Origin: Paraphotobacterium marinum
Lineage (GTDB): Bacteria; Pseudomonadota; Gammaproteobacteria; Enterobacterales; Vibrionaceae
NCBI RefSeq assembly: GCF_002216855.1
Contig: NZ_CP022356.1
Location: 806,001 to 870,000 of the forward strand
DNA length: 64,000 nt
Reading direction: 5' to 3'
Positions 1-64,000 of the stretch are shown here, piece by piece; positions within the stretch are counted from its first letter, which is position 1; each line of letters opens with the position of its first letter. Under the pieces are notes generated by a model. That model saw nothing but the letters and a program-made list of their open reading frames with translations. It made no database searches and was not told the origin of the DNA. The translations under genes were made by a program, and so were the position numbers.

Positions 1-546
1 CGATTCAACGAAATAATATAGTAAATAGAGAGATATTAACAACGCAACTAAATTTAGTTTATGTCTATGTGGCAGCATCAAAGGTTTCGATGAGATCAAA
101 CCTCTTAGTTTTCCAAAAGCAACAATTGAACCAGTAAAAGTTACAGCACCTATAAATACTCCCAAGAATATTTCCACAAGATGAATGTTTAGCATAACTT
201 GATTGAATTGAGTAGAATCTAGTTCAATGAAAGTATTAAACCCAACAAGAACGGCAGCTAACCCCACAAAACTATGAAGTATTGCAACCAACTCAGGCAT
301 ACCCGTCATTTCGACTCTTTTGGCTAGAATAATACCAATAACTGCACCTATAACCATAGCTAAAATGATCCAAGAATACCCTTCAGCATGAGGTCCTAAA
401 ATAGTCGCCAATAAAGCAATAGTCATACCGGCAATACCGTAATAGTTACCAGATCTTGCAGACTCTTGCTTTGAAAGACCCGCTAAAGATAAGATAAAAC
501 ATATTGCTGCAACTACATAAGCTGCTTGCACTAATCCTAATGACAT
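1..546 (-). CDS. pntB: NAD(P) transhydrogenase subunit beta (partial, 3' end outside window)
   Basis: This is the N-terminal 182 codons of the beta subunit of the proton-translocating NAD(P) transhydrogenase, which moves hydride between NADH and NADP+ in the inner membrane. The visible part begins [20 protein letters not shown] and is a run of hydrophobic helices. It contains the conserved stretches [30 protein letters not shown] and [20 protein letters not shown], which match PntB. The start ATG lies at 544-546, preceded by AAGGAG-like bases, and sits 13 bases after the pntA stop, so pntA-pntB form one minus-strand operon. The NADP-binding domain lies outside the window. Identification is firm. 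Confidence 0.95.
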
Positions 547-559
547 TTAAAAATTCTCC

Positions 560-2094
560 TTACTTATCTTTACGAAACATTTCAAGCATACGTTTGGTTA
601 CTGTAAATCCACCAAAAATATTAATACTTGCGACTAAGATGGCAATAAATGCAAAAAATGTGGCTAATGCGGATCCATGACCTATTTGTAAAATAGCACC
701 AACAACAATTATTCCAGAAATTGCATTTGTTACTGACATTAAAGGAGTATGAAGTGCATGCGTAACATTCCAAATAACGTAATAACCTATAACACATGAC
801 AGCACAAAAACTGTAAAATGTGATAAAAACTCTGGAGGAGCGGATTGTGCAATCCATCCAAACCCAATTAATCCTAGAGCAAGTAAACCTACTTTCTTAT
901 AGACACAAGGCTTTTTTTCTTCAACCACAATTTCAGTTTCTTTAACTTCTACTTTTGGCTGAGCTGAAACTTGAATTGGTGGAGCAGGCCAAGTTACTTC
1001 ACCACTTTTAGTTACGGTTAAACCTCTTATGACTTGATCATCAAAATCAATATCTATCTGACCATCTTTATTTTTACAAAGTAATTTCAACAAATTTACG
1101 AGATTATTCGCATAAAGCTGAGAGGATTGAGTAGGCAACCGACTAACCATGTCTGTATAACCAACTATTTTCACACCATTTGAAGTAGTTATAACTTTAT
1201 CTTTTTCAGTATAATCGCAGTTTCCACCGTTTGCGGCAGCTAAATCGACAATGACACTTCCTGGTTTCATTGAATCAACCATAGATTTTGTGATTAATTT
1301 AGGCGCAGGCTTACCAGGTATTAATGCTGTTGTGATAATAATATCTACATCTTTTGCCTGTTCTGCATAAACAGCTTCTGCTGCTTTATTAAAATCATCA
1401 GACATTTCTTTAGCATAACCATCATTAGATTCAATGGTTTCTTCAAATTTGATTTCTAAAATTCAGCGCCCATACTCTGAACTTGCTCTTTAACTTCCGG
1501 TCTAACATCAAAAGCTCGAACAATGGCTCCCAAGCTACCAGCAGCACCAATAGCAGCTAAACCTGCAACACCAGCACCTGCAACTAAAACTTTAGCTGGA
1601 GGAACTTTACCCGCAGCTGTAATCTGTCCAGTAAAAAAACGACCAAATTCATGCGCAGCTTCGACAACAGCTCTGTAACCAGCAATATTAGCCATTGAGC
1701 TTAATGCGTCTAATGATTGAGCTCTTGAGATTCTGGGTACAGAATCCATTGCCATGACGTTTATATTTTTGCTGGCCAGTGTTTTAAGTAATGTTTCATT
1801 TTGTGCAGGCCAAATAAAACTAATTAAATTTGAACCTTCTTTAAGCAAGTCAATTTCACTTTCAGTATTGGGTGCATTTACCTTTAAAGTTATATCTTTA
1901 GACCAAGATTCTGCTTTATCAACAATCTCAGCGCCAGCTTTAATATATGCTTCGTTATCGAAGCTTGCCAATAAACCTGCATTTGTTTCAATAAAAACCT
2001 CAAATCCAAGTTTAATAAGTTGTTCAACAGACTTAGGAGTCGCTGCAACGCGATTTTCTCCAATAAAAGTCTCTTTTGGTACACCAATTTGCAT
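560..2094 (-). pseudogene. pntA: NAD(P) transhydrogenase subunit alpha, split by a one-base frameshift
   Basis: Two reading frames together make one PntA of about 510 residues, the usual length of the E. coli-type alpha subunit. The upstream half (1456-2094, 212 codons) starts MQIGVPKETFIGENRVAATP and holds most of the NAD-binding domain. It stops right after the conserved SMGAEF. The downstream half continues in another frame with [18 protein letters not shown] and then the recognised [13 protein letters not shown], and ends with four membrane helices. At 1458-1461 the plus strand has four A; a fifth would restore one frame. As written the gene gives two truncated products. It may be a real mutation, a recoding site or an assembly error. 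The leader has a GAAGGAAT ribosome binding site. Confidence 0.9.
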
Positions 2095-2120
2095 AATGAT
2101 TCCTTCACTATTGGTATGTT

Positions 2121-2146
2121 AAAACTAAAAACAGTTAGTAACTGTT
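2121..2146 (-). terminator. Probable intrinsic terminator after the HlyU-family gene
   Basis: On the minus strand AACAGTT-ACT-AACTGTT forms a 7-bp stem followed by TTTAGTTTT. It lies 22 bases past the HlyU-family stop and ahead of pntA, so it may separate the two units. The U-tract is interrupted, so the call is moderate. Confidence 0.45.
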
Positions 2147-2167
2147 CACCACTTAAGCATGTAAGAA

Positions 2168-2443
2168 TTAGAAAATATCCTCACCACTTTGATCTATGAA
2201 TAGTTTAGATTTACTAATCATCAATTCCTGAGCATCTTCAATATTATTTAATACATCTGAACGAATAAAAGTGTGTGTCAATGTGTCATTATCTTTAGAT
2301 AAACAAATTCTTCCTGCTACTCTATATTGACCATTTTCATGTATTGGCTCAGGATAAATTACAAAACCATTATAATGAACTGGCTCAGCTATGCTCTCTT
2401 GAATATTGTCATCTTTTTTGAATAATTTACTAAAGAAACCCAT
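2168..2443 (-). CDS. HlyU family protein
   Basis: A 91-residue protein with the compact layout of the HlyU family (PF10115): N-terminal MGFFSKLF, then FVIYPEPI, GQYRVAGRI, THTFIRSDV and a C-terminal FIDQSGEDIF. The family was named from a haemolysin regulator in Vibrio, but most members are small soluble proteins of unknown function, and no DNA-binding helix-turn-helix is evident here. It is followed by a possible terminator and then by pntA. The family assignment is good; the biological role is unknown. Confidence 0.85.
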   Translation of the reverse strand: MGFFSKLFKKDDNIQESIAEPVHYNGFVIYPEPIHENGQYRVAGRICLSKDNDTLTHTFIRSDVLNNIEDAQELMISKSKLFIDQSGEDIF

Positions 2444-2672
2444 TTCAAATTCTCCACAATGTTATGCTTAAATCAATTAAATATCTAATTGTCATTTTCT
2501 ATATAGATAATTGCTAATTCCTATCAATATATCAATATTAATTGAAAAAGATTAAATTACAACTTACTTCAAAATAAAAATGAAGATAAATAATTGTTTT
2601 TTTATGGATTTCGAAATTTGTTTAAGTTTTTTGGGGCATCTTTTAAAGATGTTAGGTAGAGGGAATGATATA

Positions 2673-2696
2673 GATACTGCAATTTTTTGCAGTATC
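2673..2696 (-). terminator. Strong hairpin downstream of the DUF1127-like gene
   Basis: GATACTGCAA and TTGCAGTATC form a perfect 10-bp stem with a four-base loop. It lies 14 bases after the stop codon of the small minus-strand gene. No clear T-run follows on the minus strand, so it may stabilise the 3' end rather than terminate alone. A second short hairpin at 2705-2723 overlaps the end of the small gene and is followed by a T-run on the plus strand. Confidence 0.4.
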
Positions 2697-2709
2697 AAAT
2701 ATAGTAGGA

Positions 2710-2814
2710 TTAATACAATCCTATATCTTTTTTCATATGTTCAGACAAAAATAACTTATTTTGACTAATTTTCATTTTATTTTTAAAAATTTTATTTAAG
2801 ATTCTTTTTTTCAT
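2710..2814 (-). CDS. DUF1127-like 34-residue protein
   Basis: A short frame begins MKKRILNKIFKNKMK and ends LFLSEHMKKDIGLY. The start is backed by a near-perfect ribosome binding site, GGAGG four bases before the ATG. The C-terminal pattern L-S-x-H-x-x-K-D-I-G-L is the hallmark of DUF1127 (YjiS-like) small proteins. The N-terminal half is strongly basic. DUF1127 proteins elsewhere are often stress or nutrient responsive and some bind RNA; no function can be assigned here. It occupies an otherwise empty 500-base gap, upstream of it lies a partial Fur-box-like sequence (2889-2903), and a 10-bp hairpin follows it. Translation is likely from the ribosome binding site; family membership is an inference from the short motif. 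Confidence 0.6.
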   Translation of the reverse strand: MKKRILNKIFKNKMKISQNKLFLSEHMKKDIGLY

Positions 2815-2888
2815 GCTTCCTCCAAATCTTAAGTATTAAGTAACTTTTCAATGTGGAGCAATATACTCTTAAAGTTTTCAAAAAAAAA

Positions 2889-2903
2889 TGATAATTATTA
2901 ATT
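2889..2903 (-). promoter_or_regulatory. Partial Fur-box-like sequence with TTGACA overlap
   Basis: TGATAATTATTAATT matches the first half and centre of the Fur heptamer palindrome but has three mismatches in the second half. On the minus strand the overlapping TTGACAATTAATAATTATCA also supplies a possible -35 TTGACA for the small DUF1127-like gene starting at 2814. No convincing -10 was placed. Weak call. Confidence 0.3.
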
Positions 2904-2941
2904 GTCAATCATTAGAAAAAGTAATGCGAATCTTTATTCTT

Positions 2942-4624
2942 TTATAATAAATTTTTATTCAAAGTTTTCCTAAATTCAGAATATTTTATAAATGCATCAT
3001 TCATACATATTCCAATTGGAGTGATTGGAATTGTAGAGCTTAAAATCTCATCATATCCTTCTTTTCCTGTTGCAGTATAACTTGATGAAATAGACACATA
3101 TTCTCTATCATCAATGATTTTAGCCCATCCATTATTAGTTTTAATTTCAACGTTAAAAACATCTACCTGACCTGATTGATAAATTTTAACATCAAAACGA
3201 AGGCCTGCTGCATATGGATAGCTACCCCCGCTAGAGTTTTTTGCATAAAGAGCATTCGTAATTGAATCTTTTAAAAGTTTTTTTATTTTTTCTCCGCTTA
3301 ATCTATATTGTACCAATTCAATTTCAAATGGAAGGATTTTACCCGAAATATCGCCTTCACTTAAATTACCCTTTGGAATATGGGAACGAACCCCTCCAGC
3401 ATTATGAATTGCAAAGTCAGCATTTTTACCGAGTTTGTTTGCAGACCATAAAAAAGAATCTGCAACTAATGGAGCAACACAACTGGATTTGTTATCATTA
3501 GGTATTCTTATATGATTTAAGTCTTCCTCTACTTGAGCAATTATCTTTTTTTCTAACTTTGCTTTAATCTGTCTATAGTTGGTATTAAGGCAATGTTCTA
3601 TACGTTTATCTTTACTAGCAAAAATTACTCCATCTTGTCTTTTTAAATAAGAAAAAATCTTCTTCGACAAAGAGCTATCAATTAATTTTTTTTTGTCCTT
3701 ATCATTATAAAACTGCGTATCCAACATCAAATAGTTATTACCATTATAAGAACTCACTACTCCATCTGAGTTTAAAGTCAATTCTAGATAGCCATAACTT
3801 AGGGAATTAGAACCTGATTGAACAATCAAGGTATTGTTCATAACAAAAGGATATTCTTCAATTTTTTTCAAACCCACATTTGAAAAATTTCCAAGTAAAG
3901 TATGAGTATGCCCACCAATTATAATACTTATTCCATCAACTTTTTCAGCAACTTCTTGATCTTTCTTAAATCCTAAATGGCTTAATAATATAATATGACG
4001 TATTTTCAAATTATGAAGATGTTGAACTGTATTTTGAATAACAGGGATAGCTTTCAAAAATTCCGTATCATGATCTGGACTTGCTATTTCTGCCATATTA
4101 TCAATTGTTATACCGAATACAGCCAATTTAACATTATTAACATTATATATTTTATAATTAGCAATCTGCTGTTTTACATTGTAATCGATCAGATGATCTT
4201 TATTAATCTTAGAGCTTAATTTGCTCGGGGATTCCTTTGATAAATCCCAATTTCCTGCAAATATTGGAAAATTAATTTCATCAAGAAATTCATAAAACAA
4301 TTCGTTTCCAAGATCTAACTCGTGATTACCCAAGGCCATTCCATCAGGAGAAAGAATATTATACAAATCTGCATTTGCTTTCCCTTTAAAGTATGAAAAA
4401 TAAAGTGAGCCCTGAAAAGTATCTCCACCATCAAAAAAGAAAAATGGTAGATTATTAGCCAAAGAGTCCTTCTTTCTTCTCTTCTTTTCACTATTAATAT
4501 AAGAAAATCCTCCACAATCAACCCAAAATTCAATAAGTTCGTTCTGAATAGGAACAGTTAATTTTAATATTGATGGATCAAAATTTGAGTGTGTGTCATT
4601 AATGTGAAATATATTTAACTTCAT
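2942..4624 (-). CDS. 5'-nucleotidase / bifunctional metallophosphoesterase
   Basis: A 560-residue UshA/CpdB-type enzyme that would hydrolyse nucleotides or related phosphate esters with two metal ions. The N-terminal calcineurin-like domain shows the metal motifs in order: HINDTHS at residue 8, FDGGDTFQGS near 65, ALGNHELDLG near 95, IILLSHLGF near 210 and IIIGGHTHT near 235. The C-terminal 5'-nucleotidase domain has IHNAGGVRSHIP, the usual substrate-specificity region. Unlike periplasmic UshA it has no signal peptide: the catalytic domain starts at residue 2, so it is probably cytoplasmic. It follows a 72-codon gene by four bases and the two are probably co-transcribed. Substrate not determined. 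Confidence 0.88.
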   Translation of the reverse strand: MKLNIFHINDTHSNFDPSILKLTVPIQNELIEFWVDCGGFSYINSEKKRRKKDSLANNLPFFFFDGGDTFQGSLYFSYFKGKANADLYNILSPDGMALGNHELDLGNELFYEFLDEINFPIFAGNWDLSKESPSKLSSKINKDHLIDYNVKQQIANYKIYNVNNVKLAVFGITIDNMAEIASPDHDTEFLKAIPVIQNTVQHLHNLKIRHIILLSHLGFKKDQEVAEKVDGISIIIGGHTHTLLGNFSNVGLKKIEEYPFVMNNTLIVQSGSNSLSYGYLELTLNSDGVVSSYNGNNYLMLDTQFYNDKDKKKLIDSSLSKKIFSYLKRQDGVIFASKDKRIEHCLNTNYRQIKAKLEKKIIAQVEEDLNHIRIPNDNKSSCVAPLVADSFLWSANKLGKNADFAIHNAGGVRSHIPKGNLSEGDISGKILPFEIELVQYRLSGEKIKKLLKDSITNALYAKNSSGGSYPYAAGLRFDVKIYQSGQVDVFNVEIKTNNGWAKIIDDREYVSISSSYTATGKEGYDEILSSTIPITPIGICMNDAFIKYSEFRKTLNKNLL

Positions 4625-4628
4625 TAAT

Positions 4629-4847
4629 TTAAATTTTACCTAATTTTTTTTTATAGTCTGATACAAATTTCTTAAATGCATCTCTTTCAATAGGATTTGT
4701 TATATTATTTTCAAAATCTCTAATTTCAGCTGGTGCGCAAATTGACTCTTCTACTTTCCAAACCAAATAGGCAGCGTGTTTTTGTAAATTAATCAAATTT
4801 TTTTCATGCTCATCAAGGTTACTTAAGTTATTTTCTTTCATATTCAT
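4629..4847 (-). CDS. Hypothetical protein (72 residues)
   Basis: I do not recognise this protein. It is short, soluble and charged, predicted mostly helical, with DEHEKNLINLQKHAAYLVWK in the middle and a lysine-rich C-terminus. It lies four bases upstream of the metallophosphoesterase gene and so is probably its operon partner. An alternative start is the second Met, two codons in. The gene is supported by tight spacing and normal composition only. Confidence 0.6.
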   Translation of the reverse strand: MNMKENNLSNLDEHEKNLINLQKHAAYLVWKVEESICAPAEIRDFENNITNPIERDAFKKFVSDYKKKLGKI

Positions 4848-4869
4848 TTAATATATTTAATTGATTATT

Positions 4870-4896
4870 TTGTTTAACTGTAAACAACTATATAAT
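4870..4896 (+). promoter_or_regulatory. Promoter with overlapping inverted repeat before the Nudix gene
   Basis: TATAAT at 4891-4896 is a consensus -10 box. Immediately upstream TTGTTTA-ACTG-TAAACAA (4870-4887) is a perfect 7-bp inverted repeat that would lie over the -35 region, a typical repressor position. The element sits between the divergent 72-codon gene and the Nudix gene and could serve both. Confidence 0.5.
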
Positions 4897-4942
4897 GGAG
4901 TGGTTTTATCTTTCAAGAATAAATTTTAAAAAAGGGAAAGAA

Positions 4943-5374
4943 ATGAGTTTCCATTATGTAAGTAGAGCTATTATTATCCAAAAAAACCATCTTTTAGTTT
5001 GCCATGCTAAGGGTGATCAGAACTGCTATTTACCAGGCGGTCACATTGAAATCGGTGAAAAAGCCGAATACGCCTTAAAGAGAGAAATAAAAGAAGAAAT
5101 TTGTTGCGACATAGCTGAACTTAGCTTTTTTGGTGTGATTGAGAATAAGTGGGTTAACGGTAATCAGGAAGAATTTGAATTAAACTTAATTTTTAAAGTA
5201 TCCTTGGACAATCTAAATTATCCTGATATTCCAAAATCTAATGAACCCCATCTAACTTTTTCTTGGTTAGATCTTAGTAAACTTGAAAGCTCAAAACTTG
5301 AGCCAAATCCTTTACGTATAGATTTAAAAAATTCTTATTTACGAATGCCATCATATTTTAGATCTACGATGTAA
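4943..5374 (+). CDS. Nudix hydrolase
   Basis: A small Nudix (MutT-type) pyrophosphohydrolase. The Nudix box is present as GHIEIGE, seven residues, then REIKEEICC; the glycine normally two places after the EE pair is cysteine here. Such enzymes cleave nucleoside diphosphate-X compounds using magnesium bound by the RE-EE glutamates; the exact substrate cannot be told. I place the start at 4943 (MSFHYVSRAII) because AAGGGAAAG lies just upstream and because an earlier in-frame ATG at 4895 falls inside the TATAAT promoter box. This gives 143 residues, normal for the family. It is transcribed divergently from the phosphoesterase operon. Confidence 0.88.
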   Translation: MSFHYVSRAIIIQKNHLLVCHAKGDQNCYLPGGHIEIGEKAEYALKREIKEEICCDIAELSFFGVIENKWVNGNQEEFELNLIFKVSLDNLNYPDIPKSNEPHLTFSWLDLSKLESSKLEPNPLRIDLKNSYLRMPSYFRSTM

Positions 5375-5472
5375 CAACATACAAGGATCTCAATGAACAA
5401 ATAAATTTATAAATTTCCTTGACTCAACAAATATCTCAGTAATAACGGTGCTTAAGTAGGATTTACACAAAG

Positions 5473-5495
5473 TTATTCACAACTTCTGTGGATAT
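5473..5495. other. Two DnaA-box-like sequences
   Basis: TTATTCACA at 5473-5481 matches TTATNCACA, and TGTGGATAT at 5487-5495 is one base from the reverse complement of TTATCCACA. They are in opposite orientation, 5 bases apart, in an AT-rich 277-base gap between the Nudix and exonuclease genes. Only two boxes are seen and no replication gene is adjacent, so this is not evidence of an origin. Confidence 0.3.
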
Positions 5496-5651
5496 TAAAA
5501 TTTTAGAATTTAATCTTTAATAGTTTAAACTTCTAAATATGAATAAATCCAATATTATCAATGACATTTGTGCAAAATTAGTGCACATAGTTATGTAAAA
5601 GGATATTTTTGGTAAAATTATGTTACAATTTAATAAAAAATTACAGAATAC

Positions 5652-6181
5652 ATGAACTTTAATAGAATTGTTTGCTTTGATCTTGAAATGTGTTGTTGGG
5701 ATAAATCTATAAGGAAAACGACTGGAGAAATCATCGAAGTTGGTCTTGCTGAAATAGATTTGATGGAAAACTCTATTGTTAAACGTGCACAATATTACGT
5801 AAAGCCGGATACTGATGAGATTTCAGAGTATTGTACAAACTTAACTGGTATTACACCAAATCTAATCAATAAGAAAGGCAGACCTCTGGAACATGTTTTA
5901 AAATCAGTTATGAAAAACTTCGCTACGAAACAGAAGGTTTTTGCGGCATGGGGGTATGATGATGTCATTCTAAGAAATGAATGTAAAAAAAGAACCTACA
6001 ATACCCGATTCGAGAATACATCAATTTAGCAACTTTATTTAAAATTAATAAACGTATTGCAAATGGTAGAATTGGACAAAGAGCTGCTATGGAACAATTA
6101 GAGATTCAATGGCAAGGTACCCAACATTCAGGCTATGATGATGCTTATAATTTAGCCCTTCTTGCGAAAAAAATATTATAA
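5652..6181 (+). pseudogene. DEDDh 3'-5' exonuclease (KapD/ERI-1-like), broken by a one-base frameshift
   Basis: The first frame (5652-6029) has the exonuclease motif I FDLEMCCW and motif II in AAWGYDD, then loses frame and ends at residue 125. Sequence from about 5993 continues in the next frame as NLQYPIREYINLATLFKINK and ends QHSGYDDAYNLALLAKKIL, which contains motif III (H-x-x-x-D). The break lies in the run of seven A at about 5985-5991; eight would give one frame of about 176 residues, normal for this family. As written the product lacks the catalytic His-Asp motif and should be inactive. The family trims RNA or DNA 3' ends. Either a true pseudogene or a homopolymer sequencing error. Confidence 0.8.
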
Positions 6182-6194
6182 AAAAACAACTTTA

Positions 6195-6208
6195 CATAGA
6201 CGTCTATG
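6195..6208. promoter_or_regulatory. Perfect 14-bp palindrome upstream of the TonB-dependent receptor
   Basis: CATAGACGTCTATG is a perfect palindrome 43 bases before the preferred receptor start and 13 bases after the exonuclease stop. Its position would suit an operator. No regulator can be named from it. Confidence 0.35.
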
Positions 6209-6250
6209 CGTCTTAAAATGCAAAAGCCTATCAAAACAATAAATCTAAAA

Positions 6251-8161
6251 ATGAAAAACTCTAACAACATATTAATAATTAGTGCTCTGACACTTTTGAG
6301 CCTAAATGTATATGCTCAAGAAAACAATGGAATCAATAACAAAAAACCTGAAAAGAATTACCCAACAAATGTAAGAGACGATAATAGAAACAAACCTTTA
6401 AGTTTGACCATTACTAAAGGAAAATTACTTTCATCTCCAACATCAATGTCTAATTTAAGTGCTAATTCAACACAAATTAGTGGAGCTGAAGCAGCTTTGA
6501 GAGGACAAACTTCTTTGGACGATGTGCTTCAATATAATGCTCCTGGCTTTATATATATTGATAAAGGTCAAGGCTATCCAACTGTATTCAATATGGGTAT
6601 TGGCTCTCAATACACACAATATTTTTTAAATGGTGTACCATTACCATCAAACTCCTCTGGCATTTCTGGTTTATTTAACTTCCCTACAAGTATGACTAAA
6701 GAATACGAGATTGTCCGTGGCGGCTCCTCTTTTTTATATGGAGGTAATGCTGTAACAGGAATTGTTAATATTAATACCTATGATCCCGGCTATTATCCTA
6801 ACTCTATTTCTTTTGGTTATGGGTCGAATCAAACCTATCAAACTCAAATAAATATTTCTAAAAAAAATAATGAATGGGGTATCGGATTATCACTAAACCA
6901 GTATGCAACCCAGGGTTATGACATTAATACAGGTTTGCCAAATTTCAATGGAAATACTAAATATAAGAATAAGAATGATAATCAAAGTGCATTAATTAAT
7001 TTAACGCACTATTCAACAACAAGCAAAACCAGCCTTATATTTCTTGAATACCATACAAACTATGCACCTTATCAAAGCATCTTTCCTTTAGACCCTTCAA
7101 AACAACCTACAAATGGCGAAGTTGCACAAAATACTCAAACCACAAGACAAATCAGTCTCAATCATAATCAGAAGTTATCAAAACAGTTAGATTTGAATTT
7201 TGTTTATGCATTTACTGAATCAAATTATGTTCAATTTAGTAATTACGATGTCTATCAAAACTATGTTAGAACTACTTTAAAATATCACTTAAATAAAAAA
7301 AGTTATTTGACTTTTGGCGGACAATATGAACATTCCGATATTTCTTCTTCATATAATGAAAAAGAAATTGACAGAGCCTTACTATTTAATTCTAAACTTT
7401 ATTTAACCAATAAGTGGTCCATTAATGGTGGTGCAAAATTTAACAGTTTCAGTCAGTTTAAAAATGCTCAAGAATATAGTGCAGGAACTGCTTATGAATT
7501 TACCCCACGGACCAGTTTATATTATTCATACTCAAAATCAATTACACTCCCTACTCCCTATGATGTGTCGACAACCATCGGAAAAAATCAACCAAAGCTT
7601 AAACCAAGTTACTCATACTTAAATGAAGTAGGTTTAAAAAATATAAGTGATTGGGAAAATTCATCAATAGAAAATACACTGTCAGTTTTTCAAGGGCATT
7701 TTGTTGATTTGATAAACTACATTAACTTTATCGCTACTAATCAAAATTCATTTAAATCCAAAGGAATTGAATATCAAATTTCTATTACCAATTCCTTCTT
7801 TAGCTGGCTAACAAATATTACCTATACTCAAGCTAAGGACAACAATGGTAATTTTCCAGATCAAGTGCCTAAGTGGCTTGTAAAAGATCAAGTTGGGATT
7901 CCTATTCAGAACAATTTAAATTTATACTTAACTCACTTATATGTTGGAAAAACAAAGCAAGTGCAATATTACAGTTATAATTATAATCCCTATAATCTAT
8001 TTAATGTTTCTTTAAATTATGAGGTCGTTCCTCAATTCAAAACTCAATTTGTAGTTAACAATATTTTTAATCATCGAGCTATTACTTATGTTCAAGATAA
8101 AAATACTCAATACTACACTGAAGGTAGGAGTTATATGTTTACTATCAACTATCTTTTTTGA
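6251..8161 (+). CDS. TonB-dependent outer membrane receptor
   Basis: An outer membrane beta-barrel that would take up a siderophore, cobalamin or similar ligand with energy from TonB. I start it at MKNSNNILIISALTLLSLNV, which gives a clean signal peptide ending VYAQ; in-frame ATGs at 6206 and 6218 only add a polar tail. The plug domain spans about residues 65-185 with the typical VRGGSSFLYGGNAVTGIVN. The barrel runs to the end, has alternating strands and finishes with a terminal phenylalanine (TINYLF), as outer membrane proteins do. About 636 residues, usual size. The ligand is unknown. No tonB, exbB or transport partner lies nearby; a terminator follows. Confidence 0.88.
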   Translation: MKNSNNILIISALTLLSLNVYAQENNGINNKKPEKNYPTNVRDDNRNKPLSLTITKGKLLSSPTSMSNLSANSTQISGAEAALRGQTSLDDVLQYNAPGFIYIDKGQGYPTVFNMGIGSQYTQYFLNGVPLPSNSSGISGLFNFPTSMTKEYEIVRGGSSFLYGGNAVTGIVNINTYDPGYYPNSISFGYGSNQTYQTQINISKKNNEWGIGLSLNQYATQGYDINTGLPNFNGNTKYKNKNDNQSALINLTHYSTTSKTSLIFLEYHTNYAPYQSIFPLDPSKQPTNGEVAQNTQTTRQISLNHNQKLSKQLDLNFVYAFTESNYVQFSNYDVYQNYVRTTLKYHLNKKSYLTFGGQYEHSDISSSYNEKEIDRALLFNSKLYLTNKWSINGGAKFNSFSQFKNAQEYSAGTAYEFTPRTSLYYSYSKSITLPTPYDVSTTIGKNQPKLKPSYSYLNEVGLKNISDWENSSIENTLSVFQGHFVDLINYINFIATNQNSFKSKGIEYQISITNSFFSWLTNITYTQAKDNNGNFPDQVPKWLVKDQVGIPIQNNLNLYLTHLYVGKTKQVQYYSYNYNPYNLFNVSLNYEVVPQFKTQFVVNNIFNHRAITYVQDKNTQYYTEGRSYMFTINYLF

Positions 8162-8186
8162 TCAATTTTATTATAGAGCTAATTAA

Positions 8187-8226
8187 AGGTTACATTTCAA
8201 TTTGTTCGAATGTGACCTCTGTTTTT
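8187..8226 (+). terminator. Intrinsic terminator of the TonB-dependent receptor gene
   Basis: AGGTTACATT at 8187 pairs with AATGTGACCT at 8209 (ten pairs, one G-T), with a 12-base loop, followed by TTTTT at 8222. It ends at the stop codon of the convergent LysR gene. Confidence 0.7.
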
Positions 8227-9127
8227 AAACTTTTTGATAAAGCCACTCAACTAGCTCTAAGGTTTTTTTCTGTCTATTTTCTGTATCCATAATTAAATAA
8301 TAATGATAATCAGGGACAATTTTTTTTGTATTTAAATTAATTAACAAACCATTTTTTAACTCATCAATTACAAAAGCTTTATGTGTTACAAAAATGCCAA
8401 GACCCGCAATGGCTGCTTGGATAGCTTGTAAGGAGGTTTGAAAAAGAATATTATTATCTTCAGGAGTTTCTAGTAACTCCATATTTGCGCTCCAAAATGC
8501 CCAGTCGTCTTCCCTGAAAGGTACATCAACAACAATCTTCGGATATTTGTTCAATATATTCTGTAAATTATTGTGCTGAGCAACCGATGGAGCACAAACT
8601 AAAATTAATTCATCTTCAAAAAATAGCTTTGAATTAACTTGCTCAAAATCTTCTTTTTTGCCATATAAAATACTTATATCAGAATTCAATATAACTTCTT
8701 TTGAAGATGGTTTAGATGTGTCACCAGCAGTATAATAATCATGCATTGGAGTCGTAATCTTAATATTTAAATCTGGAAATGCTTGCTTCATCTCAGGGAA
8801 AATGGGTATTAACCATTTAATTGCCAGAGACGATATACACTGAATATTAATTTCATTAATTTTTTTTAATTCAAATTTGGTTGCTTCTTCTAAAATCCTA
8901 ATAGACTCCCTTGCTTTAAGGTAAAATCGTTCTCCAAACTCTGTCAAAGAAATAACCTTATTTTCTCTATTGAACAATTTTTTATCAAAAAAGGATTCCA
9001 ATTGCTTTATGTTTTGACTAACAGCGGAATGCGTAACAAATAATTTGTCAGCCGCTTTTGAAAAACTTAAGTTTTCAGCAACCTCAACAAAAACTGGAAT
9101 AGCTTTTAAGGGAGGAAGTTTTTTCAT
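8225..9127 (-). CDS. LysR family transcriptional regulator (GcvA-like)
   Basis: A LysR-type regulator of 300 residues. The N-terminal winged helix-turn-helix shows LPPLKAIPVFVEVAENLSF followed by SKAADKLFVTHSAVSQNIKQ, the pattern of the GcvA subgroup. The rest is the co-inducer-binding domain. I start at the ATG at 9127, ten bases after an AAAAGG site, rather than at an upstream TTG. It is divergent from panB with 91 bases between the starts, so it may regulate panB or itself, though pantothenate genes are not known as typical targets. Family assignment is firm; the target is inferred from position only. Confidence 0.88.
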   Translation of the reverse strand: MKKLPPLKAIPVFVEVAENLSFSKAADKLFVTHSAVSQNIKQLESFFDKKLFNRENKVISLTEFGERFYLKARESIRILEEATKFELKKINEINIQCISSLAIKWLIPIFPEMKQAFPDLNIKITTPMHDYYTAGDTSKPSSKEVILNSDISILYGKKEDFEQVNSKLFFEDELILVCAPSVAQHNNLQNILNKYPKIVVDVPFREDDWAFWSANMELLETPEDNNILFQTSLQAIQAAIAGLGIFVTHKAFVIDELKNGLLINLNTKKIVPDYHYYLIMDTENRQKKTLELVEWLYQKV

Positions 9128-9217
9128 ACTTATCAATCCTTTTTTAGGGACTAGTAATTAATTTAAGAAAGATATAAATTAAAATTATATTATAATAAAT
9201 TTATATTAAAGCCTATT

Positions 9218-10009
9218 ATGAAAGCTCAAAGTATTACTAACTTTATAAAATTTAAACAAAATAATCAAAAGTTTGCTACGGTTACCTGTTATGATTCAAG
9301 TTTTAGTCAAATTATAGAACAAGCTGAAATTCCACTTATACTTATAGGTGATTCATTAGGTATGGTCGTACAAGGCAAATCAAATACTCTTTCCGTCACA
9401 GTCGATGACATTAGTTATCATACAAAATGTGTTGCAGCTACTAATCACAAATCACTTTTAATGGCTGATATGCCGTTTATGTCATATCAAAACCCCAAAG
9501 ATGCCTGTTTCAATGCTGCAAAACTTATTCAATCCGGCGCACATATGGTTAAATTAGAAGGGGGTATATGGCTGAAAGATACTATATCTATGCTAACAGA
9601 AAGAGCTATTCCTGTTTGTGCTCATATTGGATTAACACCACAGTCAGTAAATATATTTGGTGGTTTCAAAATACAAGGTAAAACAAATGAAGATGCTGAT
9701 AGAATAATTAATGAAGCACTGACACTTCAAAATGCAGGCGCCCAACTATTAGTCATTGAGTGTGTTCCAGAAAATTTAGCGACCGAAGTAACTAAATTAC
9801 TTGATATACCAGTTATTGGAATTGGTGCAGGCAAAAATACAGATGGACAAATTTTAGTGCTACATGATATTTTAGGTATCAGCTCAGGTTATATACCTAA
9901 ATTTGCTCAAAACTTCCTAGAAAGGGAAAACTCTATTCTTGATGCCTTAAAAAGCTATAAAAAGTCAGTTGAGCTTGGTCTCTTCCCTTCTAAAGAGCAT
10001 ATTTTCTAA
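9218..10009 (+). CDS. panB: 3-methyl-2-oxobutanoate hydroxymethyltransferase
   Basis: PanB makes ketopantoate from 3-methyl-2-oxobutanoate and methylene-tetrahydrofolate in the pathway to pantothenate and CoA. The 263-residue length is standard. Recognisable blocks are VTCYDSSFSQIIEQA, LIGDSLGMVVQG with the metal-binding Asp, MADMPFMSY, VKLEGG, AHIGLTPQ, and IGIGAGKNTDGQILVLHD. It stands alone: no panC, panD or panE is within the window. An AT-rich leader with several TATAAT-like words separates it from the divergent LysR gene. Confidence 0.96.
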   Translation: MKAQSITNFIKFKQNNQKFATVTCYDSSFSQIIEQAEIPLILIGDSLGMVVQGKSNTLSVTVDDISYHTKCVAATNHKSLLMADMPFMSYQNPKDACFNAAKLIQSGAHMVKLEGGIWLKDTISMLTERAIPVCAHIGLTPQSVNIFGGFKIQGKTNEDADRIINEALTLQNAGAQLLVIECVPENLATEVTKLLDIPVIGIGAGKNTDGQILVLHDILGISSGYIPKFAQNFLERENSILDALKSYKKSVELGLFPSKEHIF

Positions 10010-10080
10010 TAATATACAAAAGATGGTTTATCGATTCTTCATATCAAACAATAAGTTGAGTCATTGAAATTTGACTCAAA

Positions 10081-10686
10081 TTATATATTGAATTGGTGCT
10101 GTACATCCTTGTCTTCTAAAGATTGAGGATAATACTTTTCCATTACATAATGCATAAACCCCATTAAAGGATGCCCAATAATGTATGCCTCTAATAAACC
10201 AACAATTGTTTTATGAATATTCTGAATTTCATGTGCATTTGGAAAATCATAGTACCAAAATAAAAGCCAGGCCACACCTGTAACGCAGACCAGAACAATT
10301 GAAAGAAGACCTAACCCCTGAACTATCGCAGCGAGGCCTTTTGGTTTTGCATTTGGTAATTTCAAAGACATCATGGTTAACAAATCTTTTTTTAAATTTT
10401 GAAAATCCATCCAGATGTACGGGTAATAATATTTTAGTCCCCTTTTCTTAAATGATAGAAAAACCAAAAATAAAGCTAATACTGATGTCAATATACCAAC
10501 TATGATATGAATAATTGTACCAATATTAAAAGACATCAATACATATTTAACATGCATAAAGTTACTGTCCAAGATTTGTAACAACACGCATCCAGCTAAA
10601 GTTATATGCACCCATCTAAATATAAAATTCTGTTGTTCACTTATATAATTCCAAAAACCAAACAAGGTATTACTCAAAAATTTCAT
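10081..10686 (-). CDS. Cytochrome b561-type membrane protein
   Basis: A 201-residue integral membrane protein with four hydrophobic helices. Histidines are placed as in di-haem b-type cytochromes (RWVHITLAG in helix 1, IIHIIVG in helix 2, IHKTIVG and GHPLMGFMHY in the last part). It resembles the cytochrome b561 / Ni-Fe hydrogenase b-type family, which passes electrons between quinone and a partner protein. It lies 32 bases after the ArnC-like glycosyltransferase gene and may be at the end of that operon. The electron donor and acceptor are not evident. Confidence 0.75.
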   Translation of the reverse strand: MKFLSNTLFGFWNYISEQQNFIFRWVHITLAGCVLLQILDSNFMHVKYVLMSFNIGTIIHIIVGILTSVLALFLVFLSFKKRGLKYYYPYIWMDFQNLKKDLLTMMSLKLPNAKPKGLAAIVQGLGLLSIVLVCVTGVAWLLFWYYDFPNAHEIQNIHKTIVGLLEAYIIGHPLMGFMHYVMEKYYPQSLEDKDVQHQFNI

Positions 10687-10718
10687 AAAAACAACACTCC
10701 AATATCAATGATCTTACT

Positions 10719-11639
10719 TCAATATTTTTTTATTATAAAGCGAGGTCTTTTTCGAACTTCTTCATAAATTCGTCCAATATATTCACCTACAATTCCCAGC
10801 CCCATCAGAACTATACCAATGAAAAAGAATGTTAATGCAAATAGTGTGAAAACACCTTCTGCATCAGGACCATGCATAAAACGTTGTATTATAAGATACA
10901 AAAATAAAATAAAACTTATAGTTGATACAGCCAATCCGAGCATAGTAAAAAACTCTAGAGGAGCTTTTGAAAAGTTTGCAAAAAAATCAAAATTATATCT
11001 TATTAGCTTATATAAATTATAACTTGATGTACCCTCTTCTCTTGCTGCATGACGGACATCAATATCTGTTGGATTCGCAGCAAAACTATGAGCCAAAGCA
11101 GGTAAAAACGTCGAGTTCTCTTCTGTAGCAATAACTTGTTTTACAATATCTTTTGTATAAGCTCGAAGCATGCACCCTTCATCAACCATATCAATGCCTG
11201 TTAATTTTAGTCTTAGAGAGTTATGTAGTTTTGAAACAAGAAGTCTCCATTTTTTATCTTGGCGATTAACTCGAACACCACCGACAACATCATGACCTTG
11301 CTCCACTTGATCGATTAAAAGACCTATATCTTCAGGATAATTCTGAAGATCAGCATCCATCGTTACAACAATCTCACCAGATGACTGTTCAAATCCTGCC
11401 ATTATAGCCATATGTTGACCATAATTTTTATTAAAATCAATAATAACTGTTTTATCCGGATATTTTGAATGCACTTTAGTTAGTATTTCCAATGATTTAT
11501 CTTTACTGCCATCATTTATAAAGATAACTTCATAGGTGCTTTTAAGTTCATCCATTGCAGGAAATAATCTTTGAAATAAAGATTCTAAAACTTCCTCTTC
11601 ATTATAAACAGGGATGACAACTGAAATTTGTTTATTCAT
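10719..11639 (-). CDS. Polyprenyl-phosphate glycosyltransferase (ArnC/FlmF-like, GT2)
   Basis: A 306-residue family 2 glycosyltransferase with a C-terminal membrane anchor. The catalytic domain has VVIPVYNEEEVLESLF, the MDADLQNYPED acidic motif, and KNYGQHMAIMAGFEQ; two helices lie near residues 230-290. It resembles ArnC and the Francisella FlmF proteins, which load an amino sugar onto undecaprenyl phosphate. The gene directly downstream of an ArnT/FlmK-like transferase makes this the donor-forming partner for lipid A decoration. The sugar cannot be read from sequence. Gap to the upstream gene is 27 bases. Confidence 0.85.
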   Translation of the reverse strand: MNKQISVVIPVYNEEEVLESLFQRLFPAMDELKSTYEVIFINDGSKDKSLEILTKVHSKYPDKTVIIDFNKNYGQHMAIMAGFEQSSGEIVVTMDADLQNYPEDIGLLIDQVEQGHDVVGGVRVNRQDKKWRLLVSKLHNSLRLKLTGIDMVDEGCMLRAYTKDIVKQVIATEENSTFLPALAHSFAANPTDIDVRHAAREEGTSSYNLYKLIRYNFDFFANFSKAPLEFFTMLGLAVSTISFILFLYLIIQRFMHGPDAEGVFTLFALTFFFIGIVLMGLGIVGEYIGRIYEEVRKRPRFIIKKY

Positions 11640-11666
11640 AAATTTAATATATTCCTCTATAACATA

Positions 11667-13337
11667 TTATTTATTTGTAACAAGAACCATTTTAGAGGTT
11701 GCCTTTACAAGAATTAATTTGTGTTTATTTTGATTCAAAAGGCTATCATAATCTTTTTTTCTCATAAACATGAGAACCTTTTGAGGTGAATGCCATGCAT
11801 CCCAAAGTTGTGTTTCAGTTTTTAAAGTATATTTAGCACCAGAATTTCTCATTTTTCCAGTAATTTCTAGTTCACCGGGATTATCAATGATCCATAATTT
11901 ACGATGAAGATAAAAAGATGCTCCATAAAAATAATCATGATAACCAGCAATAATTGTGCTCTCATTACTTTTCATTATACTCTGAGCGATGTTTATTAAA
12001 GGCTTTACTGTCTTTGACGATAAATATTCTGCACCAATCCATGAACAATTTACAATAATACACATTCCAAATATAATCAAACATAACAATTTTCTAATTT
12101 TTTTTCTTTTTAAATATAAAATTGAAAAAATAATGATTGGTAGAAGAATAAGTGACATCGAAAAAAACACACTTATTAAAGTGGATTGATAATACTCAAA
12201 TTTGGGAATAAGTGGAACAATTACTCCTGCAATTGCAAAAAGTATTAAGAAACTTATCGCTAATATCAAAGGGATCTTATTTGCACTAGAAATGGTGTTA
12301 TTTTGAAAATCTATTTTTAGTTTTTTGGCTATTAAAATCGATACAGGTGCTATTAATGGAAGAAAGTAACCGATCAAAACAGAATGTGAGAAGGCAAAAA
12401 ATGCAACTATAGATAAAAACCAAATAATAAGAAACTTTTCTTCAAGGTTTGTATTAAACCAGTTTTTGAAGTAATTTTTAACTAAAATTGGTAAAAAACC
12501 TAACCATGGAATGAAAATGGCAAAAACACATACAAAATATACAATAATGTTCATGCTTCTATGCTGTTCATTTGTTGTAAATCTTAAAAATTGTTGAACA
12601 ATTACATAATAATGAAAAAAGTCAGGATAGCGACTATTTACGGCAAATATCCAAATACTTGAAACAAGCAAAACCAAAATTGCACCTAGGTAAAGTCTGT
12701 AATTTTTTAAAAGAAAAAATCTACCTGTAAAGATTACCCATAATCCAATGACCATCATTGGAAAAACTAAACCGATTAGTCCTTTTGTCATCACTGCCAA
12801 AAATGAAAAAATAAATGATAATGTTAACCAAATTTTTGACTTTTTTTGACTATAAATGGATGCTAAAAAAGTTAGTAATGAACAATTAATAAAAATTGCA
12901 ACACCTATATCCAAGTTTAAATAGCGACTCATCACCAAATATAGTAATGAAGTTAAGCACAATAAAGAAGAAAGTAGTGCGATAATTCGAGAATTAAAAA
13001 TCCTTTTGATAAGTAAATACTGAAAAATGATATAACTTAGTGATAGAATAGGATTAACAAGTCTGGCAGCCCACTCATTTAACCCAAATAATTTTAAATA
13101 AACTGCCGTTAACCAATAAATAAGAGGTGGCTTTTCAAAATAAATTACGCCATCAAGGTGAGGAACAATAAACTCGTGTGTTTTGATCATTTCACGAGCA
13201 ATTTCTGCATATCGAGTTTCATCAGGAGAAAATAAAGCTGGGATTCCATAAGTTAAAATTGCAATAAAAAAAATCAAGCTTAAAAATAGCAAATCTAACC
13301 AAGTTTTGTTTTTATCACTACTTAAAAAATTAAACAT
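11667..13337 (-). CDS. Lipid A glycosyltransferase, ArnT/FlmK-like (GT83)
   Basis: A multi-spanning inner membrane transferase that would move a sugar from undecaprenyl phosphate to lipid A on the periplasmic side. The N-terminal periplasmic loop has the family signature DETRYAEIAREM and LDGVIYFEKPPLIYW, with the catalytic acidic residues. About twelve helices follow, then a soluble C-terminal domain. I start at 13337 (MFNFLSSDKN), because the longer frame from 13382 would run through a TATAAT box and response-regulator repeats at 13366-13398. About 556 residues. In Francisella the FlmK homologue adds galactosamine; in enterics ArnT adds aminoarabinose and gives polymyxin resistance. Confidence 0.88.
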   Translation of the reverse strand: MFNFLSSDKNKTWLDLLFLSLIFFIAILTYGIPALFSPDETRYAEIAREMIKTHEFIVPHLDGVIYFEKPPLIYWLTAVYLKLFGLNEWAARLVNPILSLSYIIFQYLLIKRIFNSRIIALLSSLLCLTSLLYLVMSRYLNLDIGVAIFINCSLLTFLASIYSQKKSKIWLTLSFIFSFLAVMTKGLIGLVFPMMVIGLWVIFTGRFFLLKNYRLYLGAILVLLVSSIWIFAVNSRYPDFFHYYVIVQQFLRFTTNEQHRSMNIIVYFVCVFAIFIPWLGFLPILVKNYFKNWFNTNLEEKFLIIWFLSIVAFFAFSHSVLIGYFLPLIAPVSILIAKKLKIDFQNNTISSANKIPLILAISFLILFAIAGVIVPLIPKFEYYQSTLISVFFSMSLILLPIIIFSILYLKRKKIRKLLCLIIFGMCIIVNCSWIGAEYLSSKTVKPLINIAQSIMKSNESTIIAGYHDYFYGASFYLHRKLWIIDNPGELEITGKMRNSGAKYTLKTETQLWDAWHSPQKVLMFMRKKDYDSLLNQNKHKLILVKATSKMVLVTNK

Positions 13338-13365
13338 GTCTCTTGAGATAATTATAAAAAAAATG

Positions 13366-13398
13366 ATTATATAATTGCACAAGTGACATCAAAGTGAC
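13366..13398 (-). promoter_or_regulatory. Response-regulator-type promoter of the lipid A glycosyltransferase operon
   Basis: On the minus strand two direct copies of GTCACTT lie 11 bases apart (13392-13398 and 13381-13387). A consensus TATAAT follows at 13366-13371 after nine bases. The start codon is 29 bases further on. Eleven-base direct repeats in the -35 position are what OmpR-family activators bind. The CusR-like regulator encoded just upstream is one candidate; a PhoB-like protein is another. Confidence 0.6.
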
Positions 13399-13420
13399 TT
13401 TTACATTACAATTTTGTCAT

Positions 13421-14824
13421 TTATTTTTTTAATCGTATCTCTATTTCTGTTCCCTTTCCTTCTTGACTTGTTGCATTAATTAGACCATCGTGCATATCTA
13501 TTATTGACTTAACAATAGACAGTCCAAGACCAAATCCGTTAATTTTTCTAGATCTGGACACGTCTGTTCTATAAAACCTATCGAAGATTAGGTCTAAATC
13601 TTTAGTAGGAATACCAATACCTTCATCTTTAATGAGAATGTAAGAATATTTAGCATCTTCTTTCATCAAACAAACAATATCAGAATCACTTTCTGAATAT
13701 TTGATAGCATTTGAAATTAAATTTCCGACAGCCCTTTTTAATAGCAATCTATCTGCATAAACAATACAATGTCCTTTAATATGAATATTAATTCTTTTAT
13801 CTTCGGCAACTTCATCATAGTATTCAACTAATTGTTTTAAATCCAATGAAAAATCATAAACTTGTCGTTCCAAACTATTTTGTGGAGATTCAGCTCTTGC
13901 AATAAATAATAATTTATCAATTAAAGTAGATAATCTTCTTAGCTCTTCAAGATTATTAAGTAGAGTATCATAATAATCTTGGTTATCTCTTTTTTTTGAA
14001 AGGATCACTTCATTTTGACAAACAATTGAATTAAGAGGGGTTCTTAATTCATGAGCCAAATCATTTGAACAACTTGATAAACGATGAAAAGAGTGTTCTA
14101 TTTTATCCATCATTTTATTTAATAGATCCACCGTTTGTGTTAATTCAGTTGGCCACTTTCTTTTACTAGATAAATTAATATTAAAGCTTTGAAGATCTGT
14201 ATTTTTTATCGCAAAGTTAAGATCATATATCGGTTGAAGTCCCTTTCTCGAAAATAAATTAATGAAGAAAAAAGAAATAATAAAAATAAGAATAAACGAA
14301 GTTAATAGTATCCCCTTGTATTGTTCAACTAAACCATCACTTTGGGTTATATCTATTACAGAAATAATTTCAATATTATTGGTTTTATAAAAAAATTGGT
14401 TCGTTTTGAATAAAAGAATCTTTTTATTAATTCTAAGTTTAAAAAGATTATTTTCAGAACGAATGTTATTTTTTATGGCAAAATTATCAAAATCTATACC
14501 AGGAGTTTGAATATAGTTTTTGCCGTTGAATAATATTAGAACATAAAATTTATTTGAATTGTCCTCTGCTTCAGTTATAACTTCTTGTGCAAGACTCGGT
14601 TTTAGATTTTCATCTTTCGATTTTTTGATAATATTTTTAATAGTGTTAATTTCATTTTCTAAAAAATTTTCATTTTTATCTGAAACAATCTTAACTACTG
14701 CAAAGTAACTGACACCAAATGCAAAACTTAATAACAAAATAGAATATATTATATAAGATAATAATATTCTATTTTTAAGAGAAAAAGCATCGATTTTAAA
14801 GGCACTACCTTTTTTCCAAAACAT
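13421..14824 (-). CDS. Sensor histidine kinase (CusS/QseC-like)
   Basis: A membrane histidine kinase of 467 residues. Helix 1 lies near residues 20-45 and helix 2 near 170-190, framing a periplasmic sensor domain; a HAMP-like linker follows. The phospho-acceptor is in the H-box LAHELRTPLNS near 255. The ATPase domain shows the N-box NLISNAIKYS, the G1 box KDEGIGIP and the G2 box GFGLGLSIVKSI. The ATG at 14824 is seven bases after AGGGGG. It overlaps the response regulator gene by 20 bases, so the two are translationally coupled. The partner's CusR-like sequence points to a metal or envelope signal. Confidence 0.88.
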   Translation of the reverse strand: MFWKKGSAFKIDAFSLKNRILLSYIIYSILLLSFAFGVSYFAVVKIVSDKNENFLENEINTIKNIIKKSKDENLKPSLAQEVITEAEDNSNKFYVLILFNGKNYIQTPGIDFDNFAIKNNIRSENNLFKLRINKKILLFKTNQFFYKTNNIEIISVIDITQSDGLVEQYKGILLTSFILIFIISFFFINLFSRKGLQPIYDLNFAIKNTDLQSFNINLSSKRKWPTELTQTVDLLNKMMDKIEHSFHRLSSCSNDLAHELRTPLNSIVCQNEVILSKKRDNQDYYDTLLNNLEELRRLSTLIDKLLFIARAESPQNSLERQVYDFSLDLKQLVEYYDEVAEDKRINIHIKGHCIVYADRLLLKRAVGNLISNAIKYSESDSDIVCLMKEDAKYSYILIKDEGIGIPTKDLDLIFDRFYRTDVSRSRKINGFGLGLSIVKSIIDMHDGLINATSQEGKGTEIEIRLKK

Positions 14825-15482
14825 ATCCAAACCCCCTAACAGTGTGGATTAATTTTGATTCAAATGGCGTATCTACCTTACTTCTCAAACGCTTTATAGC
14901 GACATCAACTATGTTTGTATCACTATCGAAATTAATATCCCAAACTTGCTCAGCTATCATTGTTCTAGATACAACCTTAGTTTCATTTCGTACTAAAAAT
15001 GATAAAAGTTTGAATTCTTTTGCTGTCAGATCTAATTTTATACCATCTCTATATGCTTTGAGTGATTCAAAGTCTATTTTTAAATCTGATATGTGAACGG
15101 TTTCGTTGATTTGCGAGTTTTGTGTCCCTCTTCTCATTAGAGAATTTATGCGGGCTAATAACTCTACAAAGTGGAAAGGTTTAACTAAATAATCATCTGC
15201 ACCTAGTTGAAGACCTTTCACTTTATCAAAAACTTCATCTTTAGCAGTTAAAAAAAGCACAGGTGTTTGTTTATTCTTGGAACGGAAAATTTTAATTAAA
15301 CTAAAACCATCTAAATCAGGCAAGTTAACATCCAATATAACTAACGAATATACATTGTTTTGGGCAAGATGTAGACCATCGATACCATTATGAGTGATAT
15401 CAACAACAAAATGGTGTTCCTCAAGACCTTTTTTTAAATATTGGGCTGTATTAATCTCGTCTTCAACAATTAAAATTTTCAT
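14805..15482 (-). CDS. OmpR-family response regulator (CusR/CopR-like)
   Basis: A 225-residue response regulator. The receiver domain has the acidic pair VEDE, the phosphorylation site Asp51 in VILDVNLPDLDG, the Thr in FLTAKDE and Lys101 in YLVKPF. The C-terminal winged helix ends HTVRGFGYVLEKR. The stretch VWDINFDSDTNIVDVAIKRL is close to the heavy-metal regulators CusR and CopR. It heads the unit with its kinase, and the lipid A glycosyltransferase genes follow; the iron operon ends just upstream. Targets could include either. Its own promoter region holds a duplicated 15-bp element. Confidence 0.9.
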   Translation of the reverse strand: MKILIVEDEINTAQYLKKGLEEHHFVVDITHNGIDGLHLAQNNVYSLVILDVNLPDLDGFSLIKIFRSKNKQTPVLFLTAKDEVFDKVKGLQLGADDYLVKPFHFVELLARINSLMRRGTQNSQINETVHISDLKIDFESLKAYRDGIKLDLTAKEFKLLSFLVRNETKVVSRTMIAEQVWDINFDSDTNIVDVAIKRLRSKVDTPFESKLIHTVRGFGYVLEKR

Positions 15483-15506
15483 TTTTTTTCTCTACTTCAA
15501 AAAATT

Positions 15507-15596
15507 TTATTATACATAACAAGAAAAAAAAAACATTTAAAATTGGAATTTTTAATTTGATTATTCTGTATAGGATAACTGTTATTGTACATAACA
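15507..15596 (-). promoter_or_regulatory. Duplicated promoter-like element upstream of the response regulator
   Basis: TTATTATACATAACA (15507-15521) and TTATTGTACATAACA (15582-15596) differ by one base. Read on the minus strand, each carries a -10-like word, TATAAT in the proximal copy and TACAAT in the distal copy, each preceded by TGTTATG. The distal copy sits in an imperfect hairpin (15570-15606, ATAGGAT and ATCCTAT arms). They may be tandem promoters or regulator sites. Confidence 0.4.
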
Positions 15597-15641
15597 CCTA
15601 TCCTATTTAATATTCATTATACAGATATCATTGAATAGATA

Positions 15642-16178
15642 TTAATATCCACCCGCCTTTCCACCACCGATCCATTTAAAATCACCTTTAATCGTAAATG
15701 GTTTAAAGTATGGTGCTGTTCCAGTTTCTTTATCTGTATGTCTGAAAAATCCATTCCAATCAGGTGGATCAATGTGACATATCTCATCATAATGTCCAGG
15801 ACCATCAAGTTTTATATTTCTACCATAGTGTGGTCCATCATTGGCTACCATCGGCATCATAGAAAATACAATTCTCCAATCAGAATTTCTTTTACTGATA
15901 GTACAAGCAATATTTGCATTAGGGATCCAACCGCCAGCACCAAAACCCATTTCAGAACCTTTAATTTCATGCATATCAACTTCATTATGGATGTCGAACT
16001 TTTCCATATTCATCGTTGGCATTGGAGCCATAGTTACGGGTTCAACCCATATAAGAGCTACTTCCACTTTATTTTGGTATACTTTTGGCGGAGAAATAGG
16101 ATGATCTGCATAGGCAGCTGACGTCCCAAGCGCCATAATAGCCGCAGACAAAACGGCTGGTTTGAAAAATTTTTTCAT
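15642..16178 (-). CDS. P19/FtrA-type periplasmic iron-binding protein
   Basis: A periplasmic metal-binding protein of the P19/Tpd family (PF10634), which works with FTR1-type permeases in iron uptake. The signal peptide is MKKFFKPAVLSAAIMALGTS ending AYADHP. The mature part is beta-rich, with a methionine run (MAPMPTMNMEKF) and VDMHEIKG, MGFGAGGW, GRNIKLDGPGHYDEICHIDP. The Met and His residues fit the copper and iron sites known in P19. About 154 mature residues, as expected. It is the last gene of a four-gene operon, 28 bases after the ferredoxin-like membrane protein. Confidence 0.88.
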   Translation of the reverse strand: MKKFFKPAVLSAAIMALGTSAAYADHPISPPKVYQNKVEVALIWVEPVTMAPMPTMNMEKFDIHNEVDMHEIKGSEMGFGAGGWIPNANIACTISKRNSDWRIVFSMMPMVANDGPHYGRNIKLDGPGHYDEICHIDPPDWNGFFRHTDKETGTAPYFKPFTIKGDFKWIGGGKAGGY

Positions 16179-16206
16179 TGTTCTTACCTCTTTTTTTAAA
16201 AATTAT

Positions 16207-17700
16207 TTATTTACCGGGTACAATAAGATGCTGCCGGATCATTTCAACTTCAGACATATAGCCCTGCCCGAGTATCGCAGGCCACCACATGTATAAAATC
16301 ATTAAAATATTTATTATAACTAGCAACAGTGCCATAGACTTTTTGTAAAAAGCGACGGATTGAAGACTAAATACATATTGGTAACTAAGTATAAAAGTCC
16401 ATAACATACTAGAAATTAACATGATACTTTTAATCCAAACTTCGATAAGTTCGGGAAGGTTAAAATCGTCATGTAACACTTCAAAAAACTTCCCGCACAA
16501 GCCAATAATAATTGACAAAATAGCCACTGGTATAAATTGATATGTGATAATTTTAAATGACTTTTTAAATTGTTCTTTATTGCAAGATATGAGTTTTGAA
16601 GCAATTGCATTTGTCCCTGCTAAAATAAGAGCAATGATCATTCCGTAAAAAGACATATATAATGTTATTGATATTACATCTAACCATGTGAAATTTTGAT
16701 TCCATGTTTGTGAAGAAAGTAATGGTGAAGCTTGATTGAAAAACCACATAAAATTATTATCAAGTAAGATACCACCCACATAATCTCTAAATACATTGTA
16801 ATCATTTAATATTAACCACAAGAATCCCCCCGCGCATAATCCTGGTGTGATTAAGATAAAAATTATCTCAGACCAGTTTGGGCTATGATTCATAATATTT
16901 TTGACTTCAAAACCAGGCTTTCTGAGATAAATACCTAGCATAGCTTTAGGTTTTGCATGAGTACAAGCCCCACATGTTATACAGTTATTTGTGGTCGATT
17001 TAATTGAAAGGTTATAATCAGTAGGACATAAACTACCCTCAATATATTCGGGCAACTGTTCAGTTTTTTTTCGTTGTTTATTAGGCTTAAAATCTAAAAT
17101 TCCCAGACGCGATACTACACCTAAAATTTTTCCAATGGGACAAAAATATCTACACCAAGGTCTGCTCCCTCTTTTACCAAAAAGCAAACCGACAATAAAT
17201 GCTAAGACAAAAATATAGAGAAATAGAAGTGCAAGTCCTTTTGGATCGTCTCGAACATCCATAGTTTGACCCAAAATGGTTACTAATAAAAACATGATGA
17301 CTAACCATCCATTCCATTTCACCCACCTAGGAACTTCTCTTTTTAATCCTAATCGACCTGCCCACTCAGATAAAGCTCCAAGAGGACAGAGTAATCCACA
17401 CCATAATCGACCTATAACAATTACGGATAATAGACAAAAACCATACCAAACCCCCCAAAACAGAAATTGACTTAAGAGCGTCACATTTGTAAATATCGTA
17501 TCATGTGATTTTGGAACACTCGCAAATAATGGTGCGATCGTAAGATAAAGAAATAATAAAAACATAATAGCTTGAACTATATAAAAATTCTTACGAAATT
17601 TTAGAAATATCTTTTCAAGCCAAACTAACCTTGCTTTTTGAAAAGCAGGTTTATTATTTAAATATTTCACAGGAATTTGTTTACCAACCTTATCAGGCAT
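16207..17700 (-). CDS. 4Fe-4S membrane protein (FtrD/NapH-like), iron uptake operon
   Basis: A 497-residue polytopic membrane protein with cysteine clusters of the NapH/NosR/FtrD type. CPLGALSEW and CRYFCPIG are the paired CP motifs following helices, and a ferredoxin-like motif reads CITCGACTHAKP. The fourth cysteine of that last motif, usually in CP, is alanine here. Such proteins are thought to pass electrons across the membrane to reduce or oxidise iron for the FTR1 permease. Between 15 and 30 bases separate it from its neighbours. The order kinase of helices, cysteine motifs, then more helices makes a transporter-linked redox role likely; direct proof is lacking. Confidence 0.8.
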   Translation of the reverse strand: MPDKVGKQIPVKYLNNKPAFQKARLVWLEKIFLKFRKNFYIVQAIMFLLFLYLTIAPLFASVPKSHDTIFTNVTLLSQFLFWGVWYGFCLLSVIVIGRLWCGLLCPLGALSEWAGRLGLKREVPRWVKWNGWLVIMFLLVTILGQTMDVRDDPKGLALLFLYIFVLAFIVGLLFGKRGSRPWCRYFCPIGKILGVVSRLGILDFKPNKQRKKTEQLPEYIEGSLCPTDYNLSIKSTTNNCITCGACTHAKPKAMLGIYLRKPGFEVKNIMNHSPNWSEIIFILITPGLCAGGFLWLILNDYNVFRDYVGGILLDNNFMWFFNQASPLLSSQTWNQNFTWLDVISITLYMSFYGMIIALILAGTNAIASKLISCNKEQFKKSFKIITYQFIPVAILSIIIGLCGKFFEVLHDDFNLPELIEVWIKSIMLISSMLWTFILSYQYVFSLQSVAFYKKSMALLLVIINILMILYMWWPAILGQGYMSEVEMIRQHLIVPGK

Positions 17701-17702
17701 AA

Positions 17703-18494
17703 TTAACTCTTAAATATATAAATCAAAAAATCTTTAATAGTTTTCGAGAATTGTTTTAAAAACAATAAACCAGTTGAAACTAAAAATATGGTTATACAAA
17801 GCAAATACTCTACACTTGATTGGGTTTTCAAAATTGAATTATCAAACATATATTGTGTTGGTGTAAAGCCAAGCCAGTTAGCCTCTTGAAATGCATTCAC
17901 CGCATTACCTATGCACATCACAGCTAATAAAAAAATGAACCAAGGGGTTAAAGAAAAAATAACTCTATTAATTTGTCTATATTTATCTGTTGAGTATTTA
18001 TAAATAATCAATAAAATAGCAAACAAAACAATACCAAGCATCAACCCTGACAATGTTCCAAATTGTTGAGACATAGAACCTTGAAATAAACTAAAGTAAA
18101 ATAAAATCGTTTCTGCAAGCTCTCTGAAAACGCTTATAAAAGCCAATAAACCAATGCCAAATAAGCTCAATTGATGAAGGTTTTCTTGTCTAGAAAAGGT
18201 TTCAAAATTAACGTAAAGTAACATCGCCATTGCAAGTAAGCTGGCAACCGCTTCACTAACCTCTCTTGCTTGTCCAGTGAACACACTACTTAGATAAACA
18301 CAACCAAGTGCCATTAATAAACCAGCAAACAAAGCTCCTACACAGTTTTTATAAACAATACCAACTTTATCTTCTCTATCCGATTTTTTTAAGGCAGATA
18401 TTAACATAATTACAACAAGTAAGGCTTCGGTGCCCTCTCTTGGAATTATCCAAAATGATGAGGAAAGTGCACTAAAAAATGAATTATCAAACAT
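17703..18494 (-). CDS. FTR1 family iron permease
   Basis: A seven-helix permease of 263 residues for high-affinity iron uptake. The iron-passing motif REGTE lies at about residue 19 in helix 1 (IPREGTEALLVV), and a second one appears as FRELAETILF near 140. This is the membrane core only; FTR1 proteins in some bacteria carry a long periplasmic domain, which here seems to be provided by the separate gene directly upstream. Spacing is two bases to the 4Fe-4S gene and ten to the upstream gene, so all four are one operon under a Fur box. Confidence 0.92.
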   Translation of the reverse strand: MFDNSFFSALSSSFWIIPREGTEALLVVIMLISALKKSDREDKVGIVYKNCVGALFAGLLMALGCVYLSSVFTGQAREVSEAVASLLAMAMLLYVNFETFSRQENLHQLSLFGIGLLAFISVFRELAETILFYFSLFQGSMSQQFGTLSGLMLGIVLFAILLIIYKYSTDKYRQINRVIFSLTPWFIFLLAVMCIGNAVNAFQEANWLGFTPTQYMFDNSILKTQSSVEYLLCITIFLVSTGLLFLKQFSKTIKDFLIYIFKS

Positions 18495-18504
18495 ATTTAT
18501 ATCC

Positions 18505-19002
18505 TCACAGTCCCAATTCTTTATTTAGTAAAGCTGCTTCTTTATTAACTTCCTTACAAATTCCATCCATTTTCTTTTTAATTTGAGCTTTTTTATTATC
18601 ATTCATTGGTTTTTCAATTAATGCAGCTAAGGAGTGAAATTGTTGCTCTACTTCAAAAAGTTGAGAGGGTGAAGCATAAGATCTATATTTAATCTCAATA
18701 ACAGCATCATATACATCCCAATATGCACTCGATGCTATATCGTGAGCCTTTTGAATTTCGCCTTTATTTATTAACTCATATGATTGTTCCATCATATTAC
18801 ATATTTGCTTAGCTTTTTGACTATAAATACTGCTTGATTTAGATTTCCCATCTTTAACAGTTGGCTTATCTGAAGTCTTTTCTGCTTTCGTTTCGCTGGT
18901 AGCATTATTATTTGTTGGAGATGAACCAAAATAAATAATTGCACTAGCAACTAAAAAAATTGCTATCAAGGTTCCAAATAAAATTAATAACTTTTTACCC
19001 AT
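18505..19002 (-). CDS. Membrane-anchored helical protein, FTR1-associated
   Basis: A 165-residue protein with one N-terminal membrane anchor (residues 5-27), a low-complexity Ser/Thr/Lys linker and a helical domain from about 60. The domain, with AKQICNMMEQSYELINKGEI, DIASSAYWDVYDAVIEIKYR and VEQQFHSLAALI, resembles the periplasmic helical domain fused to FTR1 in other bacteria. I infer that it binds or delivers iron to the permease. It is the first gene of the operon, with the Fur box 49 bases upstream. No known copper oxidase or cupredoxin motif is seen, so the FtrB cupredoxin seems absent or replaced. Confidence 0.65.
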   Translation of the reverse strand: MGKKLLILFGTLIAIFLVASAIIYFGSSPTNNNATSETKAEKTSDKPTVKDGKSKSSSIYSQKAKQICNMMEQSYELINKGEIQKAHDIASSAYWDVYDAVIEIKYRSYASPSQLFEVEQQFHSLAALIEKPMNDNKKAQIKKKMDGICKEVNKEAALLNKELGL

Positions 19003-19050
19003 TGTTAATTCTCAGTTAATGTAGATATAGTTACGGGATCTTAATTCAAA

Positions 19051-19065
19051 TGATAATTATTATCA
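19051..19065 (-). promoter_or_regulatory. Fur box of the iron uptake operon
   Basis: TGATAATTATTATCA is an exact match to the 7-1-7 Fur consensus TGATAATNATTATCA. It lies 49 bases before the first gene of the P19-FTR1 operon. The divergent uppP gene begins 122 bases away on the other side. Iron repression of the operon follows from this with good confidence. Confidence 0.85.
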
Positions 19066-19186
19066 ATACTATTTTCAAAAAAATTGCAACATTGATAAAA
19101 AAAAATTATCAAAAACTCTTTCAAGTTAAGATTAAAAGTATGAATTGAGATACATTGAAATATTAAATAAATAAAAAGTATTAAAG

Positions 19187-19990
19187 ATGAGCCATATTCA
19201 AACGATTTTTCTTGCATTAATTCAGGGTTTAACCGAATTTTTACCCATATCTAGCTCAGCACATCTAATTTTACCTTCGCAATTACTGGGGTGGAATGAT
19301 CAAGGGATTCTTTTTGATGTCTGTGTACACTTTGGCACTTTATTAGCAGTCATTATCTACTTTAGAAAAGAAATTTATGAGATATTGGTTGGAACATATA
19401 ATGCAATTTTAAAAAGGAATCCTAATGAACATTCAAAATTATTTGGATTACTTATATTAGCAAGCATTCCAGTTTGCATTTTTGGATATTTCCTAAAAGA
19501 TTTTATTGAGGTTTATTTAAGATCAAGTCTTGTTATTGCCCTATCAACAATTATTTTTGCTTTTTTACTCTGGTGGAGCTTTTCTTCAGCACGTGAGACA
19601 AACACTTTGAAAGATTTAAATTGGAAAGATGCATTTTTTATTGGACTATTCCAATCTATTGCATTGATTCCTGGGACTTCTCGGTCAGGCATAACAATTA
19701 CGGCTGCTCTACTCAAAGGGTTTGACCGAGTATCTGCAGCCAAATTTTCATTTTTGTTATCCATTCCAGTGATATCATTAGCAATGGGTTACTACAGTTA
19801 CAAATTGATTTTAACACCTAATTTAAAAATTGATTTTTTAAACTTATTATTAGCAACCAGTATTTCATTTTTATCAGCATTAATCTGTATACACTTTTTT
19901 ATTAAAATTATATCAAAAGTGGGAATGTTGCCATTTATTATCTATCGATTGATTTTAGGAGTTTTCCTTTTTCTGTTTATAGGATTTTAG
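19187..19990 (+). CDS. uppP: Undecaprenyl-diphosphatase (BacA/UppP)
   Basis: UppP recycles the lipid carrier by removing one phosphate from undecaprenyl diphosphate for peptidoglycan and O-antigen synthesis. At 267 residues it has the standard eight-helix layout. The two catalytic motifs are both intact: LTEFLPISSSAHLILP near residue 15 and PGTSRSGITI near 165. High levels give bacitracin resistance. The 3' end overlaps the convergent FUSC gene by 36 bases. Confidence 0.96.
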   Translation: MSHIQTIFLALIQGLTEFLPISSSAHLILPSQLLGWNDQGILFDVCVHFGTLLAVIIYFRKEIYEILVGTYNAILKRNPNEHSKLFGLLILASIPVCIFGYFLKDFIEVYLRSSLVIALSTIIFAFLLWWSFSSARETNTLKDLNWKDAFFIGLFQSIALIPGTSRSGITITAALLKGFDRVSAAKFSFLLSIPVISLAMGYYSYKLILTPNLKIDFLNLLLATSISFLSALICIHFFIKIISKVGMLPFIIYRLILGVFLFLFIGF

Positions 19991-21511
19991 CCATTCCCTT
20001 TTTAAAAGCAAATTATAAAGTTTAATTCGGCTATTAATCAAAACTAAAATCAACGTTTTAAAATCGTTTAATGGATTATTGTTTTCTACATTAATTGACT
20101 CAATTTGTGTTTGTATAATTTTAAGTTGGTCCTTCTTTTCATGCAAATTATCTTTTAGGTTTGGGATTGAGCTATGAAGATGGCTAAATACATCAATACA
20201 TACTGAAGTAAATTGATGATTATTTTTTAAGTCCTCAGCACTTATTTTCGATAAACTTTTCACCATTTTATTTAATGTTGTATCAACAATTTCATACAAT
20301 TTAGCAGTTGTTGTAAAATAAAATAATGGCTCTTTGGTCAAAAAAGTATAATCTTGATGAAGCTGGATAGTTTTAATTCGAAAGTCCTTTGTAAATGCGA
20401 GCATTTGTTCATTATCCAAACTTTCATTTAAAGTTTTTTGCAGGAAAATAGTCATATCATGATAAAATTTCATAATTTCTAATCGAATATCATTAGATAT
20501 ACTTCGTGGAAAGAATATCAACTCTCCAATTATGGCTATGATGACTCCAATTAAAGTATCTATCAAACGTAATTCCACAAAATCATTGAATGTCATCTTA
20601 ACTGGCATAAAAAAATACAGATTTATAATTAAAATGGAAGCAAGAACCGTAACAATAAATACCTTCCTAGCAAGAGCAAAATTGATAATTGCAAAAAGTA
20701 AAAAAACGAGTGAATATTTTGCAAACTCAAACGGTTCAAAATAGATAATTGCGATAAAATAACCAAGAATCAGGCCTATGATGGTCCCAAAGACTCTTTG
20801 TTTGGCTTGCTCAATTGTCATGGCAAGATTTTGTTGGCTTAATACTAAAGCAATAATACAAATCCACAATATATTTGAATTGGGTAAAAATAAACTAGCA
20901 AAAATTGAAAATAAAAAATTAAGGCTAATACGAAAGGCTTGTTTAAAAACATATATGTCTTTATTGATCGGTATAGATGGTATCTGGGTCAATGGTATAA
21001 CATAAATAACAAAACAATAACAAAGTGAGACAATTACAGCTGACTTAATAATTAAAGCTAAATCTGATAGATATTCTTTTGGTTGAAAGCCATAATAATT
21101 CAGATAAATTAATAAAAGTACCAATGTAAAGATTGATAAAGGTTTACCATATGACATAAACCTTGGTAAACAAAAAGCTAAAAAAGTTAAAATAGTTAGC
21201 GAAATATAGTCAAATGGTGGCTCTAAAGTATGACAGCAAAGTATCGCAATGATAAGAATCAAAAGCATCACAACAAAACTTTTTAATAAATTCAAAATCT
21301 GCGATGTTTTGTTAGATCCAAATCTAATAAAGGTTAAAAAAACGGAGAAAAAAACCAACCAAACTGAAGACGGAAAATGAAAAATTGAACCCAAAGCCCA
21401 CGATAAAAAAACAACTAATAATGTGGAAGTACTCATCCAAAATTGTTGTTTAAAAATAAGCTTAATTTCTGAAAATGAAGAAAGATAGTTCAAAACAAGT
21501 CGTAAAACCAA
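19955..21511 (-). CDS. FUSC family transporter (aromatic acid / YccS-like)
   Basis: A 518-residue inner membrane protein with two blocks of hydrophobic helices (about residues 20-170 and 185-335) separated by a short loop, and a cytoplasmic helical tail. This is the duplicated layout of FUSC proteins, which export aromatic acids or drugs. The start is uncertain: the frame opens at a TTG, and the first ATG is about 25 codons later (MSTSTLLVVFLSW). The gene stands alone with no HlyD partner next to it. It overlaps the end of uppP tail to tail. Confidence 0.75.
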   Translation of the reverse strand: MVLRLVLNYLSSFSEIKLIFKQQFWMSTSTLLVVFLSWALGSIFHFPSSVWLVFFSVFLTFIRFGSNKTSQILNLLKSFVVMLLILIIAILCCHTLEPPFDYISLTILTFLAFCLPRFMSYGKPLSIFTLVLLLIYLNYYGFQPKEYLSDLALIIKSAVIVSLCYCFVIYVIPLTQIPSIPINKDIYVFKQAFRISLNFLFSIFASLFLPNSNILWICIIALVLSQQNLAMTIEQAKQRVFGTIIGLILGYFIAIIYFEPFEFAKYSLVFLLFAIINFALARKVFIVTVLASILIINLYFFMPVKMTFNDFVELRLIDTLIGVIIAIIGELIFFPRSISNDIRLEIMKFYHDMTIFLQKTLNESLDNEQMLAFTKDFRIKTIQLHQDYTFLTKEPLFYFTTTAKLYEIVDTTLNKMVKSLSKISAEDLKNNHQFTSVCIDVFSHLHSSIPNLKDNLHEKKDQLKIIQTQIESINVENNNPLNDFKTLILVLINSRIKLYNLLLKREWLKSYKQKKENS

Positions 21512-21537
21512 TCAAATAAAAACAAAATATATCTTAA

Positions 21538-21939
21538 CTATAAGCGATAATCTATAATTTTTTGCAGAAAATCATTATTAATTTTTGTCGTACTATAAAC
21601 CCCAAAATCCTTCCAAGAAGACGTCTCCGTCCAGCTTGTTGAATTTGATGCAATTTCTAGTAAGTCCTTATAAGGCATAAAAAACCATATGTTTTTTAAA
21701 GGAAAAACAATATGTAAATCTTCGTCTTCGCAACTTTTATCAATAGTCGGTGCAGTTTTCATAATAACTTTAATATTATGTTCTTCGCTACATGCTAAAA
21801 AATCAGCTTTCCAATAACTATAATCAAGTTTGATTAAGTGATAACCATATTGAGCAAGCTTAGCTGCAACCAAATGAAAATTATATATTTCTTTTTGCTT
21901 AGCCGATAATTCATTAAGATGAAGTTTCTTCAATTTCAT
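21538..21939 (-). CDS. Hypothetical protein with nuclease-like fold pattern
   Basis: A 133-residue soluble protein I cannot name with certainty. The part IYNFHLVAAKLAQYGYHLIK, then KADFLAC and IKVIMKTAPTIDK, then DLHIVFPL, resembles small PD-(D/E)XK-like proteins in which an Asp and a Lys sit on adjacent strands. The nuclease idea is an inference only, and the second catalytic acid is not obvious. It follows a lipoprotein gene at 140 bases, so it may be separately transcribed. Confidence 0.5.
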   Translation of the reverse strand: MKLKKLHLNELSAKQKEIYNFHLVAAKLAQYGYHLIKLDYSYWKADFLACSEEHNIKVIMKTAPTIDKSCEDEDLHIVFPLKNIWFFMPYKDLLEIASNSTSWTETSSWKDFGVYSTTKINNDFLQKIIDYRL

Positions 21940-22079
21940 ATTAAAAACCTATTATCAAAATCTTTGTTAATCCATAAGACCATGTTAAGGATTAATGTAT
22001 GATTGCAAACCTAGTTATTATAATAATGTGATAAAAATCTAATTCCACTTTTCAAAAAAACAATCAATTTAACAGTTTT

Positions 22080-22631
22080 TTAATCACTATCACCCATAGT
22101 CAAATACCATTTGTCATTGATAAGAATTAAATAATTGACTCCTTTCGTGGATTCATTCGACCAAAATATGCTAGCTTTCTTTTGATTTTTAGAAATTGAT
22201 ATTTTATCAAGATGAATCGTTTTTGACATATTTTGATTTGATACACTCATAATTGAGACAAAATAGTCTTCATCTTTTAACTGTTTAATTTCAGATATTG
22301 ACATGTTACTTGCTTTGGAAAATTCAGCTAATGCTTTCGGATTAGTTTTTAAGTCGTGAAATTGACTAGAAAAATAACTTTTACTATCATCAGTGAGCAT
22401 CTCCCATACAATATTATATTTTTTATTATTAAGTGCTGAGAGTAATTTTTCCGCCGAACGTTTTACTTCATCATTAACTTCAATAACAGATGTATTATCA
22501 CTACTTTCATTCGTTTGTTCCACTTGAGCTTCGTTCACAACATCTGTTTTTTTATCATTTTCTTTTGAGCAAGAACTTAGTAAAATAGCAACAGATAATA
22601 AGCCAACTAATTTTAATCCCTTCATGTCCAT
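22080..22631 (-). CDS. Hypothetical lipoprotein
   Basis: A 183-residue lipoprotein. The signal sequence MKGLKLVGLLSVAILLSSCS ends in a lipobox with Cys21 or so, followed by an acidic and polar linker. The mature domain from about residue 55 has a helix plus beta-strand pattern reminiscent of NTF2-like / DUF4878 proteins (SAEKLLSALNNKKYNIVWEM), which is a tentative comparison. It lies 71 bases after the DUF3833 lipoprotein gene, so it may be the tail of the long operon or have its own promoter. Confidence 0.65.
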   Translation of the reverse strand: MDMKGLKLVGLLSVAILLSSCSKENDKKTDVVNEAQVEQTNESSDNTSVIEVNDEVKRSAEKLLSALNNKKYNIVWEMLTDDSKSYFSSQFHDLKTNPKALAEFSKASNMSISEIKQLKDEDYFVSIMSVSNQNMSKTIHLDKISISKNQKKASIFWSNESTKGVNYLILINDKWYLTMGDSD

Positions 22632-22702
22632 GATCTCTTTACCTTATTTTTTATTTATTATCACTTTTTCAATAAATTAATTTGTCATATTTTTATAAAG
22701 AT

Positions 22703-23233
22703 TTATGATTTTTTTGTGAAAAAAATTGAAATTTTACCAACTGTAAATCCAAATTTAGTCATTGTCGTTAAATTAATTATATGTTTAGGATCCTGAAGGT
22801 ACATCCAATCATTCACTGAGACATTCACTTCACCATATTTATCAGTCATAACTTTCAGTGTATATTTCAAGTTAAAAGCATTACCTGATTCAACACCAAT
22901 AGCATCCCCCTCTACATCTGAAGCATTTGCGATATATTTACCATTTTCTTTTCTAACCGTCCAAATCCGCTTATTTGGATTATTACCTTTTCTATCCCAT
23001 TTAAAAGTCTCGTCCAGAATAAGTTTATTATCTTTAATAACACCAATAGTATTAACAGTAAATCGACTAATTATTTTACCACTTGAATCCTGCACCATTC
23101 CATAAGCCTCTGTTTCTCCATTAAAAAATTGAAAGAAATCAAGCTTTGGTGTTTCGTCTTTGAAATCACTAATAGATGCAGAGCAACCAACTAGAATAGA
23201 ACATAATACGAATAAGAATGCCTTTTTAAACAT
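22703..23233 (-). CDS. DUF3833 family lipoprotein
   Basis: A 176-residue lipoprotein with signal MFKKAFLFVLCSILVGCSAS and lipobox LVGC. The mature part matches DUF3833: LDFFQFFNGETEAYGMVQD, ISRFTV, LDETFKWDRKG, and the terminal WMYLQDPKHIINLTTMTKFG. Proteins of this family recur beside cyclopropane fatty acid synthase and photolyase genes, as here, but their function is not known. It would sit in an envelope membrane facing the periplasm. Twenty bases separate it from the preceding gene. Confidence 0.85.
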   Translation of the reverse strand: MFKKAFLFVLCSILVGCSASISDFKDETPKLDFFQFFNGETEAYGMVQDSSGKIISRFTVNTIGVIKDNKLILDETFKWDRKGNNPNKRIWTVRKENGKYIANASDVEGDAIGVESGNAFNLKYTLKVMTDKYGEVNVSVNDWMYLQDPKHIINLTTMTKFGFTVGKISIFFTKKS

Positions 23234-23253
23234 ATTGTAACCTCCTGATAGAA

Positions 23254-23787
23254 CTACTGGGCATTTTTAAGTAGAGACCGCCTCAACCTTGTGGCTGTTG
23301 AGTTTTCAGATAGCCAAATTCCCAAAAATTTTTTGGAAAAGTTATTATCTTTAATCATACCAATTTTTTTTCTATTTAAAAAAAACAAACTATTTCCTGG
23401 TTGATAAACAAATGTTATTACATCGTTTTCTTTAACATTGGGATAAATTTTTGACAACACTTTTTCTCCATTTGCAATAAAACTAGGAGATTCTCCCATT
23501 CTTCTCCAACTCCTCGACGTCGCTTCAATGAGATCTTGTTTGGTAAAGCTTTGTAAATAACGTATTGAAATCGCAGCTTCAGAGGATGGATATTTATAAT
23601 TTAACGTTGGTGACTTCAAGGTAGCTTTGAATCTTGTTTTGAATAAGAACACATAACTCCCTTTTCCAACTTCTTTCCAGCTTTTTATATCATTTAAATT
23701 GACAACTTGCTTAGCATAGATATTTGTTGATAAACAAGTGGCAGAAAATAAAAAAAAATAAAACATCTTTCTTAAAATAAGTTTCAT
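23254..23787 (-). CDS. Chalcone isomerase-like periplasmic protein
   Basis: A 177-residue secreted protein. The signal peptide is about 25 residues long (MKLILRKMFYFFLFSATCLS, ending IYAKQ). The mature domain, WKEVGKGSYVFLFKTRFKAT, AISIRYLQSFTKQDLIEATS and FLGIWLSEN, fits the bacterial chalcone-isomerase-like family (PF16036). Bacterial members usually lack flavonoid substrates; a lipid- or fatty-acid-binding role is a reasonable inference given the CFA synthase upstream. One base separates it from the DUF2878 gene, so the two are coupled. Confidence 0.82.
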   Translation of the reverse strand: MKLILRKMFYFFLFSATCLSTNIYAKQVVNLNDIKSWKEVGKGSYVFLFKTRFKATLKSPTLNYKYPSSEAAISIRYLQSFTKQDLIEATSRSWRRMGESPSFIANGEKVLSKIYPNVKENDVITFVYQPGNSLFFLNRKKIGMIKDNNFSKKFLGIWLSENSTATRLRRSLLKNAQ

Positions 23788-23788
23788 A

Positions 23789-24271
23789 TCAAGCTTCCTT
23801 AATCTGCTTATTCATAACAATATTTGCATAAATTCCTGTTAAAATACTCCACAAAACAAATAAAACACAAAGGGTAATATAAAGATCTTTAGGAAAAATC
23901 ACAGCCCCTATTTTCATACCCGCGAAATAGGATAAGGTTCCCCCTACACCACCTCCAATTATCATAAGTATATAAGGGATTTTTGCGACAAAAGGCTGAA
24001 AAAAGTATAAAAAAACGCCAAAACCCAACCATAACACCACAAGCCACAGTGGTATAATTAATTGATTAAATTCGAAAAATCCCAGATAAGTTAGAGTTGA
24101 ATCAATGATGCAACCAAAGATAGCATAACTCAATGAATACAGAACACATTTATTATTACAAATCCATATTACACACAGCATCAAAATAGGTATATAAATA
24201 TAATTATTTTTACCAAAAACACACAAAATCCAAAAAAGATAAAATAATATATTATAAATTATCAAATTCAT
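23789..24271 (-). CDS. DUF2878 family membrane protein
   Basis: A 160-residue protein that is nearly all membrane: five helices with short loops. It belongs to the DUF2878 family by its short length, the CIIDSTLTYLGFFEF block and the WLVVLWLGFGVFLYF helix. Function unknown. In other gammaproteobacteria the same family sits between CFA synthase and chalcone-isomerase-like genes, as it does here, eleven bases after the CFA synthase stop. Confidence 0.82.
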   Translation of the reverse strand: MNLIIYNILFYLFWILCVFGKNNYIYIPILMLCVIWICNNKCVLYSLSYAIFGCIIDSTLTYLGFFEFNQLIIPLWLVVLWLGFGVFLYFFQPFVAKIPYILMIIGGGVGGTLSYFAGMKIGAVIFPKDLYITLCVLFVLWSILTGIYANIVMNKQIKEA

Positions 24272-24282
24272 GAAAGTTCCCT

Positions 24283-25515
24283 TTAAATGTTTTTCTCTAG
24301 GAGAATTTGAGCTACGCTAATAGACTTTTCTTCAAAACCTCCCTGACAATAACTAAAATAAAACTGGAATGTTTTGATGAACTTTTCATCATATCCCTGC
24401 ATAAGTATAGCATCTTTGTTTTGATTAAATTTTTCATGCCATATCTCTAGTGTTTTAGCATAGTCTTGTCCCAAATCCATATAATTTTTTAAAACAAGAT
24501 TAGAGTGATTGGTCGATTCTTTTAAAAAGGCACTTATGGATGGCAAATATCCTCCAGGAAATATATATTTTTGAATAAAATCAACTTGGTTAGAGTATGC
24601 TTTATGTCTTTGATCTTTCATAAGAATCGATTGAATTAAAATTAATCCATTATTATCTAACAATTCATTACATTTATTAAAAAACTTGGGGATATATTTT
24701 TTTCCAACAGCTTCGATCATTTCAACTGAAACAATCTTGTCAAAAGTTCCTTCTAGTTCTCTGTAATCTTTTAAAAGTAAATTAATCTTATTTTGAAGGC
24801 CTAATTTTTGAATTAAACTTTGTGTGTAATTATATTGCTCTTTCGATATAGTTGTTGTTGTAACTTGGCAGCCATATTCGGATGCCAGATAAATACTTAA
24901 TCCTCCCCAACCAGTTCCAATTTCTAATACATGATCGCAAGACGAAACATTTAAAGTTTTGGCGATAAGATCAAGTTTATTTACTTGTGCTTCATTCAGA
25001 CTAATCTTAAAATCTGAGCCAAAATAGCCGCTTGAATATTGCATTCTTTCATCTAAAAAAAGCTTATATAAATCGTTTCCAATATCATAATGACGAGAAA
25101 TATTTTTTTTGGCTTGTACAACTGAATTTTTATTAAAATAATGTTCTAATTTTGACTTTATCTTAAAAATAAAATTTAATTTACTATCTATAAGATCAAT
25201 AACATCTTCATTTTTGATCATTACTTTTATAAAATTAGTTAAATTTTTGGTATTCCAATGACCATTAATAAAGGATTCACCAGCACCAATTGAACCATGA
25301 AGGATAACTTGTCTGTAACATAATGGATTAAATACTTCAATTTCAACAACATTCTTTGATTCAGGATCTCCAAAAACATAAAAATCTTGGTTACTTTCAT
25401 TTAATTTAATAAAGCAGTTTTTCATATTTTTTAAATAATTAAAAACTAAATGTCGATAAAACTTGTTTTTTTTATTCAGCTTGTCAAACTGTTTTTCAAT
25501 CTCAACTTGATACAT
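24283..25515 (-). CDS. cfa: Cyclopropane-fatty-acyl-phospholipid synthase
   Basis: This enzyme adds a methylene from S-adenosylmethionine across double bonds of membrane phospholipid acyl chains. The 410-residue protein has the family's N-terminal lipid-binding part and, from about residue 135, the methyltransferase core: ISRHYDIGNDLYKLFLDE, the SAM-binding VLEIGTGWGGLSIYLA, YGCQVTTTTISKEQ, and VSVEMIEAVGKKYI. FIQKYIFPGG is the conserved substrate-site block. It is embedded in the photolyase operon rather than alone, which suggests membrane remodelling under light or oxidative stress. Confidence 0.92.
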   Translation of the reverse strand: MYQVEIEKQFDKLNKKNKFYRHLVFNYLKNMKNCFIKLNESNQDFYVFGDPESKNVVEIEVFNPLCYRQVILHGSIGAGESFINGHWNTKNLTNFIKVMIKNEDVIDLIDSKLNFIFKIKSKLEHYFNKNSVVQAKKNISRHYDIGNDLYKLFLDERMQYSSGYFGSDFKISLNEAQVNKLDLIAKTLNVSSCDHVLEIGTGWGGLSIYLASEYGCQVTTTTISKEQYNYTQSLIQKLGLQNKINLLLKDYRELEGTFDKIVSVEMIEAVGKKYIPKFFNKCNELLDNNGLILIQSILMKDQRHKAYSNQVDFIQKYIFPGGYLPSISAFLKESTNHSNLVLKNYMDLGQDYAKTLEIWHEKFNQNKDAILMQGYDEKFIKTFQFYFSYCQGGFEEKSISVAQILLEKNI

Positions 25516-25525
25516 TATTATCTCC

Positions 25526-26272
25526 TTAATTTATATCAGGATGTGAATAAAATTTATTTCCCTTCAACCAAACTTTAAATGCTTCCCAATAAATATTGAT
25601 TAAAATTCTGAATGTCATAGATGGTGTTTTCAATACACATTTTCGCATCAATTTTTTTGAAAAAGGAAAACCTTTTAAGATTAATGTTGCATCAAACACC
25701 TTATTTTCATGACATACGTCCATGTGTACTTTTAAATATTTAGAGGGATTATTAATTTTCCAATGATAGATCTGGTCCATTGGATTAAAGGGGGATACAT
25801 GAAATGACTTTTCATGGCTCCATTTATATAACTTTTGTTCTTCTAAAATAACTTTTGAATAATAAAACCTTTCATTCCAAGGCGTATTAGAGACTTCTAC
25901 TAAGACTCCTTGAAGTATATTTTTCTGATAAATATAATAAATATTGATCGGGCTAAAAAAAATTTCACAATATCTAAATTGGCACAGCATAAAAACTTGA
26001 GCATCTAAATAATTAGTTTTTTCTAAATCATTAAATTTATCTAAAACAGATTTTTTTATATTTTGGCTATTTTGCAAATAATCTTTCTTTTGAAATTTAA
26101 TCGGAGTGTAAAAATATTTGCCAAAAATTTTGAGTAAACTTTGAATTTCCTCAAATTCATCAAGATTTATATAAGGCATAAATATTGGATAATTAAAAAA
26201 ATGCTTTTTGGGTGAAAATCTTCTGTGTCTTACATTCCCAATATAGATCTTACTTTCCATATTTTGTACCAT
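25526..26272 (-). CDS. DUF1365 family protein
   Basis: A 248-residue protein with the DUF1365 start motif IYIGNVRHRRFSP and PYINLDEF, then FHVSPFNPMDQIYHWKINNP in the middle. The family function is not established; it nearly always lies between an FAD-dependent amine-oxidase-like protein and a cyclopropane synthase. The gene overlaps the preceding FAD oxidoreductase gene by 23 bases (or by 11 if translation begins at the second Met, MESKIYIG). Confidence 0.86.
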   Translation of the reverse strand: MVQNMESKIYIGNVRHRRFSPKKHFFNYPIFMPYINLDEFEEIQSLLKIFGKYFYTPIKFQKKDYLQNSQNIKKSVLDKFNDLEKTNYLDAQVFMLCQFRYCEIFFSPINIYYIYQKNILQGVLVEVSNTPWNERFYYSKVILEEQKLYKWSHEKSFHVSPFNPMDQIYHWKINNPSKYLKVHMDVCHENKVFDATLILKGFPFSKKLMRKCVLKTPSMTFRILINIYWEAFKVWLKGNKFYSHPDIN

Positions 26273-27521
26273 TCAATAAACTTACAATATCTAATGCACT
26301 TCTAATACCATCCTCATGAAAACCGTTATACCAATATGCACCACAAAAATAACAGTTGTTTTTTCCATTAATTTTAGAACGTAAGCCTTGAGCTTTAACA
26401 GTACTCTCATTAAAAATTGGATGTGAGTATACAAAAGAATTTATTATTTTCGACTTATCGATTGATTTCGTATCATTTAAAGTCACACAAAAGGTCATTT
26501 TATCTTCAAGTCTCTGAAGAATGTTCATATTATATGTTACTGAAGGTAATTGATCTGTTAAATGATCTTTATTAAACCTATAATTCCAGGAAGCCCATGC
26601 CTGTTTGGTTTTTGGTAGCATATTAATATCATAATGAAGAACAACTTCATTCTCTTTATATTTGATTTGTCCTAATATGTTTTTTTCTTCAGGAGTAGGG
26701 TTTTTAATTAATTTTAAGGTTTCGTCACTATGCGAGGCAAAAATGACTTTATCATAATTTAAAATCTCATTACTAATCTCGACAGCACAATGATTTGAAA
26801 AGCGCTCAACAGCTATGACAGGCTCATTTAATCTAACTTCAAAATTACAATTTTCAAATATTTTTTCAATGTAATATTTTGAACCATTTGGAATAACCTT
26901 CCATTGTGGGCGGTTATTAATATCTAATAGTCCATGATTATTAAAAAATTTTACAAAAAATTTCACTGGAAAATTCTTTATATCATCCAATGATGATGAC
27001 CATATTGCCGAACCCATCGGTAACAAATAATTTTGACAAAAATATTCACTAAACTTATATTTTTTTAGTAGCTCTGAAAGCAAATAATCATCTGAAAAAT
27101 TTTCTAACATCTCATTATTCACATATTTTTTAGCGATTTTATTAAATCTTATAATTTCATATAAAAACTTGTAGAACTTCAAATTAAAAAAATTTTTCTT
27201 TTGAGCGAATAAACTTAAAAATGAATGGCCATTATACTCTAAATCATATCTAGGATTTGAAACACTAAAACTCATTTCTGTGTCTAATCCTTCAATATTT
27301 AAATCTTTCAAGAAATTATTAAAATTTGGATAGGTTCTGTCATTAAAAACAATAAATCCTGTATCAATTCTGTAGGATTTGTTATCTTTAGTAAATTCAT
27401 GAGTTGCAGTATGTCCTCCAATATAATTATTCTTTTCAAATAAAGTCACTGAATGTTCTTTACTTAAATAATACGCAGATGCTAATCCTGATATTCCACT
27501 TCCAATTATGGCTATTTTCAT
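26250..27521 (-). CDS. FAD-dependent oxidoreductase (amine oxidase-like, COG2907)
   Basis: A 423-residue flavoprotein. The N-terminus has the dinucleotide fold IAIIGSGISGLASAYYLSKE, followed by GGHTATHEF and RIDTGFIVFNDRTYPNF, and C-terminal FCGAYWYNGFHEDGIRSALD with the FAD-binding tail. This matches the COG2907 flavoproteins linked to CFA synthase genes. It is thought to modify unsaturated or cyclopropane fatty acids, but the reaction is not known for this protein. Eight bases separate it from the dehydrogenase gene. Confidence 0.85.
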   Translation of the reverse strand: MKIAIIGSGISGLASAYYLSKEHSVTLFEKNNYIGGHTATHEFTKDNKSYRIDTGFIVFNDRTYPNFNNFLKDLNIEGLDTEMSFSVSNPRYDLEYNGHSFLSLFAQKKNFFNLKFYKFLYEIIRFNKIAKKYVNNEMLENFSDDYLLSELLKKYKFSEYFCQNYLLPMGSAIWSSSLDDIKNFPVKFFVKFFNNHGLLDINNRPQWKVIPNGSKYYIEKIFENCNFEVRLNEPVIAVERFSNHCAVEISNEILNYDKVIFASHSDETLKLIKNPTPEEKNILGQIKYKENEVVLHYDINMLPKTKQAWASWNYRFNKDHLTDQLPSVTYNMNILQRLEDKMTFCVTLNDTKSIDKSKIINSFVYSHPIFNESTVKAQGLRSKINGKNNCYFCGAYWYNGFHEDGIRSALDIVSLLNGTKYGK

Positions 27522-27529
27522 ATTAATCC

Positions 27530-28264
27530 CTAATTTTTTGATAATTTTTTTGTAAACTTAATCTGTAAATCTATTGGTAACATACGGATTAACTTTAAAA
27601 TAAACATAAACTTCCAAGGAAAAGAAATTTCTTGAGGTGAACTTTTTAATTTTCTTATAATAAATTTAGATGCATCATCAACATCAACTAAAAAAGGCAT
27701 ATTGAAATCATTTTTATCAGTTAATTCTGTTTTTACAAAACCTGGGTTAATAACTGTTAATTTTGAATTTAATTTTTCAGTAGAAAGTGAGTTAATAAAA
27801 TAAGTCAACGCAGCTTTTGAAGAACCATATGCTTCTGAACGAGGGAAAGGAATGAATGTGGCACTTGAACTTACAACTGCAATGTGTGTATTGAGAAGTG
27901 GATCTTTCTTTTGAAAAAACTCTATAATCCAAACTGGTGCAAAGAAATTAACTTTGTGCACTCGCTCAATTAAATCACTATCAATTTGTCCATCGTTTAT
28001 ATATTCACAAACTCCAGCATTCAAAATAATAAGATCTGGTATAAACTCAAGAGTTGAAAGTTTATCATGTATTTCTTCCTTATTAGAAATATTAAAAGAA
28101 AGTATAGTGGCTTTAGGGTCAAGCTTTTGGAGTTGCTGTAATTTTTCTTCATTCCTCCCACAGGCAATGACATGATAGCCTTCGTCAATATAATCCTGTG
28201 CTAATTGAAAGCCAATTCCTGAAGTTGCTCCAGTGATCATCACCGTTTTTCTTTTTGCTTCCAT
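27530..28264 (-). CDS. Short-chain dehydrogenase/reductase
   Basis: A 244-residue classical SDR. The cofactor motif TGATSGIG is at residue 11, NAG appears as LNAGVCEY near 85, the catalytic Ser is in VVSSSATF and the YxxxK motif is AYGSSKAAL near 155. An NAD(P)-dependent alcohol or ketone conversion is expected; the substrate is unknown. The C-terminal helical tail, MLPIDLQIKFTKKL, is amphipathic and may touch the membrane. Sixteen bases separate it from the SnoaL-like gene. Confidence 0.88.
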   Translation of the reverse strand: MEAKRKTVMITGATSGIGFQLAQDYIDEGYHVIACGRNEEKLQQLQKLDPKATILSFNISNKEEIHDKLSTLEFIPDLIILNAGVCEYINDGQIDSDLIERVHKVNFFAPVWIIEFFQKKDPLLNTHIAVVSSSATFIPFPRSEAYGSSKAALTYFINSLSTEKLNSKLTVINPGFVKTELTDKNDFNMPFLVDVDDASKFIIRKLKSSPQEISFPWKFMFILKLIRMLPIDLQIKFTKKLSKN

Positions 28265-28280
28265 TACTTACTCCCTAAAC

Positions 28281-28721
28281 TCATTTGTTGAGTGATTTTT
28301 TAATTTTTCGGATAAACCATGAAAGAATCGGTATCCCCTCATAAATCATACTTCCCAAATCAATGTAATCTCTGTGATAATAAATTTTATCATCACTCAT
28401 TTTTAGTATGCTGGCTCCCTCAACGGTTCGAGAGTCTCCCTTAAATAATTTGGGGTGCTTAAAAGACATATCCCACTCAATAATGCTGATATCATGTTTG
28501 ATAATAATATTTTTAAAACTAAAATGACATTCATGGATATTGGAATACATATTTAAGAAATAATTTTTTAGATTATCAATTCCTTTTATTTCATGGGCTG
28601 GATCTACGAAAATAATATTATCTGAGTAAATTGAAGATAACTCATCGATGTTTTTAACAGTTAATTGGTTGTAGAAAGTTTCTAAATTATCAATAATATT
28701 TTTTACTTTTTGCTCTTCCAT
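28281..28721 (-). CDS. SnoaL/NTF2-like protein
   Basis: A 146-residue single-domain protein of the NTF2/SnoaL fold: LETFYNQLTVKNIDELSSIY in the first helices, then DNIIFVDPAHEIKGIDNLKN, and strands ending KIYYHRDYIDLGSMIYEG. Such proteins bind or isomerise small hydrophobic molecules. The exact role in this operon is not known. It is three bases from the photolyase stop and shares the operon order seen in other bacteria with photolyase clusters. Confidence 0.82.
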   Translation of the reverse strand: MEEQKVKNIIDNLETFYNQLTVKNIDELSSIYSDNIIFVDPAHEIKGIDNLKNYFLNMYSNIHECHFSFKNIIIKHDISIIEWDMSFKHPKLFKGDSRTVEGASILKMSDDKIYYHRDYIDLGSMIYEGIPILSWFIRKIKKSLNK

Positions 28722-28724
28722 AAA

Positions 28725-30158
28725 TTAAATTCCATTTTCATATTTTTCTTTTGCAAACTTAAAAGTCTCGATAGCTTGTTTTCGAGAAGATGACAAGCTT
28801 ACCATGGGTTCATAGTAAATATTTTCAGAGTTTAGTTGGATATAATCCCATGGTTCATGAATATATTTTCTAGGAATATTTTTTAGTTCAGGAACATATT
28901 TTTTGATGTATTCTCCATTAGGATCAAAGTTCTTACTTTGAGTAATAGGATTAAACACTCTAAAGTAAGGCTGCGAATCCGTTCCTGTAGAAGCTGACCA
29001 TTGCCATCCACCATTATTTGAAGCAAATGTTCCATCCACTAAATGCTGCATGAACCAATCTTGTCCTTTTTTCCAATGAATTAATAAGTTTTTGGTAAGA
29101 AAACTTGCAACAATCATTCTAACTCTATTATGCATCCAACCTTCTTCAATTAATTGTCTCATTCCAGCATCTACAATTGGAAAACCAGTCATCCCTTTTT
29201 TCCATTTATTAAAATCATCTTCAGATTCATTCCATGGAATAAATTTAGTATATTGAAGAAAGGGTTTATTTTGTCCTAAATCTGGAAATGCTTGTAGTAA
29301 ATGGATATAAAATTCTCTCCAGATAATTTCATTTACCCAACTATTATCGAGAGCTATTTTTGAGTCTATGCAGATTTTTATTAAAGTCTGAGGAGAGACA
29401 ATGCCTACGGCAAGATATGGGGACATCTTACTTGTTCCATTTATAGCTGGAATATCTCGTGTAAACTCGTAGTCGGCTAAATGGTTAAGGACAAAAGAAT
29501 TGAATATCTCTAAGATTTCTTTCTCTTTATAAAAATATTTGTTTTCATATTCAACATCTCTAAAGAAATTATTATATGCATTCTGTGCGCTTTCAAAAAT
29601 AATTTTATCGGTAAGGGTATTATAATGATTAGTTTCTATATTAAATTTACTTCTATCTAGTTGGTGAATCCATTTTTTTTTAAATGGAGTAAAAACCTTG
29701 TACATTTTTTTCTCACCATTTAATACAGTTCCAGGCTCTAATAAAGTTTGATTATGCATTTGTATATATTCAAAATTATTCCGAGATAAAAGAAAATGAA
29801 CAGCGTGATCTCTTTCAGACTCATCATATTCATACTCATAGTTGCTCAAAAGTTTCTGAATAGAAAATTGATTCATAAACTGAATCAGAAAGTCAGGTAT
29901 TTCGGAAAAGCTATTAATTTCAAAAATAAAAAATGGAATATTTTTTTCTTTAAATAAAAGATATAAATATTTGAGTCTATCAAATATCAGAGCGCGTTGA
30001 ATATTCGACTTTTTGTGTAATTTCCATTCATGAATGGCATGAAAATAGATAACAATAGTTTCTTCCGATGATTCATAGTCTCTAGAAAATAAAATATTAT
30101 CCATCATCCTTAAATCACTTCTTAACCAAATTAATCTTCTATTATTTTTACTCATCAT
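28725..30158 (-). CDS. phrB: Deoxyribodipyrimidine photolyase
   Basis: A class I CPD photolyase of 477 residues that uses reduced FAD and blue light to split pyrimidine dimers. The N-terminal antenna domain begins RRLIWLRSDLRMMDN. The C-terminal FAD domain shows LLQAFPDLG, WKKGMTGFPIVDAGMRQLIE, GWMHNRVRMIVASFLTKNLL and NNGGWQWSASTGTDSQPYFR, the residues that surround FAD and the lesion, and ends with the usual FNPITQSKNFDPNGEYI. It overlaps the MerR gene by four bases (ATGA), so they are translationally coupled. The most certain enzyme of this operon. Confidence 0.95.
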   Translation of the reverse strand: MMSKNNRRLIWLRSDLRMMDNILFSRDYESSEETIVIYFHAIHEWKLHKKSNIQRALIFDRLKYLYLLFKEKNIPFFIFEINSFSEIPDFLIQFMNQFSIQKLLSNYEYEYDESERDHAVHFLLSRNNFEYIQMHNQTLLEPGTVLNGEKKMYKVFTPFKKKWIHQLDRSKFNIETNHYNTLTDKIIFESAQNAYNNFFRDVEYENKYFYKEKEILEIFNSFVLNHLADYEFTRDIPAINGTSKMSPYLAVGIVSPQTLIKICIDSKIALDNSWVNEIIWREFYIHLLQAFPDLGQNKPFLQYTKFIPWNESEDDFNKWKKGMTGFPIVDAGMRQLIEEGWMHNRVRMIVASFLTKNLLIHWKKGQDWFMQHLVDGTFASNNGGWQWSASTGTDSQPYFRVFNPITQSKNFDPNGEYIKKYVPELKNIPRKYIHEPWDYIQLNSENIYYEPMVSLSSSRKQAIETFKFAKEKYENGI

Positions 30159-30943
30159 TCATTTCCCCCCATCATCATGTCTTCTTTTTTTAATAAGATT
30201 CCGGGGTTATCTAAATTACTGATGAAGTTTTTTTGTTTTTGATTAAGCGTAACGTTATGAGAGCAATATACTTTGGTAATTTTATTTGCATTTAAGTACG
30301 CCTTTAACGTTAAGTTATTGGCATTCGCACATACCAAAAAATCAATGTAGTAACCTTGATTGGCTAAAGTAAGAGCATCATGATAAATGTGTAGGTAATC
30401 ATAATTAAAACTAATAATTAAAACACTTTCTGTATTTTGTTTATTTAAACTGGAAATAATAGATTTAAAAATATCAACAGAAATATTTACAAATAAATCA
30501 TATAAGAATTCTTGATTAGGTATAATGCCAGATTTTAATTTATGTTGTATTTTTTTAAAAATTTGATTATAAAATATATGATAAGGATAGTTTTTCAGCA
30601 CCTCATTTAAATAGGACTGAATCTTTCTTCTATTCATACTCAATAATAAGTCAATTATCGTAGATACCTCGGTGAAGTCTTCATTTGAGTTACTCACATC
30701 ATGGTTCAAAGTCTCATCAGATAATAAAAGAGGCTTTACCTTTCTGATGGGTACACCTTTATCTAACCAGTTCAAGATTTGATGAATTATATTTATGTCT
30801 GATTGATCATAAACTCTATGACCCTTGGGATTTCTTTTGGGATTAATTAATCCATATCTTCTTTGCCAAGCTCGCAGTGTTACAGAGTTCACATTTGTAA
30901 TTTTTGATACTTCCGTAATAGTATAAAATTTATTGCATTCCAT
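30155..30943 (-). CDS. MerR family regulator, LitR/CarH-like (light response)
   Basis: A 262-residue regulator. The N-terminal MerR helix-turn-helix is clear: YTITEVSKITNVNSVTLRAW, QRRYGLINPKRNPKGHRVYD. The C-terminal half has the length and helix pattern of the cobalamin-binding part of CarH/LitR, but the B12-binding Glu-x-His-x-x-Gly motif is not visible; the nearest His-rich stretch is YDYLHIYHDALTLANQ. This fits the class II LitR proteins that have lost B12 binding and instead receive light signals through a partner. It lies between the DUF523-DUF1722 gene (14-base overlap) and phrB. I infer it represses this operon, with operators at 31901-31971. Confidence 0.8.
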   Translation of the reverse strand: MECNKFYTITEVSKITNVNSVTLRAWQRRYGLINPKRNPKGHRVYDQSDINIIHQILNWLDKGVPIRKVKPLLLSDETLNHDVSNSNEDFTEVSTIIDLLLSMNRRKIQSYLNEVLKNYPYHIFYNQIFKKIQHKLKSGIIPNQEFLYDLFVNISVDIFKSIISSLNKQNTESVLIISFNYDYLHIYHDALTLANQGYYIDFLVCANANNLTLKAYLNANKITKVYCSHNVTLNQKQKNFISNLDNPGILLKKEDMMMGGNE

Positions 30944-31883
30944 ATCTGATATTCAACTCTTCTGGGTATGGCGATAAAAAAGACTGACATTCAATAAACT
31001 TGTCATAATATTTATTTTGATAATGTTTTAATAAAGTCATCGGTGATTCAATAGGTAAGATTGAATTCCTATATTTTAAAATAATTTCGGAAAGTTCCTT
31101 TTTTTCATTTTTATCTAAAATTTGTTTATAGTGTCCTTGAATATGCATTAGTACATTAGTATTAGTTTTTCTATTGGCATGTTTTCTAAGAGTATCCATA
31201 AATTTTTGTCTATAAATATGGTAAAATTCTTCATTGTTATATTCGCAAATATGGGCAACTAAATGGCCTAATTCTTTGTAACCCTCTTGGCAGTGAGAGA
31301 GCAGCAAATATTTATATCGCGTATGAAAATTGATGTAATCTTTTCTTTTAGACTGAAGATTTATATTTTTATAGTAATCATTTAACGCAAATACCCTAAC
31401 AATAAAGTTTCGGCGTAATACCAAATCACACAATCGACCATCTTCTTCAACTGGTAACCAGGGCATTTTTTGAATTAACTTACCTGTGAAAAGACCCGGT
31501 GTTCCTCCTGGAATAGTATTTCCATTTTCTCTGTAAAGCTTTACTCTTTCCATACCACATGTAGGTGATTTTGCGCAGACAATATATCCACACATTTGAT
31601 TCTGTTCATTAAGTTGATTTATTTTTTTTTCAGAGAAATCATTCATTTGATCAGTAAAATCTTTCTCATGTGTTTTAGTATCTACTAAGAGGTTTGTTTG
31701 ATTTTTAAATAATAGACGAACTGTGGGTCTTGGAACACCCATATTAATTGCTACTTCAGGGCAAATAGGCTGGAAAGAAAAATAAGGAGTTAAAACTCTA
31801 TCAACAAATCTACTTAATTTATGTCCGCCATCAAATCGAACTTTTTGACCAAGAACACATGAGCTTATACCAACTTTAATCAT
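30930..31883 (-). CDS. DUF523-DUF1722 fusion protein
   Basis: A 317-residue two-domain protein. The N-terminal DUF523 part has three conserved cysteines in ISSCVLGQKVRFDGGHKLS, QPICPEVAIN and AKSPTCGMERVKLY. In the studied member TudS they hold a 4Fe-4S cluster and remove sulfur from thiouracil. The C-terminal DUF1722 part (about residue 190 on) includes LLLSHCQEGYKELGHLVAHI and ILKYRNSILPIESPMTLLKH. DUF1722 is known from YbgA, often linked with photolyase. I start at 31883 (MIKVGISSCVLG), just after GAGGAAAAG. It is the first gene of the operon. Function in this setting is unproven. Confidence 0.85.
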   Translation of the reverse strand: MIKVGISSCVLGQKVRFDGGHKLSRFVDRVLTPYFSFQPICPEVAINMGVPRPTVRLLFKNQTNLLVDTKTHEKDFTDQMNDFSEKKINQLNEQNQMCGYIVCAKSPTCGMERVKLYRENGNTIPGGTPGLFTGKLIQKMPWLPVEEDGRLCDLVLRRNFIVRVFALNDYYKNINLQSKRKDYINFHTRYKYLLLSHCQEGYKELGHLVAHICEYNNEEFYHIYRQKFMDTLRKHANRKTNTNVLMHIQGHYKQILDKNEKKELSEIILKYRNSILPIESPMTLLKHYQNKYYDKFIECQSFLSPYPEELNIRYGMQ

Positions 31884-31900
31884 CTTTTCCTCACAAAAGG

Positions 31901-31971
31901 TGTACAAAAAAATACCTTACTAAATAATTGTACAACCTAAATACTCGCTTGTACAATTATTTTTTTGTATA
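31901..31971 (-). promoter_or_regulatory. Operon promoter with a cluster of TGTACA palindromes (candidate LitR operators)
   Basis: TGTACA occurs at 31901-31906, 31929-31934 and 31950-31955, and TGTATA at 31966-31971. The second and third are full TTGTACAA palindromes with centres 21 bases apart. On the minus strand they form the promoter itself: TTGTAC at 31951-31956, an 18-base spacer, and TACAAT at 31927-31932. LitR/CarH-type MerR repressors recognise paired TGTACA-like words, so this is a strong candidate for control by the MerR protein of the same operon. Confidence 0.65.
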
Positions 31972-32061
31972 ACTTGATTTGTTCTTGGAGTTGAGAAGCT
32001 GCTCTCGCTCTGTTATCCTGCTATGAAAATTAAAATTTAATTATATATGTTCTTAATTTTT

Positions 32062-32283
32062 CTAAGTTTCAAAATCAATTCGAATTCCATTCACTGAAAA
32101 AATTCTTGTATGATTTCTACCCACTTTTTCATCTAAGACATTTTTATTTACATTTTTTTCTAACTTCAAAATAGTTTCATGAACAAGTTTCTTTTGGCTC
32201 TGTAAGCTATGTTCTAATTCATTAATATGTTGATTTAACTGCTCCAAAATACTTAATTGCAAATAATCACCTTTGTTATGCAT
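32062..32283 (-). CDS. Hypothetical coiled-coil protein (73 residues)
   Basis: A short protein I do not recognise. Residues 8-52 are a likely coiled coil: LQLSILEQLNQHINELEHSL then QSQKKLVHETILKLEKN. The C-terminus RIFSVNGIRIDFET looks like two short strands. It is on the same strand as the light operon but 180 bases upstream of the operon promoter. The ribosome binding site is GGGAGTAAT. No partner suggests its job. Confidence 0.6.
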   Translation of the reverse strand: MHNKGDYLQLSILEQLNQHINELEHSLQSQKKLVHETILKLEKNVNKNVLDEKVGRNHTRIFSVNGIRIDFET

Positions 32284-32547
32284 AATATTACTCCCAAAAT
32301 ATAAATACTAAAAATGAATTAATAAAAACCGTTTTCTTTTTGAGCAATAATATTACAAATAAATTAACTTTCAAAACATGACGCTGTTCAAAAATTAAGC
32401 ATATTAGTTAATATGATGAATAACCAACCTTTATAAAATCAATCAAATTGCTACATGATTTCATAAAAACAAATATTTTAATATAAGATAAAATTAATTT
32501 TTATCATTTAGTTTTGCCTAACAATTTTCAAATTAGTACTATCAGAA

Positions 32548-33453
32548 CTAGTAAATATTTTGATAAAGTCTTATTTTTTCTTTCATAAAGTTTAGAAAAG
32601 CTTTGTGGGTTGGGAGATGTGAATTACCCTTATCATAAAAAAAATACTGATCCATTGTTCCAAAATCAAACGAAGGCAGTAATCTGATTAAACTGCCATC
32701 ATTAAGATATTTATAAACTTTATTATCTGGTAAGATACTTACACCAATATTTTTTAAAATCAAACTAATTATTGCATTTTGCGTGTTTAATAATAAATTT
32801 GATTGCCGTAATTCAAGCTTTAATCCAGTTAAAGAATCAAAGGATTCTGGGGTGGGTGTCAAATAATGATAGAGAAAACGAAATTTTTTTATATCTTTTA
32901 GCGATTTTGGTCTTCCAATAAATTTTTCATGTTCTGGTGTACAGACAAGCAAAAGCTTTGAACTTAAAATTTTTTGAGCAATTAAATTTGGTGATAATCC
33001 TTTAAGATCAATTCTAAAGCCTATTAAAAAATCAATCTTATTAGCTATAAAATTAGGTACTTCTTCTCTAATTTCAATTTTAAGATTAATTTCAGGATAC
33101 ATTGTAATAAATTCATTTAAATATTTGAAAAGTAATTGGTGACATATTATTTCAGATACAACGATTTTAAGTTCTCCTTTTGGATTTTCATTAACATTCA
33201 AATATAATTTTTCTGTATTTTTTAGTAATTCTTGTACCTTTTTTGTATGTTCGTAAAACGCAACCCCCCTCTCCGTTAAGTGAACAATGCGTGTTGTCCT
33301 ATTAAATAACTTATAGCCAAGCTTATTTTCTAACTTTTTTATTTGTGCACTTACAGCTGGTGGTGAAATTTCGTAATATTCAGCTGTTTTAACAAAACTA
33401 CTTAATTCCACTATTTTATTAAAAGTTAACATATATTTTATCAACGAAACCAT
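32548..33453 (-). CDS. LysR family transcriptional regulator
   Basis: A 301-residue LysR-type regulator with MLTFNKIVELSSFVKTAEYY and AVSAQIKKLENKLGYKLFNR in the N-terminal helix-turn-helix, followed by the ligand-binding fold. An excellent ribosome binding site (GAGGAG) precedes the ATG at 33453. It is divergent from an MFS transporter, with a 24-bp palindrome between them, so it probably controls that transporter in response to its substrate. The effector is unknown. Confidence 0.9.
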   Translation of the reverse strand: MVSLIKYMLTFNKIVELSSFVKTAEYYEISPPAVSAQIKKLENKLGYKLFNRTTRIVHLTERGVAFYEHTKKVQELLKNTEKLYLNVNENPKGELKIVVSEIICHQLLFKYLNEFITMYPEINLKIEIREEVPNFIANKIDFLIGFRIDLKGLSPNLIAQKILSSKLLLVCTPEHEKFIGRPKSLKDIKKFRFLYHYLTPTPESFDSLTGLKLELRQSNLLLNTQNAIISLILKNIGVSILPDNKVYKYLNDGSLIRLLPSFDFGTMDQYFFYDKGNSHLPTHKAFLNFMKEKIRLYQNIY

Positions 33454-33531
33454 ATCTTAAACTCCTCTGTAACTTATAAATTTATAAAATCGGTAAAATC
33501 AAAATTTGAAAACACTTACAGCTAAACCAAC

Positions 33532-33555
33532 ATTATTAACCTTATAGTTAATAAT
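33532..33555. promoter_or_regulatory. 24-bp palindrome between LysR gene and MFS transporter
   Basis: ATTATTAAC-CTTATA-GTTAATAAT has perfect 9-bp arms around a 6-base spacer. It lies 79 bases from the LysR start and 80 bases from the transporter start, central in the divergent promoter region, where LysR proteins bind. Strong candidate operator. Confidence 0.6.
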
Positions 33556-33634
33556 ATCTTAAATATAAGCTTATTGATATGTGTGTTTTTTAAAAATAGT
33601 ATGGATATTATTTAAAAAAATATAGGTATCGAAT

Positions 33635-34822
33635 ATGAGATTTAACAATCAAGTAATGTTTAATTTTACACTCATAATAATCTATGGATTTGGTAATTTT
33701 ATGAATATAATTTTATCAACTTCAATAAAAGATATAGCAAATGAGTTTATGGTATCTAATGAAATATCATCATACATAATGCCTATATTTTTAGCTGGTT
33801 ATGCATGTGGTGCAATTTTATTTGGTATCATGTCACATAAATTGGGCAGAAAAAATACTATGTTAATAGGGTGTTTAACCTCACTTCTTGGAATTGGCAT
33901 AGAGTTAACAGGTATATATTCTCAATCCATTATCCCTTTATTTTTAGGACGATTTATAAATGGACTTGGTTCATCAGCAGGTGTTTGTATTGCGCTAATA
34001 CTAATTGCAGATACATTTAACCATAAACAGGGCTCTAAAATGTTATCTCTCATTTTTTTAGTCTATAGTTTTGTTCCTCCTTTACTTATAAGCTTAAGCG
34101 GCTTTGTGATAAATCAATTAAATTGGCATTACATTTTATATAGCAGTTTTGTTTTTAATATCTTTGTAATGATTTTAGTCTTTATAAGCCTTAACGAAGA
34201 TCTCAATAATAATTACAATAAACAAACATCTAAAAATATTTTTATAGAGTCATCCATAATTATGGGTAACAAATATTTTTTACTTTATCTAGTTTTATGT
34301 ATTACATCTTCTTCAGTGCTATTTATCTACAATGCTTTCAGTCCTTTCATTGCTAAAAATCAATATCATATTTCTTATGAGACTTGCGGGATAATTTCAA
34401 TTATTCCTTGTTTTGGCTTGTTAGTTGGGTCTTATTTATCAAAAAAGCTCATAAACTATATTAAGGAGGAGATAATAATTAGTATAGGTTTAATTTTATT
34501 TTTGATTTCATCACTGACATTATTTGCCATTAACATCGCAAAATCATCTAACTTTTATTATTTCATTATTACCCAACTATTGTCTTTTTTGGGGTTGTCT
34601 ATCATTATGCCCATTTCCAACATTCTTGCTATTAAAGCAACTCAAAATACATCATTAGCAACAGGGCTTTTGAACTTCTTAAACTTTTTAGCATGTGCTT
34701 TAATTTTAGGTTTAGTTAATAATTTCCTAGATATTAGATTTGACTTAGCAGTATCGCTTATGATGATAACTATAATGGGAGGCGTTGCAATGGTTTTATT
34801 ATTTAAGAAAAATTATTCATAA
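33635..34822 (+). CDS. MFS transporter (Bcr/CflA-like)
   Basis: A 395-residue major facilitator with twelve hydrophobic helices. The conserved loop between helices 2 and 3 reads GIMSHKLGRKNTMLIG (the G-x-L-a-D-r-x-G-r-k-x-x-l pattern), and helix 4 has GRFINGLGSSAGVCIALI, typical of the Bcr/CflA drug and metabolite exporters. It is expected to export a small molecule by proton antiport. The divergent LysR gene and shared palindrome point to substrate-induced control. A bidirectional terminator follows. Confidence 0.88.
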   Translation: MRFNNQVMFNFTLIIIYGFGNFMNIILSTSIKDIANEFMVSNEISSYIMPIFLAGYACGAILFGIMSHKLGRKNTMLIGCLTSLLGIGIELTGIYSQSIIPLFLGRFINGLGSSAGVCIALILIADTFNHKQGSKMLSLIFLVYSFVPPLLISLSGFVINQLNWHYILYSSFVFNIFVMILVFISLNEDLNNNYNKQTSKNIFIESSIIMGNKYFLLYLVLCITSSSVLFIYNAFSPFIAKNQYHISYETCGIISIIPCFGLLVGSYLSKKLINYIKEEIIISIGLILFLISSLTLFAINIAKSSNFYYFIITQLLSFLGLSIIMPISNILAIKATQNTSLATGLLNFLNFLACALILGLVNNFLDIRFDLAVSLMMITIMGGVAMVLLFKKNYS

Positions 34823-34831
34823 TTAGATAAA

Positions 34832-34872
34832 AAAAAAGAAGTAATTTGTTTGAACAAAAATACTTCTTTTTT
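34832..34872. terminator. Bidirectional terminator between MFS gene and the tiny operon
   Basis: AAAAAAGAAGTA pairs with TACTTCTTTTTT (12 bp), with an inner 6-bp extension TTTGTT / AACAAA around a two-base loop. T-runs follow on both strands, so it can end the MFS transcript and the convergent 24-codon gene. Confidence 0.75.
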
Positions 34873-34945
34873 AAGTTATTTTAAAATTTTGTGACATTAA
34901 CCTCGGGGGGTCTTCATCATCACTTAAAATAATATCTGTAATCAT
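34871..34945 (-). CDS. Possible 24-residue peptide gene
   Basis: A very short frame, MITDIILSDDEDPPRLMSQN plus FKIT, starts 14 bases after the stop of the 46-codon gene and ends inside the terminator. It has no clear ribosome binding site of its own, so it would depend on translational coupling. The acidic SDDEDPPR block is striking. No homologue is known to me. Support is positional only. Confidence 0.35.
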   Translation of the reverse strand: MITDIILSDDEDPPRLMSQNFKIT

Positions 34946-34959
34946 TTTATAACTTTCGT

Positions 34960-35100
34960 TTACTTAGCAAAAAATCTTAAAGCTGCAGTCGAGACTTGCG
35001 CTTTATGAATTGCACTATCATCATAAAGGTAGTCGTTTTTACACGGCTTTTTTGACATTGGAAGTGCCTTGATGCTAAAAAATTTGAAGTTAAAGCTCAT
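34960..35100 (-). CDS. Small protein (46 residues), unknown
   Basis: A short frame with an excellent ribosome binding site, AAGGAGAG five bases before the ATG. The peptide begins MSFNFKFFSIKALPMSKKPC and ends STAALRFFAK; it has one cysteine and a tyrosine/aspartate cluster (DYLYDDS). No signal peptide or membrane helix is obvious. It could be a regulatory small protein or a precursor peptide; I cannot tell. It shares its transcript with the 24-codon frame downstream and the terminator at 34832. Confidence 0.55.
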   Translation of the reverse strand: MSFNFKFFSIKALPMSKKPCKNDYLYDDSAIHKAQVSTAALRFFAK

Positions 35101-35372
35101 AATTACTCTCCTTGTTATTGACTTTAAATAGAACAATAAAAAAAAATTTATACCATTAAATATTCTTTTTATTATGCGGACGAATTAAAAATTCTAAATT
35201 ATTAGAGCATAAAACACACAAAAATGCAAGCAATGTAATATAAATGTAATAAAACTGTGATAATGATTTATTGAAAACAAAATATTTTATTACAATCGAT
35301 AACAATGAACTGTTGATTTTTGATTTAAAAAAAAGTAAATTATCGTTCTTTTATATTTAGAAAAATTCTCTT

Positions 35373-35573
35373 ATGAACAGGATTATTAAATTTATTCCAA
35401 TCATTTTATTAGTTTTTATTTTTGCCTTAATTCATTTAAATAAAAACAATATAAATAAAACAGAAACTAAATTTAAAAATGATGACAATGTAGTAAGATT
35501 GAATGTTTTAGAAAGCCTCAATGCTGCCAAAGAAGCTTTGCTTAATCATAATAGCGATAAGTCCAAAATTTAA
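35373..35573 (+). CDS. Small single-helix membrane protein
   Basis: A 66-residue protein with one N-terminal helix (residues 5-22, IKFIPIILLVFIFALIHL) and a polar, helical tail, VVRLNVLESLNAAKEALLNH. Its last four bases overlap the stop of the convergent FMN glutamate-synthase-like gene. No strong ribosome binding site is seen, so the gene is plausible but not certain. Function unknown. Confidence 0.45.
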   Translation: MNRIIKFIPIILLVFIFALIHLNKNNINKTETKFKNDDNVVRLNVLESLNAAKEALLNHNSDKSKI

Positions 35574-37159
35574 TTTTCCACCACAGCTTTTTCCCAAGCA
35601 TCTTTATAAGCTTCAGGAACAGTTTCCTCACTAAGCAACGAATCCTTCAAAATAGTTGGATAAATTTCTTCATAAGACTTAACACAACCTATAGACGTAC
35701 GTCTAAAGATAAGATCTGGTGTAATCTCACTTGGGTATTTAAAGCCCATTGCACCAATAATTTCACGGAAACTATGAAGAGTTGCATCATGAAAGTTATT
35801 AATACGAACTTTCTTATCTTCAATATCTAAATTTTTGTATAACTTAGGGTTTTGAGTTGCTACTCCAACAGGACAGGTGTTATTATTACATTGACGCGAC
35901 TGGATACATCCTAAGGCCATCATCATAGCTCTCGCAGAATTACAAATATCAGCGCCCAAAGCTATTTTCTGAACCATATCAAAACCAGTGGCAACTTTAC
36001 CACTTGCAATCAGTTTTATCTTATCTCTTAAACCAAAACCAATCAAAATGTTATTTACAAAATGTAAAGCTTCATTCAATGGCGCACCTACGGAATCAGC
36101 ATATTCCATCGGAGCAGCTCCTGTACCGCCTTCTGAACCATCAACGGTAATAAAGTCTGGATAGATTTTATATTTAACCATTGCTTTACAGATGCTAATA
36201 AACTCATCATGGCGTCCAATGCATAATTTAAAACCAATAGGTTTTCCATCCGATAACTCACGAAGCTTTTGAATAAAAAAGCATAAACCTTTAGGGCCTT
36301 CGAAAGCACTATGAGAAGGTGGAGATAAAACATCTTTACCAAAATTACAACCTCTAATTTCGGCAATTTCTGCAGTAATTTTTGCTGCTGGTAAAACGCC
36401 GCCATGTGCTGGTTTTGCGCCCTGAGATAATTTAATTTCTATCATTTTGATAAAATTAGGTTGAACTCTTTCTTTGAACTTTTGCTCATCAAATTCACCA
36501 GTATCTTTATTTCTAACACAAAAATACCCTGTTCCTATTTGAAAAACAACATCGCCACCATTATCATGATAAGGAGTAAGACCTCCTTCACCCGTATTTT
36601 GGTAGAATTTACCGAGCGCAGCTCCTTTATTTGCCGCAATTAGAGCATTTTTGGAAAGAGCCCCATAGCTCATTGCTGAGATATTAAGCCTTGAAGCAGA
36701 GTAAGGGTGTTTACAATCCGGACCTCCAATAAACACTCTATTTTCAACATCTAGAGGATCTTTGGGTGTTAGTGAATGGGCAATCCATTCATAACCGACT
36801 GCGTATACATCTTTATCAGTTCCAAATGCCGTAGTGTCATTTATGCCTTTGGAACGTCTATAAATAACAGTTCTTGTGTCTCGATCAAATGGCTTTTCAC
36901 TTTTATCATCAGCAATAAAATATTGTTGTATTTCTGGTCTAAAAAACTCAAAAATATATCTTATATGCCCCAAAATTGGAAAGTTTCTTAATAGCGTATG
37001 TTTTGTTTGTATCAAATCATATGCTGCAACAACAGCAAGAGAAACTAAAAATATAATTATCCAAAAATGACTTGCATGAATCGATATCATAAAGCCAACT
37101 AAAGCTAAAATAACAATGGCAAAACCAAGATACCATTTTCTTCTTTCTGATAACTCCAT
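35570..37159 (-). CDS. FMN-binding glutamate synthase-like protein
   Basis: A 529-residue protein with two N-terminal membrane helices (residues 10-45) and the FMN-binding, TIM-barrel domain of glutamate synthase. Conserved blocks include YSASRLNISAMSYGALSKNA, NTGEGGLTPYH, GAKPAHGGVLPA, VDGSEGGTGAAP and the 3Fe-4S-site-like CIQSRQCNNNTCPVGVATQ. It lacks the glutaminase domain, so it is not a complete GltB. Such free-standing members are of uncertain role, perhaps in amino-acid or alternative redox metabolism. A terminator separates it from the SulP gene upstream. Confidence 0.88.
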   Translation of the reverse strand: MELSERRKWYLGFAIVILALVGFMISIHASHFWIIIFLVSLAVVAAYDLIQTKHTLLRNFPILGHIRYIFEFFRPEIQQYFIADDKSEKPFDRDTRTVIYRRSKGINDTTAFGTDKDVYAVGYEWIAHSLTPKDPLDVENRVFIGGPDCKHPYSASRLNISAMSYGALSKNALIAANKGAALGKFYQNTGEGGLTPYHDNGGDVVFQIGTGYFCVRNKDTGEFDEQKFKERVQPNFIKMIEIKLSQGAKPAHGGVLPAAKITAEIAEIRGCNFGKDVLSPPSHSAFEGPKGLCFFIQKLRELSDGKPIGFKLCIGRHDEFISICKAMVKYKIYPDFITVDGSEGGTGAAPMEYADSVGAPLNEALHFVNNILIGFGLRDKIKLIASGKVATGFDMVQKIALGADICNSARAMMMALGCIQSRQCNNNTCPVGVATQNPKLYKNLDIEDKKVRINNFHDATLHSFREIIGAMGFKYPSEITPDLIFRRTSIGCVKSYEEIYPTILKDSLLSEETVPEAYKDAWEKAVVEN

Positions 37160-37188
37160 AATATGTCTCTAAATCTACTTGTATTCTT

Positions 37189-37220
37189 AAAAAAGCCATG
37201 ATACACGATAAATGTATCAT
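37189..37220 (-). terminator. Intrinsic terminator of the SulP gene
   Basis: On the minus strand ATGATACA, seven bases, TGTATCAT is a perfect 8-bp stem followed by GGC and six T. It lies 49 bases after the SulP stop and before the glutamate-synthase-like gene. Confidence 0.7.
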
Positions 37221-37268
37221 TTCAATCAGTCAAAAAGTAATTTATGTTTTCATGTTTATATTTAAAAA

Positions 37269-38831
37269 TTAATCTAATAAATCTGAAGCCACTTTGTATG
37301 AAGGATCTTCAATTAAATTTATTTCACATGCTACATTAGACTGCTTTAATAATTTTATGCATTCAGGGCTAAGATGTCTAAGTTTTACAATTTTATTATT
37401 TTCTTTGTAAATATTATTTAATTTGGAAATTGTGTCTAATCCAGATTGATCAAGTATTCTCGAGTTTTTAAAATCTAATATTATATGCTTAGGATCTTTT
37501 TTTATTTTAAAAATTTTTAGGAAATTATTAGTAGACCCAAAAAACAATGGACCATATATAAAATAAACTTTTTCCTTTCTCTTTCTATTAATTTGACTAG
37601 TCGCGTGAATTTTTTTTGATTGAATCCAGCTGAACCTCAACGCATATAGAACAATCCCATAAATAACTGCAATTGTGACATCATAAACTAAAGTTAAAAT
37701 AGTAACTGATATTAAAATCAAAACCTCTCCTTTTGATACTTTTTTTATTGATTCACTAATGGTCCATTTGATTGTGTTAATAACTAATATAATTACCACT
37801 GCTAGAAGTGCTGCAACTGGAATAGACTCAATAAAATTTGAGGCTAATGGAGTAAAAATTAAAAGCGCTAAAGCTGCAGTTAGACTTGATAACCTTCCTC
37901 TTCCTCCATATTTAATATTATGAATTGACTGACCTATCATTGCACAACCTCCCATACCACCTAAAACAGAACAAGACATGTTGCCAATACCTTGAGCAAT
38001 ACATTCCTTATTACTCTTCCCTCTTGTTTGGGTTAATTCATCTAATATGCTCAGAGTAACCAGTGACTCAATAAGCCCTACTGTTGCTATGATTAATGCG
38101 TAAGGGAAAATAATTTCTAATGTTTGCCATGTTAGTGGTAATGATGGTAAATAAACAGTTGAGAAGTGCTGATGAATAAAATTATCGTTTCCTTCGATAT
38201 GAATAGCAAAATCCAGTGCATCCTTAGTTGGTATATTAAAAAAATATAAACAATATGTTACCAGTATTATAGCTACCAAAGCTGAAGGAATCGCCTTCGT
38301 AACATAAGGAAATAATTTAATAATGAGAAGAGTTGCAATTGTAATGAAAATAATTTTTATTATTTCAAAAGAAGATAGCCAACCTTCATTACCATTAAAA
38401 TCTATGGTTCTAAATTGATCTAATTGAGCAAAAATGATCAGAATAATTAACCCATTAATAAATCCAAAAATAACTGGGTAAGGTACAATTCGTATGAATT
38501 TACCAAATTTCAGAATTCCAAATAAAATTTGAAATATTCCCGCAAGAAATAAAGCACCAAATAAATAATCAACCCCATGATCTGCAACCAAATCTATAAT
38601 GACCACAGCAACTGCACCAGATGCACCAGAAATTAAGCCTGGTCTACCACCAAAAACAGCGCTAGAAATCCCCATTATAACAGCACCATAGAGACCCAAA
38701 GTAGGAGATACACCCGCAACAACAGCAAATGCAATTACCTCAGGAATTAACCCTAAAGCAATTGTAAATCCAGCAAGAATTTCTTTAACATATAATTGAG
38801 CTTTATTTCGAAAAATACTTATTGAATTCAA
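37269..38831 (-). CDS. SulP family anion transporter with STAS domain
   Basis: A 520-residue inner membrane transporter of the SLC26/SulP family. The membrane part shows AGFTIALGLIPEVIAFAVVA, SGASGAVAVVIIDL, and GNMSCSVLGGMGGCAMIGQS, in the usual order; the STAS domain follows from about residue 420 (KHIILDFKNSRILDQSGLDT). Members carry sulfate, bicarbonate or dicarboxylates; which one cannot be told here. Monocistronic: terminators lie on both sides. Confidence 0.9.
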   Translation of the reverse strand: MNSISIFRNKAQLYVKEILAGFTIALGLIPEVIAFAVVAGVSPTLGLYGAVIMGISSAVFGGRPGLISGASGAVAVVIIDLVADHGVDYLFGALFLAGIFQILFGILKFGKFIRIVPYPVIFGFINGLIILIIFAQLDQFRTIDFNGNEGWLSSFEIIKIIFITIATLLIIKLFPYVTKAIPSALVAIILVTYCLYFFNIPTKDALDFAIHIEGNDNFIHQHFSTVYLPSLPLTWQTLEIIFPYALIIATVGLIESLVTLSILDELTQTRGKSNKECIAQGIGNMSCSVLGGMGGCAMIGQSIHNIKYGGRGRLSSLTAALALLIFTPLASNFIESIPVAALLAVVIILVINTIKWTISESIKKVSKGEVLILISVTILTLVYDVTIAVIYGIVLYALRFSWIQSKKIHATSQINRKRKEKVYFIYGPLFFGSTNNFLKIFKIKKDPKHIILDFKNSRILDQSGLDTISKLNNIYKENNKIVKLRHLSPECIKLLKQSNVACEINLIEDPSYKVASDLLD

Positions 38832-38910
38832 AATCTAAAAAACCATAGAACATATCAATTTTATTTTTAAATTATAGCTTCTATTTGAAATATACCTCTT
38901 TTGTCAATAA

Positions 38911-38953
38911 AAAAAAGGGAGTTTTAACCTATCTATGGTTAAAACTTCCTTTT
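38911..38953 (-). terminator. Intrinsic terminator of the amino-acid permease gene
   Basis: AAAAGGGAGTTTTAACC pairs with GGTTAAAACTTCCTTTT (17 bp, one mismatch) around a 7-base loop; on the minus strand an eight-T run follows. It sits 16 bases past the permease stop. Confidence 0.8.
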
Positions 38954-38968
38954 AGCAAAAGTATAACC

Positions 38969-40624
38969 CTAATTATTCAGAGCTTTTAAATCTGATTCTT
39001 CATGTGATTTTTTGTTGATTATTAAGTCTTGATCAAAATCTTTCTCTAATTGAGGTGTTACCCAAGCAGATGAAATTCCCCAATAAAAGAAACAGAGACT
39101 AACTATTCCAACAACAACCATATCCTCACCAAAATTTAAATAACCCAACCCATTAAACTCTTTACTCCCAATAAAAGATAAGAAAGCCATCGTGATAAAA
39201 TATCCAAAAATCCACAGTGACGAAACAATGTGTTCTTTAATATCAGCCCAACCATTCTTATTTTGATAAATTGCAAAAATCACAAATCCAAAAAGTAACA
39301 CAAAAATACACTTTCCTGTCAAAGGCCATGTAGCCCAATATAAAATTTCAGAACAAACAATAAAGCCTAAGGGAGCTATAATATTTAAACGCTTAATACG
39401 ATTTGTTCTTTTAGCTTCAGGCATTAATTTTCTCATAGACATGGCGGCAACGGGTCCTACTAAATATGTCACCACTGACAATACTGATATTACACCAGCC
39501 AGCTGTCCCCAGCTACGAAATAGATATAAGAAAACAAAAGCTATAAAGATATTAACCCATAAAGCAGCCCTAGGAACTTTTAAGGTTGGATGTAACTTAC
39601 TCAAGAATTTTGGTAAATGTTTATTTTCACTCATGGCAAATAACATTCTTGTTGTTGCACCTAAATAAGTAATCCCTGTCCCTGATGGAGAGACAAAAGC
39701 ATCAACATAGAGCATCAAAACAACTAGGTTTAAATTTAATGCTATTGCTATTTGTGCAAAAGGAGAATCAAAGTTTAAACTCCATCCAGATTTATCAAGT
39801 ACGCTTGGTTCAACGCTTCCTAGAAAGCTAACCTGTAAACCGACATACAATATTATCGCAATAAAAATAGTAAGCAAGACAGCTAAAGCAAGGTGTTTTT
39901 TTGGGTTTTTGGCTTCACCCGAGAAATGAAGAGGGATTTGAAAACCATTATAAGAAAAAATAATACCTGCGGTTGATATTGCAGTCAAAACTCCGGCCCA
40001 CCCATATGGAATGAAAGAGTGATTAACATGATTAAAATTAGAAGAATGAAAACCAGCCAAAACAATTGAGAGTACACAGAAAAAAGGAACAAAAATTTTA
40101 AACCAAGTGATTGCAGACTGACACTTTGAAAAGAAACTTACACTCCAATAATTTAATAAAAAGTAAACAATCATTAAAATACCGGCAATTCCCAACCCTA
40201 CTGATGATAAAGAATCATTTTCTAAATTAAATATATTTTCTGTAATTGGCTTTGCCCATTCCCACTGCCAAGACGCCATATATTGAACTGATGCCTCTGC
40301 CTCAATTGGAATAACAGTTATTATCGAAAGCCATGTTGACCATGCAATTAAATAACCAACAACTTTACCATGAGTGTAATCTAGATACCTTACCGGACCT
40401 CCGGATTTTGGGATCATAGAAGACATCTCTATGAAAGAAAGAGCTACTATTAAAACCGCGACTCCTCCTAAAATCCAAGAAAAAATTGAGGCTGGTCCAG
40501 CTAATTTTGCTGCATGGTATGCTCCAAATAACCAGCCAGAACCAATAACAGAGCCTATTCCTGTCATTGTTAAACCGACTAAACCAATACTCCTTTTAGG
40601 AGCGTTATCACTTTCATGTTTCAT
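38969..40624 (-). CDS. APC family amino acid permease
   Basis: A 551-residue twelve-helix permease of the amino acid-polyamine-organocation superfamily. The family signature in helix 1, GLTMTGIGSVIGSGWLFGAY, and the conserved FIEMSSMIPKSGGPVRYLDY are clear. FSYNGFQIPLHFSGEAKNPK is the helix 6-7 block. The substrate is unknown. The ribosome binding site is GGAG seven bases from the ATG, and upstream lies an eleven-copy TTTTTA repeat, so its expression may vary. Confidence 0.88.
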   Translation of the reverse strand: MKHESDNAPKRSIGLVGLTMTGIGSVIGSGWLFGAYHAAKLAGPASIFSWILGGVAVLIVALSFIEMSSMIPKSGGPVRYLDYTHGKVVGYLIAWSTWLSIITVIPIEAEASVQYMASWQWEWAKPITENIFNLENDSLSSVGLGIAGILMIVYFLLNYWSVSFFSKCQSAITWFKIFVPFFCVLSIVLAGFHSSNFNHVNHSFIPYGWAGVLTAISTAGIIFSYNGFQIPLHFSGEAKNPKKHLALAVLLTIFIAIILYVGLQVSFLGSVEPSVLDKSGWSLNFDSPFAQIAIALNLNLVVLMLYVDAFVSPSGTGITYLGATTRMLFAMSENKHLPKFLSKLHPTLKVPRAALWVNIFIAFVFLYLFRSWGQLAGVISVLSVVTYLVGPVAAMSMRKLMPEAKRTNRIKRLNIIAPLGFIVCSEILYWATWPLTGKCIFVLLFGFVIFAIYQNKNGWADIKEHIVSSLWIFGYFITMAFLSFIGSKEFNGLGYLNFGEDMVVVGIVSLCFFYWGISSAWVTPQLEKDFDQDLIINKKSHEESDLKALNN

Positions 40625-40656
40625 ATTTTAACTCCATGTTGCATTTGTATAATGTG

Positions 40657-40722
40657 TTTTTATTTTTATTTTTATTTTTATTTTTATTTTTATTTTTATT
40701 TTTATTTTTATTTTTATTTTTA
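40657..40722 (-). repeat. Eleven perfect copies of a 6-bp tandem repeat upstream of the permease
   Basis: The 66 bases are eleven uninterrupted TTTTTA units (TAAAAA on the minus strand). They begin 33 bases before the permease start codon, just upstream of a possible -10 word (TTATAC, about 40644-40650). Copy number change by slippage would alter promoter geometry in 6-base steps. Purity suggests recent activity. Confidence 0.9.
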
Positions 40723-40947
40723 TCACAAACACTATTACACACTTAAGCTCTAAAAAAAAGTGTAATTTCAGAATTAAATTCTTTTATTATTTGTTTTTTA
40801 TCAATAAAACAATCATTTGTTCTGTTATGATGCAATTATTTTATATATGCACTCAAAACGTGCTTATGTGTAACAACATAGAAAAATCAGTTTATGTTTA
40901 TTTATAAATGAAGGGGAAAAATATCTTTTTTAGAAAATTAATGAAAA

Positions 40948-41709
40948 TTATGGTGTCAGAGTTGCAGCAATTGGCCTAACTTTAGTATCAATAATTTTTT
41001 TATTTGATAAATCAACCATCATAGATGGCTGCGTCGATAAATCAACAAAAATGGGATTCTTGTTTTCTCTTGTTAAAGGCTGTAATAATATATTTTTTAC
41101 TACTTTACTAGCTTTATTGACTTTATAAATAGCTGTTAATGCTCGGTAACGATAGACATAATCTCTTGTTTCTTTCGGTAAATGTAAATCTTCAATCGTT
41201 TGATGATTGGAGTACTTTTTTAATGCATTTAATACTCTACCTTCTCCAGCATTATAAGCAGCTAAAGTTAAATACTCATCTTTATTAAATAATTTATATA
41301 AAAAATCCAAATAATCAATCGCAGCATCAGTACTTTTGCGTGGGTTAAAACGCTCATCATTTACCCCGTAAGAGATTAACCCAAATCTTTTAGCCGTTTT
41401 AGGCATTAGTTGCCACAATCCAGCTGCTTTAGCATGTGATACGGCTTTTTTATTAAAAGATGATTCAATATAAGGAACAAATATAAAAGTTGATGGTAAT
41501 TTTCGCTCAATTAATTTATCTCTTATATGTTTTACTAAGCTATAGTTTTTAGAAAAAGTAGCCGAAATAAGCGCATCTTGTTTCTTGTAGGATTTAATTT
41601 GAGCTTCAAGTTTTTTATTTTGTAAAAATGGTACGCTAAATACATTTGAATGAAAGGCTATAAACAAAATTATAAATAAAAATCTAATATAAGTGCAATT
41701 TAATACCAT
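40948..41709 (-). CDS. Lytic murein transglycosylase (SLT domain)
   Basis: A 253-residue muramidase that would cleave the glycan strand of peptidoglycan to an anhydro end. A signal peptide covers about residues 8-26. The catalytic Glu lies in FVPYIESSFNKKAVS, followed by AKAAGLWQLMPKTAKRFGL and the AAYNAGEGRVLNAL motif, in the order of MltD-like SLT proteins. The C-terminal LysM repeats of MltD are absent. The protein is probably periplasmic or membrane-associated. It stands alone on the minus strand. Confidence 0.9.
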   Translation of the reverse strand: MVLNCTYIRFLFIILFIAFHSNVFSVPFLQNKKLEAQIKSYKKQDALISATFSKNYSLVKHIRDKLIERKLPSTFIFVPYIESSFNKKAVSHAKAAGLWQLMPKTAKRFGLISYGVNDERFNPRKSTDAAIDYLDFLYKLFNKDEYLTLAAYNAGEGRVLNALKKYSNHQTIEDLHLPKETRDYVYRYRALTAIYKVNKASKVVKNILLQPLTRENKNPIFVDLSTQPSMMVDLSNKKIIDTKVRPIAATLTP

Positions 41710-41857
41710 TATTTATGTGCAAACCTTTTTTAACATGATTAAAAAATGAACATGTTAACATTCATTTAATAATTAGTCACTTTTTTCTATACATTATAAT
41801 TAACATTATCTATAACTAATAAATTTTTAATTTATTTTATGATTCTGTTCTCACAGG

Positions 41858-41883
41858 TAAAAAAAGAGCTACAAAGTAGCTCT
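41858..41883 (-). terminator. Intrinsic terminator of the histidine phosphatase gene
   Basis: AGAGCTAC-AAA-GTAGCTCT (8-bp stem) is followed on the minus strand by seven T and lies 57 bases past the phosphatase stop. Confidence 0.75.
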
Positions 41884-41939
41884 CTCACATAAATGGTTAA
41901 AATATGAATTATCAAATTTATGTTTAACTAATTATCTTA

Positions 41940-43505
41940 TTAGCTTGGTAATTGCATATTAGCTTGATAAGAGCAAGCTTCTGCTTGTTCTGCTTCGCTT
42001 TTACTCATTCCTTTTCCTGAGCCATGACACAATAACTTCCAATGTATTAAAGACTTATCATTCTTTTGAAGAGTTAGGCTTTTATTTGTTCTAGTAAGCC
42101 CAGAACCAGGAATAGTGTTTTGACATGATTTCGCATCAGAGTCACATCTAAACATTGCATTATCGCCATTAATAGCTTTCATCACAATAGTACCGCGATG
42201 ATATTTTTCCACTTCATTTGGCCAAGTTTTTGCTTGTGCATCCCATTCTGGTCTTATTGGCGTTAAAGAGTTTGGGGAAGTTTGTTTTAAAAAATTCTTT
42301 ATATAAATTGAGTACTCTTTATTTTTACTAGCAGGTAATATTGGCATTAAATGTTCAAAATTTCCATTTTTCCATTGCTGATACGTTTTTGGTAAAGATT
42401 CATTTACACGATATACTTCAAGCTTTTTAACCTGATTGGAATATACAGTGCTATCATTTAAATAGCTGTTTGTGTAAGTATTACCTGGCATCTTACTGTG
42501 TTGTTTCCAATGGATCACAAAAACATAAACCATTCCATAATCATTATTAGCCCAAGCCCTACTTTGTTGTGAGGTATTGTAATTATCAGAAACTAGTTTC
42601 ATCAAATTTTCTTTAGATACTTGACCGTCCACTGCTTTTTCAGGCATTAAGCGCTCAATCAAGCCCTGTGCTAAGTTGGATGCTTGATCATGCTCCCATG
42701 AAATATAGGTGACAGAATTTCTATAGTTTTTACTTTCTACATCTATAACATTTGGATGATCTGGGTGTTCGTAATTGTATGATTGACCATGAGATTTAAT
42801 TACTCTTTTATCCCAGTTATTTAAAACTTCTGTTGTAATATCGGTTGGCCATTTATTAACTGCATTTGCTTGACGCTTAAACTTGTAAGGCTTACAAGCA
42901 GGAGTCCCTTGAGTTATATGATCGGTATTTTTTGCATCAGGATTATAACAACCTAGATAATCACTACCTATACCAACATAACTATTAATTGCAGTCCAAC
43001 CAATATAAAAACTTCCATTTATTGATTTATCAATTGAGTTAGCAAATGGTGCTACTGTTGTAAAAGGTCTTGTATAAAAGTTTGAAGACCAATATGAGTC
43101 AGTGCTCGTCGCCATGATATAATTAGGATTACCAACAACTTTTCTTAGTGCTTTACCAGTGTCATGGTAATCTTGTTGGATTTGACCATAATCAGATTGT
43201 TGTTTAGCATCTAAAATTACTTTAGGGAATTGATAATGTTGTAACTGTGCTCCAAGCACTTTACTAAAATAAGCAGGCAACAAAAGAGAACGCTCTGTTC
43301 CTTCATTACTCAAGTTATTTCCTGAAAAAGGATATTTGCCCTGAGCCTTTTCTCCATGACGAAATAAAACAATTACTTGGGTATGACTTTCAAGATTTTG
43401 TGCATTTGATGGGTTTGCATTATTAATGTTTTGTGCTGATGTTTGATAAGAACAACTCGCTATAAAAGCACTTAAAACAACAGATGATATTAGATTTTTT
43501 TTCAT
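41940..43505 (-). CDS. Histidine phosphatase family lipoprotein (acid phosphatase-like)
   Basis: A 521-residue exported phosphatase. The signal MKKNLISSVVLSAFIASCSY has a lipobox-like IASC. The phospho-acceptor histidine is in VIVLFRHGEKAQGK near residue 50; a second conserved His-Asp pair appears as YISWEHDQASNL near 270. It has several cysteines in the C-terminal part. It would release phosphate from organic phosphates outside the inner membrane. Its promoter has Pho-box-like repeats, so phosphate control is likely. Family member and exact substrate are unclear. Confidence 0.78.
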   Translation of the reverse strand: MKKNLISSVVLSAFIASCSYQTSAQNINNANPSNAQNLESHTQVIVLFRHGEKAQGKYPFSGNNLSNEGTERSLLLPAYFSKVLGAQLQHYQFPKVILDAKQQSDYGQIQQDYHDTGKALRKVVGNPNYIMATSTDSYWSSNFYTRPFTTVAPFANSIDKSINGSFYIGWTAINSYVGIGSDYLGCYNPDAKNTDHITQGTPACKPYKFKRQANAVNKWPTDITTEVLNNWDKRVIKSHGQSYNYEHPDHPNVIDVESKNYRNSVTYISWEHDQASNLAQGLIERLMPEKAVDGQVSKENLMKLVSDNYNTSQQSRAWANNDYGMVYVFVIHWKQHSKMPGNTYTNSYLNDSTVYSNQVKKLEVYRVNESLPKTYQQWKNGNFEHLMPILPASKNKEYSIYIKNFLKQTSPNSLTPIRPEWDAQAKTWPNEVEKYHRGTIVMKAINGDNAMFRCDSDAKSCQNTIPGSGLTRTNKSLTLQKNDKSLIHWKLLCHGSGKGMSKSEAEQAEACSYQANMQLPS

Positions 43506-43572
43506 TTTAGATCCTAATTTTATTTTCCAATGAAAAGATAAATCTTTAATATTTCATTTCTTTGAAGAATAT

Positions 43573-43610
43573 ATGACTTTTACATGAACAAAATATGAAA
43601 AAAGATGAAA
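43573..43610 (-). promoter_or_regulatory. Pho-box-like repeats before the histidine phosphatase gene
   Basis: On the minus strand four copies of TTCAT or GTCAT occur in register, at 43605, 43595, 43584 and 43573 (plus-strand ATGAA/ATGAC), spaced 10, 11 and 11 bases. That is the pattern of PhoB direct repeats. The nearest is 68 bases before the start codon. Confidence 0.5.
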
Positions 43611-43700
43611 TATCATCCTAAAATACATAATGATTCAATTTGAAGATTAATTTAAGTTTAGTTATCATAAAGGTGTAAGAAATACTTTGGAGTTTGGACA

Positions 43701-44273
43701 ATGAATAAAGATAGTGAACAAGAGTTTCAAGATTTTTTTAAATCTGTAAAACCATTAAAAAATGACAAAGTATATCCAACTAAAAAATATGAAACAACAG
43801 AAAATCATAGGGCAAAGCAGCGTTCTGCTGTATCTTTTACAACTAACCCCAAAGATAGTCTATCTCTAGATTACGCACCCTTTGTTGAGCCGGATGAGAT
43901 TATTAGCTACAAAAAGTCAGGTGTGCAAGAAGGAGTGATGAAAAATTTAAGACTCGGTAAATATAGAGTTGAAGCGAGTTTAGACCTTCATAAAAAAACA
44001 CTTGAACAAGCTCGTAATGAAATTCTTTTATTTATAAAAAAATGCATGAAACTAAATATTAGAACTGTTTTAATTATTCATGGAAAAGGCTCTAAAAGTA
44101 ATCCTCCCGCCTTATTAAAAAGCTTTGTCGCATCATGGTGTAAACAGATTAAACCAGTTTTGTGCTATCACTCTTCAATTATGAGGCACGGTGGCTCTGG
44201 CTCAACGTATCTTTTATTGACAAAAAACGAGGAATCAAAGCTTGCAAATAAAGAAAAACATAAAAGAAATTAA
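43701..44273 (+). CDS. Smr domain protein (SmrB-like)
   Basis: A 190-residue protein with a C-terminal Smr domain. The motifs are ASLDLHKKTLEQARNEI near residue 95, VLIIHGKGSKS near 130 and HGGSGSTYLLLT near 165, in the order seen in SmrB. In E. coli SmrB cuts mRNA at collided ribosomes and depends on the DxH and HGxG motifs, both present here. The N-terminal part is basic and disordered, as is usual. It is convergent with the phospholipase D gene, 49 bases away. Confidence 0.88.
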   Translation: MNKDSEQEFQDFFKSVKPLKNDKVYPTKKYETTENHRAKQRSAVSFTTNPKDSLSLDYAPFVEPDEIISYKKSGVQEGVMKNLRLGKYRVEASLDLHKKTLEQARNEILLFIKKCMKLNIRTVLIIHGKGSKSNPPALLKSFVASWCKQIKPVLCYHSSIMRHGGSGSTYLLLTKNEESKLANKEKHKRN

Positions 44274-44322
44274 GTTCAAATAATATATTTTTATTTCAAC
44301 AAAATTTCTTTTATTTGCACGT

Positions 44323-45951
44323 TTATGCTTTTTGTTTAATATCTTTTATTTTACTTTGAAGCTCTCTTACACTGTGCTTTGAAATTAAAAAAGTATACTT
44401 TTGATTATTCCAAACTTTGTTGAATGAATTTTGAATGAAATGGGAAACTCTTGAATTATTCATTAATAAAATACCTAAATCTCTATTTTTTTCAAAATAA
44501 GTTTCTGTTACATTTGAATTTGAAATCCAAACATTATCTCCCACAGACATGTATTTTGCATGGTCGTACTGAGCATAATCTATTCTTTTTTCAATTTGAT
44601 TTGGATAATAATCGGTAAAACCAATTTCTAATTTACCACTCTTTTTCATTGAGTTATATTTTTGCTCTAACTTATAAAGATCGTAAAAATTAGCATAAAG
44701 TTGAGCTTTTTGCTCTTGTGACAAAGGTAGTGGTGCATTTAAAATTGCGTCATCAACATAAGCAAAATCTTTTCCAGAAAAAAGTATTTTTATGTGCTTA
44801 CCCTCATTAAGTGCCGTTTTAATTGCAAAATAAAAACTGTCCCAAGTAGTTTTACCTTGATTAAAGTAAAAATCTGTTGTTCCAAAGTTCTCAGTTTGAA
44901 TATAAACGTTTTTTCCTGTTTTAGGATTTGTAATCAAATTTAAAAACTGCCTTTCTTCATTACTTTGATCAAAACGGTTAAACTTTGTATCCTGAGTAGA
45001 AACATTTTTATCAAATGTGCCCCTAATGACACCATTTCCTGGAGAAATTAATATTTGACTAGCATTTTGTTTATTATTTAAAATTAAATTTTTTTGATAA
45101 GGTTTTAAAGTCAAGTTTCCTGCAAAATCATTCATTAAAATTGACTGTAAATCTTTTGCATCTTGAAGATATTGGTTATTTTTGCTGTTTTGTCCGATAT
45201 AAATTAAACCAACGTCATGGCTGTGTTCTATTGCCCCAGCATCAAAATTATTCGAGCCTATAAAAAATGAGACTCCATCAACCGAAATTGCTTTGGTATG
45301 AACTATACCGGCGTTCGATGTATCAAATTTCTTATCATCATCAATATTTTCATTTCTGTTATAAGGATATTTAACCACCTTACCAATCTGAGATAATTGC
45401 TCGAAATTTTGCTTCCCACTTTTATCTTTTAAATTAATAATACCATATCTAGGATTATATCGAATTTGCGTTGCTGTCTTTATTTTTATGTTTTTTTCAC
45501 ATCCTGAATGCTGAGCCATATCCATCAGAAAGTTTAAAGTTTTCAAATTTGAGCCTTCATTACTATCATCAATCCCTGACTGTCTACTTAACAAAATATT
45601 AATTTTGACACCACGAGTCGCTGCAAGGACTAAAGGCATAATAATATTATCAACATATCTCTGACTCTGTTCATAATGATCATCCTCACTATTGTGAGAA
45701 GTTTTGTGAGCTATAAACATATTTAAATAAAATGCTTGAATGTAAATATCTTTATGTGCACTATCAATTAGCTCTTTAAATCCTTTGTAGGGGTCAATTG
45801 CTGAATGACTGGACTGCAAAGAATCATGGACTATTGGAGGAAAACTCTCTAATATATTGAGTTTATTGTATTGGACTTGGTTATTTGAATCACTGGCGTA
45901 AGCACTTGTAACACAAAGTGATACTATTAACCCGGCTATAAGTTTTTTCAT
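44323..45951 (-). CDS. Secreted phospholipase D family protein
   Basis: A 542-residue exported enzyme with signal peptide MKKLIAGLIVSLCVTSAYAS. Two HKD motifs define the PLD superfamily. The first, HTKAISVD near residue 240 and followed by GSNNFD, is complete. The second, HAKYMSVGDN near 475, has Gly at the usual acidic position, with Asp one place later. It would hydrolyse phosphodiesters, possibly phospholipids. The neighbouring phosphatase and the shared Pho-box-like repeats suggest phosphate scavenging. A virulence use is possible but not shown. Confidence 0.85.
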   Translation of the reverse strand: MKKLIAGLIVSLCVTSAYASDSNNQVQYNKLNILESFPPIVHDSLQSSHSAIDPYKGFKELIDSAHKDIYIQAFYLNMFIAHKTSHNSEDDHYEQSQRYVDNIIMPLVLAATRGVKINILLSRQSGIDDSNEGSNLKTLNFLMDMAQHSGCEKNIKIKTATQIRYNPRYGIINLKDKSGKQNFEQLSQIGKVVKYPYNRNENIDDDKKFDTSNAGIVHTKAISVDGVSFFIGSNNFDAGAIEHSHDVGLIYIGQNSKNNQYLQDAKDLQSILMNDFAGNLTLKPYQKNLILNNKQNASQILISPGNGVIRGTFDKNVSTQDTKFNRFDQSNEERQFLNLITNPKTGKNVYIQTENFGTTDFYFNQGKTTWDSFYFAIKTALNEGKHIKILFSGKDFAYVDDAILNAPLPLSQEQKAQLYANFYDLYKLEQKYNSMKKSGKLEIGFTDYYPNQIEKRIDYAQYDHAKYMSVGDNVWISNSNVTETYFEKNRDLGILLMNNSRVSHFIQNSFNKVWNNQKYTFLISKHSVRELQSKIKDIKQKA

Positions 45952-46013
45952 TCGATTTCCTTTAATTATAAATTATTGTTTTTTTTTGTTTTTTTCAGAT
46001 AATTCTAAAAAAA

Positions 46014-46046
46014 ATATATGACAAAACTATGTCATTTATATGACAG
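46014..46046 (-). promoter_or_regulatory. Pho-box-like repeats before the phospholipase D gene
   Basis: Read on the minus strand the three 11-base units are CTGTCATATAA, ATGACATAGTT and TTGTCATATAT, an 11-base direct repeat with TGTCAT or TGACAT in each. A TAGAAT word (46002-46007) lies 10 bases beyond the last TGTCAT. The last TGTCAT begins 67 bases upstream of the start codon. This matches the PhoB box layout. Confidence 0.55.
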
Positions 46047-46137
46047 TTAAATGGTTTAACTAAACATTTTTACAAAACCAATAATTCGCTAAACAATTTT
46101 TTAAGATAAAAGGAAAGCTAGATAAGGTAAAACATCA

Positions 46138-46845
46138 ATGATTAACAAAACATTATTAACTAATTTTTTTTCAATTGTTCTCTTTTTATTAGGATACTTA
46201 TTAAATTTAAAGGCAGTTATGTATTGCGGTCTATTCGCTTTTTCTGGTGCCATAACCAACTGGTTAGCAATATATATGTTATTCGAAAAAGTGCCTTTTT
46301 TATACGGCTCTGGCATCATTCCCCTAAGATTTGATGAGTTCAAAAAAAGCATAAAAAACTTAATGTTAGAAGAGTTTTTTACCAAAGAAAATATTGAAAA
46401 ATTTATTGCTGCTGAAATGACAAGTCAACCACCATTAAATTTAAAACCTATTATTGAAAAAACCAACATTGAACCTGCATTTAATGCTTTAGTTGACGTT
46501 GTAATGAACTCAAGTTTCGGTGGGATGCTGGCAATGTTTGGTGGTGAGGAAAGCCTTGCTCAATTAAAAGATCCATTTCAAATTAAAATGAAAGAGAGCT
46601 TGATTAAAATTACGGAAACAAAAGAGTTTAAACAATCTATTTCAGATGAACTCTCATCACCAGAAGCTTTTCATGATATCATTGATAAAATTGAAGGTAT
46701 TATTGATGCAAGGTTAGATGAGTTAACCCCATCTCTTGTGAAGAATATAATTCAAAAAATGATTAAAAAGCATTTAGGATGGTTAGTTCTTTGGGGTGGT
46801 GTTTTCGGGGGCATAATAGGTTTTCTATCTGCCTTTCTGGTCTAA
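46138..46845 (+). CDS. DUF445 family membrane protein
   Basis: A 235-residue membrane protein with two helices at the N-terminus, a cytoplasmic or periplasmic helical body and one helix at the C-terminus. It matches DUF445 in the region SGAITNWLAIYMLFEKVPFL, GSGIIPLRFDEFKKSIKNLM and the closing GWLVLWGGVFGGIIGFLS. The function of the family is not established. Its 3' end overlaps the convergent LacI gene by 21 bases. Confidence 0.82.
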   Translation: MINKTLLTNFFSIVLFLLGYLLNLKAVMYCGLFAFSGAITNWLAIYMLFEKVPFLYGSGIIPLRFDEFKKSIKNLMLEEFFTKENIEKFIAAEMTSQPPLNLKPIIEKTNIEPAFNALVDVVMNSSFGGMLAMFGGEESLAQLKDPFQIKMKESLIKITETKEFKQSISDELSSPEAFHDIIDKIEGIIDARLDELTPSLVKNIIQKMIKKHLGWLVLWGGVFGGIIGFLSAFLV

Positions 46846-47853
46846 AAGACTAACTGAATTTCTTTTTATAAGATCAGGTTTTAATTGAAAAACTTGTGTT
46901 TCTAACTTAGGATCTTTGATTCTCTGCATCAATAAATCAACAGACTGAATACCCAGTTCGTACTTAGGTTGATGTATAGTTGTTAAAGCAGGATTCAAAA
47001 ATTCTGAGTATTCGATATTATCATATCCAATTATTGAAATATCATCCGGTATAGTGAATCCATTAGAGTAAGCCTTATTCATAAAACCCATAGCCATTAA
47101 ATCATTAAATATAAATAAAGCTGTAGGACGTTTATTTCGAGGTAATCTCATATATTTTTCAAAACAATCCTGACCACTTCGACAATCAAAGTTACCCTCA
47201 AATATATAATTCTTATTAACCATTAAACCAGCTTTTTCAAGTGCTTTTTGATAACCTTTAAAACGGTCCCTATTTACTTTACTACTCATATTACCTGAAA
47301 TACATCCAATTTGTTTGTGACCACAAGCAATCAAATAATCTGTTGCTTTATAAGCACCATAAACAGAATTACTTAAGATTTGATCTACTAAATGATTTTT
47401 TACTGAAATATCTATATCCATAAAAACCATTGGTGTTTTAGAGTATTGTTCCAGACAACTTAACGGATAGCTATTGATTTCGCTTCCAAATAATAGTAAA
47501 CCGTCTACTTTTTTTTGCATTAAAGTATTCAAGTTAAACTCAAATCTTTTGTGCTCACTTTCAAAATTACTTATTATTATGCTGTACCCATTTTCATATG
47601 CCCTTTTATCAACAGCAGATAAAAGTTCGGCAAAGTAAGGGTTTGTATTTCTATCAAATATGACTCCAATAGTTTTCGTTTCATTTTTTTTTAAACTACG
47701 AGCGATTGCTGATGGAGAATAATTTAATTCTATGGCAATTTTTTTAACCTTATTGCTTAGTGACTCACTGACAAACCTTGTCTTGTTGAGTACATGACTT
47801 ACTGTTGAAATTGAAACTCCAGCCTTTTTAGCAATATCTTTTATTGTAGCCAT
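46825..47853 (-). CDS. LacI family transcriptional regulator
   Basis: A 342-residue regulator. The N-terminal DNA-binding domain is TIKDIAKKAGVSISTVSHVL, followed by the hinge helix SPSAIARSLK and a sugar-binding domain of the PurR/GalR type (KTIGVIFDRNTNPYFAELLS). The hinge helix is intact, so it should bind a palindrome; one candidate is at 47912. The sugar or effector is not known, and no sugar-transport operon is nearby. It is divergent from thiD. Confidence 0.88.
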   Translation of the reverse strand: MATIKDIAKKAGVSISTVSHVLNKTRFVSESLSNKVKKIAIELNYSPSAIARSLKKNETKTIGVIFDRNTNPYFAELLSAVDKRAYENGYSIIISNFESEHKRFEFNLNTLMQKKVDGLLLFGSEINSYPLSCLEQYSKTPMVFMDIDISVKNHLVDQILSNSVYGAYKATDYLIACGHKQIGCISGNMSSKVNRDRFKGYQKALEKAGLMVNKNYIFEGNFDCRSGQDCFEKYMRLPRNKRPTALFIFNDLMAMGFMNKAYSNGFTIPDDISIIGYDNIEYSEFLNPALTTIHQPKYELGIQSVDLLMQRIKDPKLETQVFQLKPDLIKRNSVSLLDQKGR

Positions 47854-47911
47854 TAATTTTATGTCTCGATTAAATTTTTTTAAGTTACAAAAAAAAATTG
47901 AATATGTATAA

Positions 47912-47923
47912 AAAAACGTTTTT
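47912..47923. promoter_or_regulatory. Candidate LacI-family operator
   Basis: AAAAACGTTTTT is a perfect palindrome with a central CG, the hallmark of LacI/PurR-type operators. It lies between the divergent LacI and thiD genes, 59 bases from the regulator start. Autoregulation is the simplest reading. Confidence 0.4.
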
Positions 47924-48011
47924 ATTTGTGAGCTTTGTCATATAAATGTGTTTTTTTAAATTATAATATAAGTTAAGATAATCTAAACGTATTAAAGATT
48001 TAATATTTATT

Positions 48012-48827
48012 TTGTCCAAACCTATTATCTTAACCATAGCTGGATTTGATCCATCAGGCGGAGCTGGTCTTCAAGCTGATATTAAAACTATAAGTGCCCT
48101 TGGTTCTTATGCTTGTTCTATTGCAACATCATTGACAGTTCAGAATACTTTAAAAGTGTATAGTTCTCACCCAATATCTACTTCAATTATTGAAGATCAG
48201 TTTGATAAACTTATGATGGATATGCCTATAAGATATTTAAAAATAGGCATGCTTGCTCATAAAAACATTGTTGTTCTTTTAAATAAGCTGATTAACAAAT
48301 ACAAAGATCATTTTGAGTTCATTATTTTAGATCCAATAATCAAATCTTCGAGCGGTCATTTTCTTTTAGATAAGGAAGGCTTAAAAGTTCTTTTTAAAGA
48401 TATTTTCCCACAAACTAACCTGATTACTCCAAACTATATCGAAGCTTGCGAAATATTCCAATTAAGCCCTGAAGATTCTCTTGCGCACAATATATGTTGT
48501 ATTCAAGAAAGCATAAAAGATTTAGGAGTCCCCTTTTGTTTACTCAAAGGAGGCCATTTACCAGGAACAAGTAATCAATGTATAGATTATCTAATATCCT
48601 CAAAAACAGTTCAATCTTTTATGGGTAAAAAAATAAGCTCTAAAAACACTCATGGTACAGGGTGTACACTTTCTTCCGCAATAGTAACGAATATATCTCA
48701 AGAAAACTGTTTGACTCAATCAATAATTAAAGCGAAAGAATATTTAATCGAAAGCATGTTGCAATCCAAAAACTCAATATTTGGTTCAGGTCATGGTTCT
48801 CTTGAACATTTCCATCATTTAACTTAA
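48012..48827 (+). CDS. thiD: Hydroxymethylpyrimidine kinase / phosphomethylpyrimidine kinase
   Basis: ThiD makes HMP diphosphate for thiamine. The 271-residue protein has the ribokinase-like start LTIAGFDPSGGAGLQADIKT, VLDPIIKSSSGH-like block as LDPIIKSSSGHFLL, LITPNYIEACEI, and the anion-hole motif HGTGCTLSSAI. The start is a TTG (48012); no ATG fits between the promoter and the conserved N-terminus. The rest of the thiamine pathway is not in the window, so salvage is possible. Confidence 0.93.
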   Translation: MSKPIILTIAGFDPSGGAGLQADIKTISALGSYACSIATSLTVQNTLKVYSSHPISTSIIEDQFDKLMMDMPIRYLKIGMLAHKNIVVLLNKLINKYKDHFEFIILDPIIKSSSGHFLLDKEGLKVLFKDIFPQTNLITPNYIEACEIFQLSPEDSLAHNICCIQESIKDLGVPFCLLKGGHLPGTSNQCIDYLISSKTVQSFMGKKISSKNTHGTGCTLSSAIVTNISQENCLTQSIIKAKEYLIESMLQSKNSIFGSGHGSLEHFHHLT

Positions 48828-49211
48828 TTTTACCCAAAATACTGTCTGTTTAAAATAACAAGTTCACATAGGTATATTTTATTCCTTTCTAATTATTCTA
48901 CATACATATCTTAATAGTGATTTCATTAAACATTAACTTATCAAAAAAAGCCTCATATAAATCTTGCTGTTATTTATTACAACTTTAATAATCGGGCATG
49001 ATATTGGAAATGATAGTATTAAATTAAAAGAAAGTGAGTTTTAGTTTGTAATTTTCCAAAAGTTGGGTTGTAAGAATCATTTTTTTCGTGAAAACACCAT
49101 TATAGAAGCGGAATTCATATTGAATTAAAAACTCATGAAATGGATTTTGCTTTCAATGTTTTCTTTAAAATAAGCCAACTACACATAGATAACTTTCCTC
49201 TTGTAATCAAT
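48828..49211. other. 384-base gap, possible remnants of a decayed gene
   Basis: No intact gene is seen. Two short plus-strand stretches read as ordinary protein: IGHDIGNDSIKLKESEF (ending near 49033) and, in another frame, YRSGIHIELKTHEMDFAF followed by about 24 more codons (ending near 49230). Their separation by stops could mean a degraded gene, but no family is recognised. No promoter or terminator stands out. Confidence 0.3.
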
Positions 49212-49760
49212 TTAAACATAAGAAACACTTAAATCATTAAAAAAATTATGTTTAAATTCTTTAAATCTGATTTGCATAAGTTGGATATCTTTTTTAATCT
49301 CTATAGGTGTCGAATTAGTCTTAATCAAACCACTTAATTCAGAATGCATTAACTCACCAATCTCTGCTAATTTAATATCAAATTTACGAGCAGCAAAAAT
49401 AATTACCTCATCAACTAAAACTTCTAAGTTTTCTATCTGAGAATGCATATGACTTTTATTTTTTAACAAAACCTTTAATGTAGAGATGTTGCTGTGCAAT
49501 ACTTCAAGTCTACCCATGGTTAAAGCTGCGTCATCAGTAAAGTTTTTATTAGATTTAATGAAAATATTGTTAAAATTATTGTCTATACACAAGAAATGAT
49601 CTATCTCATTGATAATTGGGGATATTAGATTTATTAATCTAGTTCGACGTAGTTCAGATAAGATGTTATACAAAAGCTTCATCAAACAAACAACCAGTAC
49701 AGTCCCAAATATAGCTACAATCAAGAGAATAATCTCTATACTTAAACTCAATAAATTCAT
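49212..49760 (-). CDS. Hypothetical membrane-anchored helical protein
   Basis: A 182-residue protein with a single N-terminal helix (residues 8-30, IEIILLIVAIFGTVLVVCLM) and a long helical, partly coiled body. No catalytic motif is seen and I do not recognise the family. It lies 47 bases downstream of the metal-sensing repressor gene and may belong to the same unit as that gene and corA, which would suggest a metal- or envelope-linked role, by position only. Confidence 0.55.
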   Translation of the reverse strand: MNLLSLSIEIILLIVAIFGTVLVVCLMKLLYNILSELRRTRLINLISPIINEIDHFLCIDNNFNNIFIKSNKNFTDDAALTMGRLEVLHSNISTLKVLLKNKSHMHSQIENLEVLVDEVIIFAARKFDIKLAEIGELMHSELSGLIKTNSTPIEIKKDIQLMQIRFKEFKHNFFNDLSVSYV

Positions 49761-49807
49761 GTGAAATCCTAATAAAAATTTTAATTTAAGTATAGTTAAC
49801 AGAATTA

Positions 49808-50083
49808 TTATTTAATATATTTTTTTATAATGACATTCAACTCTTCAGCTGACTTTAGCTGCTCATCTGTCGCAGTGTGTGGGTTTAATACATGATCCAT
49901 AATGTGTCCTTCAATCAATTCTGCTAAAAATCCATTGATGGCACCTCTAGATGCAACAATAGTATTCAATATTTTGGTGCAGTCACCATCACTTTCTAAC
50001 ATTCTAATAACACCATCTATTTGACCTCTAATCCTCTTAGCACGATTTAAAAGCTTTACTCTATCTTTTAAGGTATGAGCCAT
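49808..50083 (-). CDS. RcnR/FrmR family metal-sensing repressor
   Basis: A 91-residue all-helical repressor of the CsoR/RcnR/FrmR family (DUF156). The sequence MAHTLKDRVKLLNRAKRIRG has His3. Cys35 follows in ESDGDCTKI, and His60 and His64 are in EGHIMDHVL. That His-Cys-His-His set is the one RcnR uses for nickel and cobalt, and differs from FrmR (Glu64). A nickel/cobalt-responsive role is therefore inferred. It lies 71 bases after the CorA gene, whose protein carries Mg2+ or Co2+, which fits. Its DNA target cannot be placed. Confidence 0.85.
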   Translation of the reverse strand: MAHTLKDRVKLLNRAKRIRGQIDGVIRMLESDGDCTKILNTIVASRGAINGFLAELIEGHIMDHVLNPHTATDEQLKSAEELNVIIKKYIK

Positions 50084-50154
50084 TTATCCCTCTTTAACAC
50101 ATAAAAATAATTTAAACTAATATACTGAACATATAACTATTATCAAGTCATGAT

Positions 50155-51105
50155 TTATAAATAACCCTTAATTTTAAAGAAAAGGTACGGTGCAACACCA
50201 GAGATCAACATTAATATTAAGGTAACTTCATAACCATACTTCCAATTTAGTTCAGGCATTAATGAAAAGTTCATTCCATAAATGCTTGCAATCATTGTAG
50301 GAGGTAGAAAAACTACTGCCATAATTGAAAATATTTTGATGATTTGGTTTTGTTCTATATTAATAAAGCCTTGTGTTGCATTCAACAAAAAGTCAACTTT
50401 CTCTGATAGATAAGTATTATGTGGTAATAGTGTTTCCAAATCAGCTAATAATTCATGTATAATTTGATTATCTTCACCTAACCATTGATTTTTTTTTCTT
50501 AATAAAAATAACAAATCTTTCTGACCAGCTATTAAGCATAATCTAGTTTTCCCGATAATATCATCTTCTCTAGCTAGTTCTTCAATGCTATTTTCAATGC
50601 TAAGTTTACTTTTAACGTTTAAAACCTGTTTGCTTATATGATTCAACCTGCGATAGCCATCTTGTAGAGATTCTCCTAATTGCTCAAACTTCATTTCAAG
50701 TAAATCTAAGAAAATATTTTTTGGTTTTGTTGATGTCTTGAGGCCTTTTTTAATACGGTTTCTTAACAGCCTCAATTCTGGCACCTCATCATCAGCTAGA
50801 GTTATTATGGATTGTTCATTAATAATAAAAGCTACATTTATGTTTAAGACTTCATCAACTTTTCTATGCATAAACAAACAGTTTATCTGAAAACCTCCAT
50901 CATACTCTTCATGATGAGAAGTACCTTCTAATTCTGTAACCTCATCTATATCTGGGATTGGTAACATACTAGCGTTATTTAGCAATTCAAGTTCATGTTC
51001 AGTTGGTTCAAAGACATCGATCCAAACTGCAGATTTTAAATCTTTATCTGTTAAGTTTAATGTAGGCTTTAATTGACCGCCTTCAAGTTTAAATGCATTA
51101 ATCAC
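50155..51105 (-). CDS. corA: CorA-like magnesium/cobalt transporter
   Basis: A 316-residue channel of the CorA family. The long cytoplasmic domain is followed by two helices at the C-terminus, and the selectivity motif appears as YGMNFSLMPE between them (the Gly-Met-Asn triad is intact). Such proteins import Mg2+, and some Co2+ or Ni2+. The RcnR-like repressor next to it suggests the metal may be cobalt or nickel, but Mg2+ cannot be excluded. The gene begins 54 bases after a hypothetical gene, and has a normal ribosome binding site. Confidence 0.9.
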   Translation of the reverse strand: MINAFKLEGGQLKPTLNLTDKDLKSAVWIDVFEPTEHELELLNNASMLPIPDIDEVTELEGTSHHEEYDGGFQINCLFMHRKVDEVLNINVAFIINEQSIITLADDEVPELRLLRNRIKKGLKTSTKPKNIFLDLLEMKFEQLGESLQDGYRRLNHISKQVLNVKSKLSIENSIEELAREDDIIGKTRLCLIAGQKDLLFLLRKKNQWLGEDNQIIHELLADLETLLPHNTYLSEKVDFLLNATQGFINIEQNQIIKIFSIMAVVFLPPTMIASIYGMNFSLMPELNWKYGYEVTLILMLISGVAPYLFFKIKGYL

Positions 51106-51158
51106 AAATTATCTCTCTAATTTTTAAAATCTTTATTAATGTATATAACCTACTAAAG

Positions 51159-51695
51159 TTAATACATTTTTTCAATTTTTAATAAATCATCATTATTAAA
51201 AAATTGTGTGGGATTATCTACAAAGATAAACCTCACATTGCATTCAGAGGCATTATTTATTATTGAATGAAAAAAATCTCTATAAATGCTCCTCTTTAAA
51301 TCAAACTCATGAAAATCATTTATAATAATAAACAATGGTCTTGCTTTTGCTTTCATTTGTTTTTGTATTTTTAGACTTTTTAAAATTATGTATAGAAATA
51401 ATTGAATTTTCATATTATAACTTTGTTCAGTACTAAAATTTATTGAACTTATTGAGTGCATAAAACTATTTTGAAATAGATGCTCACGATCAAATTGATT
51501 GAATAGATAATTATGTAAAGTCCTTTTTTCAAAAATACGATTAAGTTCAGGGCATGTGTTTAGAAAAATAAATCTCCATCTATTGGACATATAATTAATA
51601 TCATCTATTAGATTGTTTAATTTATTTTTTTCAATGTATAAAGCCATATTTTGATTATGAAACATTAAATTGATAAGTTTGGTTTCAATGATCAT
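51159..51695 (-). CDS. Hypothetical protein with P-loop-ATPase-like segment
   Basis: A 178-residue protein I do not recognise. RPLFIIINDFHEFDLKRSIY resembles a Walker B strand with Asp, and NVRFIFVDNPTQFF a following sensor strand, but no Walker A is present. It may be a degraded or regulatory relative of an AAA-type ATPase. It sits 53 bases upstream of corA on the same strand, with no evident shared function. Confidence 0.45.
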   Translation of the reverse strand: MIIETKLINLMFHNQNMALYIEKNKLNNLIDDINYMSNRWRFIFLNTCPELNRIFEKRTLHNYLFNQFDREHLFQNSFMHSISSINFSTEQSYNMKIQLFLYIILKSLKIQKQMKAKARPLFIIINDFHEFDLKRSIYRDFFHSIINNASECNVRFIFVDNPTQFFNNDDLLKIEKMY

Positions 51696-51882
51696 ACTGA
51701 AGTCCTACTCAGTTTTTATGTATAAATATTGTAGCATTTTGTTCTCTAATTATGTGTCGTAATTGATGAATTTTGAGAAGTAAATGCTCAATTATTTTTG
51801 CAAATTTATGTAAATTTTATATTCAAATTTTAAAAAATGTCTTAAAATAATTTTTTCAGCCTTAATTAGAATTTTAAAAATC

Positions 51883-52992
51883 ATGAAACAAAAATATTTT
51901 TTAGGTATTATATTTTTTGTAATTTTAGCTATTTATTTTATATTTTTTAGCAATAAAGATAACGCTATTGAAAAAATTAGAAAACCAAAAGAAGTAAACG
52001 TTATTAAGGTTAAGCAAAAAGAATTTCCTTTAACCATAAAAATTCCAGCAGTGGTCAGCTCTCAAGATAATATAATTTTATCTGCAATGACCTCTGGAAA
52101 AATCACAAAAATAAACTTTAAAAATGGTCAGTTTGTAAAAAAAGGGACTGTTTTGATTCAAATAGAAGATAAAAACCAACTATCCGCGTTAAGATCTGCA
52201 GAAGCAAGTTATGAAAATGCAAAACAAAACCTAAAAAGATTTAAAATTGTCTCTAAGGAAGTTCCTGGAAGTATTGCACAAACAAAGTTAGATGAAGCAG
52301 AAACAAACCTAAAAGCTGCAAATGCACTACTGGCTGATGCAAAAGAAAACTTTAACAATACTCGAATAAGAGCACCTTTCGATGGTTATATGGGTACACT
52401 ACTTGAACAGAAAATGTCTCAAAACTCAACCTCAAGCATTCAAACTTTTACGAACTTATCAGTCGGAAGCTATGTAAAAGTTGGGACTGAGTTGGTTTCA
52501 ATAACAAACAATCACCTATTATATGTTCAATACGATATACCAAAGAAATATCATAATTTTTTAAAAATAGGCAAAACAGTCCTTTTAAATAATCCACAAC
52601 ATAAACACCAAAAAATTAAAACCTCAATAATTTATGTTTCAAAAAACATTAACCCAGATTCTAATACTTACACAGTTAGAGCTCTAATTCCTAATTTAGT
52701 TCATGAAACTAATTTATTTTCACCGGGTGCTAATATTATGATTACGCAAGTTTTAGATGATGACAGAAAAATGATTACAGTACCAGGGTTGAGTCTCGTA
52801 CCCTCTATTAATGGATATTCAGTATATTCAATTAATAAAGGTGAGGTTGTTTCCGTGCCTGTTACGATTGGTAATAGATTTAATACAGAAGTGGCAATTG
52901 ATTCTGGTGTTAAAGTTGGTGATTTAGTTATCACCAATGGGGTCGATCAAGTCAATCCAGGCGATAAAGTAAAAATAAAGAATCAAGAATAA
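51883..52992 (+). CDS. RND efflux membrane fusion protein (HlyD family)
   Basis: The periplasmic adaptor of an RND efflux pump, 369 residues. An N-terminal anchor (residues 5-23) is followed by the lipoyl halves ILSAMTSGKITKINFKNGQF near 70 and IRAPFDGYMGTLLEQ near 165, a helical hairpin between them, and a C-terminal beta-barrel. It is nine bases upstream of the RND pump gene and co-transcribed with it. No outer membrane factor gene follows, so a shared TolC-like partner elsewhere is needed. Confidence 0.9.
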   Translation: MKQKYFLGIIFFVILAIYFIFFSNKDNAIEKIRKPKEVNVIKVKQKEFPLTIKIPAVVSSQDNIILSAMTSGKITKINFKNGQFVKKGTVLIQIEDKNQLSALRSAEASYENAKQNLKRFKIVSKEVPGSIAQTKLDEAETNLKAANALLADAKENFNNTRIRAPFDGYMGTLLEQKMSQNSTSSIQTFTNLSVGSYVKVGTELVSITNNHLLYVQYDIPKKYHNFLKIGKTVLLNNPQHKHQKIKTSIIYVSKNINPDSNTYTVRALIPNLVHETNLFSPGANIMITQVLDDDRKMITVPGLSLVPSINGYSVYSINKGEVVSVPVTIGNRFNTEVAIDSGVKVGDLVITNGVDQVNPGDKVKIKNQE

Positions 52993-53001
52993 AGGCTTTC
53001 A

Positions 53002-56000
53002 ATGAACTTACCAGAAATATGTATTAGGCGCCCAGTTTTAGCAATTGTCTTAAATTCGGTTTTAATTGTACTTGGCTTTCTCGGTTATCAACAAGTAAAA
53101 ATGGAATTTATGCCTTCAGTTTTTAAGCCAGTATTGACTATTATAACTAATGTACCCGGTGCAAGCTCAGACTTTGTCGAACAAAATGTTACAAATCCAC
53201 TTGAAAATAATCTTAAACAAGTCGGAAATGTATCTTTTGAAACATCCGAATCAACCTCTGATAAATCCAAAATAAAGTTATACTTTGGCACGATTTCGCA
53301 GGATCAATTTCTAACAGTTCAGTCTCAAGTTCAACAAGCTATTTCGCAGACAAAATTACCTACTAATGCTAAAAATCCATTGATAAGAACCAGAGATGGT
53401 TCATCTCCTCTATTTATTCTTGGTGTAACGGATAAAAATATTGGGCCCTATGAATTGGGAATGTATGTTACTAATAATATTGTAAACCCTATTTCTCAAA
53501 TGAGTGGTGTGGGAGCAGTTGATCAATATGGAGCTCAACCACAACTTCAAATTGAATTAAATCCAAAACAAATGGCTCTTAAGGATGTTAGTATTGATGA
53601 TATAAAAAATGCTATTTCATCATCTAATACCTCAATTTCCGCTGGTAATATCATTAATAAAGACCAACAAATAACATTAAATCTAAATTCAAAATTAACA
53701 AATTTAGATAATTTTAAAAATATCATTATCAAAAAAACCGGTCGACACTTAATTTATTTAAAAGATGTATCTAAATTAGGTATTACAGACCAAAACCCAG
53801 GCGGCTCATTAATAAAAATTAATAATAGTAATGGCCAATATGTCATTATCTCTCAAACAGACACGGCTAACCCTCTCATTCTTGGTGAAATGCTTAGAAA
53901 GAAATTAAAAGAAATACAAAAACAAATGCCTACCGGAATGAAAATTGTCAAACTTCAGGATACCGCAGAGGCAATCAAAGTAGCGAATGACGAAGTCTTT
54001 CATACAATTGTTGAGGCAGTAGTAGCCGTCACTATTATTACTATTTTATTTATTGGAAGTTGGCGCTTATCTTTAATTCCGCTTGTCACAATACCTGTTT
54101 GTTTGATTGCAACCTTTCTAATCATTTGGATGGTTGGGTTCACGCTAAATATTTTTAGTATGTTAGCTTTAGTTGTTGCGGTAGGCCTTGTAGTCGACGA
54201 TGCTATCGTTGTTCTTGAAAATGCCCAAGTATATAGTAAAAAAGGAATAAGCCCAATTGATTCAACTATCCAGAGTATGAATAAAATCATATTTCCCGTG
54301 ATAGGAATGACAATCGTCATTGCTGCTATTTATGTTCCCATATTTTTTATGAAACCTCATAAAGAAACTGTCTATTTACAACAATTTGCCTTCTCTCTAT
54401 CGGGAGCAGTCTTGTTTTCGGGCTTTGTAGCATTAACTTTATCCCCCATGATGTGTTCAAGACTTATTAGACCGGATAATAGAAGCCAATTAGAAAAGTT
54501 AATTGAAAAGTTTTTTATTAAAGTCTCAAGTTTATATATAAAATCTCTGAAAATATTTCTAAATAATATTTGGTTACCCGTACTCATAGTTATGTTATTT
54601 TTTTTCATTGGCTACTTATACTTTCAGAAAATGTCGAGTACCGATCTTCCTCCAGAATATGATGGCACAATAAGTGTTACAATGCGCACACCTGATTCTT
54701 CAAGTGTAGAGAAAACTAGAACACTGACAGCACCATTGATAAAGGAATTAAGAAAGTTTAAAGAAGTACAAGCAATTGGTTCTATTACATCAAAGAAACT
54801 TGCTGGCAATAGTTCTGTATCAAATACTATTGTAACGAATTTAAAATCTGAGCAAGCTTTGCAAGAACTTTCAGAAAAAATGATGCAAGCTCTAAACAAA
54901 ATTAAAACACCTGATGTGAAAATATCTGCAACACCAAATAATTTTAACTCTCATGGGGGTAATAATGCAGCTAATCAGAATGAATTTGATTTTTATGTAA
55001 CAGGCTATGCTAGCCCAAAAGAATTAAATCAAGCAACAAATAATTTAGTTAATGCTTTAAAGCAAACAGGAATGTTTTTAGATATAGAGAACAACTCAAA
55101 ATTTAATCAGCAACAATACGATCTTACAATCCAAAATAATAAATTAATCCGACTAGGTCTCACTCGTGAACAGGTAAATGATGCTATTAATACTTATTTA
55201 GGTACTTATAGCTTCCCTACTGACTTTGACTTTTTAGGTCAAAGCCTTCCTCTTGTAATGGGTTTGCCTGCAAAAAAAATTAAAGATCTATCTGTTTTAC
55301 AAACAATTTTCCTGAAGAATAAAACTGGTAACTTTATATCCCTCGATAGAGTTGTAACTCCAAATTTTATTGCAACACAACAAAGTATAACTCACATAAA
55401 TAATACACCAGCTGGAGAGATCGGTGCGATTCCTAAAACTAATATATCTAAAGGAAAGTTAATCAAAATAATTACTGCAACTGGTAAGCAAAGTTTACCT
55501 TATAATCTTAAGGTCGCATTCAATACAAAAACTCAAAGCGTTACCCAAGCGAAACAGTCATCGAAAATTATTGTTATAGCTTCCATTATATTTATTTACT
55601 TAATACTAGGTGCATTATTTGAAAGTTTTATTGATCCATTAATTATTTTAACAACTATACCTATGTGCGTAATATCATCCATGATTGCACTTTATTACGT
55701 TGATGGTAGTTTTAACACCTATACGATCATTGGGTTTATAACTTTAGTCGGTTTAATTTCAAAACATGGTATATTGATTACAAAATTTGCAAATGATTTA
55801 AAAAATGATAATGTCAATACAGAAAATGCCATAATACAAGCCTGCCAGACCAGGTTGAGACCTATTTTAATGACAACAGCAACTATGATAATAGGCCTAA
55901 TTCCATTATTATATGCATCAGGCGTTTCAAAAAATTCACACCTTGAGCTAGGTGTTGTGTTAATCGTAGGTTTAATTTTTGGAACACTTTTTTCTTTGTA

Positions 56001-56049
56001 TATTGTTCCATCATCTTATAAAATTCTTTCTAAATATAAAAAAGCATAA
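53002..56049 (+). CDS. RND family efflux transporter permease
   Basis: The inner membrane pump of an RND system, 1015 residues, with the duplicated six-helix layout and two large periplasmic domains. Helix 4 shows the proton-relay block ALVVAVGLVVDDAIVVLENA with the two Asp residues, and helix 10-12 are present. It looks like the drug-exporting HAE1 branch (AcrB/MdtB/MexK-like) rather than metal exporters. A stable hairpin at 56107-56134 follows. Substrates are not evident. Confidence 0.92.
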   Translation: MNLPEICIRRPVLAIVLNSVLIVLGFLGYQQVKMEFMPSVFKPVLTIITNVPGASSDFVEQNVTNPLENNLKQVGNVSFETSESTSDKSKIKLYFGTISQDQFLTVQSQVQQAISQTKLPTNAKNPLIRTRDGSSPLFILGVTDKNIGPYELGMYVTNNIVNPISQMSGVGAVDQYGAQPQLQIELNPKQMALKDVSIDDIKNAISSSNTSISAGNIINKDQQITLNLNSKLTNLDNFKNIIIKKTGRHLIYLKDVSKLGITDQNPGGSLIKINNSNGQYVIISQTDTANPLILGEMLRKKLKEIQKQMPTGMKIVKLQDTAEAIKVANDEVFHTIVEAVVAVTIITILFIGSWRLSLIPLVTIPVCLIATFLIIWMVGFTLNIFSMLALVVAVGLVVDDAIVVLENAQVYSKKGISPIDSTIQSMNKIIFPVIGMTIVIAAIYVPIFFMKPHKETVYLQQFAFSLSGAVLFSGFVALTLSPMMCSRLIRPDNRSQLEKLIEKFFIKVSSLYIKSLKIFLNNIWLPVLIVMLFFFIGYLYFQKMSSTDLPPEYDGTISVTMRTPDSSSVEKTRTLTAPLIKELRKFKEVQAIGSITSKKLAGNSSVSNTIVTNLKSEQALQELSEKMMQALNKIKTPDVKISATPNNFNSHGGNNAANQNEFDFYVTGYASPKELNQATNNLVNALKQTGMFLDIENNSKFNQQQYDLTIQNNKLIRLGLTREQVNDAINTYLGTYSFPTDFDFLGQSLPLVMGLPAKKIKDLSVLQTIFLKNKTGNFISLDRVVTPNFIATQQSITHINNTPAGEIGAIPKTNISKGKLIKIITATGKQSLPYNLKVAFNTKTQSVTQAKQSSKIIVIASIIFIYLILGALFESFIDPLIILTTIPMCVISSMIALYYVDGSFNTYTIIGFITLVGLISKHGILITKFANDLKNDNVNTENAIIQACQTRLRPILMTTATMIIGLIPLLYASGVSKNSHLELGVVLIVGLIFGTLFSLYIVPSSYKILSKYKKA

Positions 56050-56106
56050 TTTAGGAAAAACCAATAAAAATGAAGTTTATAATGAAAACTTATGGAAATA
56101 TATAAT

Positions 56107-56134
56107 AATCTCCCGATCTAATAATAGGGAGATT
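56107..56134. terminator. Hairpin between the convergent RND and LysR genes
   Basis: AATCTCCC and GGGAGATT form an 8-bp stem around a 12-base loop. No T-run follows on either strand, so termination is uncertain. Confidence 0.35.
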
Positions 56135-56147
56135 AAATATACCGTTA

Positions 56148-57059
56148 TTAAGAATAAAAATTTAAAATATTATTTTCTCTGTCATGTAAAAATTCATTTA
56201 AGGAAATATGCTCCATAATATTTTCATAACTTTGATTCTTATTTAAAAATAATAATTCAGACTGGAGTAATGGATCTTTTACATCCTGAATGATTAAATG
56301 ATTTTGAGGATATTTTTTAAAGAATATCCCAGGTAAAATGCTGAATGACGGCATTTCTTCGAGTAACCTATATAAATTTTCGTATGAGCTTGCAGTAATT
56401 TCTTTTGGGATTTGGATTGAACTATTTTTAACAAATTGGTTTAGTCTTAATAAATATTCTTTGTCCATATTTGGTTTTAAAAAAATCAAGCTATTACTAG
56501 AACCACTCAATATATCGTTAATAGTAATATTATTTTTTTTATGGGTAACAATATAAGATGTATCTGAGTATATACTTTCATGAGAAATATCCGAATTTAA
56601 AATAAAATTTTTGTGAAAGTAACCAAAAGCAAAACTCAAAGTCTCTTTATGCAAACCATCTAAGATTAAATCATTAGATAACTCATTAATGTTAATATTT
56701 TTTTTAATTAACTCTTTTTCATTTAAATTTCTTATAATATCAGCCGATAAAATTCCACTAAAATAAGAAAACCCTATATTTAAATAGTGTGAGTGATCGT
56801 CTAAAGCAAATGTTTGTATTTTATTTGTTGCTTCTTTTTTCAAGGAAAAAATTTTCTGAGTATAATCATATAAAATTTTTCCAGAAGAGGTTAATAAAAT
56901 TGTTCTTGGGTTTCGAGTAAATAATTCAACTCCTAATTCATCTTCTAAGAGTTTTATTTGATTGGACAGAGCAGGTTGAGAAATAAACAATGCACTTGAT
57001 GCTTTTCTAAAATGCTTATATTCTGCTACCGCTTTAAAATACTTCAAGCGTTTCAACAT
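56148..57059 (-). CDS. LysR family transcriptional regulator
   Basis: A 303-residue LysR-type regulator with a typical N-terminal helix-turn-helix: MLKRLKYFKAVAEYKHFRKA then SALFISQPALSNQIKLLEDE. The remaining sequence is the effector domain. It is divergent from the EamA transporter with about 200 bases between, where a CAACAA-ATAA-TTGTTG palindrome lies. It probably controls that transporter. The effector is unknown. Confidence 0.9.
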   Translation of the reverse strand: MLKRLKYFKAVAEYKHFRKASSALFISQPALSNQIKLLEDELGVELFTRNPRTILLTSSGKILYDYTQKIFSLKKEATNKIQTFALDDHSHYLNIGFSYFSGILSADIIRNLNEKELIKKNININELSNDLILDGLHKETLSFAFGYFHKNFILNSDISHESIYSDTSYIVTHKKNNITINDILSGSSNSLIFLKPNMDKEYLLRLNQFVKNSSIQIPKEITASSYENLYRLLEEMPSFSILPGIFFKKYPQNHLIIQDVKDPLLQSELLFLNKNQSYENIMEHISLNEFLHDRENNILNFYS

Positions 57060-57113
57060 AATATGAACCTTCGTGTTTGTAATTTATTGTTATTTTATTT
57101 TTATATTATTTTT

Positions 57114-57129
57114 CAACAAATAATTGTTG
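57114..57129. promoter_or_regulatory. Palindrome between LysR gene and EamA transporter
   Basis: CAACAA-ATAA-TTGTTG is a 6-bp inverted repeat with a 4-base spacer, in the middle of the divergent promoter region. It is a candidate LysR site (it holds a T-N11-A type spacing) but short. Confidence 0.35.
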
Positions 57130-57260
57130 TTATAAACATACTAAAGCAATGATTAACTTTTGTACATGTTTTTTTATCTTTATAAAATTGAATTGCAGTC
57201 ATTAAAAATTGATTTTAAGTTTACATTAGATATAATTAGCCTTTTTTAAAAGTACATTTT

Positions 57261-58136
57261 ATGTCAAAAAGAATCCGAGCAGAGCTAGTATTAATTTTAG
57301 TTACTATTTTATGGGGCGTAAGTTTCCCAATAATTGAAATGTCCGTAAAATCAATCGCTTCCAATCAGTTGGTCTTTTGGAGGTTTTTAGTTTCAGCGGT
57401 ATTTTTACTTCCCTTTGTAATGCATTTACTTAATAAAACTAATAGAACTTTGTTATTTTTCTCTGGTATTCTTGGAACAATTAACTTTATATCATACTTC
57501 ACCCAAACAATGGGTCTAGAAACGATCAGCTCTGGAAGAAGTGCTTTTATCACAGGAAGTTCTGTGTTGTTAGTTCCTTTTCTTGCACCTTTATTTAAAT
57601 TAAACAAACCCCAAATGCTTGATTATGTTTCTGTCATTATTGGTTTAACAGGATTATATATTTTAACTGGAACATCCTTAAAATTCGGTCAGGGGGACTT
57701 TTTAACTTTTATATGCGCAATTTCATGTGCATTTGAAATTATCATTGCCCAAATTGCATCTGAAAGAAAGTTTAACAATAAATTATTAACTTTTTATCAA
57801 ATTACATTTACGATACCATTTTGTTTATTAATTCCTTCTCCTATTATTACAAGCAATTTATTTATAGCACAAAATATGATATTTATATTTATTCTAGCTG
57901 TTTGTAATACTGTTCTCGTATTATATTTAAGATTTAAATATCAAAAGGATACCACCGCTCATAGAGCTGCACTCATTTTCATTTTAGAGCCAGTTTTTGC
58001 AGTTTTAGCTGCTTATCTGATACTAGGATCTAAAATTACACCTGAAATGATTTTAGGTGGTTTAATTATATTAGTAGCGATTCTGATACCCGATCTATGT
58101 GGGTATTTATCTTTTAAAAGGTTGAGTAAGTCATAA
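57261..58136 (+). CDS. EamA/DMT family transporter
   Basis: A 291-residue drug/metabolite transporter with ten helices arranged as two EamA repeats. The first repeat includes LVTILWGVSFPIIEMSVKSI and FWRFLVSAVFLLPFVM, and the second AALIFILEPVFAVLAAYLIL with the conserved Glu-Pro. Such proteins export amino acids or other metabolites. The divergent LysR gene is a likely regulator. A weakly basic C-terminal tail ends in RLSKS. Confidence 0.9.
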   Translation: MSKRIRAELVLILVTILWGVSFPIIEMSVKSIASNQLVFWRFLVSAVFLLPFVMHLLNKTNRTLLFFSGILGTINFISYFTQTMGLETISSGRSAFITGSSVLLVPFLAPLFKLNKPQMLDYVSVIIGLTGLYILTGTSLKFGQGDFLTFICAISCAFEIIIAQIASERKFNNKLLTFYQITFTIPFCLLIPSPIITSNLFIAQNMIFIFILAVCNTVLVLYLRFKYQKDTTAHRAALIFILEPVFAVLAAYLILGSKITPEMILGGLIILVAILIPDLCGYLSFKRLSKS

Positions 58137-58209
58137 AAATAATGTTTAAAATTGACTTATTCTAGTTATTAAATGATAGTGTTAGTAAATCTAATATTAG
58201 GAAAAAACT

Positions 58210-58443
58210 ATGGAAATATCTGAAATAGCTTGGTCATTATTTATAAAAAACTATAAGATACCTGAAAACTTAGATAAAATTAGCCCTGAATATCTTAAAT
58301 CATTAGAAAAAAAATTTGAAACCATGTACTTTTTAGGTTTTTATTTAAAAAATTTTGAAAAAGATTTGCTTAATTCAGATGAAATAGAAAAAGTTGAGAA
58401 ACTAGCAAAAGATTTTTTTATTGAAAACAAAATCATTCGTTAA
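58210..58443 (+). CDS. Hypothetical protein (77 residues)
   Basis: A small acidic helical protein I do not recognise. It has no signal peptide, membrane helix or known motif; EIEKVEKLAKDFFIENKIIR ends it. The ribosome binding site TAGGAAAAAA lies just before the ATG. It overlaps the convergent small membrane protein gene by four bases at the end. Confidence 0.6.
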   Translation: MEISEIAWSLFIKNYKIPENLDKISPEYLKSLEKKFETMYFLGFYLKNFEKDLLNSDEIEKVEKLAKDFFIENKIIR

Positions 58444-58655
58444 TTTGATTTCAAAATCTTATTTATCAAGTTCAAAAAAACGAATACGATTATTGACGTT
58501 GTACCAAAGCAAAACAAATAATTATAAATTTCTTTTTTATCAAAAATAAAAACAAGAATAGAAGAAAGAAACATGAATAACATATAAATGCCAAGAAATT
58601 CATAAAAATTTACAACTTTCATCTTAAATTCTGTAGGTAATCTTGTTTTATTCAT
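58440..58655 (-). CDS. Hypothetical membrane protein (71 residues)
   Basis: A small protein with two hydrophobic helices: FLGIYMLFMFLSSILVFIF near residues 20-38 and LFCFGTTSIIVFVFLNLI near 47-64. Nothing in it identifies a family. It lies 63 bases upstream of the pyrophosphatase stop region's end and on the other strand from the 77-residue gene. An AAGGACTTAT ribosome binding site precedes the start. Confidence 0.55.
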   Translation of the reverse strand: MNKTRLPTEFKMKVVNFYEFLGIYMLFMFLSSILVFIFDKKEIYNYLFCFGTTSIIVFVFLNLINKILKSN

Positions 58656-58718
58656 TATAAGTCCTTATATTTGCTTGATTGATTCCCCGATCCATGGGGA
58701 AACTATATTATCTCCAAT

Positions 58719-59639
58719 TTAGGAGTTAAATGCACCTTGTAGTGGTGGAACAATTTGTTTTTTGCGACTTAACACACCATCTAACCAATTTGATGAATTA
58801 TCTTCAAGATTAAATGCAGATTTAATTAATTTCTCATCATCACTAACAAGAATTAACTCTGATCCTTCTTTCATAATATCTGTTAACAACAGAATGAGAG
58901 TATGTCGATTACCTTCGGCTTTTAAATTTGTTATATCAGCCATTAACTCTGATTTAATTGAATCAAACACCGAAATATCAATCACTTCTAACTGTCCAAT
59001 TCCAACTTTATGACCATTCATATTGAAATCTTTAAAATCTCTAAGAACTAATTCTCTGACAGGTGTTCCTTCAACTGCTGATTTCACTTTAAACATTTCC
59101 ATTGCTAAGGCTTCATAATCAGGTATGCCCGCGATTAGAGCTAAATCCTCTACAGCTCGTCTATCAGCTGTTGTAGTGGTTGGAGATTTAAACAGTACAG
59201 TATCACTTAGAATTGCACACATCATAATACCAGCAATATCTTTAGGGATATCAACTTTATAAAAGTCGTACATCATTTTAATAATAGTATTACTGCAACC
59301 AACGGGTCTAATCCAACACTCTAGGGGAGTTGATGATGTTAAGTCACCTAACTTATGATGGTCAACAATTCCAACAATAGTTGCTTCATCAATATCATCT
59401 GGAGCTTGAGTTTTTTCAGTATGGTCTACAATATAAACTTTTTCTCCAGCATAATTCATCTTTAAAAGCGGAGCTTCAAAGCCAAATCTGTCTATAATAA
59501 ATTGTGTTTCTGGTGATAACTCTCCCAACCTTGCTGGTATCGCTTTCTCACCAATTTCATTTTTTAAATGAGCTAAGGCAATTGCCCCACATATAGAATC
59601 AGAATCAGGTATTTTATGGCCAATGACATAAATTGACAT
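58719..59639 (-). CDS. ppaC: Manganese-dependent inorganic pyrophosphatase (family II)
   Basis: A cytosolic pyrophosphatase of 306 residues that needs Mn2+ or Co2+. The family II motifs are all in place: GHKIPDSDSICGAIAL at residue 7, DHTEK then VGIVDHHKLGD near 90-100 (the DHH motif), and the C-terminal LSRKKQIVPPL. Family II enzymes are most common in Firmicutes; finding one here is unusual for a gammaproteobacterium but not unique. The ribosome binding site AGGAGAACT precedes the ATG by seven bases. Confidence 0.95.
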   Translation of the reverse strand: MSIYVIGHKIPDSDSICGAIALAHLKNEIGEKAIPARLGELSPETQFIIDRFGFEAPLLKMNYAGEKVYIVDHTEKTQAPDDIDEATIVGIVDHHKLGDLTSSTPLECWIRPVGCSNTIIKMMYDFYKVDIPKDIAGIMMCAILSDTVLFKSPTTTTADRRAVEDLALIAGIPDYEALAMEMFKVKSAVEGTPVRELVLRDFKDFNMNGHKVGIGQLEVIDISVFDSIKSELMADITNLKAEGNRHTLILLLTDIMKEGSELILVSDDEKLIKSAFNLEDNSSNWLDGVLSRKKQIVPPLQGAFNS

Positions 59640-59702
59640 TTAATAGTTCTCCTAAAAATTTTAAGTATACTGTTTACTTTTATTGTATCACAAATAAATG
59701 AC

Positions 59703-60620
59703 TTATTTAATCAATAAGGCAGCACCAAAAACACCCGCGCTATCTCCTAACGAAGGTTTAATTATTTTGGTATTTACATGTTCATTGAATATTAACTTTT
59801 CTAATTTTTCATACAATAAATCAGAATATATTTCATCAACATTACCTACTCCACCGCCAATGACCACAACATCAGGATCTAATAAATTCAAAACATAGCT
59901 TAATGATAAAGAGAAATAATCAAGCAATCTATTCACTGTAAGATTAGCTGCTTCATCAAATGTGTCTGAACGATAGCTGTCAATAATATCTTTCAACTTG
60001 AGCTTTTTATCTGTCAAAGAAAAATAATAACGTTCTAAACTTGGCCCAGCAATAATTTGCTCAAGGCATCCGTATTTACCACAATAACATTGCACATCAT
60101 GATCTGGTAAAAAGACGTTGTGTCCCCACTCTCCTCCAATACCATGTTTTCCATGCACAATTTTACCATCAACTACAACACCACCGCCAACTCCTGTGCC
60201 TAATATCACACCAAAGACCACTTGAGCTTTAGGGTCTACTTCTGGAACTGCACCCATATTAGCTTCTGCAAGCGCAAAACAATTTGCATCATTAGCTAAT
60301 TTAATTTCACAGTTTAAAATATTTCTTAAATCTTGATCTAGAGGTTTACCATTTAAACAGGTTGTATTGCAGTTTTTCATGGTGCCACTTGCTGGATCAA
60401 GTGCACCTGGTGTACCAAAACCAATTATTTTGGGATAGTAGCCAATTTCTTGAGCGCAAGTATCAATTAAACTTTTAATATTTGAAAGGATAACATCATA
60501 ACCACGACTTGTTTCAGTTGGTGTTCTTTTTCTTAAAACACATTCATTTGTAATTTTATCAATAATCGCACATTCAATTTTTGTACCGCCTAAATCGATA
60601 CCCCAACAGTAATTATCCAC
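59703..60620 (-). CDS. ROK family sugar kinase
   Basis: A 305-residue ROK kinase. The ATP site is WGIDLGGTKIECAIID; GTPGALDPASGTMKNC carries the substrate-side residues; the ROK zinc motif reads CYCGKYGCLEQ near 195 with GGEWGHN before it. It would phosphorylate a sugar such as fructose, glucose, or N-acetylglucosamine; the sequence does not decide which. Not in an evident sugar operon. It ends 64 bases upstream of the pyrophosphatase gene and may share its transcript. Confidence 0.88.
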   Translation of the reverse strand: MDNYCWGIDLGGTKIECAIIDKITNECVLRKRTPTETSRGYDVILSNIKSLIDTCAQEIGYYPKIIGFGTPGALDPASGTMKNCNTTCLNGKPLDQDLRNILNCEIKLANDANCFALAEANMGAVPEVDPKAQVVFGVILGTGVGGGVVVDGKIVHGKHGIGGEWGHNVFLPDHDVQCYCGKYGCLEQIIAGPSLERYYFSLTDKKLKLKDIIDSYRSDTFDEAANLTVNRLLDYFSLSLSYVLNLLDPDVVVIGGGVGNVDEIYSDLLYEKLEKLIFNEHVNTKIIKPSLGDSAGVFGAALLIK

Positions 60621-60638
60621 TCTTTCATCCTTTTAAAT

Positions 60639-61205
60639 TTATAAACCCAATGACAACGAGGAGCTTATTTTATCAAGACTTTTGGACAATGCAAATACAA
60701 GAGCAGAATATCCTTCTTTTTTTAATGGCGTTATCGAATTAAAGCTACCATTTTTTATAATATTTCCATTTGAATTTAGTAATAGCCATGTTCCTGATAC
60801 AATTGCATTTCCATCAAAACGTCCTTGAAAAGCAGAAATATAAATTTTTAACCTTAATACATTTAAGGTATTTAAACCTGTTACATTTTTGTTAAAAAAA
60901 TATTTTGATTGTTTATTATTTAATTGAGTAATCAATTGGTCTGTGATCTGCTCTGAAAGGGAGTAGGCCCATACATTATTATTAGCAATATTAATTTCAT
61001 TAGGAGATATTTGATAAGCAATACCAGAGGAATCAATTTCATTGGGCATATTTACATTATCAATGATAGCTATCTTCCGATTTTTATAATTTATATATTG
61101 AGAGTTTTTAATTTTATTCTTATTCACTAAAGTATAGGATTTCATAGGGCTTGATGAACAACTTACTAAAGTGATTAAAAATATAAAACTCAAAAGGATT
61201 CTCAT
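60639..61205 (-). CDS. pqiC: PqiC/YmbA-type outer membrane lipoprotein
   Basis: A 188-residue lipoprotein. The signal MRILLSFIFLITLVSCSSSP has the lipobox LVSC. The mature part is the small DUF330 (ABC-type transport auxiliary) fold. It is the third gene of a pqiABC operon, four bases overlapping pqiB. In E. coli PqiC docks the PqiB needle to the outer membrane for lipid transport across the periplasm. The family call rests on position plus fold-like pattern, because the sequence is divergent. Confidence 0.85.
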   Translation of the reverse strand: MRILLSFIFLITLVSCSSSPMKSYTLVNKNKIKNSQYINYKNRKIAIIDNVNMPNEIDSSGIAYQISPNEINIANNNVWAYSLSEQITDQLITQLNNKQSKYFFNKNVTGLNTLNVLRLKIYISAFQGRFDGNAIVSGTWLLLNSNGNIIKNGSFNSITPLKKEGYSALVFALSKSLDKISSSLSLGL

Positions 61206-62740
61206 TTTGAACTCCCTACTGGAATTGGATCTTTATTTTTATCGCTACCAAAGATTAATGAATTTGGTTTCCTATTTAATTGCTTAATTAGTGGGTTTAA
61301 ATCCGACAGAGTTTCATTAAACTTGGATAAGGATGAGTTAATTTCACTATAAGCACTTGAATTTGGGCTAAAGCCATTAATTGTTTTTTGTAATTGAACT
61401 AACGTATTATTCAATTCTTTTACACTTTTATCTATCGGTAATTTACTTATTTTATCTAATATTGTATTTACCTTGTTTTTAATTTGATCGAGTGAGTTAG
61501 CTTTACTTGGGAATACATAATACTGGTCTACTTTAACTAATTTTTGCTTTTTCTTTAATGGCTTGCCTTTAACTAAGTTTACAAACAATTCACCAGTTAA
61601 CAAACTCTGAGTATCTAATGTTGCATATAAACCATTATGAACGGCTTTCAAGACTTGTTGTCTAAATTCATCAACATTAACTTTTTCGGGATCTTGAAAA
61701 ACTCTTCCCAGATCAATTTTAAACTTCACAGAAATTTTAGATGGAAAATTGAAAGTTTTATTTTCACTCAATAACTTGTAAGGAGCTGATACAACAGTAC
61801 CAACACGAGCACCCTTATACAATACAGGAGCGCCGGCTTTCAATCCATTTGAATCATCAACCTGCAAGATGAAGTATACGGATTTTTGATATGAATCTTT
61901 CTTCGCTGCATCATGAGTAGTATAAAGTTTAAAAACTGTATTTTGCTTAACTGGACTAGGATCGGGCTTGTTATGTGCTAAAAGACCAAAAGAAACACCA
62001 CCCATTAACAAAGAAGATAGTGAAGAAACATTCACCGTCGCTCCATTTGGAGTTAAGCTCATACTAAATCCAGATGATGTCCAAAACACACTATTATTAT
62101 GTAACAATTTATTATATGGCTTGTTAATCAGCAAAGTATATTTGGTATAGCCTAATGCAAGGTCAAATTGACTCCTAACAATCTTGCCAACAGTATATCC
62201 ATTATAAAGTATAGGATCTCCAATATTTAATTTATATGATAGATTATCTTTGTCATACAAAATTACGCTTGTGCCACCTTGATCAGGTCTAATTAGAGGT
62301 GCTTCTTGCTTTACCTTAAATTTAGTTTGAAGTGGACCAGGCTGACCAGGTTGAAGTGAAATATATCGACCTGTCAAAATAGTAGATAAACCTGTAATCC
62401 CATCCTTACTAATATGTGGAGAAACAACCCATAAAACAGCAGTATCAGTCAACATTTTTGTTGCTATTTTTTTCATTTGAGCTGTTGCTTTAATTTTACT
62501 ATAGTCCTTGTTGAAACTTAATTTTGTTATCGTTCCAATATCTACATTTAAAGCCTTAATTTTTGTTTTACCAGCCTCTATTCCATCGGCATCTTGAAGA
62601 ATTAAATGAATTACTGGTCCTTGACTAGAAACATGAGAATACACCATCCATGCTCCAATTATGATTGCAAAGATGGGTAATAGCCATACTATTGAAATAC
62701 TTGATACTCTTCTTTTTTTAGCTTGCTTTGTTTGAACCAT
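61202..62740 (-). CDS. pqiB: PqiB-type MCE domain protein (intermembrane transport)
   Basis: A membrane-anchored periplasmic needle protein with three MCE domains (each about 100 residues: GPVIHLILQDADGIEAGKTK, LSYKLNIGDPILYNGYTVGK, VYFILQVDDSNGLKAGAPVL) and a C-terminal helical part. It carries lipids between the two membranes with PqiA and PqiC. I place the start at 62740 (MVQTKQAKKR), since the longer frame from 62773 adds a lysine-rich piece inside pqiA. The gene overlaps pqiA by about 23 bases and pqiC by four. About 512 residues, normal. Confidence 0.92.
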   Translation of the reverse strand: MVQTKQAKKRRVSSISIVWLLPIFAIIIGAWMVYSHVSSQGPVIHLILQDADGIEAGKTKIKALNVDIGTITKLSFNKDYSKIKATAQMKKIATKMLTDTAVLWVVSPHISKDGITGLSTILTGRYISLQPGQPGPLQTKFKVKQEAPLIRPDQGGTSVILYDKDNLSYKLNIGDPILYNGYTVGKIVRSQFDLALGYTKYTLLINKPYNKLLHNNSVFWTSSGFSMSLTPNGATVNVSSLSSLLMGGVSFGLLAHNKPDPSPVKQNTVFKLYTTHDAAKKDSYQKSVYFILQVDDSNGLKAGAPVLYKGARVGTVVSAPYKLLSENKTFNFPSKISVKFKIDLGRVFQDPEKVNVDEFRQQVLKAVHNGLYATLDTQSLLTGELFVNLVKGKPLKKKQKLVKVDQYYVFPSKANSLDQIKNKVNTILDKISKLPIDKSVKELNNTLVQLQKTINGFSPNSSAYSEINSSLSKFNETLSDLNPLIKQLNRKPNSLIFGSDKNKDPIPVGSSK

Positions 62741-64000
62741 ATTTTTTTTCCAAATTTTCTCCATGCATATCACTTCTCAACCAAAGCATCCTAGAATCAA
62801 ATAAAAGTGATGACGACATTGTACAAACGACAACTAGACAAAAATAGATAACACCTTTACCAGGAATAATTGATGATAGCTGATTCAATTGAATTAAAGC
62901 AACCAATAAGGCTACTACAAAAACATCTATCATTGACCATCTACCGATACTTTCGGCGAATACAAAAAACTTTTTTCTTTTAAGTGAAGATCTATACGAA
63001 TATTTACTTTCAAAGTGCGTTGTCCAATAAACCCAAAATAGTAAAAATATTTTAATTAAAGGAATACAAATACTTGCCATAAATATAATTAAGCCAATAA
63101 AATATTCTTTATTTTTCAAAAAATAAATGACTCCCGATATTATGGTTTGAGGCTCATTTTTACCAAAAATTGAAAAAATCATCATGGGATAAAAATTTGC
63201 CGGGATATAAAATATCAAAGCAGCAAAAAGTAGTGCCCATGCAGCTTGATTTCTCTTTGATGAAGGCGTTTTGTCAATTTTTGAGTGACAACGATCACAC
63301 CTTATACTAACTTTCGATTTTTTTCTAACATTTAAACAGTGAATACACTGCTCATATCCTGATAAAAGATAGTTTTGGTTTTTTATTTCAACAGGATATT
63401 CAATCTTTTTATAAATATTCCATAAAGAATATTTGTCCACTTTTGAAATAAAATACATTAAAAAAAAAGCATAAAAGCAATAACTATAAACTGCATAATC
63501 TAAATAAACACTAGCCATACCAACTAATTTAATAAAAGTTACAATTAAACCCATAATAAATACATCAGCCATTAACCAAGGTTTTATTCTAAAAATAATT
63601 TTTAACGCCAAAAGTGTTAAAATAGTTGGCTTCAAATTAAAAACCTTATGTCCATATACAAAAAGTACTCCAGTTACAAATACAACTGGTAAAACAATTA
63701 TGGTAAGAAAAACAAAAAGAGCTAACAGAGGTAATTGAAACTTTTGTAACATTTCAGGGGCATTTAAAAGTGAAATTGTTCCAGAGACACCGAACCTAGT
63801 AAATGTTAGCAAAGGAAAAGTTAGAGTCAGAAAAAGAGTTATGTAGATACATATACCTACAGAAAACTGCATATGAGTCACTGAATCCATTCTTCTAGTT
63901 AGAGTTGAATTACATCTCGGACAGACCACTTTCTCATTATCATCAAGAGGAGAATAAGTTAAAAATAATCCGCAAGTTGAGCAGGCAATTTTTTTTTTCA
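62718..64000 (-). CDS. pqiA: PqiA-type integral membrane protein (partial at 5' end)
   Basis: PqiA is the inner membrane partner of the Pqi lipid transport machine. The frame is open to the window end: position 64000 downwards reads TG AAA AAA AAA ATT GCC, so an ATG would start exactly one base outside. The N-terminus then is KKKIACSTCGLFLTYSPLDD followed by VVCPRCNSTL, a complete zinc ribbon, with a second ribbon near residue 225 (CIHCLNVRKKSKVSIRCDRC). Eight helices in two sets follow the E. coli layout. The internal GTG at 63929 is not the start. Confidence 0.92.
   Translation of the reverse strand, partial: KKKIACSTCGLFLTYSPLDDNEKVVCPRCNSTLTRRMDSVTHMQFSVGICIYITLFLTLTFPLLTFTRFGVSGTISLLNAPEMLQKFQLPLLALFVFLTIIVLPVVFVTGVLFVYGHKVFNLKPTILTLLALKIIFRIKPWLMADVFIMGLIVTFIKLVGMASVYLDYAVYSYCFYAFFLMYFISKVDKYSLWNIYKKIEYPVEIKNQNYLLSGYEQCIHCLNVRKKSKVSIRCDRCHSKIDKTPSSKRNQAAWALLFAALIFYIPANFYPMMIFSIFGKNEPQTIISGVIYFLKNKEYFIGLIIFMASICIPLIKIFLLFWVYWTTHFESKYSYRSSLKRKKFFVFAESIGRWSMIDVFVVALLVALIQLNQLSSIIPGKGVIYFCLVVVCTMSSSLLFDSRMLWLRSDMHGENLEKKYGSNKAS

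What the first reader, a model, noticed from the sequence alone, without database searches (positions are those of the whole stretch)
31901..31971. TGTACA palindrome cluster forms the promoter of the photolyase operon
Three TGTACA and one TGTATA occur in 71 bases. Two are full TTGTACAA palindromes, centres 21 bp apart (two helical turns), and they lie exactly over the TTGTAC -35 and the TACAAT -10. The third lies just past the predicted transcription start. LitR/CarH-type MerR repressors bind paired TGTACA-like words, and the operon encodes such a regulator.
Basis: partly seen in the sequence, partly recalled or inferred. Interest (0 to 1): 0.75.

Follow-up and report, generated by a model that had tools for sequence, protein, structure and literature searches.

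The report
Repressor operator before a photolyase operon
A cluster of four short palindromic words in front of a light-damage repair operon is very probably where the operon's own MerR-type regulator binds; in the related genomes examined the words almost always accompany that regulator gene and are missing where it is not nearby, and this species has moved one of them onto the promoter's -10 box.

Summary
In detail: three TGTACA and one TGTATA in 71 bp, far beyond chance. The window lies on Paraphotobacterium marinum chromosome II (sizes match). The words precede an operon RudS-MerR-photolyase-SnoaL-SDR-FAD oxidoreductase-DUF1365-CFA synthase-DUF2878. In Vibrionaceae relatives the same words mostly form two pairs, each 17-18 bp start to start. 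Of 89 relatives, 75 of 76 with MerR nearby have a pair upstream of RudS and 0 of 13 without do, after two tandem-RudS loci were resolved. So MerR is the likely cognate factor and the site an autoregulatory operator like the footprinted class II LitR sites of Pseudomonas. In this window the spacing is 16, 21 and 28: A, B and D hold their places, while C sits about one helical turn upstream, over the -10 TACAAT. MerR has a CarH-like predicted fold but no B12 motif. Paired words are not enriched genome-wide, and searches for LOV (PAS_9), BLUF and ChrR partners found none; the light sensor is unknown. Known kind, new spacing variant.

The parts
31966..31971 (-). Word A (TATACA on - strand), outer word of the upstream pair
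   Evidence: corresponds by position to word A of relatives
31950..31955 (-). Word B (TGTACA within TTGTACAA), overlaps the -35; A-B start to start 16 bp (17 or 18 in 63 of 64 relatives with four words)
31951..31956 (-). Putative -35 TTGTAC (the promoter scan prefers TGTACA 31955-31950)
   Evidence: consensus only
31929..31934 (-). Word C (TGTACA within TTGTACAA); 28 bp before word D instead of 17-18, i.e. about one helical turn upstream of its place in relatives
31927..31932 (-). Putative -10 TACAAT, overlapping word C
   Evidence: consensus only
31901..31906 (-). Word D (TGTACA), downstream of the predicted start, before the RudS ATG
30930..31883 (-). RudS-type gene (2-thiouracil desulfurase domain + DUF1722), first gene; ATG at 31883 (the longer frame from a TTG at 31907 would start at word D)
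30155..30943 (-). MerR-type regulator: HTH + CarH-like helical bundle and Rossmann domain (predicted), no DxHxxG B12 motif
28725..30158 (-). DNA photolyase
28281..28721 (-). SnoaL-like protein
27530..28264 (-). Short-chain dehydrogenase
26250..27521 (-). FAD-dependent amine oxidase-like protein
25526..26272 (-). DUF1365 protein
24283..25515 (-). Cyclopropane-fatty-acid synthase-like methyltransferase
23789..24271 (-). DUF2878 protein, last gene of the run as listed (genes below 23789 not examined)

Best explanation
The four words are the operator at which the MerR protein of the same operon binds and represses it (autoregulation). In the dark the protein bridges word pairs lying over the -35 (A-B) and across the -10 and early transcribed region (C-D), shutting out RNA polymerase; illumination or photo-oxidative stress releases it and switches on desulfidase, photolyase and the lipid-modifying genes. 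In P. marinum word C has moved about one helical turn upstream so that it overlaps the -10. SHOWN: the words; their chance improbability; their association with a nearby MerR gene across Vibrionaceae; the CarH-like fold in a predicted model; the missing B12 motif. INFERRED: binding, repression, light as the signal, the transcription start, and the functional meaning of the shifted word.
For: 89 relatives (29 loci, 60 fetched): a pair at 17/18 bp stands upstream of RudS in 73 of 74 loci with MerR in the first stretch and in 2 of 15 without. Those 2 (L085, L135) have tandem RudS genes, with MerR about 4 kb downstream behind its own word quartet. For the other 13, stretches of 15-17 kb around RudS show no MerR in 13 of 13, the photolyase next to RudS in 12 of 13, and no word pair at 16-19 bp anywhere in 12 of 13. 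Resolved counts: 75 of 76 and 0 of 13 (Fisher p 1e-14 on these counts, sequences not independent). Named set (80 loci, overlapping in species): 47 of 49 with MerR have a pair, 29 of 31 without have none upstream of RudS; the 2 misses with MerR keep one pair with a single mismatch. Joint absence spans several lineages (Aliivibrio, Photobacterium lipolyticum and profundum, Vibrio comitans/inusitatus/ezurae, Enterobacterales). HTH residues VTLRAWQRRY and GHR are invariant in 44 sequences. The word matches footprinted PmlR2 sites, one over the -35 and one past the start (PMC9758184 passages), and GTACA in BluR/MlrA sites (PMC3509220 passages). In V. cholerae operons with photolyase VCA0057 are reported blue-light induced, VCA0056-0058 also in a ChrR mutant (PMC5241685 passages).
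Against: No binding or expression data for this species. None of the window's three spacings (16, 21, 28) is the N12 (18) of the published consensus; in the relatives 16 occurs once (P. aquimaris), 28 once (as a B-C interval), 21 never. One of 13 loci without MerR (L266) does have an 18-bp word pair, 2.8 kb from RudS. The V. cholerae regulator of the corresponding operon was footprinted at tcpA on a motif that its authors say has no obvious homology to the TGTACA box (PMC9662190). The light-transducing partners searched for were not found in this genome, so release by light is unexplained. No enriched regulon.
Confidence: 0.85

Rival explanations
1. MerR binds these words but works mainly as an activator, as E. 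coli MlrA does at csgD, raising operon expression in the light.
For: The best NCBIfam profile over most of the protein is MlrA (5.2e-34, residues 6-238), and E. coli MlrA is called an activator (PMC3509220 passages). V. cholerae MlrA is reported to activate tcpA (PMC9662190).
Against: Words lie over the -35, the -10 and downstream of the predicted start; BluR and PmlR2, whose sites overlap the -35, are repressors. In relatives the second pair lies after the predicted -10.
Confidence: 0.12
2. The P. marinum operator is decaying: the family-wide operator is real, but here the altered spacing reflects relaxed selection in the smallest complete Vibrionaceae genome and the operon is no longer properly repressed.
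For: All three spacings differ from the family rule; the MerR C-terminal part averages 18% identity to 60 relatives against 27% among them; the genome is small and AT-rich (PMC5649133).
Against: All four words are exact, two of them as perfect 8-bp palindromes; the MerR frame is intact with every invariant HTH residue and a confident model; drift would not be expected to produce a new exact TTGTACAA.
Confidence: 0.12
3. The words belong to another palindrome-binding regulator or are by-products of promoter sequence.
For: TTGTAC and TACAAT themselves resemble -35 and -10 hexamers.
Against: Loci without a nearby MerR keep RudS, and most keep the photolyase beside it (12 of 13; 25 of 31), but lack the words upstream; words A and D are not promoter hexamers; chance is negligible.
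Confidence: 0.03

Closest known systems
Class II LitR operators of Pseudomonas (PplR1 of P. putida, PmlR2 of P. mendocina)
   Same: Two pairs of TGTACA-like words, the first over the -35; gene region with photolyase, SDR, FAD oxidoreductase and a fatty-acid-modifying gene; MerR not needing B12 (PMC9758184 passages and discussion).
   Different: Published pair spacing is N12 (18 start to start); Vibrionaceae use 17-18 and P. marinum 16 and 28. No short LOV protein was found in this genome with PAS_9. In P. mendocina the second site lies past the start; here word C overlaps the -10.
BluR/MlrA of E. coli
   Same: MlrA is the best NCBIfam profile for the protein; GTACA half-sites, BluR site over -35 and spacer (PMC3509220 passages).
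   Different: Far below the MlrA equivalog cut-off (117.6 of 417 bits); no BLUF match in this genome; different target operon.
CarH/LitR class I (Thermus, Myxococcus)
   Same: Predicted fold: HTH, helical bundle, Rossmann domain; best PDB matches are TtCarH (Foldseek 2.4e-10, VIA Z 14.1).
   Different: No [DE]xHxxG B12 motif in the window protein or in any of 74 relatives; NCBIfam CarH match covers residues 5-70, the HTH, only.
V. cholerae MerR/MlrA VCA0056 operon
   Same: Regulator followed by photolyase; reported blue-light induction (PMC5241685 passages).
   Different: Reported binding motif at tcpA does not resemble TGTACA (PMC9662190); its own operon promoter and its sequence were not examined here, so the correspondence rests on gene order as printed.

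Membership tests
Class II LitR/CarH | N-terminal MerR HTH | tested here: met
   Pfam MerR_1 1.4e-17; invariant HTH columns
Class II LitR/CarH | CarH-like helical bundle plus Rossmann C-terminal part | tested here: met
   AF2 model pLDDT 88.2; Foldseek top hits CarH, VIA Z 14.1 over residues 87-262. Pfam finds no B12-binding domain
Class II LitR/CarH | No B12-binding motif | tested here: met
   [DE].H..G absent from the window protein and 74 relatives
Class II LitR/CarH | Operator T(G/A)TACA-N12-TGTA(C/T)A in the target promoter | tested here: not met
   Window pairs are N10, N15 and N22, none N12; relatives use N11 or N12. The words match, the spacing does not
Class II LitR/CarH | Short LOV photoreceptor partner | tested here: inconclusive
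   PAS_9 found only one match, below the cut-off, in a frame read as an NtrB-like kinase (name recalled); a LOV domain outside PAS_9's reach cannot be excluded
Class II LitR/CarH | Light-released repression of its own operon | not testable with these tools
   needs expression data
CarH/LitR class I (B12 photoreceptor) | DxHxxG-type cobalamin motif | tested here: not met
   CarH profile matches HTH residues 5-70 only
MlrA (NCBIfam NF011617 equivalog) | Score above the curated cut-off | tested here: not met
   117.6 bits against 417
BluR-BluF system | BLUF antagonist in the genome | tested here: not met
   PF04940 0 matches in own genome; control E. coli rings

The most novel reading that the evidence does not exclude
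Vibrionaceae MerR regulators of this operon use a dedicated four-word, essentially single-operon switch, and P. marinum has re-phased it so that one half-site overlaps the -10 box itself. Since searches found no B12 motif in the repressor and no LOV, BLUF or ChrR partner in this genome, the repressor would be released by a not yet described light or oxidant signal, possibly through one of the photolyase/cryptochrome proteins.
Probability: 0.25. Interest if true: 0.6.

Novelty: new variant of a known kind. Interest (0 to 1): 0.45.

Why it matters
It gives a concrete, family-wide candidate for the native operator of the Vibrionaceae MerR/MlrA-like photolyase-operon regulator. The listings showed no paper that I recognised as describing it; only the top 5-20 papers of each search were listed, the library lacks most subscription journals, and RegPrecise and the P. 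putida paper of 2020 (not held) could not be read. It also bears on the puzzle that the V. cholerae protein was footprinted on a dissimilar motif. The rule that the words follow the MerR gene is directly testable. P. marinum offers a natural spacing variant for asking how a LitR-like oligomer reads half-sites one turn apart, and a genome in which the known light inputs were not found.

Tried and rejected
Rejected: the 21-bp centre-to-centre pair as the binding unit (not seen in any relative). A wider regulon in this genome: TRTACAN{10,28}TGTAYA gave 16 places against 16 for the reversed control; TTGTAYAN{8,12}TTGTAYA gave 3 forward and 2 reverse against 0 and 0, only one of these five in this promoter, the others not examined for nearby genes beyond L145 and L147. 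A pair before a purT-like gene with the same 28-bp interval (G000:C2:267612), about 1.5 kb before a cluster with photolyase-type genes, looked tempting, but it is one of three other N22 pairs, one of which lies inside a frame. In 61 family genomes TTGTACAN{9,11}TTGTACA gave 82 matches (34 forward, 48 reverse) in 35 genomes against 3 for the reversed-pattern control, and 0 in the window's own genome; many are this promoter. Of the off-operon places read, those in L150, L157, L160, L168 and L178 lie inside reading frames and that in L152 between frames; the rest were not read. Loss of a C-terminal 'IH' tail in the window protein as a cause of the new spacing: rejected, 18 of 74 relatives lack it too. 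A LOV-like motif hit in L076 is in an NtrC-like frame and taken as chance. The first scan for close relatives of MerR in named genomes found nothing. Assigning the -10 in relatives by a simple score is only a heuristic: spacer 17 best in 39 of 62 loci with four words and MerR.

Limits of counting: the 89 loci are from the best-scoring RudS matches listed (287 of 296 genomes matched, own genome included; the list was cut); RudS of the lower-scoring group was not examined. 'No MerR' means none within the stretches read (15-17 kb for the 13, 3 kb of flank); genome-wide absence was seen for one of the 13, G045. The two sets of relatives overlap in species. One search counted pairs at 16-20 bp; the 47 loci all show 17 or 18. 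The full quartet is found in 64 of 89 loci, 62 of the 74 with MerR in the first stretch; the others with MerR have fewer exact words. Quartet intervals were selected by a spacing window, so the unbiased figure is the spacing spectrum of the same call. The counts in the Fisher test were typed in. Of 27 MerR loci from the order-level search (L003-L029; 3 of them from this family), pairs anywhere in the locus stood at 17 in 3, 18 in 4, 19 in 12, and none in 8. VIA ranks only chains proposed by Foldseek.

Full report
WHAT IS THERE. On the operon's (-) strand they read A (TATACA, 31971-31966), B (31955-31950), C (31934-31929), D (31906-31901), then the RudS ATG at 31883. Start-to-start intervals are 16, 21 and 28. 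TGTACA is not enriched in the window as a whole (13 against 14.2 expected), but 0 of 2000 Markov windows of 64 kb contained three TGTACA with starts within 55 b.

WHERE IT IS. The window is C2:806001-870000 of a 2,593,992-b genome, and C2 is 1,161,949 b; both numbers are those published for Paraphotobacterium marinum NSCS20N07D and its chromosome II (PMC5649133, passages). No other genome of its genus is held. The family is Vibrionaceae (named relatives).

THE OPERON. Pfam gives RudS-type (TudS + DUF1722), MerR, photolyase, SnoaL-like, SDR, FAD amine oxidase-like, DUF1365, CFA-type methyltransferase and DUF2878, all on the - strand with small gaps or overlaps. RudS enzymes remove 4-thiouridine from tRNA and often sit in light-responsive operons (PMC11417400, passages). 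That the genes are one transcript is inferred.

THE COMPARATIVE TEST. RudS was found in 287 of 296 family genomes searched, the own genome included. I read upstream of RudS in 89 relatives: 29 loci saved and 60 fetched, all from the best-scoring part of the list. A word pair 17 or 18 bp apart is present in 73 of 74 loci with MerR in the stretch and in 2 of 15 without. The two (L085, L135) have tandem RudS genes, and MerR with the photolyase follows about 4 kb on, behind a second word quartet, giving 75 of 76 and 0 of 13. For these 13 I then read 15-17 kb around RudS: no MerR in 13 of 13, the photolyase beside RudS in 12 of 13, no word pair at 16-19 bp in 12 of 13; the exception, L266, has one pair 2.8 kb from RudS and no photolyase or MerR. 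The exception with MerR, L140, has a single exact word. In 80 loci of named genomes the counts are 47 of 49 with MerR and 2 of 31 without. The 2 misses with MerR, V. thalassae and V. hangzhouensis, carry TGTACA-N11-TGTATC, one mismatch from a pair. The sets overlap in species and the sequences share ancestry, but joint absence is seen in several lineages. This is the strongest evidence that MerR is the factor that needs these words.

SPACING. In the spectrum of all word intervals upstream of the 89 loci, 17 (100) and 18 (38) dominate, then 29-33 and 46-51; 16, 21 and 28 are absent. In the named set 16 occurs once, 28 once as a B-C interval, 21 never. In the 64 loci with four words in order, A-B is 17 (57), 18 (6) or 15 (1) and A-D is 61-69; the window's A-D is 65. 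So A, B and D keep their places and C lies 28 rather than 17-18 bp before D, a shift of 10-11 bp, about one turn of the helix. It now overlaps TACAAT, the best -10 match. In relatives the best-scoring -10 candidate lies between B and C, most often 17 bp from the -35 (39 of 62, a heuristic). MerR loci from other families of the order show 19-bp pairs in 12 of 24, so spacing drifts between lineages, but 28 is a new step.

THE REGULATOR. The HTH is conserved (56% mean identity to 60 relatives over the first 80 residues, 63% among them); the C-terminal part is not (18% against 27%). A model from 44 aligned sequences has mean pLDDT 88.2; the best PDB matches are CarH with DNA and the CarH cobalamin domain at Z 14.1, rmsd 3.1, 166 residues. 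The B12 motif is absent from all 75 proteins tested. NCBIfam ranks MlrA first and CarH second, the latter over the HTH only, both under cut-off. This agrees with class II LitR, described as not using B12 (PMC9758184, discussion read).

HOW IT MOST LIKELY WORKS. By analogy with PmlR2, which protects a region from about -54 to +37 with two word pairs and represses in vitro, and with BluR, which covers -35 and spacer, MerR bound here would block polymerase. Blue-light induction of the corresponding genes is reported in V. cholerae, where a ChrR/MerR double mutant is called blind (PMC5241685, passages). What reaches MerR in P. marinum is open: PAS_9 has one weak match in an NtrB-like kinase, BLUF none, the ChrR-type cupin family none, although it occurs in 20 of 24 other family genomes searched. 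The genome has three FAD-domain photolyase-family proteins.

AGAINST. No wet data. The V. cholerae regulator was footprinted at tcpA on a motif said to lack homology with the E. coli MlrA box (PMC9662190, passages and discussion); either it has two binding modes or one of the two sites is not its main target. I did not examine the V. cholerae promoter itself. No regulon beyond this operon could be shown here, except that some Photobacterium genomes have two such operators.

VERDICT. Observation confirmed; interpretation right about promoter and cognate MerR, wrong about which spacing is the unit and too close to CarH. A spacing variant of a known operator type, interest 0.45.

Noticed in passing
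G000:C2:267612-267645 (L080:5612-5645): TGTACA-N22-TGTATA about 100 b before a purT-like gene (name recalled from its sequence), with the same 28-bp interval as window C-D; a cluster with two photolyase-type genes starts 1.5 kb downstream.
   Followed up: partly
window 32062-32283 (-): A 73-aa open frame lies just upstream of the operator on the same strand; no terminator-like site was found in 31850-32550.
   Followed up: no
window 31929-31957 (+): Because the words are palindromic, a mirror-image promoter-like match exists on the + strand; no + strand frame of 30 aa or more was listed in 31884-32547.
   Followed up: no
L262:270-341 and 4130-4200; L263:338-409 and 4199-4269: Photobacterium genomes with tandem RudS genes carry two word quartets, one before RudS and one before MerR-photolyase, so the regulon there has two operators.
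   Followed up: yes
L004, L009-L011, L013, L014, L016, L017, L019, L021-L023: MerR relatives in other families of the order have word pairs 19 bp apart instead of 17-18, a lineage-specific spacing.
   Followed up: partly
G000 whole genome: The ChrR-type cupin family PF12973, matched in 20 of 24 other Vibrionaceae searched, has no match in P. marinum.
   Followed up: partly
L264, L265, L267-L276 and L182, L184, L193, L203, L244: RudS-photolyase operons without a nearby MerR gene (Aliivibrio, some Photobacterium, others) have no word pair; how they are regulated is open.
   Followed up: partly
L266:7893: In a Vibrio genome whose RudS has neither MerR nor photolyase nearby, a TGTACA-type pair (18 bp) lies 2.8 kb from RudS; its gene was not identified.
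   Followed up: no
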